Position numbers and translations under genes: made by a program. Below are positions 1 to 64,000 of a stretch of 64,000 nucleotides of DNA, piece by piece (position 1 is the first letter of the stretch; each line of letters begins with the position of its first letter). A model generated the notes under the pieces. That model was not told the DNA's origin. It ran no database searches and saw nothing but the letters and a program-made list of their open reading frames with translations. This DNA comes from Siphonodentalium dalli (Eukaryota; Mollusca; Scaphopoda; Gadilida; Siphonodentaliidae). Where the stretch lies: NCBI GenBank assembly GCA_032622095.1, contig CP136069.1:103816278-103880277 (forward strand), written 5' to 3'.

Positions 1-29
1 ATGTCAATACAGCAATGCTACCATAAACA

Positions 30-281
30 ATGGGGATGAGTTTCAAAGAGCTGAACCAAAAACCACCCTATTCTGAAGTGAAACCAAATGCACAGGAGAA
101 ATATATTCTTCCTGACACATTGGTAGACATACATGGTCAGAGAAATTCGACATGTAATGACCAAGACCTTGGAGATATTACGGCATCTGTTCCTCATCAT
201 ATTCCAAGAGATATGGCCCAACCCAGAAACGGCGCCATGGTACCCTATAAAGGGGGGTTCAATGACGATAGATATAATTAA
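30..281 (+). CDS. possible terminal exon or gene fragment, unknown product
   Basis: An 83-codon open frame ends in TAA. It has mixed, protein-like composition and its last residues are GGFNDDRYN. An in-frame TAA at 24-26 lies just upstream, so either the first ATG is the start or a splice acceptor lies close by. No domain is recognised. A longer minus-strand frame (18-392) overlaps it, but that one is rich in Cys, Trp and Ile runs typical of chance frames. The fragment could be the last exon of a gene lying to the left of the window, a decayed retrotransposon piece, or chance. Confidence 0.25.
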   Translation: MGMSFKELNQKPPYSEVKPNAQEKYILPDTLVDIHGQRNSTCNDQDLGDITASVPHHIPRDMAQPRNGAMVPYKGGFNDDRYN

Positions 282-1385
282 AGAACATCGCAAGGTTGAT
301 GACAAGGTTTGATGATTTGATGGCTGTGACCAAGAAGGTCGTGACGCATTAAAACACCAAATACTGTGGGGAAAGTCCCCATTATAGTGCAAAGTCGTGG
401 ATGATGACTACCAGATAGGAGAGCCACAGACATACTGTTTATATACTGTTTGTACAGTACTGTTGATGTAAAACAAATATTCTATTATATGATTAAAGGG
501 AAGTGTCAGTCATGGGGGAACATCAAGTCCCTTGTGGTTGCGGGTTCATTCCAAACACGACCCCTTGGCTGAACTTGCAAGGTTGAGCCACGAATAGATG
601 TGGTGAGATCGCGAGCTCACCTTAATGGCTGTGCCGTCTCGTGGGTAGTTCATGCCCATTGCTCGCTAAAAAACCCTCTATGTGTATCGAAGAAGAGTAG
701 GCTATGCGACCGCATTGGAGCACATTTCTGCATCCAGATACAAACAAACTTTGGCTTCCATCGGTTCCAGGGTGCAGACGACCTACGGTATGTAAAGGAA
801 GTCGTACCAACAACCCATTTGGGAAAAGTAACGGCGTGGTCACCGCTGCTGAAGAATTTAACAAAATATCACTAAGCACATGTTCGTCGATTGATATAAA
901 GATTGGACACCCCTCTGATACACATTTCGCTGCACATTTGACACAAAACGTCTAAACGGTTGTTTGATGGTGTACGTGCAAGCGGGATGGTCATGTGAGT
1001 CAGATGATTTCGTTGGTAATGTCAACACACGTTACAAGTTACCTGGTTATTAACAATCACTAAATCTCCCAATACGTATAATGTTATACAACTGTGAAGC
1101 TATATTATGCGAAGTAAACATATACAATGATGTAATTTCTTCAACTCAAGTAACTATCAAACGCCTCAGCTTGATAAGGTATGTGTATAATGCATAAATG
1201 TGTATAGGAATATTCCGTGTTTGTCTCATCTTTTAATGTATTGTATTGTTGGGCGATGGGTGCAATAACGTAACCAAACAAATGCGACAGAAGATGATAC
1301 AATCCGAAAACATTCACATGCGTTATGTGTCTCGTCAACTCTTGAGAGTTTGTCCTGGATTATTGTTCAAAATGGAATTGAATTA
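282..1385. other. no supported gene
   Basis: Several 60-90 codon frames overlap on both strands between 600 and 955. None has a recognisable domain or clear splice signals. I see no RNA gene or strong repeat here. Confidence 0.5.
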
Positions 1386-2345
1386 TCACCCATGTAGAGG
1401 GGCAAACAAGTTTATATTTCACGATTTTCGGTCTACTTTCATCAGAAACCTCCGAAATGTTGCCATCTGTAAATGATACCATGGCGCTATCATATTGCAT
1501 ATCTCGAAGTGGGTAGAATTCAATATAATAGCACAAAATAATCGGAGTTGTGCTTTGTATTCTGCCATAACGAAATTTCTAAAACTGATTTTTTTTCTTC
1601 TGAATTTTGGGGTGGGGGTGACACAATCTACCACCACATATCATATATGGCAAAGAATGACATCCTTATCTTACAGTCATATGCAGTATATATTTCCACA
1701 AGTTTCTATATTATATACGGGATCTCCATTCAATGAAATACTGAATAAACGCCTATTAAGAGGGGCGAAACAACTGAAAATGAATGATTTTTTGTCTATT
1801 TTCCACGTAAATTTAAGAAACTTTTACATCTATCACCGCAATCATGACATTTCATTACTTTGTATTTATAAGTGTGTAACCTGCTATATTGTAGCACAAA
1901 CATATCCCGAATACCTGTGCTTGTGTATTCATTTGTGCCGAAATTCCCTAAAACATTGACTTTTTGCTGAATTTTGGGGTGAGGGGTGAACTAATCTTAC
2001 ATAACACATCACGTGTTAAATATGATGACATATTCAGCATACTGTGTCGTATGCGGTATATATATCCGCACTTTTCTAGACTATATACGATATCCCTGGT
2101 CAAAACAATATTGATCTATCGCCCATCAAGTGAGGCAAAAAAATTGAAAAATTGCGCTGTTTTGTCTATTTTTACAATAAATCTAAAAAAATCTTCGTTA
2201 TATCAGAGAAATCGTACCACTATCGTAGAAAATATCTAGAGGTATGTAGACTACAATATTTCAGCGCAAAATGTTCGCGTTCCTATAATGTTATTTCTCA
2301 TTTTGCCGAATTTTACAAAAACAGTGATTTTTGCTGAATCTTGGC
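1386..2345. repeat. degenerate ~365-bp tandem repeat, three copies
   Basis: Three diverged head-to-tail units begin near 1387, 1750 and 2120, at a CGCCCATCAAGTGAGGC-like block. Each unit contains a TTTGTCTATTTT-like block and closes with a block like GCTGAATTTTGGGGTG (near 1600, 1965 and 2330). Spacing is about 363 and 370 bp. Open frames in the region follow the repeat and are not gene-like. Confidence 0.7.
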
Positions 2346-2897
2346 ACTCAATCAACTAAAAATCATCTTTTGCATCATCTGTATATTTCACACCGGGTCC
2401 TATCCGATGCGGAATGTCATAACCTTCAAAATGATGTATCACAAGCCCGTGTGTGGTGCCGATGGACTAAACTTTCTGAAATCGGTTCCGTCCGCTCCAC
2501 CAAATAGGAAACTTTAACGCAAAGTCTTTTAGACTTATGGGTATGGAATAATGTTTAACAACTCAATTTGATATGTTTAGGGGTGTTAATTGATATAAAT
2601 TACATGGCTGTGGACATATATGGCAATTGATTGTTTCATAAATTAAATGTTCTGATAGTTATATAGGCACTGTCAAAGCATGTAACCCCAGTATGAAAAT
2701 TGGATGAAATATTGATGGTTTGTGTGGGAGGGAGGTGGGATTTTTTTTTAGCAGGTCAGCCCCTTTGATTCAGATTGTCTGGTTTCGGCAATCCGCTACG
2801 GCAACCATTTGTCGTGGCCCAGTTTGCTTCATCAAATGGCTTCGGCAGTGCTGATTGCCGTAGCCAATTATGAAGGCTGAATGGCAGGTTGAATATT
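2346..2897. other. no supported gene; one weak hairpin
   Basis: The only structure seen is CTACGGCAA at 2796-2804 facing TTGCCGTAG at 2855-2863, an imperfect inverted repeat in a short GC-richer patch. Confidence 0.4.
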
Positions 2898-3050
2898 ATA
2901 AGTTACGGGTCGGATATGGTGTCATGCAACTAGCTAGGGGAAGTGAGATCAATATTAGGCGAGGCCGTATATAGGCCGATCCTAATTATAATTGATCTCG
3001 CTGAGCCTCACATGACAACATATTCGACCACTAAGTGTCCCGTAATTTAT
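2898..3050. repeat. imperfect hairpin element (MITE-like)
   Basis: The left side (2898-2960: TTACGGG, GTCATG, GTGAGATCAAT in order) is matched in reverse complement on the right (2975-3050: ATTGATCTC, CATGAC, CCCGTAAT). The centre lies near 2968. Arms are diverged by small indels. No target duplication is evident. Confidence 0.6.
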
Positions 3051-3124
3051 TATGTCAGTGGACAAAATCCAGCATATCCCTTTAATTAATCGTCGCTGTA
3101 ATTTATTGTAATTTGATAAGATAA

Positions 3125-3236
3125 ATCACAGGTCCCCAGAACAAAAATTGACCCCACCCAATAGTACTTAATCCTATAGATCTATAGGATTAAGTACTAT
3201 TGGTTGTGGGGTCAATTTTTGTTCTGGGGACCTGTG
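3125..3236. repeat. near-perfect 112-bp palindrome
   Basis: Positions 3125-3180 and 3181-3236 are reverse complements apart from a 1-2 base difference around 3158 and 3203. The symmetric centre is CTATAGATCTATAG at 3174-3187. The outer ends read TCACAGGTCCCC and its complement. It could be a palindromic MITE or a long hairpin-RNA source; no flanking duplication could be fixed. Confidence 0.8.
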
Positions 3237-3413
3237 ATATAAATGTGTCGTCTATGTCCATTTACTTATGTAACGTCACAGTGACGCGTCATGGGCATTG
3301 AAGCGGATGGAACAGACTGAATGCAATCAGGATAGACAGGTCCGCTCTGCGCATGCGTTAGTAGTATAGAAAGCGTTGTACCTCCCCCATTCTACCAGTA
3401 CCAGGGTCGATGC

Positions 3414-4310
3414 ATGACCTTGACACGGTCCAATTCTACTAGTACCAGGTCGATGGTTGACCTTAATACTGTATGTAGGTCGCCCTATTTACCCCAGGTA
3501 TCTAGGTCGCCCTATTTACCCCCCCCCCCCCGTATGAATCTAGTAGTACAAATGGTCGATGACCGAGATAAGCTAATGGTATGTAGGTCGCTATATGATA
3601 GATGTCGCCCTATTTACCGTCCCGTATGAATCTAGTAGTACAAATGGTCGATGACCGAGATAAGCTAATGGTATGTAGGTCGCTATATGATGGATATACC
3701 AGCTAATATGGTCGATGACCGACTATCATATACTCGAGTTTCATACGGTATGTAGGTCGCTATATTATAGAGTAATTTATGCGGGTGTGTGAGGAATATT
3801 ATCTGAGGAGGGGGCCCTATTACAAACACGGTTAGTAGGTCGCCCGAATTAGATGTGGTAAGTAGGTCGCTATATTATGCAGTATTATGTTAATGGATCT
3901 ACCAGCTAATATGGTCGATGAGCGACTATTATATACACGAGTTTCTTGTGGTATGTAGGTCGGTGTATTATGCAGTATTTAGAGCGGGTTAATGGATCTA
4001 CCAGATAATACGGTCGATGACCTACTGACAGATATAATACGTACTAGTACGGTATGCAGGTCGCTGCATCATCTACCAGATAATATGGTCGATGAGATAT
4101 ACTCGAGTTTCGTAGGGTATGTAGGTCGCTGTACGTTTTTAGACTCGGTTATTGGGTCTACGAGATAATATGGTCGATGACCGACTATCACATATACTCG
4201 GGAGTTTCGTAGGGTATGTAGGTCGCTGCAGCAGCTACCAGATAATATGGTCGATGACCTACTTATCGATATACATACTCCAATTTCGTACGGTATGTAG
4301 ATCGCTGTGT
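3414..4310. repeat. outer subterminal repeat field, left arm
   Basis: Diverged ~80-110 bp units share GGTATGTAGGTCGCT, GATCTACCAGCTAATATGG and GGTCGATGACC (an 11-mer whose ends are complementary). A C-run occurs near 3520. Repeated palindromic motifs just inside a transposon terminus are typical of binding sites for element-encoded proteins; that role is inferred here. Confidence 0.8.
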
Positions 4311-4423
4311 GGGGGTATTTAAAGCAGATAATTTTCTTTCCCTACCACTATATTTTTTCTCCTACATCTTCAAGGGTGTTATACAATATATTCTCTTTTG
4401 TTGTGTCAAAGTCTGCTGTCAAA

Positions 4424-5023
4424 ATGCCAAAAGCTACCGAGAAGACCGTAAAGAAAACGCAAGCTCCATCTAAGGATAGTGAACAACCTATTTTACAACT
4501 TTCACTCACATAATTATTCAACCTCGAGAAGACAAACTTTCAGAATATTGAAAGAAGGATTAGTGTTGGACAGATACCTGTGAAGATAGTGTATACTATC
4601 GTGTCAAGAGAGTTGAGAGAATTCGACGACAAGGACACTGATGGTGGAAAGATTGAACTGTACAAACTCACACTCAAAAGAGAATTTCAAAAGTCACTGG
4701 AAACCATCAGTGTGATTATCCCAAAACGCTACCAACACCCATGCTCAACTGCTACTCACCTAGTGAATCTTGGAAAGCTGACGACCAAAAATGGTCGTTC
4801 AATGAACAACTTATTGTTTTATAGTTCTAATGATTCCACCGAGGAGCAACCTCAAATGCAATTCTGTGCAACAAATGGCCATTGTGCCACGTCAAGTTCA
4901 TTTGATATGTACTGTTCTTTGTGTGGTGAACAACAACACGACTGGCAACATCCAGACGAAGATGGACAAATTCAATTCTGCATTGTATGTGGTTTGGAAA
5001 TCAAATCTCTCACTTATGCCTGA
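4424..5023 (+). pseudogene. small protein with zinc-ribbon-like C-terminus (left-arm copy, one stop)
   Basis: From ATG 4424 the frame runs 200 codons to TGA 5021-5023, broken once by TAA at codon 30 (4511-4513), where the right-arm copy has GAA (Glu). The N-terminus is Lys/Thr-rich and probably disordered (about residues 1-20). A mixed alpha/beta-like middle follows. The C-terminus has CSLC (164-167) and CIVC (186-189), a CxxC-x18-CxxC pair like a zinc ribbon, with another Cys and His just before. A TATTTAAA box lies at 4316-4323. I do not recognise the family; a nucleic-acid-binding or regulatory role is only a guess. Lying between two GGTCGATGACC fields suggests it belongs to the element. 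An internal ATG at 4580 could still give the last 147 residues. Confidence 0.55.
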
Positions 5024-5335
5024 AGTACAAATCTAAAGAACAGCATAGCTAGATATATATGAGCTTCATATTCGAAGAACACTGGAACTATATGTTGTTA
5101 TATATGTTATGTTTACTGATCTCCTTTCTTAACGAGGTAACGGATCAAATATTAATATTACACTTATGTGTTGTTGTTTTTTTTCTTTATATCCTATATG
5201 TAAGTATGGTAAAAAATATGGTATATGTTAAGATATCCTTATTCCCAATCCCGTGATATATTTGTCAGTGCTCATACCCATTGATTGCTGTAAATGATTA
5301 CAAATTCTATAAATATTGAATATTTTATTACTAAT

Positions 5336-5960
5336 ATCGCTATATGATGGATCTACCAGCTAGTATGGTCGATGACCGAATATCCTATTTACCCCAGGTA
5401 TCTAGGTCGCCCTATTTACCCACGTATGAATCTAGTAGTACAAATGGTCGATGAACGAGATAAGCTAATGGTATGTAGGTCGCTATATGATGGATCTACC
5501 AGCTAGTATAAGCTGAAGGTATGTAGGTAGCTATATGATGGATCTACCAGCTAATATGGTCGATGACCGAATATTATATACTCGAGTTCCATACGGTATG
5601 CAGGTCGCTATATTATAGAGTAATTTATGCGCGTGTGTGTGAGGAATATTATCTGAGTAGAGGGGGGGGGCTATTACAAACGCTGTTAGTAGGTCGCCCG
5701 AATTAGATGCGTTAAGTATATGTCGCTATATTATGCAGTATTATGTTAAATGGATCTACCAGCTAATATGGTCGATGAGCGACTATTATATACACGAGTT
5801 TCATATGGTAGCTATGTCGCTGTATTATGCAGTATTTATAGCGGGTTAATGGATCTACCAGATAATATGGTCGATGACCTAACTGTCAGATATAATACGT
5901 ACTAGTACGGTATCCAGGTCGCTGCAGCATCTACCAGATAATATGGTCTATGACAGTCTA
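5336..5960. repeat. inner subterminal-type repeat field, left arm
   Basis: A second field of the same GTAGGTCGCTATAT / GATCTACCAGCTA / GGTCGATGACC units as at the arm tip, with a G-run near 5665. It ends shortly before GACAGTCGTAATG at 5959. Between gene and field (5024-5335) there is only AT-rich DNA. Confidence 0.75.
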
Positions 5961-7425
5961 CTATCGGGACAGTCGTAATGTGGTGTGACCATCTGCTCAA
6001 CGACCTACACGTTACACGATACAGTTACGGTTGTTTTGTCTATTCTGGCGAATAACAAAGAGCGTTCTTATTATATACGCTCGTAACTATTGTGTATTGT
6101 AATACTACATTCGAATTGCTTGAACATTGAAAACAGTATATTCGTTAGTCATCGAGCCACTGATGGTGTGACCAAATAGTCACTGTTTAAACGACAATGA
6201 CTGTAAAATGACGGAACACATGTGGGACAAAAGATGAGTCACGGGATGTACCGTGTGTATAATTCAAAAGAAATGTGAAAAATACCTAATTTCCGCCTGA
6301 AATACTATTCAATTTGTCCAAATTGTACGGAAAATATAGCAAATTTGCTTGATATTGTCTAAATTTTGAGTTTTCGTAACGTTTTGGGTTGGAAGACACC
6401 GTAAAACGACTACCTATACACTTTCCAAAATACGAATATGAGATCATACCTGTTATATTCCAACAGTTGACAAAAAGTGCAAATGGTGGATTATAACAAA
6501 GAGCAGTTATGGTTGTGTTGTCTATTTCTGGATAATAAAAAAGAGTTTTTTTATCATATACACACGAGCCTATTATATATATTAAAGATGGATTATCTCT
6601 TTAAATAACAAATTTTAAATAGTTGCGTGGGTATAAAATAATAGATATGAACTGAAGACCCCTGTCCGGAAAAGCTTCTATCAATTAATATTGTTTTTAT
6701 TTCGAATATTAAATCGGGAGCGTTTGTGTTACTATTTTTAGAACAGACCATTCGGATGATACCATATTGCGATATAGAGCACTGGTCTGTTCCTATGGCT
6801 ACGCACTGAAAGTCAAATATCCCAGATTGATTGTTTGTATTGTATTGTTCCACAGATATAAGCGATAATGAGTATAATTAACGTTTGTTTGTGACAAAAT
6901 TGTACAATAAAATTTCTGGTCTCTGTTAACAGTAACCACTATTGTTCGTTAGCTGAACAAACACACCTTTTTAGACCAGAAAATATTCGAAATAAAATTA
7001 ATATTAATCGATAGAAGCATTTCCGGACAGGATTTTCGATTCAAATCTAATATATTATACCCCGGTAACTATATAATACATGTTTACAAAGAGATAATCC
7101 ACCTTTAATATTAAATTCAATCGCTTGAACATTGAACTCAGAATATCCGTTTGTTTTCGAGTCCCAGATAGTGTGTGAATGCCGTATGTTTTAATGTGCA
7201 ATTGGGACAGTCGTGTTGGGATATGACCCTCGACTCAAAGACCTAAGTGTTACAAGATGCAGTTATGGTCGTTTTGTCGATGTCTGTATAATTATAAAGA
7301 GCTTATACCTACTGTGTATTGTAATATTACATTTTAATTGCTTGAACATTGAAAACAGAATATCCGGCAGTCGTAATGGGATATGACCTTCGGCTCATAG
7401 ACATATATGTTACACGGGTAGTGCA
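5957..7425. repeat. dispersed ~165-bp direct repeats, left arm
   Basis: Blocks starting with a CAGTCGTAATG-like sequence and a following GTTACACG-like sequence occur near 5960, 7207 and 7367. Each is followed by GTGTATTGTAATA and GCTTGAACATTGAAAACAG in the first two cases (6092-6136 and 7312-7357). The 1.25-kb gap between the first and second copies contains the nested inverted repeat at 6583-7112. Confidence 0.65.
6583..7112. repeat. nested inverted repeat inside left arm
   Basis: The sequence 6583-6710 is repeated in reverse complement at 6985-7112. Shared blocks are GGATTATCTCTTT, CCTGTCCGGAAA, GCTTCTATC and TTTATTTCGAATATT. The 274-bp spacer contains an open frame on the minus strand (6593-6853) with no ATG start. 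The right arm has the mirror structure at about 16417-16946. It may be a foldback element inserted before the palindrome formed, because both arms share it. Confidence 0.75.
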
Positions 7426-7724
7426 AATATTAAGTAGTATACATATAACATGGCGCTGTCAAAGAAACGTTATGATGTATCGTATGTTGTAGGAAGTGTA
7501 TCTTCTATATCAGGGCCACTATAAATACTCCTTTCTTGGCACGATCCACTCACTCAATGGTATCGTATAAATTAAGCAAAAAACACAAACTGAGACACAC
7601 CCCGTCTTATTTTGGCATATACTGCCCGTGATTTTCCCAAAGACGAATGCGAACTTTCCACTCGCTTTCGAATCTACTGACCTATCACTCCCTAGATGTT
7701 TGACGATTTGTACACCTTTCATAT

Positions 7725-7958
7725 TCAAAAATAGATTCGTGTCGCTCTCGGTCTGACGAGACTACAATGTTCGGGTCTCAATAAAAAAAAAAAAACAGCC
7801 ATATGCCCGACAGGTGTCATAAAACACCGCTCCGTGTTAGTCCATTGTTGATATAGTATAAATAAAGAGCGTTTGTTGCACCTGTACGCAGAAAATTGAA
7901 ACAGCTGAGAAAATGAATGTGACCATGGGTTGTATTGTTCAAGAGAATACAAAGACAT
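7725..7958 (-). CDS. unknown 77-residue frame, left arm
   Basis: An ATG-started frame is mirrored identically in the right arm (15572-15805). It begins with SLYSLEQYN and ends after a poly-T tract encoding a Phe run. Just beyond, another frame (7519-7728) continues on the same strand. A length change in the A/T run at 7781-7793 could join them, so a longer decayed gene is possible. No family is recognised. The opening resembles the start of the neighbouring frame at 6593-6853 (a V/LEQYN block), which may be coincidence. Confidence 0.2.
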   Translation of the reverse strand: MSLYSLEQYNPWSHSFSQLFQFSAYRCNKRSLFILYQQWTNTERCFMTPVGHMAVFFFLLRPEHCSLVRPRATRIYF

Positions 7959-8611
7959 TATATGAATAGTTAGTATATTTTAAACCAATATTAAACCTCA
8001 CTCCAAATTAAGTTGACATAATATGGAAGCTCGAATGGACCATTAAAATTGATAAGCATGTGATACATCCAATTCGTGTGAGAATGTCGAGTTAGTGCAC
8101 TGACGTGTGGACGTTGGTGTTAATGGACCTGATACATTATGGAGACAACCTTCACGTCAAATACGATGTGCAAAACTCGATCATTAATATTAAAAATCAG
8201 TGATGTTTGAATTGAAAATAGTACCCCTTGCGATGTATTTAATATGTACATCTTTGGAGTGTATTCAATATTATTTTCGACAACCTATTAGTAACCTATA
8301 TCGCAAAAAAAAAATATGGTCAATGTCATATGTGTAAATTTGAATCAATGACGAATGTTATACACGATATAATGAGGTCAGTAAATACGACAGTGTTCGT
8401 TATGTTGTGTATTATGCGTACCGCCATAGTGCCGGTTGTAATAAGATATTGCGAGTTTGTTATTGAGAGGTGGTTTTAATTACAACTAAAGCTGTGTATA
8501 CTGTGTATATGTATACTGGTTAACTCACACTGATCTATTTTCGTTTAAATATCGAGCGTGCTGACTATTCGCTCCATTTCGTGTAATATTATTAGTATAC
8601 TTTAGTAAACG

Positions 8612-9102
8612 ATGGAATCTAAATCCTACAGGAACTATCTCGGGAATAGGGGTCGTTTTTTAAACGTTTGTATGTTCAAATCTGAAGCTAGAATAGATGT
8701 TCGCTGTTGGGTGAAAAATGGGTCATACCCCACGAAAACTGGAACGTCTATGAGTCTGGCGCGTTGGTTGAATCTTTTTTATTATTTTGAAATGATTCAA
8801 GAGGCCATCGATGATGGCATAGATTTACACAAACAACATATATGTGGCAATTTGCACGTTAGTTGTGACACAAGGTACTCGGTTATACACATAAGGACAT
8901 ATTTTGTTCCAGGAAGGGGCTGTCAATCTGATACCTACACGGAAGGGGGGTCACATTGAACCATTCAGAATGGAAAGATATGGTGGAGTGTAGAGCGAAG
9001 GTAGAGGAACTTTACCCAGAGCTAAAAACGTGGACTCCATGTGTTTATGCCGAGAATGCTCACCTTCAACCTACAAGGAATACTTATAAATTGGACACAT
9101 AA
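8612..9102 (+). pseudogene. tandem PC4-like domain protein, frame-shifted (left-arm copy)
   Basis: The ATG at 8612 opens 115 codons. The first half (about residues 9-66) shows the PC4/p15 pattern: aromatic/basic start, FKSEARIDVRCW strands, PTKTGTSMSL, then ARW and a helix. A second copy of the pattern begins near residue 79 (a GNLHVS block, then VIHIRTYF) but is completed in other frames: PTRKGG in +1 (about 8934-8951), then TLNHSEWKDMV and a charged helix in +2, ending TAA 9100-9102. The two shifts sit in G-runs at 8915-8919 and 8945-8950. PC4 folds bind single-stranded or melted DNA and act in transcription or replication. The tandem arrangement and location suggest an element-borne DNA-binding protein. 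The PC4 call rests on pattern reading only. The right arm has the same two shifts. Confidence 0.55.
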
Positions 9103-10090
9103 CACTCATGACATATAATTTACACCGATCGTTGTAAATGGATATAACAGCCGTAAGAATATTTTGATATGTATCTGTTTTTGATTATACAGATAGAAGA
9201 TTAACTATATCATTGTTGAGTATGCTATTCATTAAATTATTTATATTTCCACGTGGATTACTTTTTAAGGCTCTATAATTCATTTCATATTATGATTCTG
9301 TGCCTAAAAAATACCTTTTACTTCAAATGCAGCAACAAATCTGAGAGGCAGTGAGTGTACTCGACTCAGATTTATTATTTATCATCTGAGATGTATTACA
9401 CCGCCGCGTATTTGCAATATAACCTGCATTTAGGTGTAGTCTTCCCTTTGGTATGTATTTCAAAATGTTACTTTGAAATATAGTCTATTTTAAGGCTATA
9501 TACAATTTTATCTCTTAATACGTTTAAGAAGGATACATGATATCGATATATAGTAAACGTAAATGTATTTGCAGATTGAATAAATGTTCTATATCGCTTT
9601 AAATACGGTATGTATACCCTATAATGCTATATTAATTGTTTCAAACAAATGTGTGTTATTACCCTATATTGCTATATTAATTGTTTCAAACAAATGTGCG
9701 TTATTGCCGATGAGTATGTGTCTCATACAACCCATATTCTATTGTGCCCGGTAATGAAACGAGGTATGTTATTTGTGAAATCGAAGGTTATATAGTGTTA
9801 ACCCGTGGATACACTAGGCAGGTCGTATATTTTTCACATGGAGGTCTACTAACCACCTATAGATGGTAAGTGAAATTTGAGGAAATATGCCAGACTTATA
9901 CATAAGCAATTACCTTATTTACATATATACTTCAATAGTTATAAATGATTAACGTCAACATCTATACAATCTGGTTAAAAGAATCAATTCTCATCATGTT
10001 TGGGAGAAATACAGGGAGCCAGGTATAAATCCGAGTTATTTCCTTCGACATAAGTGAACATTTTGAGTACTACTCTTCATAGAACGTTAG
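9103..10090. other. AT-rich, no gene; 45-bp direct duplication
   Basis: The only clear structure is two adjacent copies of a 45-bp unit at 9616-9660 and 9661-9705 (CTATATTAATTGTTTCAAAC core). They are mirrored in the right arm at about 13110-13199, so they predate the palindrome. Confidence 0.6.
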
Positions 10091-10094
10091 AAAA

Positions 10095-10790
10095 CCATAA
10101 TCTAACAACGAATATCGAAGAAACAATGTGATTTCTTGATACAAATTTGAATTATTCTGTCTATTTTGAATAATATTGGTAGAAAAAATGATTTTTTTTC
10201 AATGAGAGTTGGGACAAAAACTCACATTTTGAGATAAAAATGTATCGTTTGTATCATAGTCTTATAAAAACGAAGACTTAATACGAACCTATTCGGTATA
10301 TTGAGTGAATGTTTTAGAAAGAATATCGAAGAACCAATGTAATTACTTGATAAGCATTGTAACTATTCGTCTGTTTAAAAAAAAAAATGGAAATATTTCG
10401 TCTATTTGGAATACAGTTGGTAGCAATATTCAAGTATTTAAATGAAATTTGGACCAAAAAACTTATAATTTGAGAAAACGTGTACCATTTCTAATGTGTC
10501 TAATGTGTGAATGTGTTCATATATAGCAAATATAATGATGCAGAAATGAATATTTCCTAGAAAAAATGTTAACATAGCTTGTATTGAACCAATATAATGT
10601 AGCATTCGAGTTAAAATATTTCATATTTGGACCATAACGAACCAATGCAAAAGATAGGGGGACATATTTTGCGCATAAAAATACAGGGTTGTCAATTATC
10701 AACAAAAAAACAAATACTTTGAAACAACAAAAAAGATGACATAAGAACGAATATCCAAAAGCTAGTGTGAAAATAACCCTCACATTTATA
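10095..10790. repeat. degenerate ~210-bp tandem repeat, left arm
   Basis: Units begin at GAATATCGAAGAAACAATGT (10110) and GAATATCGAAGAACCAATGT (10321). Both contain TTGATA, a T/A run, ATTGGTAG or GTTGGTAG, and ACAAAAACTCA or CCAAAAAACTTA. A third, more diverged unit follows from about 10530. Frames in this stretch (10517-10783 minus, mirrored at 12103-12297 plus) are AT-driven and not gene-like. Confidence 0.55.
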
Positions 10791-10879
10791 AAAATAAAAC
10801 AATAAAAATTCAGTTTTCGAGTAAATCCTTTAAAATTATTGAATGTTTTCGTCTATGTAGGATAAAATTTGACACAAAA

Positions 10880-11345
10880 ATCAATTAGCTCACTAACAGT
10901 TCGCGCAATATCTCAGGTTTTGAGAAAACGTTTGCAATTTGAGACAACAATATTGCTAGTGAAGGTGAAAATTTCGTCCTGGAACTGATGAAATATGATA
11001 AAAATAGATGTAAAGACACTTCCTGGGCCCTCATGTCTATGAGTTATGAACATAATGTCATCTCATAGTGCCTTTGTACCCCATAATTTGGTCACGAGAA
11101 ATGTGTATTTCATTTTTGACCCTTCATGTGTGATAACAATCAATGAAATTACAGCCCATGGTATCCTAAAACATGAAGGAACATCATAAGTGGAGTCAGT
11201 TTTGCCAATTTAGGTAACATTGTTGCCAGGGAAGTTCTACATTTCTTGTTGGAACTGAAGAAATGTGATGAAAATTGATCAATTATCACTTGATGGGCCC
11301 TCGTGGCTTTCAATTTCAATTTCCCTGGCAAGAATGTTGCCTAAA
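10880..11345. repeat. degenerate ~268-bp tandem repeat at palindrome centre
   Basis: Blocks at about 10935 and 11203 share GCAATTTGAGACAACAATATTGC-like starts, then GGAACTGAAGAAATGTGAT-like and GGGCCCTC blocks. The second unit runs into the spacer. Direct repeats flanking the centre would have favoured strand switching. Confidence 0.6.
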
Positions 11346-11502
11346 ATTCCAAAATTGAGTCAATTTATGCTCTGGGTTAATATCTAGGGCACCACTAACA
11401 TGGCCCTTAATTCATCTTTTTGCCACAGATAAATGGTTAAATATCCAATTCACTCTCCTCCTGATCAGATTATGGGGTACAATGAGACTATCAGATGCCT
11501 TT
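11277..11502. other. palindrome spacer (loop), 226 bp
   Basis: Left-right symmetry stops at AAAATT (11271-11276) and restarts at AATTTT (11503-11508). The loop holds a further diverged copy of the ~268-bp repeat present in the arm ends: a GGGCCCTCGTGGCT block at 11296 corresponds to GGGCCCTCATGTCT at 11026. The loop therefore continues the arm sequence rather than being foreign DNA. Confidence 0.8.
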
Positions 11503-13711
11503 AATTTTCATCACATTTCTTCAGTTCCAACAAGAAATGTAGAACTTCCCTGGCAACAATGTTACCTAAATTGGCAAAACTAACTCCACTTATGATGTTC
11601 CTTCATGTTTTAGGATACCATGGGCTGTAATTTCATTGATTGTTATCACACATGAAGGGTCAAAAATGAAATACACATTTCTCGTGACCAAATTATGGGG
11701 TACAAAGGCACTATGAGATGACATTATGTTCATAACTCATAGACATGAGGGCCCAGGAAGTGTCTTTACATCTATTTTTATCATATTTCATGAGTTCCAG
11801 GACGAAATTTTCACCTTCACTAGCAATATTGTTGTCTAAAATTGCAAACGTTTTCTCAAAACCTGAGATATTGCGCGAACTGTTAGTGAGCTAATTGATT
11901 TTTGTGTCAAATTTTATCCAACATAGACGAAAACATTCAATAATTTTAAAGGATTTACTCGAAAACTGAATTTTTATTGTTTTATTTTTATAAATGTGAG
12001 GGTTATTTTCACACTAGCTTTTGGATATTCGTTCTTATGTCATCTTTTTTGTTGTTTCAAAGTATTTGTTTTTTTGTTGATAATTGACAACCCTGCATTA
12101 TTTTGATCGAGAATGAAAAACAAAATATTGTATTTTTATGCGCAAAATATGTCCCCCTATCTTTTGCATTGGTTCGTTATGGTCCAAATATGAAATATTT
12201 TAACTCGAATGCTACATTATATTGGTTCAATACAAGCTATGTTAACATTTTTTCTAGGAAATATTCATTTCTGCATCATTATATTTGCTATATATGAACA
12301 CATTCACACATTAGACACATTAGAAATGGTACACGTTTTCTCAAATTATAAGTTTTTTGGTCCAAATTTCATTTAAATACTTGAATATTGCTTCCAACTG
12401 TATTCCAAATAGACGAAATATTTCTATTTTTTTTTTAAACAGACGAATAGTTACAATGCTTATCAAGTAATTACATTGGTTCTTCGATATTCTTTCTAAA
12501 ACATTCACTCAATATACCGAATAGGTTCGTATTAAGTCTTCGTTTTTATAAGACTATGATACAAACGATACATTTTTATCTCAAAATGTGAGTTTTTGTC
12601 CCAACTCTCATTGAAAAAAAATCATTTTTTCTACCAATATTATTCAAAATAGACAGAATAATTCAAATTTGTATCAAGAAATCACATTGTTTCTTCGATA
12701 TTCGTTGTTAGATTATGGTTTTCTAACGTTCTATGAAGAGTAGTACTCAAAATGTTCACTTATGTCGAAGGAAATAACTCGGATTTATACCTGGCTCCCT
12801 GTATTTCTCCCAAACATGATGAGAATTGATTCTTTTAACCAGATTGTATAGATGTTGACGTTAATCATTTATAACTATTGAAGTATATATGTAAATAAGG
12901 TAATTCCTTATGTATAAGTCTGGCATATTTCCTCAAATTTCACTTACCATCTATAGGTGGTTAGTAGACCTCCATGTGAAAAATATACGACCTGCCTAGT
13001 GTATCCACGGGTTAACACTATATAACCTTCGATTTCACAAATAACATACCTCGTTTCATTACCGGGCACAATAGAATATGGGTTGTATGAGACACATACT
13101 CATCGGCAATAACGCACATTTGTTTGAAACAATTAATATAGCATTATAGGGTAATAACACACATTTGTTTGAAACAATTAATATAGCATTATAGGGTATA
13201 CATACCGTATTTAAAGCGATATAGAACATTTATTCAATCTGCAAATACATTTACGTTTACTATATATCGATATCATGTATCCTTCTTAAAAGTATTAAGA
13301 GATAAAATTGTATATAGCCTTAAAATAGACTATATTTCAAAGTAACATTTTGAAATACATACCAAAGGGAAGACTACACCTAAATGCAGGTTATATTGCA
13401 AATACGCGGCGGTGTAATACATATCAGATGATAAATAATAAATCTGAGTCGAGTACACTCACTGCCTCTCAGATTTGTTGCTGCATTTGAAGTAAAAAGG
13501 TATTTTTTAGGCACAGAATCATAATATGAAATGAATTATAGAGCCTTAAAAAGTAATCCACGTGGAAATATAAATAATTTAATGATTAGCATACTCAACA
13601 ATGATATAGTTAATCTTCTATCTGTATAATCAAAAACAGATACATATCAAAATATTCTTACGGCTGTTATATCTATTTACAACGATCGGTGTAAATTATA
13701 TGTCATGAGTG

Positions 13712-14918
13712 TTATGTGTCCAATTTATAAGTATTCCTTGTAGGTTGAAGGTGAGCATTCTCGGCATAAACACATGGAGTCCACGTTTTTAGCTCTGGGT
13801 AAAGTTCCTCTACCTTCGCTCTACACTCCACCATATCTTTCCATTCTGAATGGTTCAATGTGACCCCCCTTCCGTGTAGGTATCAGATTGACAGCCCCTT
13901 CCTGGAACAAAATATGTCCTTATGTGCAGTGTTCGCGCTGTCGGTAGCCAAATTAGCCAATGGCTAATATTATTCGAATTTGGCTAATATAAATTTCATT
14001 TGGCTAAACTTTTTTTTACATGGAGTTGTAAAGCTAATTAATAAAAGCGCTGAATAGATCGAAGTTATGTGACGAAAGTATTTCGTACTTATGTTAATAC
14101 GCCGTCGATGACATTTAACCAGCCTAATCGTCAAAACGCTTAAGCTGTATTCTGGTTATGTAACTGATTAAGCCGTCTGTAAGATAAAATACCTAAATGC
14201 TTTGTTCAGAAGAGCAGTTCTTAATCAATGGTTGCGTAATCTGAATCCCGTTTAATAAACTGGCTTCTCGTCATAAAAGTGTCAACGACATAGAGTTATT
14301 ACAATTAATTAGCTTAGCGAATTTATGCGGGCTTTTGCAATGTGAAATCCCGCCGTATTCTATAGTAATGTTTTATGAATTGATCTGCTTGTGTGATATA
14401 ATACATACATATGTTCGTATAATATTGTTTTTAAATTTGTTTTTGTGTTGTTTTAATTATGTTTTTATACTGAATAACAAATAAAGTTTAAAGCGAATAT
14501 TTTAGTCATTAATTGTGAACCTCCCAGAAAATGAGGATTTAATTTGGCAAAAAAACATTTGGCTAAAGTTTTTTTCATTTGGCTAATAAAATTTTCATTT
14601 GGCTAACATATTTTTCGGTCCAGCGCGAACACTGCTTATGTGTATAACCGAGTACCTTGTGTCACAACTAACGTGCAAATTGCCACATATATGTTGTTTG
14701 TGTAAATCTATGCCATCATCGATGGCCTCTTGAATCATTTCAAAATAATAAAAAAGATTCAACCAACGCGCCAGACTCATAGACGTTCCAGTTTTCGTGG
14801 GGTATGACCCATTTTTCACCCAACAGCGAACATCTATTCTAGCTTCAGATTTGAACATACAAACGTTTAAAAAACGACCCCTATTCCCGAGATAGTTCCT
14901 GTAGGATTTAGATTCCAT
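13712..14918 (-). pseudogene. tandem PC4-like protein, right-arm copy split by a transposon
   Basis: Mirror of 8612-9102. It keeps the start ATG (14918-14916) and the same G-run shifts, but is cut by the 708-bp hAT-type insertion, which lies between the codons for the second domain's first strand. Translation from the ATG would run into the element and stop after the fusion residues KNMLAK. No functional product is expected from this arm. Confidence 0.55.
13927..14634. mobile_element. non-autonomous hAT-type element, 708 bp
   Basis: Termini are CAGTGTTCGCGCTG (13927-13940) and its exact complement CAGCGCGAACACTG (14621-14634). The 8-bp target CTTATGTG is duplicated at 13919-13926 and 14635-14642. 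The left arm holds the empty site (CACATAAG at 8888-8895), which proves the insertion. An 8-bp duplication and CAG termini fit the hAT superfamily. The interior has no transposase frame. Both subterminal ends carry repeated TTTGGCTAA motifs (from ~13955 and to ~14606). Confidence 0.92.
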
Positions 14919-15571
14919 CGTTTACTAAAGTATACTAATAATATTACACGAAATGGAGCGAATAGTCAGCACGCTCGATATTTAAACGAAAATAGATCAG
15001 TGTGAGTTAACCAGTATACATATACACAGTATACACAGCTTTAGTTGTAATTAAAACCACCTCTCAATAACAAACTCGCAATATCTTATTACAACCGGCA
15101 CTATGGCGGTACGCATAATACACAACATAACGAACACTGTCGTATTTACTGACCTCATTATATCGTGTATAACATTCGTCATTGATTCAAATTTACACAT
15201 ATGACATTGACCATATTTTTTTTTTGCGATATAGGTTACTAATAGGTTGTCGAAAATAATATTGAATACACTCCAAAGATGTACATATTAAATACATCGC
15301 AAGGGGTACTATTTTCAATTCAAACATCACTGATTTTTAATATTAATGATCGAGTTTTGCACATCGTATTTGACGTGAAGGTTGTCTCCATAATGTATCA
15401 GGTCCATTAACCCCAACGTCCACACGTCAGTGCACTAACTCGACATTCTCACACGAATTGGATGTATCACATGCTTATCAATTTTAATGGTCCATTCGAG
15501 CTTCCATATTATGTCAACTTAATTTGGAGTGAGGTTTAATATTGGTTTAAAATATACTAACTATTCATATA

Positions 15572-15805
15572 ATGTCTTTGTATTCTCTTGAACAATACAA
15601 CCCATGGTCACATTCATTTTCTCAGCTGTTTCAATTTTCTGCGTACAGGTGCAACAAACGCTCTTTATTTATACTATATCAACAATGGACTAACACGGAG
15701 CGGTGTTTTATGACACCTGTCGGGCATATGGCTGTTTTTTTTTTTTTATTGAGACCCGAACATTGTAGTCTCGTCAGACCGAGAGCGACACGAATCTATT
15801 TTTGA
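15572..15805 (+). CDS. unknown 77-residue frame, right-arm mirror copy
   Basis: Identical in sequence to the minus-strand frame at 7725-7958. It starts with ATG after an AT-rich leader and ends after the T-run near 15740. The downstream continuation differs from the left arm at single bases. Conservation reflects recent duplication, not selection. Confidence 0.2.
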   Translation: MSLYSLEQYNPWSHSFSQLFQFSAYRCNKRSLFILYQQWTNTERCFMTPVGHMAVFFFLLRPEHCSLVRPRATRIYF

Positions 15806-16416
15806 ATATGAAAGGTGTACAAAACGTCAAACATCTAGGGAGTGATAGGTCAGTAGATTCGAAAGCGAATGGAAAGTTCGCATTCGTCTTTGGGAAAATC
15901 ACGGGCAGTATATGCCAAAATAAGACGGGTGTGTCTCAGTTTGTGTTTTTTGCTTAATTTATACGATACCATTGAGTGAGTGGATCGTGCCAAGAAAGGA
16001 GTATTTATAGTGGCCCTGATATAGAAGATACACTTCCTACAACATACGATACATCATAACGTTTCTTTGACAGCGCCATGTTATATGTATACTACTTAAT
16101 ATTTGCACTACCCGTGTAACATATATGTCTATGAGCCGAAGGTCATATCCCATTACGACTGCCGGATATTCTGTTTTCAATGTTCAAGCAATTAAAATGT
16201 AATATTACAATACACAGTAGGTATAAGCTCTTTATAATTATACAGACATCGACAAAACGACCATAACTGCATCGTGTAACACTTAGGTCTTTGAGTCGAG
16301 GGTCATATCCCAACACGACTGTCCCAATTGCACATTAAAACATACGGCATTCACACACTATCTGGGACTCGAAAACAAACGGATATTCTGAGTTCAATGT
16401 TCAAGCGATTGAATTT

Positions 16417-16946
16417 AATATTAAAGGTGGATTATCTCTTTGTAAACATGTATTATATAGTTACCGGGGTATAATATATTAGATTTGAATCGAAAATCCT
16501 GTCCGGAAATGCTTCTATCGATTAATATTAATTTTATTTCGAATATTTTCTGGTCTAAAAAGGTGTGTTTGTTCAGCTAACGAACAATAGTGGTTACTGT
16601 TAACAGAGACCAGAAATTTTATTGTACAATTTTGTCACAAACAAACGTTAATTATACTCATTATTGCTTATATCTGTGGAACAATACAATACAAACAATC
16701 AATCTGGGATATTTGACTTTCAGTGCGTAGCCATAGGAACAGACCAGTGCTCTATATCGCAATATGGTATCATCCGAATGGTCTGTTCTAAAAATAGTAA
16801 CACAAACGCTCCCGATTTAATATTCGAAATAAAAACAATATTAATTGATAGAAGCTTTTCAGGACAGGGGTCTTCAGTTCATATCTATTATTTTATACCC
16901 ACGCAACTATTTAAAATTTGTTATTTAAAGAGATAATCCATCTTTA
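16417..16946. repeat. nested inverted repeat inside right arm
   Basis: Mirror of 6583-7112. Arms about 16417-16544 and 16819-16946 surround a spacer with an open frame (from 16664 on the plus strand) that lacks an ATG start. One base differs in the CCGGAAA block (TTCAGGACAGG here), showing independent drift. Confidence 0.75.
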
Positions 16947-17564
16947 ATATATATAATAGGCACGTGTGTATATGATAAAAAAACTCTTTTTTATTATCCA
17001 GAAATAGACAACACAACCATAACTGCTCTTTGTTATAATCCACCATTTGCACTTTTTGTCAACTGTTGGAATATAACAGGTATGATCTCATATTCGTATT
17101 TTGGAAAGTGTATAGGTAGTCGTTTTACGGTGTCTTCCAACCCAAAACGTTACGAAAACTCAAAATTTAGACAATATCAAGCAAATTTGCTATATTTTCC
17201 GTACAATTTGGACAAATTGAATAGTATTTCAGGCGGAAATTAGGTATTTTTCACATTTCTTTTGAATTATACACACGGTACATCCCGTGACTCATCTTTT
17301 GTCCCACATGTGTTCCGTCATTTTACAGTCATTGTCGTTTAAACAGTGACTATTTGGTCACACCATCAGTGGCTCGATGACTAACGAATATACTGTTTTC
17401 AATGTTCAAGCAATTCGAATGTAGTATTACAATACACAATAGTTACGAGCGTATATAATAAGAACGCTCTTTGTTATTCGCCAGAATAGACAAAACAACC
17501 GTAACTGTATCGTGTAACGTGTAGGTCGTTGAGCAGATGGTCACACCACACCGATAGTAGACTG

Positions 17565-18190
17565 TCATAGACCATATTATCTGGTAGATGCTGCAGCGAC
17601 CTGGATACCGTACTAGTACGTATTATATCTGACAGTTAGGTCATCGACCATATTATCCGGTAGATCCATTAACCCGCTATAAATACTGCATAATACAGCG
17701 ACATAGATACCATATGAAACTCGTGTATATAATAGTCGCTCATCGACCATATTAGCTGGTAGATCCATTTAACATAATACTGCATAATATAGCGACATAT
17801 ACTTAACGCATCTAATTCGGGCGACCTACTAACAGCGTTTGTAATAGCCCCCCCCCCCCCCTCCCTACTCAGATAATATTCCTCACACACACGCGCATAA
17901 ATTACTCTATAATATAGCGACCTGCATACCGTATGGAACTCGAGTATATAATATTCGGTCATCGACCATATTAGCTGGTAGATCCATCATATAGCTACCT
18001 ACATACCTTCAGCTTATACTAGCTGGTAGATCCATCATATAGCGACCTACATACCATTAGCTTATCTCGTTCATCGACCATTTGTACTACTAGATTCATA
18101 CGTGGGTAAATAGGGCGACCTAGATACCTGGGGTAAATAGGATATTCGGTCATCGACCATACTAGCTGGTAGATCCATCATATAGCGATA
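17565..18190. repeat. inner subterminal-type repeat field, right arm
   Basis: Mirror of 5336-5960. GGTCATCGACC and AGCGACCTACATACC units recur, with a C-run near 17850 longer than its partner G-run. Confidence 0.75.
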
Positions 18191-18501
18191 TTAGTAATAA
18201 AATATTCAATATTTATAGAATTTGTAATCATTTACAGCAATCAATGGGTATGAGCACTGACAAATATATCACGGGATTGGGAATAAGGATATCTTAACAT
18301 ATACCATATTTTTTACCATACTTACATATAGGATATAAAGAAAAAAAACAACAACACATAAGTGTAATATTAATATTTGATCCGTTACCTCGTTAAGAAA
18401 GGAGATCAGTAAACATAACATATATAACAACATATAGTTCCAGTGTTCTTCGAATATGAAGCTCATATATATCTAGCTATGCTGTTCTTTAGATTTGTAC
18501 T

Positions 18502-19101
18502 TCAGGCATAAGTGAGAGATTTGATTTCCAAACCACATACAATGCAGAATTGAATTTGTCCATCTTCGTCTGGATGTTGCCAGTCGTGTTGTTGTTCACC
18601 ACACAAAGAACAGTACATATCAAATGAACTTGACGTGGCACAATGGCCATTTGTTGCACAGAATTGCATTTGAGGTTGCTCCTCGGTGGAATCATTAGAA
18701 CTATAAAATAATTAGTTGTTCATTGAACGACCATTTTTGGTCGTCAGCTTTCCAAGATTCACTAGGTGAGTAGCAGTTGAGCATGGGTGTTGGTAGCGTT
18801 TTGGGATAATCACGCTGATGGTTTCCAGTGACTTTTGAAATTCTCTTTTGAGTGTGAGTTTGTACAGTTCAATCTTTCCACCATCAGTGTCCTTGTCGTC
18901 GAATTATCTCAACTCTCTTGACACGATAGTATAGACTATCTTCACAGGTATCTGTCCAACACTAATCCTTCTTTCAATATTCTGAAAGTTTGTCTTCTCG
19001 AGGTTGAATAATTCTGTGAGTGAAAGTTGTAAAATAGGTTGTTCACTATCCTTAGATGGAGCTTGCGTTTTCTTTACGGTCTTCTCGGTAGCTTTTGGCA
19101 T
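18502..19101 (-). pseudogene. zinc-ribbon-like small protein, right-arm copy (two stops)
   Basis: Mirror of 4424-5023. Start ATG is at 19101-19099 and the terminal stop at 18504-18502. Codon 30 is intact GAA here, but codon 66 is TAA (18906-18904) where the left copy has GAA, and codon 130 is TAA (18714-18712) where the left copy has TTA. The upstream box also differs (TATCAAAA for TATTTAAA). The two copies are therefore inactivated by different mutations and the inserted ancestor probably had an open frame. Confidence 0.55.
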
Positions 19102-19204
19102 ATTGACAGCAGACTTTGACACAACAAAAGAGAATATATTGTATAACACCCTTGAAGATGTAGGAGAAAAAATATAGTGGTAGTGAAAGAAAATTATCTG
19201 ATTT

Positions 19205-20105
19205 TGATACCCCCACACAGCGATCTACATACCGTACGAAATTGGAGTATGTATATCGATAAGTAGGTCATCGACCATATTATCTGGTAGCTGCTGCAGC
19301 GACCGACATACCCTACGAAACTTCCGAGTATATCTGATAGTCGGTCATCGACCATATTATCTGGTAGACCCAATAACCGAGTCTAAAAACGTACAGCGAC
19401 CTACATACCCTACGAAACTCGAGTATATCTCATCGACCATATTATCTGGTAGATGCTGCAGCGACCTGCATACCGTACTAGTACGTATTATATCTGTCAG
19501 TAGGTCATCGACCGTATTATCTGGTAGATCCATTAACCCGCTCTAAATACTGCATAATACACCGACCTACATACCACAAGAAACTCGTGTATATAATAGT
19601 CGCTCATCGACCATATTAGCTGGTAGATCCATTAACATAATACTGCATAATATAGCGACCTACTTACCACATCTAATTCGGGCGACCTACTAACCGTGTT
19701 TGTAATAGGACCCCCTTCATCAGATAATATTCCTCACACACCCGCATAAATTACTCTATAATATACCGACCTACATACCGTATGAAACTCGAGTATATCA
19801 TACTCGGTCATCGACCATATTAGCTGGTATATCCATCATACAACGACATACATACCATTAGCTTATCTCGGTCATCGACCATTTGTACTACTAGATTCAT
19901 ACGGGACGGTAAATAGGGCGACATCCATCATATAGCGACCTACATACCATTAGCTTATCTCGGTCATCGACCATTTGTACTACTAGATTCATACGGGGGT
20001 TAAATAGGGCGACCTAGATACCTGGGGTAAATAGGGCGACCTACATACAGTATTAAGGTCAACCATCGACCTGGTACTAGTAGAATTGGACCGTGTCAAG
20101 GTCAT
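19205..20105. repeat. outer subterminal repeat field, right arm
   Basis: Mirror of 3414-4310, with repeated GGTCATCGACCATATTA, GCGACCTACATACC and GGTAGATCCAT blocks up to the terminus. Confidence 0.8.
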
Positions 20106-20172
20106 GCATCGACCCTGGTACTGGTAGAATGGGGGAGGTACAACGCTTTCTATACTACTTGCGTTCCTATAT

Positions 20173-20455
20173 ACTCGGAATTATGTATCACTTGTCTGGG
20201 GTCTCACTGAACTCGGAATTAGGTATCACTTGTCTCGGGTATCACTGAACTCGGAATTAGGTATCACTTGTCTCGGGTATCACTGAACTCGGAATTAGGT
20301 ATCACTTGTCTCGGCTATCACTGAAATCGGAATTATGCATCACTTGTCTCGGGTATCACTGAACTCGGAATTAGGTACCCCTTGTCTCGGGTATCACTGA
20401 ACTCGGAATTAGGTATCACTTGTCCCGGGTAGTATTTGACTCGGGTATCATTTGT
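20173..20455. repeat. 38-bp minisatellite, seven units plus a partial
   Basis: Units begin with ACTCGGAATTAGG at 20173, 20211, 20249, 20287, 20325, 20363 and 20401, an exact 38-bp period. A partial follows from 20439. Each unit has CACTTGTCTCGGG and ATCACTGA. It begins 8 bp after the target duplication of the giant element. Confidence 0.9.
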
Positions 20456-21059
20456 TGGAATAACTACATCACACTAATTACACCCAACTGGGTTAAATAG
20501 AATGGATAGGCTGTCTTCCTATCCACCCATCATAAATTATGCGAGGGTGCTAGGTGGTTCACATGGGGCACTCTTTAATGTGATCAATTTTTACTTCGAG
20601 GTAAAAACAAATCCTTGATTCCTTATACAATATGGCTGCGAATTATGTTGTCAGTCAATTTTTGTGCTGCAGAATAACATTTTGACACTCATTTTTTATT
20701 ACGTTTGCGCTACCAATTGGCATGAAGTGTGCACATGGCACACATATTTATATTATATAATTATGTGTACATGTGTCAGCCAATGACATGGGATTGGGTT
20801 GTTGTGTCAAGCCCCTGCACCCCCTTTATTTAGAAAGCACAATAAATACAAGGTTATTATCAAAATTCACTTTATTTAAACAAGATCAAGTATGTACCAA
20901 CTGTAGAATAACAAAATGAAAGTGTCAATGACACTGTAGCTCAACTTGGAAAGGGAATAATTTAATGTGTTATTGTCGATGGAGTGATTAGGAATGTGGA
21001 AAGTTGAATGTCTAATGCTAGTTTATCAACATGAAGAGAGATATATATATATACATGTA
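20456..21059. other. no supported gene
   Basis: AT-rich unique sequence. A short AT dinucleotide stretch (near 21043) precedes the next tandem repeat. Confidence 0.5.
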
Positions 21060-22258
21060 TATAAAAGTAAAATCTAAGATGGTTGCTGGCGGCTATGTTT
21101 TCCAACAATTCAAAAACATTTGATAGCTTTAGTCATGCAAAGAGTAGAATCCAAAATGGCCGCTGGCAGCCATTTTTTAATGCCGAATAAACCTAAAATG
21201 ACTCGTTCCCATCTACATGTCATTTTCAACAGCCATGACAAATGTTATGATGATCAGACTAAAGGTACGACCTGTAGCCCGTGCTAAAGGATTTAGTCAT
21301 ACAAAGAGTAAAATCTAAGATGGCTGCCGACGGCCATGTTTTTAGGCCGAATGACCCCAAAATTACTCGTTCCCATCTACAAGTCAATATTAACACCCAC
21401 GACAAATATCATGATGATCAGATGAACAGTACGACCTGTAGCTCGTGCTAATGGATTGAATTTTGAAATCCAAGATGGCCGCTGGCAGCCATGTTTTTTT
21501 TCTCCGAATGACCCCAAAATGATTCGTTCCCATCTACATTCCAATTTCAACATCCATGACAAATTTCATGATGATCTGACCAAAGGTACGACCTGCAGCC
21601 CGTGCTAAATGATTTAGTCATGCGAAGAGTAAAATCTAAGATGGCTGCCAGCGGCCATTTTTTTTGGCTGAATGACCCCAAAATTAATCGTTCCCATTTA
21701 CATGTCAATATTAACATCCATGACAAATTTCATGATCATCAGACGAACAGTACGACCTGTAGCCCGTGCTAATGAATTGAATTTTGAAATCAAAGATGGC
21801 CGCTGGCGGCCATGTTTTTTGTCCTAATGACCCCAAAATGACTCGTTCCCATCTACATTCCAATTTCAACAGCCATGCAAAATTTCATGATTATCAGACT
21901 CAAGGTACGACCTGTAGTCTGTGCTAAAGGATTTAGTCATACAAAGAGTAAAATCCAAGATGGCTGCTGATGGCCATGTTTTTCGGCCGAATAACCCCAA
22001 AATGACTCGTTCCCATCTACATGTCATTGTTAACATCCATGACAAATTGTATGATGATCCCACCAAAGGTACGACCTGTAGCCCGTGTCAAAGGATTTAG
22101 TCATGCAAAGAGTAAAATCTAAGATGGCTGCCGGCGGCCATGTTTTTGGGCCGAATGACCCCAAAATTACTCGTTCCCATCTACATGTCAATGTCAACAT
22201 CCATGACAAATTTCATAATAATCGGACCAAAGGTACGAACTGTAGCCCGTGCTAAAGG
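21060..22258. repeat. ~160-bp tandem repeat with AAGATGGC core
   Basis: Eight core blocks (AAGATGGCTGCC or AAGATGGCCGC followed by GGCCATGTTTTT) lie near 21078, 21151, 21316, 21471, 21637, 21794, 21956 and 22119. All but the first truncated one are 155-166 bp apart. Units share ACTCGTTCCCATCTACAT and GGTACGACCTGTAGCC. Two unit types alternate for part of the array (GTCATACAAAGAGTAAAATC versus GAATTTTGAAATC before the core). Minus-strand frames here repeat with the unit and are not genes. Confidence 0.85.
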
Positions 22259-22865
22259 AAATTGTTGACGAATCACGCACACACATACACCCTTGTTTGT
22301 ATTACATACGTTGTGGGTACATTTCTTTAGAAATTCAAACAATACCGTAGTTGTGAGGGCCTCGTTATTTCGTAAATATATCCAAACTCGGAGGGTACCT
22401 TTAACGAAATAACGGCAATCTTTGTAACGCATGCGTAGTATCATTTCCGCCTAGTACGGACGAAAAAATATCAAAAATTTCAAAAAATACAAATTTCCGT
22501 CGCCTTAAGGGAAAAAATTGTTAACATTGTGAGGACATTGTTTTACTATATGAATGTCCTCACAGAGTTGGGTTGACACACTCACACACACACACACACG
22601 CACGACGGATACCAAGCCATGGCAATAGCTCAAACTTTACAAAGTAAAGTTGAGCTAAAAAGGGAATAAAATAAACAAAAATAACAGCACAATACACAGC
22701 ACACAAGAAAAAACCCAGTTGACTATAACATATATTAGCACATAGTGCTCGTAGAAAGTAAGCTTCGAACACGCCTCATATCATCGAAGTTAGGAAAGTT
22801 GAAATTGAAGCGGAATAATAACTTGCTCAGAAGATATGGAAGATATTGTACAGAATATACTAATA
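22259..22865. other. no gene; small hairpin and CA tract
   Basis: TGTGAGGACAT at 22528-22538 faces ATGTCCTCACA at 22554-22564, a perfect 11-bp stem. A mostly CA dinucleotide tract lies at about 22578-22601. A second ACACAC-containing block occurs at 22275. The rest appears unique and AT-rich. Confidence 0.5.
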
Positions 22866-23345
22866 GCTATGGAATACTGTTAGGGCCAACTTGCAGCGTG
22901 GCGGGGAATATGAAATCCGCCAGTCGCGGAAACCGCCGAAAGCGACAAAACATCTTATTACCGCCACACAGTGGGTGTACACTGGTGTAGATTTCTCATA
23001 TTGTGTGGTCGATCGATAATCCACTGGGCGATTGTATTATGGTTATGTCGTACTTGTGGAATACTGTTAGGGCCAACTTGCAACGGGGCGGGGAATATGG
23101 AATCCGCCAGACGCGGAACCCGCCGAAACCGCGGAAAGCGACAAAATGTCCAGACGCGCACACATATTGTCGCGCGAGGGAACCGCGGAAAGTGCCAAAA
23201 ATGAAACGAAATCTCGTTTCATTATCTCGCTTTCGGCGGTTCTGTCGTTTGATTTCTTCGCACCGCGGAAAACGAAATAACCAAACGAGATCTCGTTTCA
23301 TTTTGGCGGTTTCGGCGGTTTCCTCGCTCACGCCGGAAAATAGCC
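22866..23345. repeat. CpG-rich duplicated block with short palindromes
   Basis: TAGGGCCAACTTGCA followed by GGCGGGGAATATG and AATCCGCCAG occurs near 22880 and again near 23069 (about 190 bp apart). Downstream are CGCGGAAA-type short repeats. There is also a perfect 16-bp palindrome AAACGAGATCTCGTTT at 23283-23298 and a near-perfect relative at 23199-23223. Open frames on both strands are Arg/Lys-rich products of the GC-rich repeat. Confidence 0.6.
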
Positions 23346-23480
23346 GGAACACGGACCGGAAGTATTTGTTAATGTCAAGTATTTTCTACAACAATGGCGC
23401 GAACTTGGAAGTTGATGTAGATTTGAGTTGCAAAACATCGAGTTAAATACAGCATTCGAAGATTCAACAGTCCTGCAGAT

Positions 23481-24834
23481 CGGCTAACTGGATGAACCTA
23501 CGACTAGTCCGAGTTGAGGTGAGTTTTATTTTCCCGAACTTATATCGCCAACCCCGATTCAGAATGTTGAAATGGGATTGACTCAACCACAGTTGTTGGA
23601 AACTTGTTTAAAAACCCGAAAAGAGATGTCACCACCCTACTTATTAATATAATTGACAAGTAGGGAAAGCTACTGAGCCCACCCATCTCTCATCAAACCA
23701 TGTCACCGCTCGTTTTGTGTTCAATTGCAACAATAAAAACATTAATTTCAGAAAAGTACCACATCCTAGTAATAAAACATATATTTGTTTTCATGTTTAC
23801 CGTAAGTGCAGAAGAAAATTTTCACTTTATAAGTACTTTTATCGTATACAACTTCCCAAACAACAGCGGCTCGCTAATTCCACGAGTCGCCATCAGAGAG
23901 TCAAGCGCAGATAATAGCATTTGAAATTATCTTCCCTTGACTCTCGGATGGCGACTCGTGGAATCGACAGCCCACAGTTGCACAGTTGTTTTGGGAAGTT
24001 GTATACGATAAAAGTAATTATAAAGTGATAATTTTCTACTGCACTTACGGTAAACATGAAAAGAAATATATGTTTTATTACTAGGGTGTGGTACTTTTCT
24101 GAAAGGGTGATACTATTTACCGAGAAAAAACCGAGAACAAACCGAGAACAACCGAGAACAAGTCTAAAATTATTAAATAAGTCATAATAATGTTCAATTA
24201 TAGTGTATATATCAATCTTAAGTGAATATTATACCGTATTGACATTTTAAATGACATATATGTATAGTTATTATGGGTATACCGAGAACATCAAAACCGC
24301 AGTGCATGTTCTTGGTTTGCCGCCGGTGCTCATGACACAAAGCCATGGGCCGTGCCTATATGTGTTAATTAAATATGTACTAGCTGCATTATTGGTATGT
24401 TTGGTTATCAAAATTCATTGAGTTGTGTAAAGAGTTGCTTCTTAAACCAGCAAGTGAATGTGGATCGAACATTTATTCATGATATGATGAGATATATAGA
24501 ACCATACTGTATTTGACGTTCGAAAGAAAAAGAAAAACATATCGGTCCATGAACAACATTTTTAAATTATCGACGGACTGAAAAACTTTTGATGTTAGAG
24601 GCAATATCTCACTCTGACCCATTTTGACAAATTAATGTTTTTAGCTTTCCCTAATTGTCAATTATATTAATAAGTAGGGGTGGTGACATCTCTTTTCGGG
24701 TTTTTAAACAAGTTTCCAACAACTGTGGTTGAGTCAATCCCATTTCAACATTCTGAATCGGGGTTGGCGATATAAGTTCGGGAAAATAAAACTCACCTCA
24801 ACTCGGACTAGTCGTAGGTTCATCCAGTTAGCCG
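23481..24834. mobile_element. foldback element bordering the satellite array
   Basis: The outer ends CGGCTAACTGGATGAAC (23481) and GTTCATCCAGTTAGCCG (to 24834) are exact complements. The symmetry continues inward through ACTAGTCCGAGTTGAGG, ATTCAGAATGTTGAAATGGG and CATATATTTG-type blocks to a centre near 23925 (GAGAGTCAAG / CTTGACTCTC). The right half has about 530 bp not in the left (about 24105-24640, with repeated CCGAGAACA), and the left has ~70 bp not in the right. No target duplication is clear. Satellite DNA starts directly at its right edge. Confidence 0.8.
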
Positions 24835-27800
24835 AGCATAAAGCGACAGCTTGTGCCACTAAATACTCAAACTATACAAAATTTCCTTCAAAATTGGTAG
24901 ATTTTTACGTACCATCCCCCCAGGATATCAGTAGTTGGTCAACCGAGGGTCAACTGGTCCGGGTTTTCTGTAAGACGGGTAGGAATGGTGATTATGTGGC
25001 CATAAAGCGACAGCTTGTGCCACTAAATACTCAAACTATACGAAATTTCCTTCAAAATTGGTCGATTTTTACGTACCATCCCCCCAGGATATCTGTAGGT
25101 GGTCAACCGAGGGTAAACTTGTCCTGTTTTTCTGTAAGGTGGATAGGAATGGTGATTATTTGGGCATAAAGTGACAGCTTGTGCCACTAAATACTCAAAC
25201 TATACGAAATTTCTTTCAAAATTGTTCGATTTTTACGTACCATCCCCAGGATATATGTAGGTGGTCAACCGAGGGTCAACTGGTCCGGGTTTTCTGAAAG
25301 GCGGGTAGGAATGGTGATTATGTGGGCATAAAGCGACAGCTTGTGCCATTAAATACTCAAACTATACGAAATGTCCTTCAAAATTGGTCGATTTGTACGT
25401 ACCATCCCCCAGGATATCTGTAGGTGGTCAACCGAGGGTCAACTGGTCCGGGTTTTCTGTAAGGAGAGTAGGAATTGTGATTATGTGGGCATAAAGCGAC
25501 AGCTTGTGCCACTAAATACTCAAACTATACGAAATTTCCTTCAAAATTGGTCGATTTTTACGTACCATCCCCCAGGATATCTGTTTGTGGTCAACCGAGA
25601 GTCAACTGGTCCGGGTTTTCTGTAAGACGGGTAGGAATGGTGATTATGTGGGCATAAAGCGACAGCTTGTGCCACTAAATACTCAAACTATACAAAATTT
25701 CCTTCAAAATTGGTCGATTTTTACGTACCATCCCCCAGGATATCTGTAGGTGGTCAGCCGAGTGTCAACTGGTCCGGGTTTTCTGTAAGACGGGTAGGAA
25801 TGATGCTTATGTGGGCATAAAGCGACAGCTTGTGCCACTAAATACTCAAACTATACGAAATTTCCTTCAAAATTTGTCGATTTTTACGTACCATCCCCCC
25901 AGGATATTTGTAGGTGGTCAACCGAGGGTAAACTGGTCCTGTTTTTCTGTAATATAAGGCGGGTAGGAATGGTGATTATGTGGGCATAAAGTGACAGCTT
26001 GTGCCACTAAATTCTCAAACTATACGAAATTTCTTTCAAAATTGTTCGATTTTTACGTACCATTCCCCAGGATATATGTAGGTGGTCAACCGAGGGTCAA
26101 CTGGTCCGGGTTTTCTGAAAGGCGGGTAGGAATGGTGATTATGTGGGCATAAAGCGACAGCTTGTGCCACTAAATACTCAAACTATACGAAATTTCCTTC
26201 AAAATTGGTCAATTTTTACATACCATCCCCCAGGATATATGTAGGTGGTCAACCGAGGGTCAACTGGTCCGGGTTTTCTGAAAGGCGGGTAGGAATGGTG
26301 ATTATGTGGGCATAAAGCGACAGCTTGTGCCATTAAATACTCAAACTATACGAAATGTCCTTCAAAATTGGTCGATTTGTACGTACCATCCCCCAGGATA
26401 TCTGTAGGTGGTCAACCGAGGGTCAACTGGTCCGGGTTTTCTGTAAGGAGAGTAGGAATTGTGATTATGTGGGCATAAAGTGACAGCTTGTGCCACTAAA
26501 TGCTCAAACTATACGAAATTTCTTTCAAAATTGTTCGATTTTTACGTACCAATCCCCAGGATATATGTAGGTGGTCAACCGAGGGTCAACTGGTCCGGGT
26601 TTTCTGAAAGGCGGGTAGGAATGGTGATTATGTGGGCATAAAGCGACAGCTTGTGCCACTAAATACTCAAACTATACGAAATTTCCTTCAAAATTGGTCA
26701 ATTTTTACATACCATCCCCCAGGATATATGTAGGTGGTCAACCGAGGGTCAACTGGCCCGGGTTTTCTGAAAGGTGGGTAGGAATGGTGATTATGTGGGC
26801 ATAAAGCGACAGCTTGTGCCACTAAATACTCAAACTATACGAAATTTCCGTCAAAATTTGTCGATTTTTTCGTACCATCCCCCCAGGATATCTGTAGGTG
26901 GTCAACCGAGGGTCAACTGGTCCGTGTTTTCTGTAAGGCGAGTAGAAATGGTGATTATGTGGGCAAAAAGCGACAGCTTGTGCCACTAAATACTCAAACT
27001 ATACGAAATTTCCTTCAAAATTGTTCGATTTTTACTTAACATCCCCCCAGGATATCTGTAGGTGGTCAACCGAGGGTCAACTGGTCCGGGTTTTCTGTAA
27101 GGCGGGCAGGAATGGTGATTATGTGGACATAAAGCGACAGCTTGTGCCACTAAATACTCAAACTATACGAAATTTCCTTCAAAATTGGTCGATTTTTACG
27201 TACCATCCCCCAGGATATCTGTATGTGGTCAACCGAGGGTCAACTAGTCCGGGTTTTTGTAAGGCGGGTAGGAATGGTGATTATGTGGGCATAAAGCGAC
27301 AGCTTGTGCCACTAAATACCCAAACTATACGAAATTTCCTTCAAAATTGTTCGATTTTTACGTACCATCCCCCAGGATATATGTAGGTGGTCAGCCGATG
27401 TTCAACTGGTCCGGGTTTTCTGTAACACGGGTAGGAATGGTGCTTATGTGGGCATAAAGCGACAGCTTGTGCCACTAAATACTCAAACTATACGAAATTT
27501 CATTCAAAATTGGTCGATTTTTACGTACCATCCCCCCAGGATATCTGTAGGTGGTCAACCGAGGGTAAACTGGTCCTGTTTTTCTGTAAGGCGGGTAGGA
27601 ATGGTGATTATGTGGGCATAAAGTGACAGCTTGTGCCACTAAATACTCAAACTATACGAAATTTCCTTCAAAATTGGTCGATTTTTACGTACCATCCCCC
27701 CAGGATATCTGTAGGTGGTCAACCGAGGGTAAACTGGTCCTGTTTTTCTGTAAGGCGGGTAGGAATGGTGATTATGTGGGCATAAAGTGACAGCTTGTGC

Positions 27801-28600
27801 CACTAAATACTCAAACTATACGAAATTTCCTTCAAAATTGGTCAATTTTTACATACCATCCCCCAGGATATATGTAGGTGGTCAACCGAGGGTCAACTGG
27901 TCCGGGTTTTCTGAAAGGTGGGTAGGAATGGTGATTATGTGGGCATAAAGCGACAGCTTGTGCCACTGAATACTCAAACTATACGAAATTTCCTTCAAAA
28001 TTGGTCGATTTTTACGTACCATCCCCCCAGGGTATCTGTAGGTGGTCAACCGAGGGTCAACTGGTCCGGGTTTTCTGTAAGGCGGGTTGTAATGGTGATT
28101 ATGTGGGCATAAAGCTACAGCTTGTGCCACTAATTACTCAAACTATACGAAATTTCTTTCAAAATTGTTCGATTTTTACGTACCATCCCCCCAGGATATA
28201 TGTAGGTGGTCAGCCGATGTTCAACTGGTCCGTGTTTTCTGTAACACGGGTAGGAATGGTGCTTATGTGGGCATAAAGCGACAGCTTGTGCCACTAAATA
28301 CTCAAACTATACGAAATTTCCTTCAAAATTGGTCGATTTTTACGTACCATCCCCCCAGGATATCTGTAGGTGGTCAACCGAGGGTAAACTGGTCCTGTTT
28401 TTCTGTAAGGCGGGTAGGAATGGTGATTATGTGGGCATAAAGTGACAGCTTGTGCCACTAAATACTCAAACTATACGAAATTTCCTTCAAAATTGGTCGA
28501 TTTTTACGTACCATCCCCCCGGATATCTGTAGGTGGTCAACCGAGGGTCAACTGGTCCGGGTATTCTGAAAGGCGGGTAGGAATTGTGATTATGTGGGCA
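24835..28600. repeat. ~164-bp satellite array, first segment (about 23 monomers)
   Basis: Head-to-tail monomers of about 164 bp contain, in order, CATAAAGCGACAGCTTGTGC, CTCAAACTATACGAAATTTC, GGTCGATTTTTACGTACCAT, a run of C, GGATATCTGTAGGTGG, GGTCAACCGAGGGTCAAC and GGTAGGAATGGTGATTATG. Several monomers here are more diverged than in the second segment (TTGTTCGAT and TAACACGG variants), as expected near an array edge. The array is cut at 28600 by the TA-flanked element and resumes in phase at 40444. Confidence 0.97.
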
Positions 28601-28602
28601 TA

Positions 28603-29250
28603 CCCCTACCAAAAATCAGTTATATTCTAGTTAATTATTAGCCAACTATTAGCCAGTCACATTAGCCAACCTTTAGTTAAGGTCTAGTCAATATCCTAGT
28701 TACTATTTAGCTTAACTAGATATTAGCTGACATTAGCTAGATATTAGCTAAGATGAATTTCCTTGATGAAATCCCATGAGCGTTAGCTAACTTTTAGCCG
28801 TTTCAACTATGCTAATTAGTTATTTAGCTAGAATCTAGCTAAGATTTAGCTACTTTTTAGTAAGTTATGCAAATGAGCTATTTAGCCATAATCTAGCTAA
28901 CAATTAGCTACTTTTTAGTTACATAAATTAGCTAAAGCTAATTTTTAACTAATGTTTAGCTAAGATTTAGTATGGTCTGGATGCCAGCTGTAGAAACCAG
29001 CTAAATTGACTAAATATTAACTAGAATATAACTAAATATTAGCTAAATATATCAGCCATTATCTAGCTATATTTTCTAGCTATAGCATTTAGTACAGTAT
29101 TAGCCAGAATCTAGCTATATTCTAGTTAAAATCTAGCTATATTCTAGTTAAAATCTAGCTATCTTTTAGCTGGTATCTAGTATAATATTAGCTAACATCT
29201 AGCTATATTCTAGTTAATATCTAGCTAATATTTAGCTTGAATCTAGCAAT
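28603..29250. repeat. left subterminal AGCTA-motif field
   Basis: Dozens of irregularly spaced TTAGCTA, ATCTAGCTA, TTCTAGTTA and ATTAGCCA motifs follow the left terminus. There is no fixed period, unlike a minisatellite. Matching motif fields at both ends suggest transposase-binding or replication sites (inference). Confidence 0.8.
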
Positions 29251-29560
29251 GTAGCAACCTGTACAATTAAGTAAGGGACCTAATTAAAAGAAGTACATAT
29301 TAAAATGGCAGTTGCAAGACATTTAGTAATAACAACAAATAAGTTACAAACATAATTATTTATTTTGAAACAATGACAAGTTAGTGCGTTAACAATTTCA
29401 GTGCCAAGTCTGATTTTTGTATCAACCCATATTTCTTTGATAATTTTTTCAAATTTATTGATTAAAGCCAATAGCTGCAGATTTGACCTTTCTGTGCATC
29501 CTTAAGGCCGTAAATTTGCTGCACATATCAGTGAGAAATATCAGCATACATATGTATTTT
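29251..29560. other. no supported gene
   Basis: AT-rich sequence between the subterminal field and the repeat array. A 63-codon minus-strand frame (29280-29471) has no recognisable feature. Confidence 0.45.
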
Positions 29561-31645
29561 CAGTTGGAACTAGAGGTGTGACTGTGACTAAGGATACACC
29601 CCCCCACCATTTTTTAAATACTAAGATGTTTCACATGTCAGTAAACATTTAGTTAAAATAATAAAATAACAGTTCACATTGCAGTACACAACCCTAATCT
29701 TAAAGCTATTGACCGAAAAATGTACGAAAAAAAGCTCAGACAAAATTATGCATGTTGCAAAAATGTTCCAAGTCAAAAAAGGGGAATAACTCCACAAAAA
29801 AATTCGAACAGACATCATAATCGCAGGTGCACAGGTTCCCATGGTAACTAGAGGTGTGACTGTCCCAATGGGACTACGGATACCCCCCTTTTTAAAATAC
29901 TAAGATGTTTCACATGTCAGTAAACATTTAGTTAAAATAATAAAATAACAGTTCCCATTGCAGGTGTACAACCATAACCCTAATCTTAAACCTATTGACC
30001 GAAAAATGTAGGAATAAAAGCTCGGACAAAATTATGCATGTTGCAAAAAAAGATTCTAAGTTGAAAAAGGGGGATAACTCCACCAAAAAATGTCGGACAA
30101 ATGTCATAATCGCAGGTGCACAAGTTCCAATGGTACTAAATATCTGTGCCAAGTTTTAAAAAAATTGACCGAAAAATGTAGGAATAAAAGCTCGGACAAA
30201 AGTATACATGTTGCGAAAATATTCTAAGTCGAAAAAAGGGGGATAACTCCAAAATAAAAGTCTGACAAACGTCATAATCGCAGGTGCACAGGTTCCCATG
30301 ATGGTTGATGTCTGTGCCAAGTTTCACGGAAATTGATCAAAAAACGACTGAGAAAAACTCCGGACAAATCTGTGTCCACGGACGGACGACGGACAAGCTG
30401 ACTCCAGTATACCCCCCCTAACTTCGTTGCGGGGGGTATAATAAATGTGAGTGCCAAGATTAAAAAACATTGACCTAAAAATGTAGGAATAAAAGCTCGG
30501 ACAAAATTATACATCTTGCGAAAATAGTTGAAAAAGGGGGGGATAACTCCACCAAAAAAAGTCTGACCGAGGTCATAATCGCAGGTGCACAGGTTCCCAT
30601 GGTGGTTGATGTCTGTACCAAGTTTCACGGAAATTGATAGAAAAACGACTGAGAAAAACTCAGGACAAATTTATGTCCACGGACGAACTCCAGTATACCC
30701 CCCCTCCCTAACTTCATTGCGGCGGAGGTTATAATTATTATTAAATAGTTGGAACTCTAAGGTACATTTCCCAAGTGTGTCATAAGTGTAGGGAAATTTT
30801 TGCTCCAAGTGTACACTTACAACGAAGTGTGAGTATACACTTACAACGAAGTGTACAAGTCCAACAGTGGCAGCACTGAGTGTGAATTGTAAGTGTACAT
30901 TCCAACTTTGTAAATGAGGTCTTAAGTGTCTACATCGACACGAAACGAATATCGAATCAAATCATACCTGTTTTGCATTCTCATTGCAGGTGCACAACCC
31001 TAACCCTAATCTGAAACCTATTGACCGAAAAATGTGGGAATAAAAGCTCGGACAAAATTATGCATGTTGCAAAAATTTTCTAATTAAAAAAAGGGGAATA
31101 ACTCCACAAGAAAGAGACAGACAGACATCATAATCGCAGATGCACAGGTTCCCATGGTACTAAATATTACTGCCAAGATTAAAAAAACATTGACCTAAAA
31201 ATGTAGGAATAAATGCTCGGACAAAATTAGACATGTCGCAAAAAACATATCTAAGTTGAAAAAGGGAGATAACTCCACCAAAAAATGTCGGACAGACATC
31301 ATAATCGCAGGTGTACAGGTTCCCGTGGTACTAAATATCTGTGTCAAGTTTTTTTTTTAAATTGACCGAAAAATGTACTAGTATGAATAAAAGCTCGGAC
31401 AAAATTATACATTTTGCAAAAATTTCTAAGTCGAAAAAGGAAGGATAACTCCACCAAAAAATATCTGACAGACGTCATAATCACAGGTGCACAGGTTCCC
31501 ATGGTGGTTAATGTCTGTGCGAAGTTTCACGGAAATTGATCCAAAAACGACTGAGAAAAACTCCAGACAAATTTGTGTCTACGGACAGACCGACGGACAA
31601 GCTGACTCCAGTACACCTCCCTAACTTCGTAGTGGGGGGGTATAA
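29561..31645. repeat. array of ~147-bp repeats with GGGATAACTCC core
   Basis: Repeated blocks are TTGACCGAAAAATGTAGGAA, AAAGCTCGGACAAAATTAT, GGGGGATAACTCCACCAAAA, CATAATCGCAGGTGCACAGG and TGTGCCAAGTTT. Three subarrays end in TCCACGGACGGAC-like sequence and a TATACCCCCC...GGGGGGTATA hairpin (near 30410-30440, 30695-30732 and 31610-31642). A stretch at 30745-30960 holds ACACTTACAACGAAGTGT inverted repeats instead. The repeats appear inverted at 37925-39165. Confidence 0.8.
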
Positions 31646-31813
31646 TAAGTGTACTAGTAGTCTAGTACCGTAGATGAGCATGCATCCAATGCCATCCATG
31701 TACAAAATTCAATGACTCGTACTAAAATGGCAATACAATAATCAAGGGAATCAATGATTTAAACTGATAAAATACTTTTACTAATAATATATAAATTATC
31801 TATAGATCAGTTA

Positions 31814-32086
31814 GATCATGCCATGAATCTCTACTCTGGCTGACACCCGTAGAGATCATATTCCACCAGTTCAAAACCTGGGAAGTTGGGAACGTTTAAA
31901 GTTACTTCAGGTACTTATGAATAAATTAAGCAACAGGTACCGGTAAATTAACAAAGAAAATACATTTCCCACATTATTTTTATATTTATAAGGTTCCCTG
32001 TTAAAACTGTAAAAATTCCCGGGTTTTGTACTGGTGGAATATGATCTCTTCGAGCATCCGCCAGAGAAGAGATTCATGGCATGATC
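31814..32086. mobile_element. foldback MITE, GATCATGCC family, copy 1
   Basis: GATCATGCCATGAATCTCT at 31814 faces its complement ending 32086. The symmetry extends through ATATTCCACCAG and AAAACC(T/C)GGGAA. TA lies on both sides (31812-31813 and 32087-32088), suggesting a TA target duplication. No coding capacity. Confidence 0.8.
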
Positions 32087-32095
32087 TACCGGTAT

Positions 32096-32598
32096 AGATT
32101 TGGTTCTTTGGCTCATTCAATATATTTCATAAATCTGTGGCCAATTGAAATAAAATGAGCTGACAATCTATCTTCAAGCTATTCTCTTCCCTTTAGGTTT
32201 TCAGACCCACTGTAAATATGTTTAAGGCTACCTATTTTTTTTTAAATTTATGAGAACTCTTTTCAACAATATAGGTAGTCCTTAATATTATCGCAATTCT
32301 TTGTTCCTTCATCTCTCCCTTGTTGCTGGGGATATAATTTAACAAGTTATAATTAGTTTTATGGACCCACTCTAAATATAAAATACTAATTGCATCCGGG
32401 AGATAATCAAATGTGTGTGTTTGGATACTTATCCGTGAAATGGTCTATATGGCCATCATAATAGGAGTTAAATTCAACCTACTAAAAAGCCTAAACTTGG
32501 CTAAAGGGAAGAGAATAGCTTGAAGATAGTCAATCGGCAGATGGCCACAGATTTATGAAATATATTGATTGAGTCAAGGAAACATATTTATAGATCAT
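32096..32598. repeat. inverted repeat ending in a solo GATCATGCC terminus
   Basis: CATAAATCTGTGGCCA (near 32129) and AGCTATTCTCTTCCCTTTAG (near 32178) recur inverted near 32542 and 32503. Directly after the right arm a partial GATCATGCCATGAATCTCT end begins at 32593. Together with copy 1 this makes a larger symmetric arrangement around ~32345. Confidence 0.6.
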
Positions 32599-33202
32599 GC
32601 CATGAATCTCTACTCTGACTGAAGTCCATGTTTGGATACCAGATGTAACCAGAATGCATCATTCTCGCTATCCGTGAAATGGTCTGTCACTGTCAGCCAC
32701 GTCCCATCTAAAGAAACACATATTCATATACCATATGGTACCTCCAAGACTCTATCAGATCATTAATTATCCTTTTTGGTCATGTCTTTAAATTAGTCAA
32801 TACCGTACTAGTGCATGTACAGTATATACTGTTGTATTGTAATTTAAAGTGTTCAACTTTGTTGATATGCTCTGAAAGTTTTTTGATGAAGCTGCTGCAC
32901 ACATGGGGATGTTTAGCCCCGAGACTAGTGGGAGAAATTTGCAAACTTTGTATGACTATGAGTCTATATATGACCGATTCCATTTTTTTTCTTCTTCTGA
33001 TGTCACATTGATTGTCACGTGATTGTCTCCGAGATCCAAATTCCAATGCACACTGCATGTATCGTATAGTCTCTCTCCCTCCAACAGAATTAGTTTTGTC
33101 CTGTAATACAAGCACTCTGCCAGTCCCAAGTCACAAGTGGATGATTGAAATTTTTGCAAAGAATGAATGCAACATTCGAGAGATCAATCAGTGAAATTGA
33201 TT

Positions 33203-33766
33203 GATCATGCCATGAATCTCTACTCTGTCTAACTCCCGTAGACATACCGGTATTCCACCAGTACAAAACCCGGGAAGGCGGGAACTTTTTAAAGTTTTGA
33301 CAGAGAACCTTATAAAGACGAAAAAATAACAAGGGAAATGTATTTATTTGACAGACTTTGTTAATTATACCTGTTGCTTAATGATTTATTCATCGGTACG
33401 TGAAGTTCCCAGCTCGAGATAACATTATTTACGTGACTTTTGACACCGGATTCCACAATTAATAATAATATTGAATTTATTCCCAGTCATTAAACTCTAC
33501 ACATTACTATATCGTAAGTGACACATTTCACGAATACTATAGGAAATAAACTTGGCAGGGTGGGTGCATGTGCTTGTGGGGAGGTGGATGGTACATTCTA
33601 ACAAACTTCAGCCCAAAAATGTTCTCGACAGGGAAGTTCTGTGAGATTGCCCAAAGAAATACATTCTCTACGTTATTTTTTCGACTTTATAATGTTCCCT
33701 GTCAAAAGACAAAACTTAAAAAAGTTCCCGGGTTTTGACAACTTTTGTACTGGTGGAATATGATCT
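33203..33766. mobile_element. foldback MITE, GATCATGCC family, copy 2
   Basis: The left arm 33203-33345 (GATCATGCCATGAATCTC, GTATTCCACCAGTACAAAAC, TTTTGACAG) is mirrored at about 33655-33766 (GTACTGGTGGAATATGATC). The arms are diverged and the middle is unrelated. Confidence 0.7.
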
Positions 33767-34439
33767 GTACGCCTACGCTACACTAGTAACTACTGAGTAC
33801 TGTACTACAGCCTGGCGTTAGACAGACTCACACTCACAGTGACACAGAGTAGACTCAAAATCAAATTGATGTTGTTTTCCAGTAGTCACTTGAAGTTCAC
33901 CGAAGAACACATGTGGTTAACTTGTGAGAATATTCGCCTGTGAATAACGTCTGTGGGTTTGATGATGATCCATGAACTTGAGTTATAAATTCATTATTGT
34001 CAAATAATGAAATATTGACTGAATCAGTCAACCGGTTGGTGATCTGAATTTAGGCTTTTAGTTTTAGCGCACGTGTCCATCACTTATAATTTATATGCAA
34101 CCATTACATTATGCATCCATAGTGTGAGTTCCACTTGACTGTTGTAGCCGGCAGTAGTGTTGACTGGAACAGTTTTCGACAATGACATTAAATTTTTCAG
34201 TCAATGTCACCGCCGACACCGGCCCGGGGCGGGAGAAAAGTTCGTAAACTCTCTTTGCGTGTAATTATTCGCCGAATTCTGCCTCCTATCAATAGTATCA
34301 TGGTATATCTCTAGCGTGTATAGTTCCTTTTTTTCTTGTTGAATTGTTTTGGCTTTCCTCGTCATTATCTTCGGAGACTAATTGTTGTATTTTTCGTTAA
34401 AAAAATGATGAATCTTGTGAAAAGCAGCCGATAATTTGA

Positions 34440-34500
34440 CCGGAAATAATCTGCGCATGCGCACACATTCACGTATTGGCTTTTAGCCAATCGTATGCTT
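34440..34500. promoter_or_regulatory. promoter-like cluster: NRF-1-type palindrome and paired CCAAT
   Basis: TGCGCATGCGCA at 34452-34463 is a full match to the NRF-1 consensus palindrome. ATTGG at 34475-34479 and CCAAT at 34487-34491 form divergent CCAAT boxes. The surrounding 34150-34560 is more CpG-rich than its neighbours. No downstream gene could be defined on either strand. A second GCGCATGCGCAG-like site lies at 35609-35618. It may be a relic promoter, an element promoter, or chance. Confidence 0.3.
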
Positions 34501-34559
34501 AGTTCTAGATTCTCGCCGGATTTAGACATGACATCATAGCAGGCGCGTAATTTGAGGAG

Positions 34560-36000
34560 GGGGGGGGGGGGGGCAAAGTTTAGTCCGGGAACGTATGCCG
34601 GGGTGGATGGTCGATAGAACCAACAAACAAATTTTTTTCGCAACTCAAAATGTTTTTTCCTGCATGTCTTTTGACTGTTTTTGCTGTTTAATTGGCTTAA
34701 AACACCTTAATTAATAAGAATAATTGAGAATAAAAGAAATAATGTAATGCTAACTGCTATTGACCGACTGCAGGCAGTTATCGTATTGTATTTTGTTGCA
34801 GATTTTGTTGGTGTCGGTCCCAGCTATCAGTCCAAGGTAAATTCAAACATAAATTTCCGAGGCGTAACGACAATTTTTTTAAACAAAGACTGTCTTTTAA
34901 AATATCTTAATTATATCAAACCAAGCTAATCAAATATAGGCCTACACACCTGTAATAAAATATATGCAGGCCTACTGACAGAAGACTTATTCTGTTTTGT
35001 TTTACGCAGACGGGAGGGTTTGAATAGCTGATTAGTTTTATTCAATAACTCAACAGCGCTGAAGGGAATTTTCATATAAACTAGCTGTACATATATAAAC
35101 AACAACAATTTTCATAAAAAATATAATGATGCATAATTATAGAACTGAACTTGACATAATTCTACAGAAGTATTACTGACGACATAATAGACCTATTAAA
35201 AGTCATTATTGCAGGAGGGATTTCTTCCGCACGTAGCTAGGCCTATGCGCCCGGGTGGGTGGGTGGTAGATGGGACCAACAAATCTCTGCTTCAGTGTTA
35301 AAAGGAGGTGGGTGTCCAAAAATGGTCGGAAAAAAACTGCCGAAAACGGAAGAAAAAAAAATTATGCGAGAGTGGGTGGGTCCCAACAACGTTCCATTTG
35401 CATGAATTCCACGGAAAAGCAGCCATATGGAGACCGAGCATGGGTAGACCTATATATTTGCACCAAAAGAATGTCATTGGAGAATGTTGTTGCTTCTTCT
35501 GTATTTCATTATTACTATCCAATGAATATATTTTGGAATGGTCATTGCCCACACTATACAATCTCTTTAACACCAGATATTGTGTGACTGGGGGGGATCA
35601 ATGATGCGCGCATGCGCAGTCAACGCATATTTTCATATTTGGCCAAATAAGGTCAAATGAACCCAAATATCATTTTCAAGCAGCTCAAGGGTCATTCTAT
35701 GTTAATAATGAGGCATGTGTTTAAATGTTATTTTTGTCACATTTCCCATATCACAATCAGACTCAATTGCCATAGTAGCTAGGCCTATCCCCCTTTTGCA
35801 CATCTATTTTGGTAAAATTACGGTTTAACCCTAGCTACCACCAACCCGTTTCGAAGGTAAAAATCGTCACATAGCAACCCTTGCCATGGCAAGTATTTTC
35901 GAGATTGTCACCATATCTGAAAATACGTGGGACCTAATATACACATGTGCCAAGTTTTATGATTTTATGAAAATGTCTGCACTTGTTACACAAACAAAAA
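34560..36000. other. no supported gene; G-run
   Basis: A run of about 15 G occurs near 34559-34573. Short frames (34747-34929, 35270-35587) have no recognisable domains. TAGGCCTA-type short motifs recur (34937, 34968, 35240), a composition seen in several marine invertebrate genomes. Confidence 0.4.
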
Positions 36001-36022
36001 ACTATACCTAAAAAATCGCACG

Positions 36023-36394
36023 GTGATTCCGTCACGCTCACCATCTGGTAAATATCTACACTTCATTATACATTTATACAATATAAATATGTTGTTTGTC
36101 AGGCGAATTCTTAACCCGTTTTGTACAGAGCCAATGCAAGTATATAGGCCTATGTTATGTGTAACAATTCAGAGTTATCTTGATAATGAAGGGTAAGGGA
36201 ACTTTTCGTGTGATTCCGTCACGGCCGAACTTTTGTTTATACCGATGCAGATCAACTTCCATTATGTATTTCTTATGTATCACTTTGCTCCATCATTCTA
36301 AAAAAAATAGTAGGCGAAATATCATTGGTATATATGAACCACATACGGTCGGGTACAAGTTGAAAAAAGCTCTGCGTTTGGTGATTCCGTCACG
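36023..36394. repeat. three spaced GTGATTCCGTCACG blocks
   Basis: The exact 14-mer occurs at 36023-36036, 36210-36223 and 36381-36394, 187 and 171 bp apart. Its ends (GTGA / TCAC) can pair. Moderately similar sequence follows each block, so this looks like a decayed ~180-bp tandem repeat. A 123-codon frame across it (36180-36551) repeats with the block and is probably not a gene. Confidence 0.6.
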
Positions 36395-36551
36395 CTGGAA
36401 TTCATGTTTGATGGACCATTTTTACGATAGCGAGAATGATGCATCATGGGATATAAATTCCCAAAACATTAACACGTGCGAGGAAAGCCACATGCATCTA
36501 CTATATAAGAGCTTTACAGTGGGTCTACAACACACATATATAGGCCTATAG

Positions 36552-37204
36552 GCCTAACGTTAAACTTTATTATTTTTGATAGTTTTTGCGTGAAATTTTA
36601 AACAAATATCAGGTACATATAACTCTCCGAGAATGTTAAAAACAATTTGTAACTATTATACTCATAGTGATTGTATTGATTTTATGTGACAAAAAATAGA
36701 CGGGAACATGTGGTCACAATTTAATTGCGTTAACTCATGCAGTGAATGCATGCATGTTGAAGTTTTGCGGTCAGAAAACACCTGCTAAAAATAGTTTTAT
36801 TGGGAATTTTTTCACACAACATGCTCAGAGAATATAGAATAAACATAGCCCTACCTGGCTATCTAAAATTATTTCTGCGTGTTGGGATTATAATTAACCA
36901 TCATGCTACATGTCGTGCAACGGAGAGCGTTCAACTACGACGATAATACATTCACTCTTTCGTATCGCGGTCCTTTTCATAGTGTCCGACAAAATGTCCT
37001 TTACTAAAATGACCATTCCTTAAATTCCTTTGCCCCCCCCCCCCCTCACTGTATGATTCAATGACAGTGAACATGAAAAGAAATAAAAGAGTTTCTCATA
37101 CAAGAGTCCCCCCATTGGCTTTGTTTGGTTTTGTTCAGTGTTTGTTTTTGTTTTTTGCTCGTCTTTTTCTCGACGGGCCCCGGATCATTTCAGAAATCGA
37201 CCTA
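36552..37204. other. no supported gene
   Basis: AT-rich sequence with a 14-C run near 37033. Nothing else recognised. Confidence 0.4.
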
Positions 37205-37720
37205 GATCATGCCATGAATCTCTACTCTGGCTAACGGCCATAGAGATCATTTTCCAACAGTACAAAACCTGGGAACTTTTTGAAGTTTTGACAGGGATCA
37301 AGTCGAAAAAGTAACACGGGGAATATATTTCTTAGTTATATCAGTGGTTATATAGCTGTTCCTTAATAATATACTTCACTATAGGTGAAGGTCCCACTCG
37401 AAATTGCATGTTTTTCAGTGACTTTGTGAGTTGATATCGAAATATATAAACATTGAATTAATCACCCATGCATGCATGCAGGGAAAATCTGCATATAATT
37501 ATAAGCGACGCAAAGCAAATTCGCTCACAAAGTCATAAATCGTGAAAGTTCGAGTTGGGACCTTCACCTAATGAAGTATACATTATTAAGCCAGGAACTG
37601 AGACCGTGACGTATATACCCCCTGCGTTATTTTTCGACTTTATAACTTGAAGGTTCCCTGTCAAAACTTTAAAAAGTTCCAATGTGTTGTATACTGCATG
37701 GTGGAATATGATATCTACGG
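37205..37720. mobile_element. foldback MITE, GATCATGCC family, copy 3 (long arms)
   Basis: The left arm 37205-37410 contains GATCATGCCATGAATCTC, AACTTTTTGAAGTTTTGACA, TATACTTCACTATAGGTGAA and GGTCCCACTCGAA. It is mirrored at about 37545-37720 (TTCGAGTTGGGACC, TTCACCTAATGAAGTATA, CCCTGTCAAAACTTTAAAAA). The pairing is the longest of the family here. Confidence 0.8.
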
Positions 37721-37924
37721 GCGTTTCAAACGTTTGTAGGAGCAAACATCCGTTCTGTATAGCTTACCATGCAGGTCTGGTTGGAAACACAATCATTGAC
37801 GCTTTCAAAATACCCGATAACGGACCAATTTTCATTGTTTCAATGACCAAAAATATTGCCGTTAATAAATTGTATATGGGTTTAAAAAAAACATGAAAAC
37901 ACAATATGCAAATGCAATCTGTTG

Positions 37925-39165
37925 TATACCCCCCGCAACGAAGTTAGGGGGGTATACTGTAGTCGGCTTGTCCGTCGTCCGTCCGTCCGTGGACACAAAT
38001 TTGTCCGGAGTTTTTCTCAGTCGTTTTTCGATCAATTTCCGTGAAACTTGGCACAGACATCAACCACCATGGAAACATGTGCACCTGCGATTATGACGTC
38101 TGTCGGACTTTTTTGTTGGAGTTATCTCCCCTTTTTCGACTTAGAAAATTTTCGCAACATGTATAATTTTGTCCGAGCTTTTATTCCTACATTTTTAGGT
38201 GAATTCTTGTTAAACTTGGCACAGATATTTAGTACCATGGGAACCTGTGCACCTGCAATTATGACGTCTGTCCGACATTTTTGGTGGAGTTGTCCCCCTT
38301 TTTCAACTTAGAAATTTGTTTGCAACATGCATAATTTTGTCCCAGCTTTTATTTCTACATTTTTAAAGGTACTCAACCCGTAAAGAGGGTCCCCATCTCA
38401 ACAGATTCCAACAACAACAATCCGATCAGAGGGTCCTATATTACTATTTCTTTGGCTTTGGGGGTAAAAAATATTTGATTCGAGTCGAGGAACCCATCAA
38501 ACAAAGCTCAGAGTTATTAGATATTGATTTTTGAAAATTCTTATGTTCTCGAGATGAGTACTTATAACTGCCGTCAATTTGGTAACATGCTCGAGATTTT
38601 ACGCCAAAATTCTATTCAAACAGACAAGGATGGATAACTCTATAATCGAGTGGTAATAATTGACTACGTACTGGGCCAGTAAGAATTCCCGATAATGAAA
38701 AATAATAGATTTCTAAAATCGATATCTAACAAATCTGAGCTTTGATGGGTGACTTCCTCGACTCGAATCAAATTTTGTTGACCCCCGAAGCCATTGAAAT
38801 AGTAATTGAGAGGAGTTTTATCGGGTTGAGTACCTTTAAGTGAATTCTTTTTAAACTTGGCACTGATATTAAGTACCATGGGAACCTGTGAATATGATGT
38901 CTTTTTTTTTGTGGAGTCATTCCCCTTTTTCGACTTAGAACACTTTCGCAACATGCATAATTTTGTCTGAACTTTTATTCCTACATTTATTCGGTCAATA
39001 GGTTTAAGATTAGTAGTTATTGTTGTGCACTTACAATGGAAACTGTTATGTTATTATTTTAACTAAATGATTACTGACATGTGAATCATTTTAGTATTTT
39101 AAAAACACGGCGGGGGGGGGTGGGGGTATCCTTAGTCCCATTGGGACAGTCACACCTCTAGCTAT
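37925..39165. repeat. inverted copies of the ~147-bp GGGATAACTCC repeats
   Basis: The same blocks as 29561-31645 on the opposite strand, starting with the TATACCCCCC hairpin at 37926-37957. They then run through GTCCGTCCGTGGACACAAAT, GAAACTTGGCACAGACATC and TGCACCTGCGATTATGACG. They are interrupted by the TTAA-flanked MITE and end with GGGACAGTCACACCTCTAG near 39155, the complement of the block at 29848-29871. This gives the 11.8-kb element an overall inverted layout. Confidence 0.8.
38367..38835. mobile_element. 469-bp TTAA-flanked foldback MITE, Kolobok-like
   Basis: Ends AGGTACTCAACCCG and CGGGTTGAGTACCT are exact complements, flanked by TTAA at 38363-38366 and 38836-38839. The uninterrupted relative at 38190-38220 shows the empty context. 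Further inward, TTTGATTCGAGTCGAGGAA and TTAGATAT blocks are also inverted (arms ~135-170 bp). TTAA targets occur in piggyBac and Kolobok; the AGG terminus favours Kolobok. Confidence 0.85.
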
Positions 39166-39499
39166 TTTAGAACAAAATATTAATTAAGTTTATTACTATA
39201 TTAAAATTAAAATAACCGAAAATGAAATAATTTCATAATTGAAAAAGTTCATTTTTAATATTAAGCCACATGTCAGAGGACAAAGCTTAATATATCAGTG
39301 TGAAGCTGTGAGCAGAAAACCTGAACATATCGAAACTACCAGAGTCCAATAAGTGTGTCATAAGTGTAGACAAATCTTTATAAGTGTACCTACCTACACA
39401 TGTTGTAAAAGGGTGGGCAGCATTCCCAAACATTTAAAAACAAACATGACATTTGGAACTTATTTCCCATTCCTTATTCTCAAAAATGTCTCTTTTGGC

Positions 39500-39895
39500 C
39501 GATTTGATGGGATGGGTGGTTGGCCCGCCCCAAATACCCCCTAGAAACAAACCACCCCACCCATCACCCCCGGGGAGTACCACCCCGAGGCCGAGGGGGT
39601 GAAAATGAGGTATGGACCATTTTCGAGAACAGTAATGATTTTGGCCAATTTTATGGCATATGGGTGAGTGTTCTGCCCCAAATAGCCTATAGAAACACAC
39701 TTACCCCCCCCCCCCCCCATCACCCCCAGGGATTACCACCCGAGGGGGGTGAAATGGGGTATGGACCATTTTCGAGAACAGTAAGGATTTCGGCCGATTT
39801 GACGGCATGGGTGGGTGACTCACCCCAAATTCCATAGAAACACCTCGATTCGACCCCCCACCCACCCATCACCCCCCACCATCCACACAATGATG
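39500..39895. repeat. C/G-rich tandem repeat, about three ~150-bp units
   Basis: GCCCCAAATA or CACCCCAAATT, then TAGAAACA, a C-rich block, CCCATCACCCCC, and TATGGACCATTTTCGAGAAC recur near 39530, 39675 and 39822. C-runs differ in length between units. Proline/glycine-rich frames on both strands are by-products. Confidence 0.75.
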
Positions 39896-39903
39896 TAAAC
39901 TTA

Positions 39904-39939
39904 ATTCTCACTTCACTGTGAGTACAGTGAAGTGAGAAT
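39904..39939. repeat. perfect 16-bp stem hairpin
   Basis: ATTCTCACTTCACTGT at 39904-39919 and ACAGTGAAGTGAGAAT at 39924-39939 are exact complements with a 4-base loop. It could be a terminator-like or cruciform site, or a tiny foldback relic. Confidence 0.8.
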
Positions 39940-39959
39940 GACCATGTTTGCAGATGCAG

Positions 39960-40441
39960 ACCGGCTATTGGTGAATAAGTTAGATTAGCTAGGTGGAATT
40001 TTATTGTAATTTGTTTGTGTTAAATTAGCTAGATTCTAGTTAAATTCACTATATGTGTCTCAATTCTAAGTTGGATTAGCTACTTTTCAGCTAGGTCCAG
40101 TTTTCGTAAAATTTGTCTGTGTCAAATTAGCCAAATTCTAGCACAGAATTATATTTTCAATGTTGAATTAGCTAACTTCTAGCATATTGGAACATCCTTG
40201 GGGCCAAAAATTCTATAAGCTAAAAACTAACTAATATGTTAGCTAAGTTCTAGCATATATTATTAGCTAAGTTCTAGCTACACTAGATATTAACTAAAGT
40301 TTTAGCTAGGTTTTAGTGTAATTCTTAGCTATTATCTAGTATAGCTAAATTATAGCTAATAGTTTAGTGTATTTTTAGTACAATTATTAGCTAATATCTA
40401 GTTTAACTAAAAACATTAGTGTAGCTAAATTTTGGTAGGGG
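39960..40441. repeat. right subterminal AGCTA-motif field
   Basis: Counterpart of 28603-29250. TTAGCTA, ATCTAGT and TTCTAGC motifs recur irregularly up to the terminus GGTAGGGG. The field is shorter than the left one. Confidence 0.8.
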
Positions 40442-40539
40442 TAAAGCGACAGCATGTGCCACTAAATACTCAAACTATACGAAATTTCCTTCAAAATTGG
40501 TCGATTTTTACGTACCATCCCCCAGGATATCTGTAGGTG

Positions 40540-43500
40540 GTCAACCGAGGGTCAACTGGTCCGGGTTTTCTGAAAGGCGGGTAGGAATGGTGATTATGTG
40601 GGCATACAGCGACAGCTTGTGCCACTAAATACTTAAACTATACGAAATTTCCTTCAAAATTTGTCGATTTTTACGTTCCATCCCCCAGGATATCTGTAGG
40701 TGGTCAACCGAGGGTCAACTGGTCCGGATTTTCTGTTTAAAGGCGGGCTGTAATGGTGATTATGTGGACATAAAGTTACAGCTTGTGCCACTAAATACTC
40801 AAACTATACGAAATTTCCTTCAAAATTGGGCGATTTTTACGTGCCATCCTCCCAGGATATCTGTAGGTGGTCAACCGAGGGTCAACTGGTCCGGGTTTTC
40901 TAAAAGGAGGGTAGGAATGGTGATTATGTGGGCATAAAGCGACAGCTTGTGCCACTAAACACTTAAACTATACGAAATATCCTTCAAAATTTGTCGATTT
41001 TTACGTACCATCCCCCCAGGATAACTGTAGGTGGTCAAGCGATGGTCAACTGGTCCGAGTTTTCTGAAAGGCGGGTAGGAATGGTGAGTATGTGGGCATA
41101 AAGCGAAAGCTTGTGCCACTAAATACTCAAACTATACGAAATTTCCTTCAAAATTGTTCGATTTTTACGTAACATCCCCCAGGATATCTGTAGGTGGTCA
41201 ACCGAGGGTCAACTGGTCCGGGTTTTTGTAAGGCGGGTATGAGTGGTGATTATGTGGGCATAAAGCGACAGCTTGTGCCACTAAATACTCAAACTATACA
41301 AAATTTCCTTCAAAATTGGTCGATTTTTACGTGCCATCCCCCCAGGATAGCTGTAGGTGGTCAACCGAGGGTCAACTGGTTTGGGTTTTATGAAAGACGG
41401 GTTTTATGAAAGACGGGTAGGAATGGTGATTATGCGGGCATAAAGCGACAGCTTGTGCCACTAAATTCTCAAACTATACGAAATTTCCTTCAAAATTGGT
41501 CGATTTTTACGTACCATCCCCCCAGGATATCTGTAGGTGGGCAACCGAGTGTCAACTGGTCCGGGTTTTCTGAAAGACGGATAGGAATGGTGATTATGTG
41601 GGCATAAAGCTACAGCTTGTGCAACTAAATACTCAAACTATACGAAATTTTCATCAAAATTGGTCGATTTGTACGTACCATCCCCCCAGGATATCTGTAG
41701 GTGGTCAACCGAGGGTCAACTGGTCCGGGTTTTCTGTAAGGCGGGTAAGAATGGTGATTATGTTGGCATAAAGCGACAGCTTGTGCCACTAAATACTCAA
41801 ACTATACGAAATTTCCTTCAAAATTGGTCGATTTTTACGTGCCACTCCACCCAGGGTATGTGTAGGTTGTCAAACGAGGGTCAACTGGTCCGGGTTTTCT
41901 GTAAGGCGGGTAGGAATTGTGATTATGTGGGCATAAAGCGACAGCTTGTGCCACTAAATACTCGAACTATACGAAATTTCCTTCAAAATTGGTCGATTTT
42001 TACTTACCATCCCCCACAGGATATCAGTAGGTGGTCAACCGAGGGTCAACTCCTCCGGGTTTTATGTAAGACGGGTATGAATGGTGATTATGTGGGCATA
42101 AAGCGACAGCTTGTGCCACTAAATACTCAAACAATACGAAATTTCCATCAAAATTGGTCGATTTGTACGTACCATCCCCCCAGGATATATGTAGGTGGTC
42201 AACCGAGTGTCAACTGGTCCGGGTTTTCTGAAAGGCGGGTAGGAATGGTGATTATGTGGGCATAAAGCGACAGCTTGTGCCACTAAATACTCAAACTATA
42301 CGAAATTTCCTTCAAAATTGGTCGATTTTTACGTGCCATCCTCCCAGGATATCTGTAGGTGGTCAACCGAGGGTCAACTGGTCAGAGTATTCTGTAAGGC
42401 GGGTAGGAATGGTGATTATGTGGGAATAAAGCGACAGCTTGTGCCACTAAATACTCAAACTATACGAAATTTCCTTCAAAATTGGTCGATTTTTACGTAC
42501 CACCGCCCCAGGGTATCTGTAGGTGGTCAACCGAGGGTCAACTGGTCCGGGTTTTCTGAAAGGCGGGTAGGAATGGTAATTATGTGGGCATAAAGCGACA
42601 GCTTGTGCCACTAAATACTCAAACTATACGAAATTTCCTTCAAAATTGGTCGATTTTTACGTACCACCCCCCCCCCCCAGGGTATCTGTAGGTGGTCAAC
42701 CGAGGGTCAACTGGTCCGGGTTTTCTGAAAGGCGGGTAGGAATGGTAATTATGTGGGCATAAAGCGACAGCTTGTGCCACTAAATACTTAAACTATACGA
42801 AATTTCCTTCAAAATTTGTCGATTTTTACGTAACATCCCCCCAGGATATCTGTAGGTGGTCAAGCGAGGGTCAACTGGTCCGTGTTTTCTGTAAGGCGGG
42901 TAGGAATGGTGATTATGTGGGCATAAAGCGACAGCTTGTGCCAATAAATACTCAAACTATACGAAATTTCCTTCAAAATTGGTCGATTTTTACGTGCCAT
43001 CACTCAGGATATCTGTAGGTGGTCAACCGAGGGTCAACTGGTTCGGGTTTTATGAAAGGCGGGTAGGAATGGTGATTATGCGGTCATAAAGCGACAGCTT
43101 GTGCCACTATTAAAATACTCAAACTATACGAAATTTCCTTCAAAATTGGTCGATTTTTACGTACCATCCCCCCGAGATATCTGTAGGTGGTCAACAGAGT
43201 GTCAACTGGTCCGGGTTTTCTGAAAGACGGGTAGGAATGGTGATTATGTTGGCATAAAGCGACAGCTTGTGCCACTAAATACTCAATCTATACGAAATTT
43301 CCTTCAAAATTGGTCGATATTTACGTACCATCCCCCCCCCCCCAGGATAACTGTAGGTGATCAACCGAGGGTCAACTGGTCCGGGTTTTCTGTAAGGCGG
43401 GTAGGAATGGTGATTATGTGGGCATAAAGCGATATCTGTAGGTGGTCAACCGAGGGTCAACTGGTCCGAGTTTTCTGTAAGGCGGATTGGAATGGTGATT

Positions 43501-46500
43501 ATGTGGGCATAAAGCGACAGCTTGTGCAACTAAATACTCAAACTATACGAAATTTCCATAAAAATTGGTCGATTTGTACGTACCATCCCCCCAGGATATC
43601 TGTAGGTGGTCAACCGAGGGTCAACTGGTCCGGGTTTTCTGTAAGGCGGGTAAGAATGGTGATTATGTTGGCATAAAGCGACAGCTTGTGCCACTAAATA
43701 CTCAAACTATACGAAATTTCCTTCAAAATTTGTCGATTTTTACGTGCCACTCCACCCAGGGTATGTGTAGGTTGTCAAACGAGGGTCAAGTGGTCCGGGT
43801 TTTCTGTAAGGCGGGTAGGAATTGTGATTATGTGGGCATAAAGCGACAGCTTGTGCCACTAAATACTCGAACTATACGAAATTTCCTTCGAAATTGGTCG
43901 ATTTTTACTTACCATCCCCCCGGATATATGTAGGTGGTCAACCGAGGGTCAACTGGTCCGGGTTTTCTGAAAGGCGGGTAGGAATGGTGATTATGTGGGC
44001 ATAAAGCAACAGCTTGTGCCACTAAATACTCAAACTATACAAAATTTCCTTCAAAATTGGTCGATTTTTACATACCATCCCCCACAGGATATCAGTAGGT
44101 GGTCAACCGAGGGTCAACTCGTCCGGGTTTTATGTAAGACGGGTAGGAATGTTGATCATGTGGGCATAAAGCGACAGCTTGTGCCACTAAATACTCAAAC
44201 TATACGAAATTTCCATCAAAATTGGTCGATTTGTACGTACCATCCCCCCAGGATATATGTAGGTGGTCAACCGAGTGTCAACTGGTCCGGGTTTTCTGAA
44301 AGGCGGGTAGGAATGGTGATTATGTGGGCATAAAGCGACAGCTTGTGCCACTAAATACTCAAACTATACGAAATTTCCTTCAAAATTGGTCGATTTTTAC
44401 GTGCCATCCTCCCAGGATATCTGTAGGTGGTCAACCGAGGGTCAACTGGTCAGAGTATTCTGTATGGCGGGTAGGAATGGTGATTATGTGGGAATAAAGC
44501 GACAGCTTGTGCCACTAAATACTCAAACTATACGAAATTTCCTTCAAAATTGGTCGATTTTTATGTACCACCGCCCCCTAGGGTATCTGTAGGTGGTCAA
44601 CCGAGGGTCAACTGGTCCGGGTTTTCTGAAAGGCGGGTAGGAATGGTAATTATGTGGGCATAAAGCGACAGCTTGTGCCACTAAATACTCAAACTATTCG
44701 AAATTTCCTTCAAAATTGGTCGATTTTTACGTAACACCGCCCCCCCCCCCCTCAGGGTAGCTGTAGGTGGTCAACCGAGGGTCAACTGGTCCGGGTTTTC
44801 TGAAAGGCGGGTAGGAATGGTAATTATGTGGGCATAAAGCGACAGCTTGTGCCACTAAATACTTAAACTATACGAAATTTCCTTCAAAATTTGTCGATTT
44901 GTACGTAACATCCCCCGGGATATCTGTAGGTGGTCAAGCGAGGGTCAACTGGTCCGGGTTTTCTGTAAGGCGGGTAGGAATGGTGATTATGTGGGCATAA
45001 AGCGACAGCTTGTGCCACTAAATACTCAAACTATACGAAATTTCCTTCAAAATTGGTCGATTTTTACGTGCCATCACTCAGGATATCTGTAGGTGGTCAA
45101 CCGAGGGTCAACTGGTTCGGGTTTTATGAAAGGCGGGTAGGAATGGTGATTATGCGGTCATAAAGCGACAGCTTGTGCCACTATTAAAATACTCAAACTA
45201 TACGAAATTTCCTTCAAAATTGGTCGATTTTTACGTACCATCACTCAGGATATCTGTAGGTGGTCAACAGAGTGTCAACTGGTCCGGGTTTTCTGAAAGA
45301 CGGGTAGGAATGGTCATTATGTGGGCATAAAGCGACAGCTTGTGCAACTAAATACTCAATCTATACGAAATTTCCTTCAAAATTGGTCGATATTTACGTA
45401 CCATCCCCCCCCAGGATAACTGTAGGTGGTCAACCGAGGGTCAACTGGTCCGGGTTTTCGGTAAGGCGGGTAGGAATGGTGACTATGTGGGCATAAAGCG
45501 ATATCTGAAGGTGGTCAACCGAGGGTCAACTGGTCCGAGTTTTCTGTAAGGCGGGTAGGAATGGTGATTATGTGGGCATAAAGCGACAGCTTGTGCAACT
45601 AAATACTCAAACTATACGAAATTTCCATCAAAATTGGTCGATTTGTACGTACCATCACCCCAGGATATATGTAGGTGGTCAACCGAGGGTCAACTGGTCC
45701 GGGTTTTCTGTAAGGCGGGTAAGAATGGTGATTATGTTGGCATAAAGCGACAGCTTGTGCCACTAAATACTCAAACTATACGAAATTTCCTTCAAAATTG
45801 GTCGATTTTTACGTGCCATCCTCCCAGGATATCTGTAGGTGGTCAACCGAGGGTCAACTGGTCAGAGTATTCTGTAAGGCGGGTAGGAATGGTGATTATG
45901 TGGGAATAAAGCGACAGCTTGTGCCACTAAATACTCAAACTATACGAAATTTCCTTCAAAATTGGTCGATTTTTATGTACCACCGCCCCCCAGGGTATCT
46001 GTAGGTGGTCAACCGAGGGTCAACTGGTCCGGGTTTTCTGAAAGGCGGGTAGGAATGGTAATTATGTGGGCATAAAGCGACAGCTTGTGCCACTAAATAC
46101 TCAAACTATACGAAATTTCCTTCAAAATTGGTCGATTTTTACGTGCCATCCTCCCAGGATATCTGTAGGTGGTCAACCGAGGGTCAACTGGTCAGAGTAT
46201 TCTGTAAGGCGGGTAGGAATGGTGATTATGTGGGAATAAAGCGACAGCTTGTGCCACTAAATACTCAAACTATACGAAATTTCCTTCAAAATTGGTCGAT
46301 TTTTATGTACCACCGCCCCCCAGGGTATCTGTAGGTGGTCAACCGAGGGTCAACTGGTCCGGGTTTTCTGAAAGGCGGGTAGGAATGGTAATTATGTGGG
46401 CATAAAGCGACAGCTTGTGCCACTAAATACTTAAACTATACGAAATTTCCTTCAAAATTTGTCGATTTGTACGTAACATCCCCCGGGATATCTGTAGGTG

Positions 46501-49500
46501 GTCAAGCGAGGGTCAACTGGTCCGGGTTTTCTGTAAGGCGGGTAGGAATGGTGATTATGTGGGCATAAAGCGACAGCTTGTGCCACTAAATACTCAAACT
46601 ATACGAAATTTCCTTCAAAATTGGTCGATTTTTACGTGCCATCACTCAGGATATCTGTAGGTGGTCAACCGAGGGTCAACTGGTTCGGGTTTTATGAAAG
46701 GCGGGTAGGAATGGTGATTATGCGGTCATAAAGCGACAGCTTGTGCCACTATTAAAATACTCAAACTATACGAAATTTCCTTCAAAATTGGTCGATTTTT
46801 ACGTACCATCACTCAGGATATCTGTAGGTGGTCAACAGAGTGTCAACTGGTCCGGGTTTTCTGAAAGACGGGTAGGAATGGTCATTATGTGGGCATAAAT
46901 CGACAGCTTGTGCCACTAAATACTCAATCTATACGAAATTTCCTTCAAAATTGGTCGATATTTACGTACCATCCCCCCCCCAGGATAACTGTAGGTGGTC
47001 AACCGAGGGTCAACTGGTCCGGGTTTTCGGTAAGGCGGGTAGGAATGGTGACTATGTGGGCATAAAGCGATATCTGAAGGTGGTCAACCGAGGGTCAACT
47101 GGTCCGAGTTTTCTGTAAGGCGGGTAGGAATGGTGATTATGTGGGCATAAAGCGACAGCTTGTGCCACTAAATACTCAAACTATACGAAATTTTCTTCAA
47201 AATTGGTCGATTTTTACGTAACACCGCCCCCCCCCCCTCAGGGTAGCTGTAGGTGGTCAACCGAGGGTCAACTGGTCCGGGTTTTCTGAAAGGCGGGTAG
47301 GAATGGTGATTATGTGGGCATACAGCGACAGCTTGTGCCACTAAATACTTAAACTATACGAAATTTCCTTCAAAATTTGTCGATTTTTACGTTCCATCCC
47401 CCAGGATATCTGTAGGTGGTCAACCGAGGGTCAACTGGTCCGGATTTTCTGTTTAAAGGCGGGCTGTAATGGTGATTATGTGGACATAAAGTTACAGCTT
47501 GTGCCACTAAATACTCAAACTATACGAAATTTCCTTCAAAATTGGGCGATTTTTACGTGCCATCCTCCCAGGATATCTGTAGGTGGTCAACCGAGGGTCA
47601 ACTGGTCCGGGTTTTCTAAAAGGAGGGTAGGAATGGTGATTATGTGGGCATAAAGCGACAGCTTGTGCCACTAAACACTTAAACTATACGAAATATCCTT
47701 CAAAATTTGTCGATTTTTACGTACCATCCCCCCAGGATAACTGTAGGTGGTCAAGCGATGGTCAACTGGTCCGAGTTTTCTGAAAGGCGGGTAGGAATGG
47801 TGAGTATGTGGGCATAAAGCGAAAGCTTGTGCCACTAAATACTCAAACTATACGAAATTTCCTTCAAAATTGTTCGATTTTTACGTAACATCCCCCAGGA
47901 TATCTGTAGGTGGTCAACCGAGGGTCAACTGGTCCGGGTTTTTGTAAGGCGGGTATGAGTGGTGATTATGTGGGCATAAAGCGACAGCTTGTGCCACTAA
48001 ATACTCAAACTATACAAAATTTCCTTCAAAATTGGTCGATTTTTACGTGCCATCCCCCCAGGATAGCTGTAGGTGGTCAACCGAGGGTCAACTGGTTTGG
48101 GTTTTATGAAAGACGGGTTTTATGAAAGACGGGTAGGAATGGTGATTATGCGGGCATAAAGCGACAGCTTGTGCCACTAAATTCTCAAACTATACGAAAT
48201 TTCCTTCAAAATTGGTCGATTTTTACGTACCATCCCCCCAGGATATCTGTAGGTGGGCAACCGAGTGTCAACTGGTCCGGGTTTTCTGAAAGACGGATAG
48301 GAATGGTGATTATGTGGGCATAAAGCTACAGCTTGTGCAACTAAATACTCAAACTATACGAAATTTTCATCAAAATTGGTCGATTTGTACGTACCATCCC
48401 CCCAGGATATCTGTAGGTGGTCAACCGAGGGTCAACTGGTCCGGGTTTTCTGTAAGGCGGGTAAGAATGGTGATTATGTTGGCATAAAGCGACAGCTTGT
48501 GCCACTAAATACTCAAACTATACGAAATTTCCTTCAAAATTGGTCGATTTTTACGTGCCACTCCACCCAGGGTATGTGTAGGTTGTCAAACGAGGGTCAA
48601 CTGGTCCGGGTTTTCTGTAAGGCGGGTAGGAATTGTGATTATGTGGGCATAAAGCGACAGCTTGTGCCACTAAATACTCGAACTATACGAAATTTCCTTC
48701 AAAATTGGTCGATTTTTACTTACCATCCCCCACAGGATATCAGTAGGTGGTCAACCGAGGGTCAACTCCTCCGGGTTTTATGTAAGACGGGTATGAATGG
48801 TGATTATGTGGGCATAAAGCGACAGCTTGTGCCACTAAATACTCAAACAATACGAAATTTCCATCAAAATTGGTCGATTTGTACGTACCATCCCCCCAGG
48901 ATATATGTAGGTGGTCAACCGAGTGTCAACTGGTCCGGGTTTTCTGAAAGGCGGGTAGGAATGGTGATTATGTGGGCGTAAAGCGACAGCTTGTGCCACT
49001 AAATACTCAAACTATACGAAATTTCCTTCAAAATTGGTCGATTTTTACGTGCCATCCTCCCAGGATATATGTAGGTGGTCAACCGAGGGTCAACTGGTCA
49101 GAGTATTCTGTAAGGCGGGTAGGAATGGTGATTATGTGGGAATAAAGCGACAGCTTGTGCCACTAAATACTCAAACTATACGAAATTTCCTTCAAAATTG
49201 GTCGATTTTTACGTACCACCGCCCCAGGGTATCTGTAGGTGGTCAACCGAGGGTCAACTGGTCCGGGTTTTCTGAAAGGCGGGTAGGAATGGTAATTATG
49301 TGGGCATAAAGCGACAGCTTGTGCCACTAAATACTCAAACTATACGAAATTTCCTTCAAAATTGGTCGATTTTTACGTACCACCCCCCCCCCCCCCAGGG
49401 TATCTGTAGGTGGTCAACCGAGGGTCAACTGGTCCGGGTTTTCTGAAAGGCGGGTAGGAATGGTAATTATGTGGGCATAAAGCGACAGCTTGTGCCACTA

Positions 49501-52500
49501 AATACTTAAACTATACGAAATTTCCTTCAAAATTTGTCGATTTTTACGTAACATCCCCCCAGGATATCTGTAGGTGGTCAAGCGAGGGTCAACTGGTCCG
49601 GGTTTTCTGTAAGGCGGGTAGGAATGGTGATTATGTGGGCATAAAGCGACAGCTTGTGCCAATAAATACTCAAACTATACGAAATTTCCTTCAAAATTGG
49701 TCGATTTTTACGTGCCATCACTCAGGATATCTGTAGGTGGTCAACCGAGGGTCAACTGGTTCGGGTTTTATGAAAGGCGGGTAGGAATGGTGATTATGCG
49801 GTCATAAAGCGACAGCTTGTGCCACTATTAAAATACTCAAACTATACGAAATTTCCTTCAAAATTGGTCGATTTTTACGTACCATCCCCCCGAGATATCT
49901 GTAGGTGGTCAACAGAGTGTCAACTGGTCCGGGTTTTCTGAAAGACGGGTAGGAATGGTGATTATGTTGGCATAAAGCGACAGCTTGTGCCACTAAATAC
50001 TCAATCTATACGAAATTTCCTTCAAAATTGGTCGATATTTACGTACCATCCCCCCCCCCCCCCAGGATAACTGTAGGTGGTCAACCGAGGGTCAACTGGT
50101 CCGGGTTTTCTGTAAGGCGGGTAGGAATGGTGATTATGTGGGCATAAAGCGATATCTGTAGGTGGTCAACCGAGGGTCAACTGGTCCGAGTTTTCTGTAA
50201 GGCGGATTGGAATGGTGATTATGTGGGCATAAAGCGACAGCTTGTGCAACTAAATACTCAAACTATACGAAATTTCCATAAAAATTGGTCGATTTGTACG
50301 TACCATCCCCCCAGGATATCTGTAGGTGGTCAACCGAGGGTCAACTGGTCCGGGTTTTCTGTAAGGCGGGTAAGAATGGTGATTATGTTGGCATAAAGCG
50401 ACAGCTTGTGCCACTAAATACTCAAACTATACGAAATTTCCTTCAAAATTTGTCGATTTTTACGTGCCACTCCACCCAGGGTATGTGTAGGTTGTCAAAC
50501 GAGGGTCAAGTGGTCCGGGTTTTCTGTAAGGCGGGTAGGAATTGTGATTATGTGGGCATAAAGCGACAGCTTGTGCCACTAAATACTCGAACTATACGAA
50601 ATTTCCTTCAAAATTGGTCGATTTTTACTTACCATCCCCCCGGATATATGTAGGTGGTCAACCGAGGGTCAACTGGTCCGGGTTTTCTGAAAGGCGGGTA
50701 GGAATGGTGATTATGTGGGCATAAAGCAACAGCTTGTGCCACTAAATACTCAAACTATACAAAATTTCCTTCAAAATTTGTCGATTTGTACGTAACATCC
50801 CCCCAGGATATATGTAGGTGGTCAACCGAGTGTCAACTGGTCCGGGTTTTCTGAAAGGCGGGTAGGAATGGTGATTATGTGGGCATAAAGCGACAGCTTG
50901 TGCCACTAAATACTCAAACTATACGAAATTTCCTTCAAAATTGGTCGATTTTTACGTGCCATCCTCCCAGGATATCTGTAGGTGGTCAACCGAGGGTCAA
51001 CTGGTCAGAGTATTCTGTAAGGCGGGTAGGAATGGTGATTATGTGGGAATAAAGCGACAGCTTGTGCCACTAAATACTCAAACTATACGAAATTTCCTTC
51101 AAAATTGGTCGATTTTTATGTACCACCGCCCCCTAGGGTATCTGTAGGTGGTCAACCGAGGGTCAACTGGTCCGGGTTTTCTGAAAGGCGGGTAGGAATG
51201 GTAATTATGTGGGCATAAAGCGACAGCTTGTGCCACTAAATACTCAAACTATTCGAAATTTCCTTCAAAATTGGTCGATTTTTACGTAACACCGCCCCCC
51301 CCCCCCCTCAGGGTAGCTGTAGGTGGTCAACCGAGGGTCAACTGGTCCGGGTTTTCTGAAAGGCGGGTAGGAATGGTAATTATGTGGGCATAAAGCGACA
51401 GCTTGTGCCACTAAATACTTAAACTATACGAAATTTCCTTCAAAATTTGTCGATTTGTACGTAACATCCCCCGGGATATCTGTAGGTGGTCAAGCGAGGG
51501 TCAACTGGTCCGGGTTTTCTGTAAGGCGGGTAGGAATGGTGATTATGTGGGCATAAAGCGACAGCTTGTGCCACTAAATACTCAAACTATACGAAATTTC
51601 CTTCAAAATTGGTCGATTTTTACGTGCCATCACTCAGGATATCTGTAGGTGGTCAACCGAGGGTCAACTGGTTCGGGTTTTATGAAAGGCGGGTAGGAAT
51701 GGTGATTATGCGGTCATAAAGCGACAGCTTGTGCCACTATTAAAATACTCAAACTATACGAAATTTCCTTCAAAATTGGTCGATTTTTACGTACCATCAC
51801 TCAGGATATCTGTAGGTGGTCAACAGAGTGTCAACTGGTCCGGGTTTTCTGAAAGACGGGTAGGAATGGTCATTATGTGGGCATAAAGCGACAGCTTGTG
51901 CAACTAAATACTCAATATATACGAAATTTCCTTCAAAATTGGTCGATATTTACGTACCATCCCCCCCCAGGATAACTGTAGGTGGTCAACCGAGGGTCAA
52001 CTGGTCCGGGTTTTCGGTAAGGCGGGTAGGAATGGTGACTATGTGGGCATAAAGCGATATCTGAAGGTGGTCAACCGAGGGTCAACTGGTCCGAGTTTTC
52101 TGTAAGGCGGGTAGGAATGGTGATTATGTGGGCATAAAGCGACAGCTTGTGCAACTAAATACTCAAACTATACGAAATTTCCATCAAAATTGGTCGATTT
52201 GTACGTACCATCACCCCAGGATATATGTAGGTGGTCAACCGAGGGTCAACTGGTCCGGGTTTTCTGTAAGGCGGGTAAGAATGGTGATTATGTTGGCATA
52301 AAGCGACAGCTTGTGCCACTAAATACTCAAACTATACGAAATTTCCTTCAAAATTGGTCGATTTTTACGTGCCATCCTCCCAGGATATCTGTAGGTGGTC
52401 AACCGAGGGTCAACTGGTCAGAGTATTCTGTAAGGCGGGTAGGAATGGTGATTATGTGGGAATAAAGCGACAGCTTGTGCCACTAAATACTCAAACTATA

Positions 52501-52645
52501 CGAAATTTCCTTCAAAATTGGTCGATTTTTATGTACCACCGCCCCCCAGGGTATCTGTAGGTGGTCAACCGAGGGTCAACTGGTCCGGGTTTTCTGAAAG
52601 GCGGGTAGGAATGGTAATTATGTGGGCATAAAGCGACAGCTTGTG
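40540..52645. repeat. ~6.72-kb higher-order repeat, two copies
   Basis: About 40540-46090 recurs at about 47256-52645. Markers such as GGGCATACAGCG (40601 and 47317), CTGTTTAAAGGCGGGC (40730 and 47449) and the duplicated GAAAGACGGGTTTTAT (41393 and 48109) are 6,716 bp apart. The offset grows to 6,720 by C-run slippage and drops to ~6,555 after loss of one monomer near 50790 in the second copy. Long translated stretches are identical between copies, so divergence is very low. Confidence 0.85.
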
Positions 52646-54690
52646 CCACTAAATACTCAAACTATACGAAATTTTCTTCAAAATTGGTCGATTTTTACGT
52701 AACACCGCCCCCCCCCCCCCCCCTCAGGGTAGCTGTAGGTGGTCAACCGAGGGTCAACTGGTCCGGGTTTTCTGAAAGGCGGGTAGGAATGGTAATTATG
52801 TGGGCATAAAGCGACAGCTTGTGCCACTAAATACTTAAACTATACGAAATTTCCTTCAAAATTTGTCGATTTGTACGTAACATCCCCCGGGATATCTGTA
52901 GGTGGTCAAGCGAGGGTCAACTGGTCCGGGTTTTCTGTAAGGCGGGTAGGAATGGTGATTATGTGGGCATAAAGCGACAGCTTGTGCCACTAAATACTCA
53001 AACTATACGAAATTTCCTTCAAAATTGGTCGATTTTTACGTGCCATCACTCAGGATATCTGTAGGTGGTCAACCGAGGGTCAACTGGTTCGGGTTTTATG
53101 AAAGGCGGGTAGGAATGGTGATTATGCGGTCATAAAGCGACAGCTTGTGCCACTATTAAAATACTCAAACTATACGAAATTTCCTTCAAAATTGGTCGAT
53201 TTTTACGTACCATCACTCAGGATATCTGTAGGTGGTCAACAGAGTGTCAACTGGTCCGGGTTTTCTGAAAGACGGGTAGGAATGGTCATTATGTGGGCAT
53301 AAAGCGACAGCTTGTGCCACTAAATACTCAATCTATACGAAATTTCCTTCAAAATTGGTCGATATTTACGTACCATCCCCCCCAGGATAACTGTAGGTGG
53401 TCAACCGAGGGTCAACTGGTCCGGGTTTTCGGTAAGGCGGGTAGGAATGGTGACTATGTGGGCATAAAGCGATATCTGAAGGTGGTCAACCGAGGGTCAA
53501 CTGGTCCGAGTTTTCTGTAAGGCGGGTAGGAATGGTGATTATGTGGGCATAAAGCGACAGCTTGTGCCACTAAATACTCAAACTATACGAAATTTCCATC
53601 AAAATTGGTCGATTTGTACGTACCATCACCCCAGGATATATGTAGGTGGTCAACCGAGGGTCAACTGGTCCGGGTTTTCTGTAAGGCGGGTAAGAATGGT
53701 GATTATGTTGGCATAAAGCGACAGCTTGTGCCACTAAATACTCAAACTATACGAAATTTCCTTCAAAATTGGTCGATTTTTACGTGCCATCCTCCCAGGA
53801 TATCTGTAGGTGGTCAACCGAGGGTCAACTGGTCAGAGTATTCTGTAAGGCGGGTAGGAATGGTGATTATGTGGGAATAAAGCGACAGCTTGTGCCACTA
53901 AATACTCAAACTATACGAAATTTCCTTCAAAATTGGTCGATTTTTATGTACCACCGCCCCCCAGGGTATCTGTAGGTGGTCAACCGAGGGTCAACTGGTC
54001 CGGGTTTTCTGAAAGGCGGGTAGGAATGGTAATTATGTGGGCATAAAGCGACAGCTTGTGCCACTAAATACTCAAACTATACGAAATGTTCTTCAAAATT
54101 GGTCGATTTTTACGTAACACCGCCCCCCCCCCCCCCTCAGGGTAGCTGTAGGTGGTCAACCGAGGGTCAACTGGTCCGGGTTTTCTGAAAGGCGGGTAGG
54201 AATGGTAATTATGTGGGCATAAAGCGACAGCTTGTGCCACTAAATACTTAAACTATACGAAATTTCCTTCAAAATTTGTCGATTTGTACGTAACATCCCC
54301 CCGGGATATCTGTAGGTGGTCAAGCGAGGGTCAACTGGTCCGGGTTTTCTGTAAGGCGGGTAGGAATGGTGATTATGTGGGCATAAAGCGACAGCTTGTG
54401 CCACTAAATACTCAAACTATACGAAATTTCCTTCAAAATTGGTCGATTTTTACGTGCCATCACTCAGGATATCTGTAGGTGGTCAACCGAGGGTCAACTG
54501 GTTCGGGTTTTATGAAAGGCGGGTAGGAATGGTGATTATGCGGTCATAAAGCGACAGCTTGTGCCACTATTAAAATACTCAAACTATACGAAATTTCCTT
54601 CAAAATTGGTCGATTTTTACGTACCATCACTCAGGATATCTGTAGGTGGTCAACAGAGTGTCAACTGGTCCGGGTTTTCTGAAAGACGGG
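44386..54690. repeat. ~1.41-kb higher-order repeat nested in the larger one
   Basis: The monomer variant with CTGGTCAGAGTATTCTG occurs at 44386 and 45798 (1,412 apart) and at 50941, 52354 and 53769 (1,413 and 1,415 apart). It is followed each time by the C-rich ACACCGCCCC variant, the TTAAACTAT variant and the GCCACTATTAAAATACTC variant; the half-length monomer follows where the cycle is complete. In one cycle the first variant is doubled (45798 and 46128, 330 bp). Confidence 0.8.
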
Positions 54691-57600
54691 TAGGAATGGT
54701 GATTATGCAGTCATAAAACGACAGCTTGTGCCACTATTAAAATACTCAAACTATACGAAATTTCCTTCAAAATTGGTCGATTTTTACATACCATCCCCCA
54801 CAGGATATCAGTAGGGTCAACTGGTCAGAGTATTCTGTAAGGCGGGTAGGAATGGTGATTATGTGGGAATAAAGCGACAGCTTGTGCCACTAAATACTCA
54901 AACTATACGAAATTTCCTTCAAAATTGGTCGATTTTTATGTACCACCGCCCCCTAGGGTATCTGTAGGTGGTCAACCGAGGGTCAACTGGTCCGGGTTTT
55001 CTGAAAGGCGGGTAGGAATGGTAATTATGTGGGCATAAAGCGACAGCTTGTGCCACTAAATACTCAAACTATTCGAAATTTCCTTCAAAATTGGTCGATT
55101 TTTACGTAACACCCCCCCCCCCCCCCTCAGGGTAGCTGTAGGTGGTCAACCGAGGGTCAACTGGTCCGGGTTTTCTGAAAGGCGGGTAGGAATGGTAATT
55201 ATGTGGGCATAAAGCGACAGCTTGTGCCACTAAATACTTAAACTATACGAAATTTCCTTCAAAATTTGTCGATTTGTACGTAACATCCCCCGGGATATCT
55301 GTAGGTGGTCAAGCGAGGGTCAACTGGTCCGGGTTTTCTGTAAGGCGGGTAGGAATGGTGATTATGTGGGCATAAAGCGACAGCTTGTGCCACTAAATAC
55401 TCAAACTATACGAAATTTCCTTCAAAATTGGTCGATTTTTACGTGCCATCACTCAGGATATCTGTAGGTGGTCAACCGAGGGTCAACTGGTTCGGGTTTT
55501 ATGAAAGGCGGGTAGTAATGGTGATTATGCGGTCATAAAGCGACAGCTTGTGCCACTATTAAAATACTCAAACTATACGAAATTTCCTTCAAAATTGGTC
55601 GATTTTTACGTACCATCACTCAGGATATCTGTAGGTGGTCAACAGAGTGTCAACTGGTCCGGGTTTTCTGATAGACGGGTAGGAATGGTGATTATGTGGG
55701 CATAAAGCGACAGCTTGTGCCACTAAATACTCAATCTATACGAAATTTCCTTCAAAATTGGTCGATATTTACGTACCATCCCCCCCAGGATAACTGTAGG
55801 TGGTCAACCGAGGGTCAACTGGTCCGGGTTTTCGGTAAGGCGGGTAGGAATGGTGACTATGTGGGCATAAAGCGATATCTGAAGGTGGTCAACCGAGGGT
55901 CAACTGGTCCGAGTTTTCTGTAAGGCGGGTAGGAATGGTGATTATGTGGGCATAAAGCGACAGCTTGTGCAACTAAATACTCAAACTATACGAAATTTCC
56001 ATCAAAATTGGTCGATTTGTACGTACCATCACCCCAGGATATCTGTAGGTGGTCAACCGAGGGTCAACTGGTCCGGGTTTTCTGTAAGGCGGGTAAGAAT
56101 GGTGATTATGTTGGCATAAAGCGACAGCTTGTGCCACTAAATACTCAAACTATACGAAATTTCCTTCAAAATTGGTCGATTTTTACGTGCCACTCCACCC
56201 AGGGTATGTGTAGGTTGTCAAACGAGGGTCAACTGGTCCGGGTTTTCTGTAAGGCGGGTAGGAATTGTGATTATATGTGCATAAAGCGACAGCTTGTGCC
56301 ACTATTAAAATACTCGAACTATACGAAATTTCCTTCAAAATTGGTCGATTTTTACTTACCATCCCCCCGGATATATGTAGGTGGTCAACCGAGGGTCAAC
56401 TGGTCCGGGTTTTCTGAAAGGCGGGTTGGAATGGTGATTATGTGGGCATAAAGCAACAGCTTGTGCCACTAAATACTCACACTATACAAAATGTCCTTCA
56501 AAATCGGTCGATTTTTACGTACCACCCCCCCCCCCCACCCCAGGATATCAGTAGGTGGTCAACCGAGGGTCAACTCGTCCGGGTTTTCTGTAAGACGGGT
56601 AGGAATGGTGATTAGGTGGGCATAAAGCGACAGCTTGTGCCACTAAATACTCAAACTATACGAAATTTCCTTCAAAATTGGTCGATTTTTACGTACCATC
56701 CCCCCGGATATATGTAGGTGGTCAACCGAGGTTCATCTGGTCCGGATTTTCTGAACGGCGGGTAGGAATGGTGATTATGTGGGCATAAAGCAACAGCTTG
56801 TGCCACTAAATACTCAAACTATACAAAATTTCCTTCAAAATTGGTCGATTTTTACGTACCACCCCCCCCCCCCCCCCCCCTCAGGATATCAGTAGGTGGT
56901 CAACCGAGGGTCAACTCGTCCGGGTTTTCTGTAAGACGGGTAGGAATGGTGATTATGTGGGCATAAAGCGACAGCTTGTGCCAATAAATACTCAAACTAT
57001 ACGAAATTTCCTTCAAAATTGGTCGATTTTTACGTACCATCCCCCCAGGATATCTGTAGGTGGTCACCCGATGGTCAACTGGTCCGGGTTTTCTGAAAGG
57101 CGGGTAGGAATGGTTATTATGTGGGCAGAAAGCGACAGCTTATGCCACTAAATACTCAAACTATACGAAATTTCCTTCAAAATTGGTCGATTTTTACGTT
57201 CCATCCCCCCCAGGATATCTGTAGGTGGTCAACCGAGGGTCAACTGGTCCGGTTTTTCTATAAGGCGGGTTGAAATGGTGATTATGTGGGCATAAAGCGA
57301 TAGCTTGTGTCACTAAATACTCAAACTATACGAAATTTCCTTCAAAATTGGTCGATTTTTACGTGCCATCCTCCCAGGATATCTGTAAGTGGTCAACCGA
57401 GGGTCAACTGGTCCTGTTTTTGTAAAAGGCGGGTAGGAAGGGTGATTATGTGGGCATAAAGCGACAGCTTGTGCCACTAAATACTCAAACTATAGGAAAT
57501 TTCCTTCAAAAGTGGTCGATTTTTACGTGCCATCCCCCCAGGATATCTGTAGGTGGTCAACCGAGGGTCAACTGGTCCGGGTTTTCTAAAAGGCGGGTAG

Positions 57601-58019
57601 GAATGGTGATTATGTGGGCATAAAGCGACAGCTTGTGCCACTAAATACTCAAACTATACGAAATTTCCTTCAAAATTTGTCGATTTTTACGTACCATCCC
57701 GCCAGGATAACTGTAGGTGGTCAAGCGATGGTCAACTGGTCCGAGTTTTCTGTAATGCGGGTAGGAGTGGTGATTATGTGGGCATAAAGCGATAGCTTAT
57801 GCCACTAAATACTCAAACTATACAAAATTTCCTTCAAAATTGTTCGATTTTTACGTAACATCCCCCCAGGATATCTGTAGGTGGTCAACCGAGGGACAAC
57901 TGGTCCGGGTTTTTGTAAGGCGGGTAGGAGTGGTGATTATGTGGGCATAAAGCGATAGCTTGTGCCACTAAATACTCAAACTATACAAAATTTCCTTCAA
58001 AATTGGTCGATTTTTACAT

Positions 58020-61000
58020 ACCATCCCCCACAGGATATCAGTAGGGTCAACTGGTCAGAGTATTCTGTAAGGCGGGTAGGAATGGTGATTATGTGGGAAT
58101 AAAGCGACAGCTTGTGCCACTAAATACTCAAACTATACGAAATTTCCTTCAAAATTGGTCGATTTTTATGTACCCACCGCCCCCTAGGGTATCTGTAGGT
58201 GGTCAACCGAGGGTCAACTGGTCCGGGTTTTCTGAAAGGCGGGTAGGAATGGTAATTATGTGGGCATAAAGCGACAGCTTGTGCCACTAAATACTCAAAC
58301 TATACGAAATTTCCTTCAAAATTGGTCGATTTTTACGTGCCATCCTCCCAGGATATCTGTAAGTGGTCAACCGAGGGTCAACTGGTCCTGTTTTTGTAAA
58401 AGGCGGGTAGGAAGGGTGATTATGTGGGCATAAAGCGACAGCTTGTGCCACTAAATACTCAAACTATAGGAAATTTCCTTCAAAAGTGGTCGATTTTTAC
58501 GTGCCATCCCCCCAGGATATCTGTAGGTGGTCAACCGAGGGTCAACTGGTCCGGGTTTTCTAAAAGGCGGGTAGGAATGGTGATTATGTGGGCATAAAGC
58601 GACAGCTTGTGCCACTAAATACTCAAACTATACGAAATTTCCTTCAAAATTTGTCGATTTTTACGTACCATCCCGCCAGGATAACTGTAGGTGGTCAAGC
58701 GATGGTCAACTGGTCCGAGTTTTCTGTAATGCGGGTAGGAGTGGTTATTATGTGGGCATAAAGCGATAGCTTATGCCACTAAATACTCAAACTATACAAA
58801 ATTTCCTTCAAAATTGTTCGATTTTTACGTAACATCCCCCCAGGATATCTGTAGGTGGTCAACCGAGGGACAACTGGTCCGGGTTTTTGTAAGGCGGGTA
58901 GGAGTGGTGATTATGTGGGCATAAAGCGATAGCTTGTGCCACTAAATACTCAAACTATACAAAATTTCCTTCAAAATTGGTCGATTTTTACGTGCCATCC
59001 GCCCAGGATAGCTGTAGGTGGTCAACCGAGGGTCAACTGGTTTGGGTTTTATGAAAGACGGGTTTTATGAAAGACGGGTAGGAATGGTGATTATGCGGGC
59101 ATAAAGCGACAGCTTGTGCCACTAAATACTCAAACTATACGAAATTTCCTTCAAAATTGGTCGATTTTTACGTACCATCCCCCAGGATATATGTAGGTGG
59201 GCAACCGAGTGTCAACTGGTCCGGGTTTTCTGAAAGACGGGTAGGAATGGTGATTATGTGGGCATAAAGCGACATCTTGTGCAACTAAATACTCAAACTA
59301 TACGAAATTTCCTTCAAAATTGGTCGATTTTTACGTACCATCACCCAGGATATCTGTATGTGGTCAACCGAGGGTCAACTGGTCCGGGTTTTCTGTAAGG
59401 CGGGTAAGAATGGTGATTATGTTGGCATAAAGCGACAGCTTGTGCCACTTAATACTCAAACTATACGAAATTTCCTTCAAAATTGGTCGATTTTTACGTG
59501 CCACTCCACCCAGGGTATGTGTAGGTTGTCAAACGAGGGTCAACTGGTCCGGGTTTTCTGTAAGGCGGGTAGGAATGGCGATTATGTGGGCATAAAGCGA
59601 CAGCATGAGCCACTAAATACTCGAACTATACGAAATTTCCTTCAAAATTGGTCGATTTTTACTTACCATCCCCCCCCCCCCGGATATATGTAGGTGGTCA
59701 ACCGAGTGTCAACTGGTCCGGGTTTTCTGAAAGACGGGTAGGAATGGTGATTATGTGGGCATAAAGCGACATCTTGTGCAACTAAATACTCAAACTATAC
59801 GAAATTTCCTTCAAAATTGGTCGATTTTTACGTTCCATCCCCCCAGGATATCTGTAGGTGGTCAACCGAGGGTTAACTGGTCCGGGTTTTTCTGTGAGGC
59901 GGGTTGTAATGGTAATTATGTGGGCATAAAGCTACAGCTTGTGCCACTAAATACTCAAACTATACGAAATTTCCTTCAAAATTGGTCGATTTTTACGTAC
60001 CACGCCCCCCCCCCCAGGGTATCTGTAGGTGGTCAACCGAGGGTCAACTGGTCCGGGTTTTCTAAAAGGCGGGTAGGAATGGTGATTATGTGGGCATAAA
60101 GCGACAGCTTGTGCCACTAAATACTCAAACTATACGAAATTTCCTTCAAAATTTGTCGATTTTTACGTACCATCCCGCCAGGATAACTGTAGGTGGTCAA
60201 GCGATGGTCAACTGGTCCGAGTTTTCTGTAATGCGGGTAGGAGTGGTGATTATGTGGGCATAAAGCGATAGCTTATGCCACTAAATACTCAAACTATACA
60301 AAATTTCCTTCAAAATTGTTCGATTTTTACGTAACAACCCCCCAGGATATCTGTAGGTGGTCAACCGAGGGACAACTGGTCCGGGTTTTTGTAAGGCGGG
60401 TAGGAGTGGTGATTATGTGGGCATAAAGCGATAGCTTGTGCCACTAAATACTCAAACTATACAAAATTTCCTTCAAAATTGGTCGATTTTTACATACCAT
60501 CCCCCACAGGATATCAGTAGGGTCAACTGGTCAGAGTATTCTGTAAGGCGGGTAGGAATGGTGATTATGTGGGAATAAAGCGACAGCTTGTGCCACTAAA
60601 TACTCAAACTATACGAAATTTCCTTCAAAATTGGTCGATTTTTATGTACCACCGCCCCCTAGGGTATCTGTAGGTGGTCAACCGAGGGTCAACTGGTCCG
60701 GGTTTTCTGAAAGGCGGGTAGGAATGGTAATTATGTGGGCATAAAGCGACAGCTTGTGCCACTAAATACTCAAACTATACGAAATTTCCTTCAAAATTGG
60801 TCGATTTTTACGTGCCATCCTCCCAGGATATCTGTAAGTGGTCAACCGAGGGTCAACTGGTCCTGTTTTTGTAAAAGGCGGGTAGGAAGGGTGATTATGT
60901 GGGCATAAAGCGACAGCTTGTGCCACTAAATACTCAAACTATAGGAAATTTCCTTCAAAAGTGGTCGATTTTTACGTGCCATCCCCCCAGGATATCTGTA

Positions 61001-62970
61001 GGTGGTCAACCGAGGGTCAACTGGTCCGGGTTTTCTAAAAGGCGGGTAGGAATGGTGATTATGTGGGCATAAAGCGACAGCTTGTGCCACTAAATACTCA
61101 AACTATACGAAATTTCCTTCAAAATTTGTCGATTTTTACGTACCATCCCGCCAGGATAACTGTAGGTGGTCAAGCGATGGTCAACTGGTCCGAGTTTTCT
61201 GTAATGCGGGTAGGAGTGGTTATTATGTGGGCATAAAGCGATAGCTTATGCCACTAAATACTCAAACTATACAAAATTTCCTTCAAAATTGTTCGATTTT
61301 TACGTAACATCCCCCCAGGATATCTGTAGGTGGTCAACCGAGGGACAACTGGTCCGGGTTTTTGTAAGGCGGGTAGGAGTGGTGATTATGTGGGCATAAA
61401 GCGATAGCTTGTGCCACTAAATACTCAAACTATACAAAATTTCCTTCAAAATTGGTCGATTTTTACGTGCCATCCGCCCAGGATAGCTGTAGGTGGTCAA
61501 CCGAGGGTCAACTGGTTTGGGTTTTATGAAAGACGGGTTTTATGAAAGACGGGTAGGAATGGTGATTATGCGGGCATAAAGCGACAGCTTGTGCCACTAA
61601 ATACTCAAACTATACGAAATTTCCTTCAAAATTGGTCGATTTTTACGTACCATCCCCCAGGATATATGTAGGTGGGCAACCGAGTGTCAACTGGTCCGGG
61701 TTTTCTGAAAGACGGGTAGGAATGGTGATTATGTGGGCATAAAGCGACATCTTGTGCAACTAAATACTCAAACTATACGAAATTTCCTTCAAAATTGGTC
61801 GATTTTTACGTACCATCACCCAGGATATCTGTATGTGGTCAACCGAGGGTCAACTGGTCCGGGTTTTCTGTAAGGCGGGTAAGAATGGTGATTATGTTGG
61901 CATAAAGCGACAGCTTGTGCCACTTAATACTCAAACTATACGAAATTTCCTTCAAAATTGGTCGATTTTTACGTGCCACTCCACCCAGGGTATGTGTAGG
62001 TTGTCAAACGAGGGTCAACTGGTCCGGGTTTTCTGTAAGGCGGGTAGGAATGGCGATTATGTGGGCATAAAGCGACAGCATGAGCCACTAAATACTCGAA
62101 CTATACGAAATTTCCTTCAAAATTGGTCGATTTTTACTTACCATCCCCCCCCCCCCCGGATATATGTAGGTGGTCAACCGAGTGTCAACTGGTCCGGGTT
62201 TTCTGAAAGACGGGTAGGAATGGTGATTATGTGGGCATAAAGCGACATCTTGTGCAACTAAATACTCAAACTATACGAAATTTCCTTCAAAATTGGTCGA
62301 TTTTTACGTTCCATCCCCCCAGGATATCTGTAGGTGGTCAACCGAGGGTTAACTGGTCCGGGTTTTTCTGTGAGGCGGGTTGTAATGGTAATTATGTGGG
62401 CATAAAGCTACAGCTTGTGCCACTAAATACTCAAACTATACGAAATTTCCTTCAAAATTGGTCGATTTTTACGTACCACGCCCCCCCCCCCCCCAGGGTA
62501 TCTGTAGGTGGTCAACCGAGGGTCAACTGGTCCGGGTTTTCTGAAAGGCGGGTAGGAATGGTAATTAAGTGGGCATAAATCGACAGCTTGTGCCACTAAA
62601 TACTCAAACTATACGAAATTTCCTTCAAAATTGGTCGATTTTTACATACCACCGCCCCTCCCCCCCCCCCAGGGTATCTGTAGGTGGTCAACCGAGGGTC
62701 AACTGGTCCGGGTTTTCTGAAAGGCGGGTAGGAATGGTAATTATGTGGGCATAAAGCGACAGCTTGTGCCACTAAATACTCAAACTATACGAAATTTCCT
62801 TCAAAATTTGTCGATTTTTACGTAACATCCCCCCAGGATATCTGTAGGTGGTCAAGCGAGGGTCAACTGGTCCGGGTTTTTTGTAAGGCGGGTAGGAATG
62901 GTGATTATGTGGGCATAAAGCGACAGCTTGTGCCACTAAATACTCGAACTATACGAAATTTCCTTCAAAA
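58020..62970. repeat. ~2.475-kb higher-order repeat, about two copies
   Basis: The deleted variant CAGTAGGGTCAACTGGTCAG lies near 58038 and 60513 (2,475 bp apart). The GTAAAAGGCGGGTAGGAAGG variant at 58397 and 60872, and open frames at 59358 and 61833, keep the same offset. The second copy drifts into a different monomer order after about 62560. A related piece occurs once at 57360-58020. Confidence 0.8.
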
Positions 62971-64000
62971 TTGGTCGATTTTTACGTGCCATCACTCAGG
63001 ATATCTGTAGGTGGTCAACCGAGTGTCAACTGGTTCGGGTTTTATGAAAGGCGGGTAGGAATGGTGATTATGCGGTCATAAAGCGACAGCTTGTGCCACT
63101 AAATACTCAAACTATACGAAATTTCCTTCAAAATTGGTCGATTTTTACGTACCATCCCCCCAGGATATCTGTAGGTGGTCAACAGAGTGTCAACTGGTCC
63201 GGGTTTTCTGAAAGACGGGTAGGAATGGTCATTATGTGGGCATAAAGCGACAGCTTGTGCAACTAAATACTCAATCTATACGAAATTTCCTTCAAAATTG
63301 GTCGATATTTACGTACCATCCCCCCCCAGGATAACTGTAGGTGGTCAACCGAGGGTCAACTGGTCCGGGTTTTCGGTAAGGCGGGTAGGAATGGTGACTA
63401 TGTGGGCATAAAGCGATATCTGAAGGTGGTCAACCGAGGGTCAACTGGTCCGAGTTTTCTGTAAGGCGGGTAGGAATGGTGATTATGTGGGCATAAAGCG
63501 ACAGCTTGTGCAACTAAATACTCAAACTATACGAAATTTCCATCAAAATTGGTCGATTTGTACGTACCATCACCCCAGGATATATGTAGGTGGTCAACCG
63601 AGGGTCAACTGGTCCGGGTTTTCTGTAAGGCGGGTAAGAATGGTGATTATGTTGGCATAAAGCGACAGCTTGTGCCACTAAATACTCAAACTATACGAAA
63701 TTTCCTTCAAAATTGGTCGATTTTTACGTGCCATCCTCCCAGGATATCTGTAGGTGGTCAACCGAGGGTCAACTGGTCAGAGTATTCTGTAAGGCGGGTA
63801 GGAATGGTGATTATGTGGGAATAAAGCGACAGCTTGTGCCACTAAATACTCAAACTATACGAAATTTCCTTCAAAATTGGTCGATTTTTATGTACCACCC
63901 GCCCCCCAGGGTATCTGTAGGTGGTCAACCGAGGGTCAACTGGTCCGGGTTTTCTGAAAGGCGGGTAGGAATGGTAATTATGTGGGCATAAAGCGACAGC

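Follow-up and report, generated by a model that had tools for sequence, protein, structure and literature searches.

Mavericks, or Polintons, are described in an account of the vertebrate elements (PMC8097293) as a gene block lying between short inverted ends of 46-1,447 bp. The same text gives them a total size of 12.7-24.6 kb, a 6-bp target duplication and the end motif (AGT)2//(ACT)2. The window analysed here is a stretch of 64,000 nucleotides from the scaphopod Siphonodentalium dalli (assembly GCA_032622095.1, contig CP136069.1, positions 103,816,278 to 103,880,277). It holds an element (Table 1) which looks like the vertebrate Mavericks of PMC8097293 in its (AGT)2//(ACT)2 ends, its 6-bp duplication and a size within their range. 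It differs from that description in having arms of about 7.9 kb, without a single-copy gene block.

Table 1. Features of the palindromic element and its borders (positions in the window)
Feature	Position	Strand	Length	Remarks
Left target duplication	3354-3359		6 bp	TGCGTT
Palindromic element	3360-20159		16,800 bp	
Left arm	3360-11276	+		First bases AGTAGT, the (AGT)2 Maverick end motif
Subterminal array	3400-5960	+		Short same-orientation repeats; mirror copy in right arm
199-codon ORF	4424-5023	+		Zinc-ribbon-like end; one in-frame stop; relatives in other palindromes
Degraded PC4-domain ORF	8609-8956	+		PF02229, under the curated cut-off
Loop	11277-11502		226 nt	
Right arm	11503-20159	-		Last bases ACTACT; includes the later 708-nt insert
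hAT-like insertion	13927-14634		708 nt	Right arm only; 14-bp inverted ends CAGTGTTCGCGCTG; 8-bp duplication CTTATGTG
Right-arm copy of PC4 ORF	14538-14921	-		Extends into the 708-nt insertion
Right-arm copy of 199-codon ORF	18505-19101	-		Two in-frame stops
Right target duplication	20160-20165		6 bp	TGCGTT

A first-pass annotation of this DNA had proposed a 16.8-kb unit, entirely inverted around a small loop, flanked by TGCGTT on either side and devoid of any long single-copy gene block. The inverted interior and the duplication were both confirmed, the arms being 99.3% identical (7595 of 7646 aligned sites), and the lack of a single-copy gene block was borne out. The inverted arm segments are collinear. 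The mirror symmetry claimed for the whole interior holds throughout the arms, except for the extra 708 nt on the right, the single large addition specific to one arm; the other gaps in the arm alignment are runs of 1-35 nt. The insert shows the two hAT features looked for, being bordered by 8 bp of duplicated target sequence and having short inverted termini, and we call it hAT-like; it arrived in the right arm later than the palindrome itself. The motif GGTCG is concentrated near the tip of the arm, with 32 of its 35 left-arm copies in the first 2.6 kb. The loop and centre are also kept in three other copies of the element (C1a, C1c and C4) and are rearranged in a fourth (C1e).

Other loci with the same ends, which the earlier annotation had proposed to search for, do exist: the terminal 301 bp strongly matches 11 other places in the genome, which makes 12 loci in total. 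All nine two-ended copies, corresponding to seven independent insertions, show an exact 6-bp duplication together with AGTAGT...ACTACT ends, and the duplicated sequence differs from one independent insertion to another. Chance is thereby excluded, and the element integrates as one palindrome, duplicating 6 bp of target and bearing doubled trinucleotides of Maverick type at its ends. Nesting of two elements is ruled out by the flank-specific duplications and the single shared centre. One family copy is shorter (6.35 kb, with 304-bp ends), and another locus (L029) has only a short related end, with 48-88 bp aligned. Two one-ended loci, C5c and C3, were considered as autonomous partners and rejected, only 0.7-0.9 kb of end being common. 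Part of C5c (L025:1-9002), translated in six frames and scanned with Pfam, yielded no Maverick gene, and by-eye inspection of the frames of both loci revealed apparent LINE and gypsy pieces.

For every palindrome that was tested, likeness between arms is greater within an insertion than between insertions. Left-right identity ranges from 98.99 to 99.76% in the window element, C5a, C5b, C1a, C1c and C4, and identity between these insertions from 96.9 to 99.1%, the C5a/C5b duplicate being left out. In the whole-arm tree, left and right arms are sisters for the window element, C1a, C1c and C4 (support 0.998-1.0). The C5a/C5b duplicate groups by side (support 0.94 for the left arms and 0.97 for the right arms), which indicates that the arms do not rapidly convert each other after insertion. 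A similar pattern is seen in a second family (described below), whose ends are 98.9-100% identical within an insertion and on average 95.0% between insertions, in a comparison covering about 190 bp, where several copies are identical and carry no signal. Because of this likeness within insertions, and of the lack of co-evolution after duplication of a locus, the data suggest that the arms are equalised during replication or integration, in the manner of LTRs. The apparent setting of arm identity at each insertion had not been foreseen in the earlier annotation. The outermost part of the arms behaves differently: in a tree of the outer 1.5 kb the left and right arms of the window element are not sisters, and of its 44 arm differences 12 recur elsewhere in the family, none of them beyond the first 1.3 kb. 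The ends thus also exchange with other copies.

The gene content of the arms is modest. Unlike in Mavericks, no PolB, integrase or protease was detected in the window element, nor a packaging ATPase, by six-frame Pfam scans of the left arm and loop. PC4 is the sole Maverick-associated domain recognised in the arm by these scans and by comparison with fetched Maverick frames. No capsid gene was found in the arm, which is a weak test since Pfam also named none among the large frames of a local Maverick locus. An older copy of the PC4 gene (L022:2698-3192) has a two-domain form that scores above the curated PF02229 cut-off. The 199-codon ORF bears signs of past constraint across the family copies; its single-sequence structure prediction is too poor for use (mean pLDDT 42.9). 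A protein search and an IMG/VR scan found no relatives of the PC4 protein outside the host genome, the IMG/VR scan found none of the 199-residue ORF, and PHROGs and PDB sequence searches with the arm proteins gave nothing convincing.

Mavericks themselves are present in this genome: the 69 loci that were scored, out of 1596 candidates, gave 149 PolB matches. One such locus combines an rve integrase (5.7e-17), an adenovirus-type protease (8.5e-5) and PolB (2.4e-25), and a PC4 frame (2.3e-15) lies no more than about 1.5 kb from the protease. With this frame the window PC4 ORF gives a match at 4e-6, the value for the older copy being 8e-12 (small database); the versions in palindrome and Maverick share only 26-33% identity. 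The initial idea of an all-palindrome derivative of Polintons/Mavericks is thus supported by the end motif, the 6-bp duplications and the PC4 kin beside a Maverick locus. Maverick PolB and integrase genes occur in the genome; the full-length relative that it called for, a PolB or integrase element with the same long ends, was not found. As repeated searches did not locate the termini of the PolB Mavericks in this genome either, the Maverick helper is one that we infer.

Starting from relatives of the PC4 and 199-codon genes, we reached three more palindromic families, which the earlier annotation had not foreseen; two of them carry a Maverick-type gene. A palindrome at C9:105.45 Mb (L035 and L036) has an integrase in both arms and a relative of the 199-residue ORF (57% identical). 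Family 2 measures 17.7 kb, with arms 99.88% identical and TGCTGC/GCAGCA ends, and shows a 6-bp duplication in all 10 copies for which both ends were recovered. Family 3 has an A32-type packaging ATPase in its centre and a 6-bp duplication in the one copy tested. Genes remain intact in families 2 and 3. Among the genes kept by the palindrome lineages are PC4, an IAP-like gene, and a packaging ATPase or integrase; most scored PC4 genes lie in inverted pairs, 108 of 150 matches forming 54 pairs.

A class of palindromic Maverick relatives is well supported by these observations. The window element is quite probably a non-autonomous palindromic satellite of Mavericks/Polintons, likely copied via a fold-back intermediate; its helper and mechanism are deduced indirectly. 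Maverick integrase would insert the palindrome in trans, and the protein-primed PolB would copy it, also in trans. During replication, the displaced single strand could fold into a hairpin of about 8 kb closed by the loop; alternatively, the element might exist at half length, with one end closed as a hairpin. Both arms would become identical ahead of each integration when the hairpin is copied or repaired; thereafter they would diverge, and deletions removing the centre asymmetrically could yield shorter copies, the 6.35-kb one among them. A broader view, for which we find belief and doubt evenly balanced, is that of virus satellites which form a self-perpetuating class, with a genome in mirror image and only one informational half, whose arms are reset by a hairpin at every cycle, and whose lineages (AGTAGT, TGCTGC and AGCAGC) keep their own genes.

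Arm likeness could also arise in an ordinary double-stranded mover through later chromosomal gene conversion, as in Y-chromosome palindromes. Conversion between inverted repeats is a known process, and changes common to both arms and private to one element, seen in all six groups counted (12 in the window element, 47 in C1c), fit conversion as well as copying. This reading is nevertheless unlikely in view of the two segmentally duplicated insertions, where same-side arms (99.92/99.89% and 99.23/98.55%) are closer than the two arms within one copy (99.76/99.74% and 97.9/96.4%). Moreover, the C1d/C1e pair, the most diverged from the other copies, also has the most diverged arms, and the majority of differences between left and right arms occur in a single element only, which again argues against continued conversion.

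The missing PolB and integrase would also suit a foldback-type cut-and-paste transposon of another superfamily, with Maverick-like ends by chance and a PC4 gene taken from the host; foldback elements share the long inverted arms, and the PC4 family has cellular members too. We consider this highly improbable, given the 6-bp duplications and an end motif matching the one in PMC8097293, the PC4 adjoining a Maverick locus, and the kindred palindromes with a Maverick-type integrase or ATPase. Least credible of all is an assembly artefact, in which reads turned back on themselves, as is known to occur, would create false palindromes: the palindromes end at distinct non-palindromic flanks, each with its own 6-bp duplication, their arms differ by private substitutions, the window insert is in the right arm alone, and no inverted pair occurs among the 69 PolB loci scored in this assembly.

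If the satellite reading is true, an element that is nearly all inverted duplication, inherited and mobile as such, would apparently be a new genome design. Among the literature matches listed, no palindromic Maverick appears in titles or abstract openings, a weak test of absence. Through the doubled-trinucleotide ends and the resetting of the arms, sequence data would offer a test of the protein-primed replication presumed for Mavericks. Instability is expected of palindromes with 8-kb arms, and the copies, apparently dozens, are therefore informative on the survival of such DNA.

Protein-primed viruses such as adenovirus produce palindromic defective genomes, with a large head-to-head duplication of one genome end and a small centre. 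They resemble the present elements in this layout and, on the reading proposed here, in arms that serve as template for one another when a strand folds; those genomes are products of infection, whereas the palindromes described here are integrated, inherited, many-copy families. Foldback/Galileo-type transposons share very long inverted arms, a small or absent centre and subterminal repeats, and differ from the present elements, which have Maverick-type ends, 6-bp duplications and, in related palindromes, virus-type genes (ATPase, integrase). With LTR retrotransposons the parallel is one of logic only: two terminal copies are identical at insertion and then diverge, so that left-right arm divergence may serve, as with LTRs, as a clock for each insertion. 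Unlike LTRs, the two arms lie in opposite orientation and account for almost the entire element, in which no reverse transcriptase was found.

The first-pass annotation had taken this element, from the sequence alone, for a giant all-palindrome derivative of a Polinton/Maverick, a virus-like transposon. The palindrome is indeed there, with its inverted arm segments collinear in order and 99.3% identical over 7646 aligned sites, and both the 226-nt loop and the TGCGTT 6-bp duplication on each flank are confirmed. The view that the whole interior is an inverted duplication holds for the mirrored arms but not for a 708-nt insert found in the right arm alone, which has 14-bp inverted ends and an 8-bp duplication and is later than palindrome formation. 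Further right in the window, beside the tandem arrays listed in the table, similar frames recur, suggesting a long repeat array.

Coordinates of the features discussed (window positions, unless a contig, C, or a fetched genome stretch, L, is named)
Feature	Position	Remark
Window palindrome	3360–20159
Loop	11277–11502
Tandem arrays	20173–22259 and 24700–62240	38 bp and ~164/321 bp
IAP-like gene, family 2	L037:6618–7346	mirror copy in L038
C9 palindrome	C9:105.45 Mb	L035 and L036
Short repeat array	L035:3000–4957, L059:1–306, L026:8354–9306	C9 palindrome arms and upstream of PolB gene
PC4 gene cluster	C3:53.710–53.758 Mb	six genes
Maverick locus	C9:149.51–149.54 Mb	L033/L034
TATA-binding-protein homologue and two-domain PC4 gene, Maverick locus	C9:149.514–149.515 Mb	L033:140–694 and L034:6544–6999

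The host genome comprises 2.23 Gb in nine contigs, the window being on C9. The terminal 301 bp of the element gave 41 matches in it (40 of 42 candidates scored). Other loci with the same ends do exist: the 21 strong matches (260 bits or more) correspond to 12 loci, and the weaker ones are mostly internal copies of a subterminal repeat, with six elsewhere, one of them in the stretch L029. All nine two-ended loci carry exact 6-bp duplications around AGTAGT...ACTACT termini, namely TGCGTT, GATGTT (two loci), GCTGTG, CTGATA, GAAGGG, AGCGTG (two loci) and ATCTAC. The GATGTT loci share their flanks and represent a segmental duplication, and the AGCGTG loci derive from one duplicated insertion, leaving seven independent insertions. 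Three loci (C2, C5c and C3) are one-ended within the stretch fetched. The window element is thus a member of a mobile family. Its two-ended copies measure 6.35–16.8 kb, with inverted arms of roughly 5–8 kb in seven of the eight exceeding 6.35 kb; the arms are interrupted by indels in C1e and C1c, and C1d is eroded. The 226-nt loop is also present in C1a, C1c and C4 (opposite orientation), and rearranged in C1e, while C5a/b, C1c, C4 and C1b appear to be this palindrome after a deletion on one side of its centre. It follows that the palindrome is inherited as a unit.

The arms are closer within than between insertions. Left–right identity is 99.42% in the window element, 99.76% in C5a, 99.74% in C5b, 99.67% in C1a, 99.66% in C4 and 98.99% in C1c, and falls to 97.9% and 96.4% in the duplicated pair C1d and C1e. 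Independent insertions of the main subfamily are 96.9–99.4% identical to each other (the top value being one-ended C2 versus C5a/b), and 92–94% identical to C1d/e. In a whole-arm tree of 17 rows, omitting C1b left and, for coverage under 40%, C1d right, C5c and C3, left and right arms are sisters in the window element, C1c and C4 (support 1.0) and in C1a (0.998). The arms would thus have been reset at each insertion, being identical at that moment. C5a and C5b speak against continuous conversion between arms: their two left arms cluster together (0.94), as do their two right arms (0.97), so that no arm converted its partner after the duplication; C1d and C1e agree, their left arms grouping together (1.0). 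Counting against a reset at each insertion, however, the two window arms are not sisters over the outer 1.5 kb, and 12 of the 44 window differences recur in other elements, all inside the first 1.3 kb, which points to exchange of the repeat-rich ends with other copies.

A 199-codon ORF in the arms weakly matches a zinc ribbon (PDB 8q5b, E 0.07). Its changes across copies (14 synonymous, 11 non-synonymous, 3 nonsense; 24% synonymous expected) give a binomial P of 0.0025 when the kinship of copies is ignored, and suggest past constraint; the window copies have one stop on the left and two on the right. When the window left arm was scanned against Pfam in all six frames, with X in place of stop codons, nothing but PC4 came up. 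The PC4-domain ORF has decayed in the window subfamily (5.9e-5, below the Pfam cut-off), where 13 of 49 changes are synonymous, the share expected if there is no constraint. In C1e it is open in both arms, with two domains (PF02229, 3.7e-11 and 9.8e-14).

Similar palindromes were found elsewhere in the genome. Family 2 (17,741 bp, arms 99.88% identical, 996-nt loop, ends TGCTGC...GCAGCA) encodes PC4 and an IAP-like protein (BIR 3e-17, RING 3.7e-11) on both arms. Of ten further copies whose ends were retrieved, nine had both; with the reference copy, all ten show a 6-bp duplication, each different, after the boundary was shifted by a single base in two of them and by a TGC unit in another, which has TGC three times at both ends. 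End identity is 98.9–100% within copies (identical in 8 of 10) and 87.6–100% between them (mean 95.0%). Family 3 (11.5 kb, arms of ~4.75 kb at 98.3%, or 99.3% over 4.55 kb, ends AGCAGC...GCTGCT, duplication GCCCCC) has PC4 in each arm and, in its single-copy centre, a 582-residue A32-type ATPase that passes the Pfam cut-off (1.5e-6) and has a relative in the ATPase frame at the Maverick locus (1.3e-23). A search with the 199-residue protein gave 43 matches in the genome, and the C9 palindrome is an inverted pair of its relatives (57% identity), with arms of at least 6.8 kb, 99.3% identical, the element ending beyond the fetched stretch. Each arm has an integrase frame matching Maverick integrases (left rve 5.2e-9, Pfam). 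Repeated frames similar to the short repeat array also follow the one-ended element on C2.

The best 150 of 676 PC4 candidates were scored, 134 of them without a stop. Among these matches, window family included, 108 form 54 opposite-strand neighbour pairs less than 20 kb apart, 39 pointing outward (27 of them 8.7–8.9 kb apart) and 15 inward; same-strand neighbours number six among the matches listed. The PolB control gave no inverted pair and two same-strand ones among 69 loci listed. Outside the window family, one family 2 and one family 3 pair were read through, and the remaining ones are probably palindromes too. The palindromes form a class, not one odd locus. Six PC4 genes of mixed orientation on C3, spaced by about 9.3–9.6 kb, look as if family 2 palindromes or halves had been tandemly amplified.

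Maverick polymerases are plentiful, with at least 149 PolB matches (69 of 1596 candidates scored) at at least 69 loci. The Maverick locus encodes an rve integrase, an adenovirus-type protease and PolB, each above cut-off, and an ATPase frame with sub-threshold AAA/A32 matches only. Two integrase frames are present and no ends turned up, so the locus may consist of two adjacent elements. PC4 (2.3e-15) and a TATA-binding-protein homologue with two repeats (PF00352, 4.2e-31) are encoded no further than about 1.5 kb from the protease, giving this virus-like locus transcription factors of its own. In a small database, the window PC4 ORF matches PC4 of family 2 (4e-14), C1e (8e-12), family 3 (8e-11) and the Maverick locus (4e-6), at 26–33% identity. 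PC4 is also a cellular protein family, so this gene alone does not prove a Maverick link. The search suggested at first pass for a full-length PolB element sharing these long ends found none. As no PolB, integrase, ATPase or protease was found in the window element, it is not a Maverick by definition; it would rather work like a satellite of one.

What integrates is the palindrome itself, and its ends and scars are of the Maverick type. Helper Mavericks could supply the functions: their PolB would copy the palindromes by protein-primed replication, the displaced strand would fold back, and copying of this hairpin would make the arms identical at insertion. A limited literature search found nothing on a jumping-back start behind such trinucleotide ends. 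Adenovirus uses a jumping-back protein-primed start, and by analogy the doubled end trinucleotides (AGT, TGC and AGC, once tripled at both ends) may be its expected trace. Vertebrate Mavericks span 12.7–24.6 kb, 16.9 kb on average, their inverted ends are 46–1,447 bp long, and the end motif and 6-bp duplication of the window family are theirs (PMC8097293). Ginger elements have TGTNR ends, which differ from those of the window family (PMC2836005).
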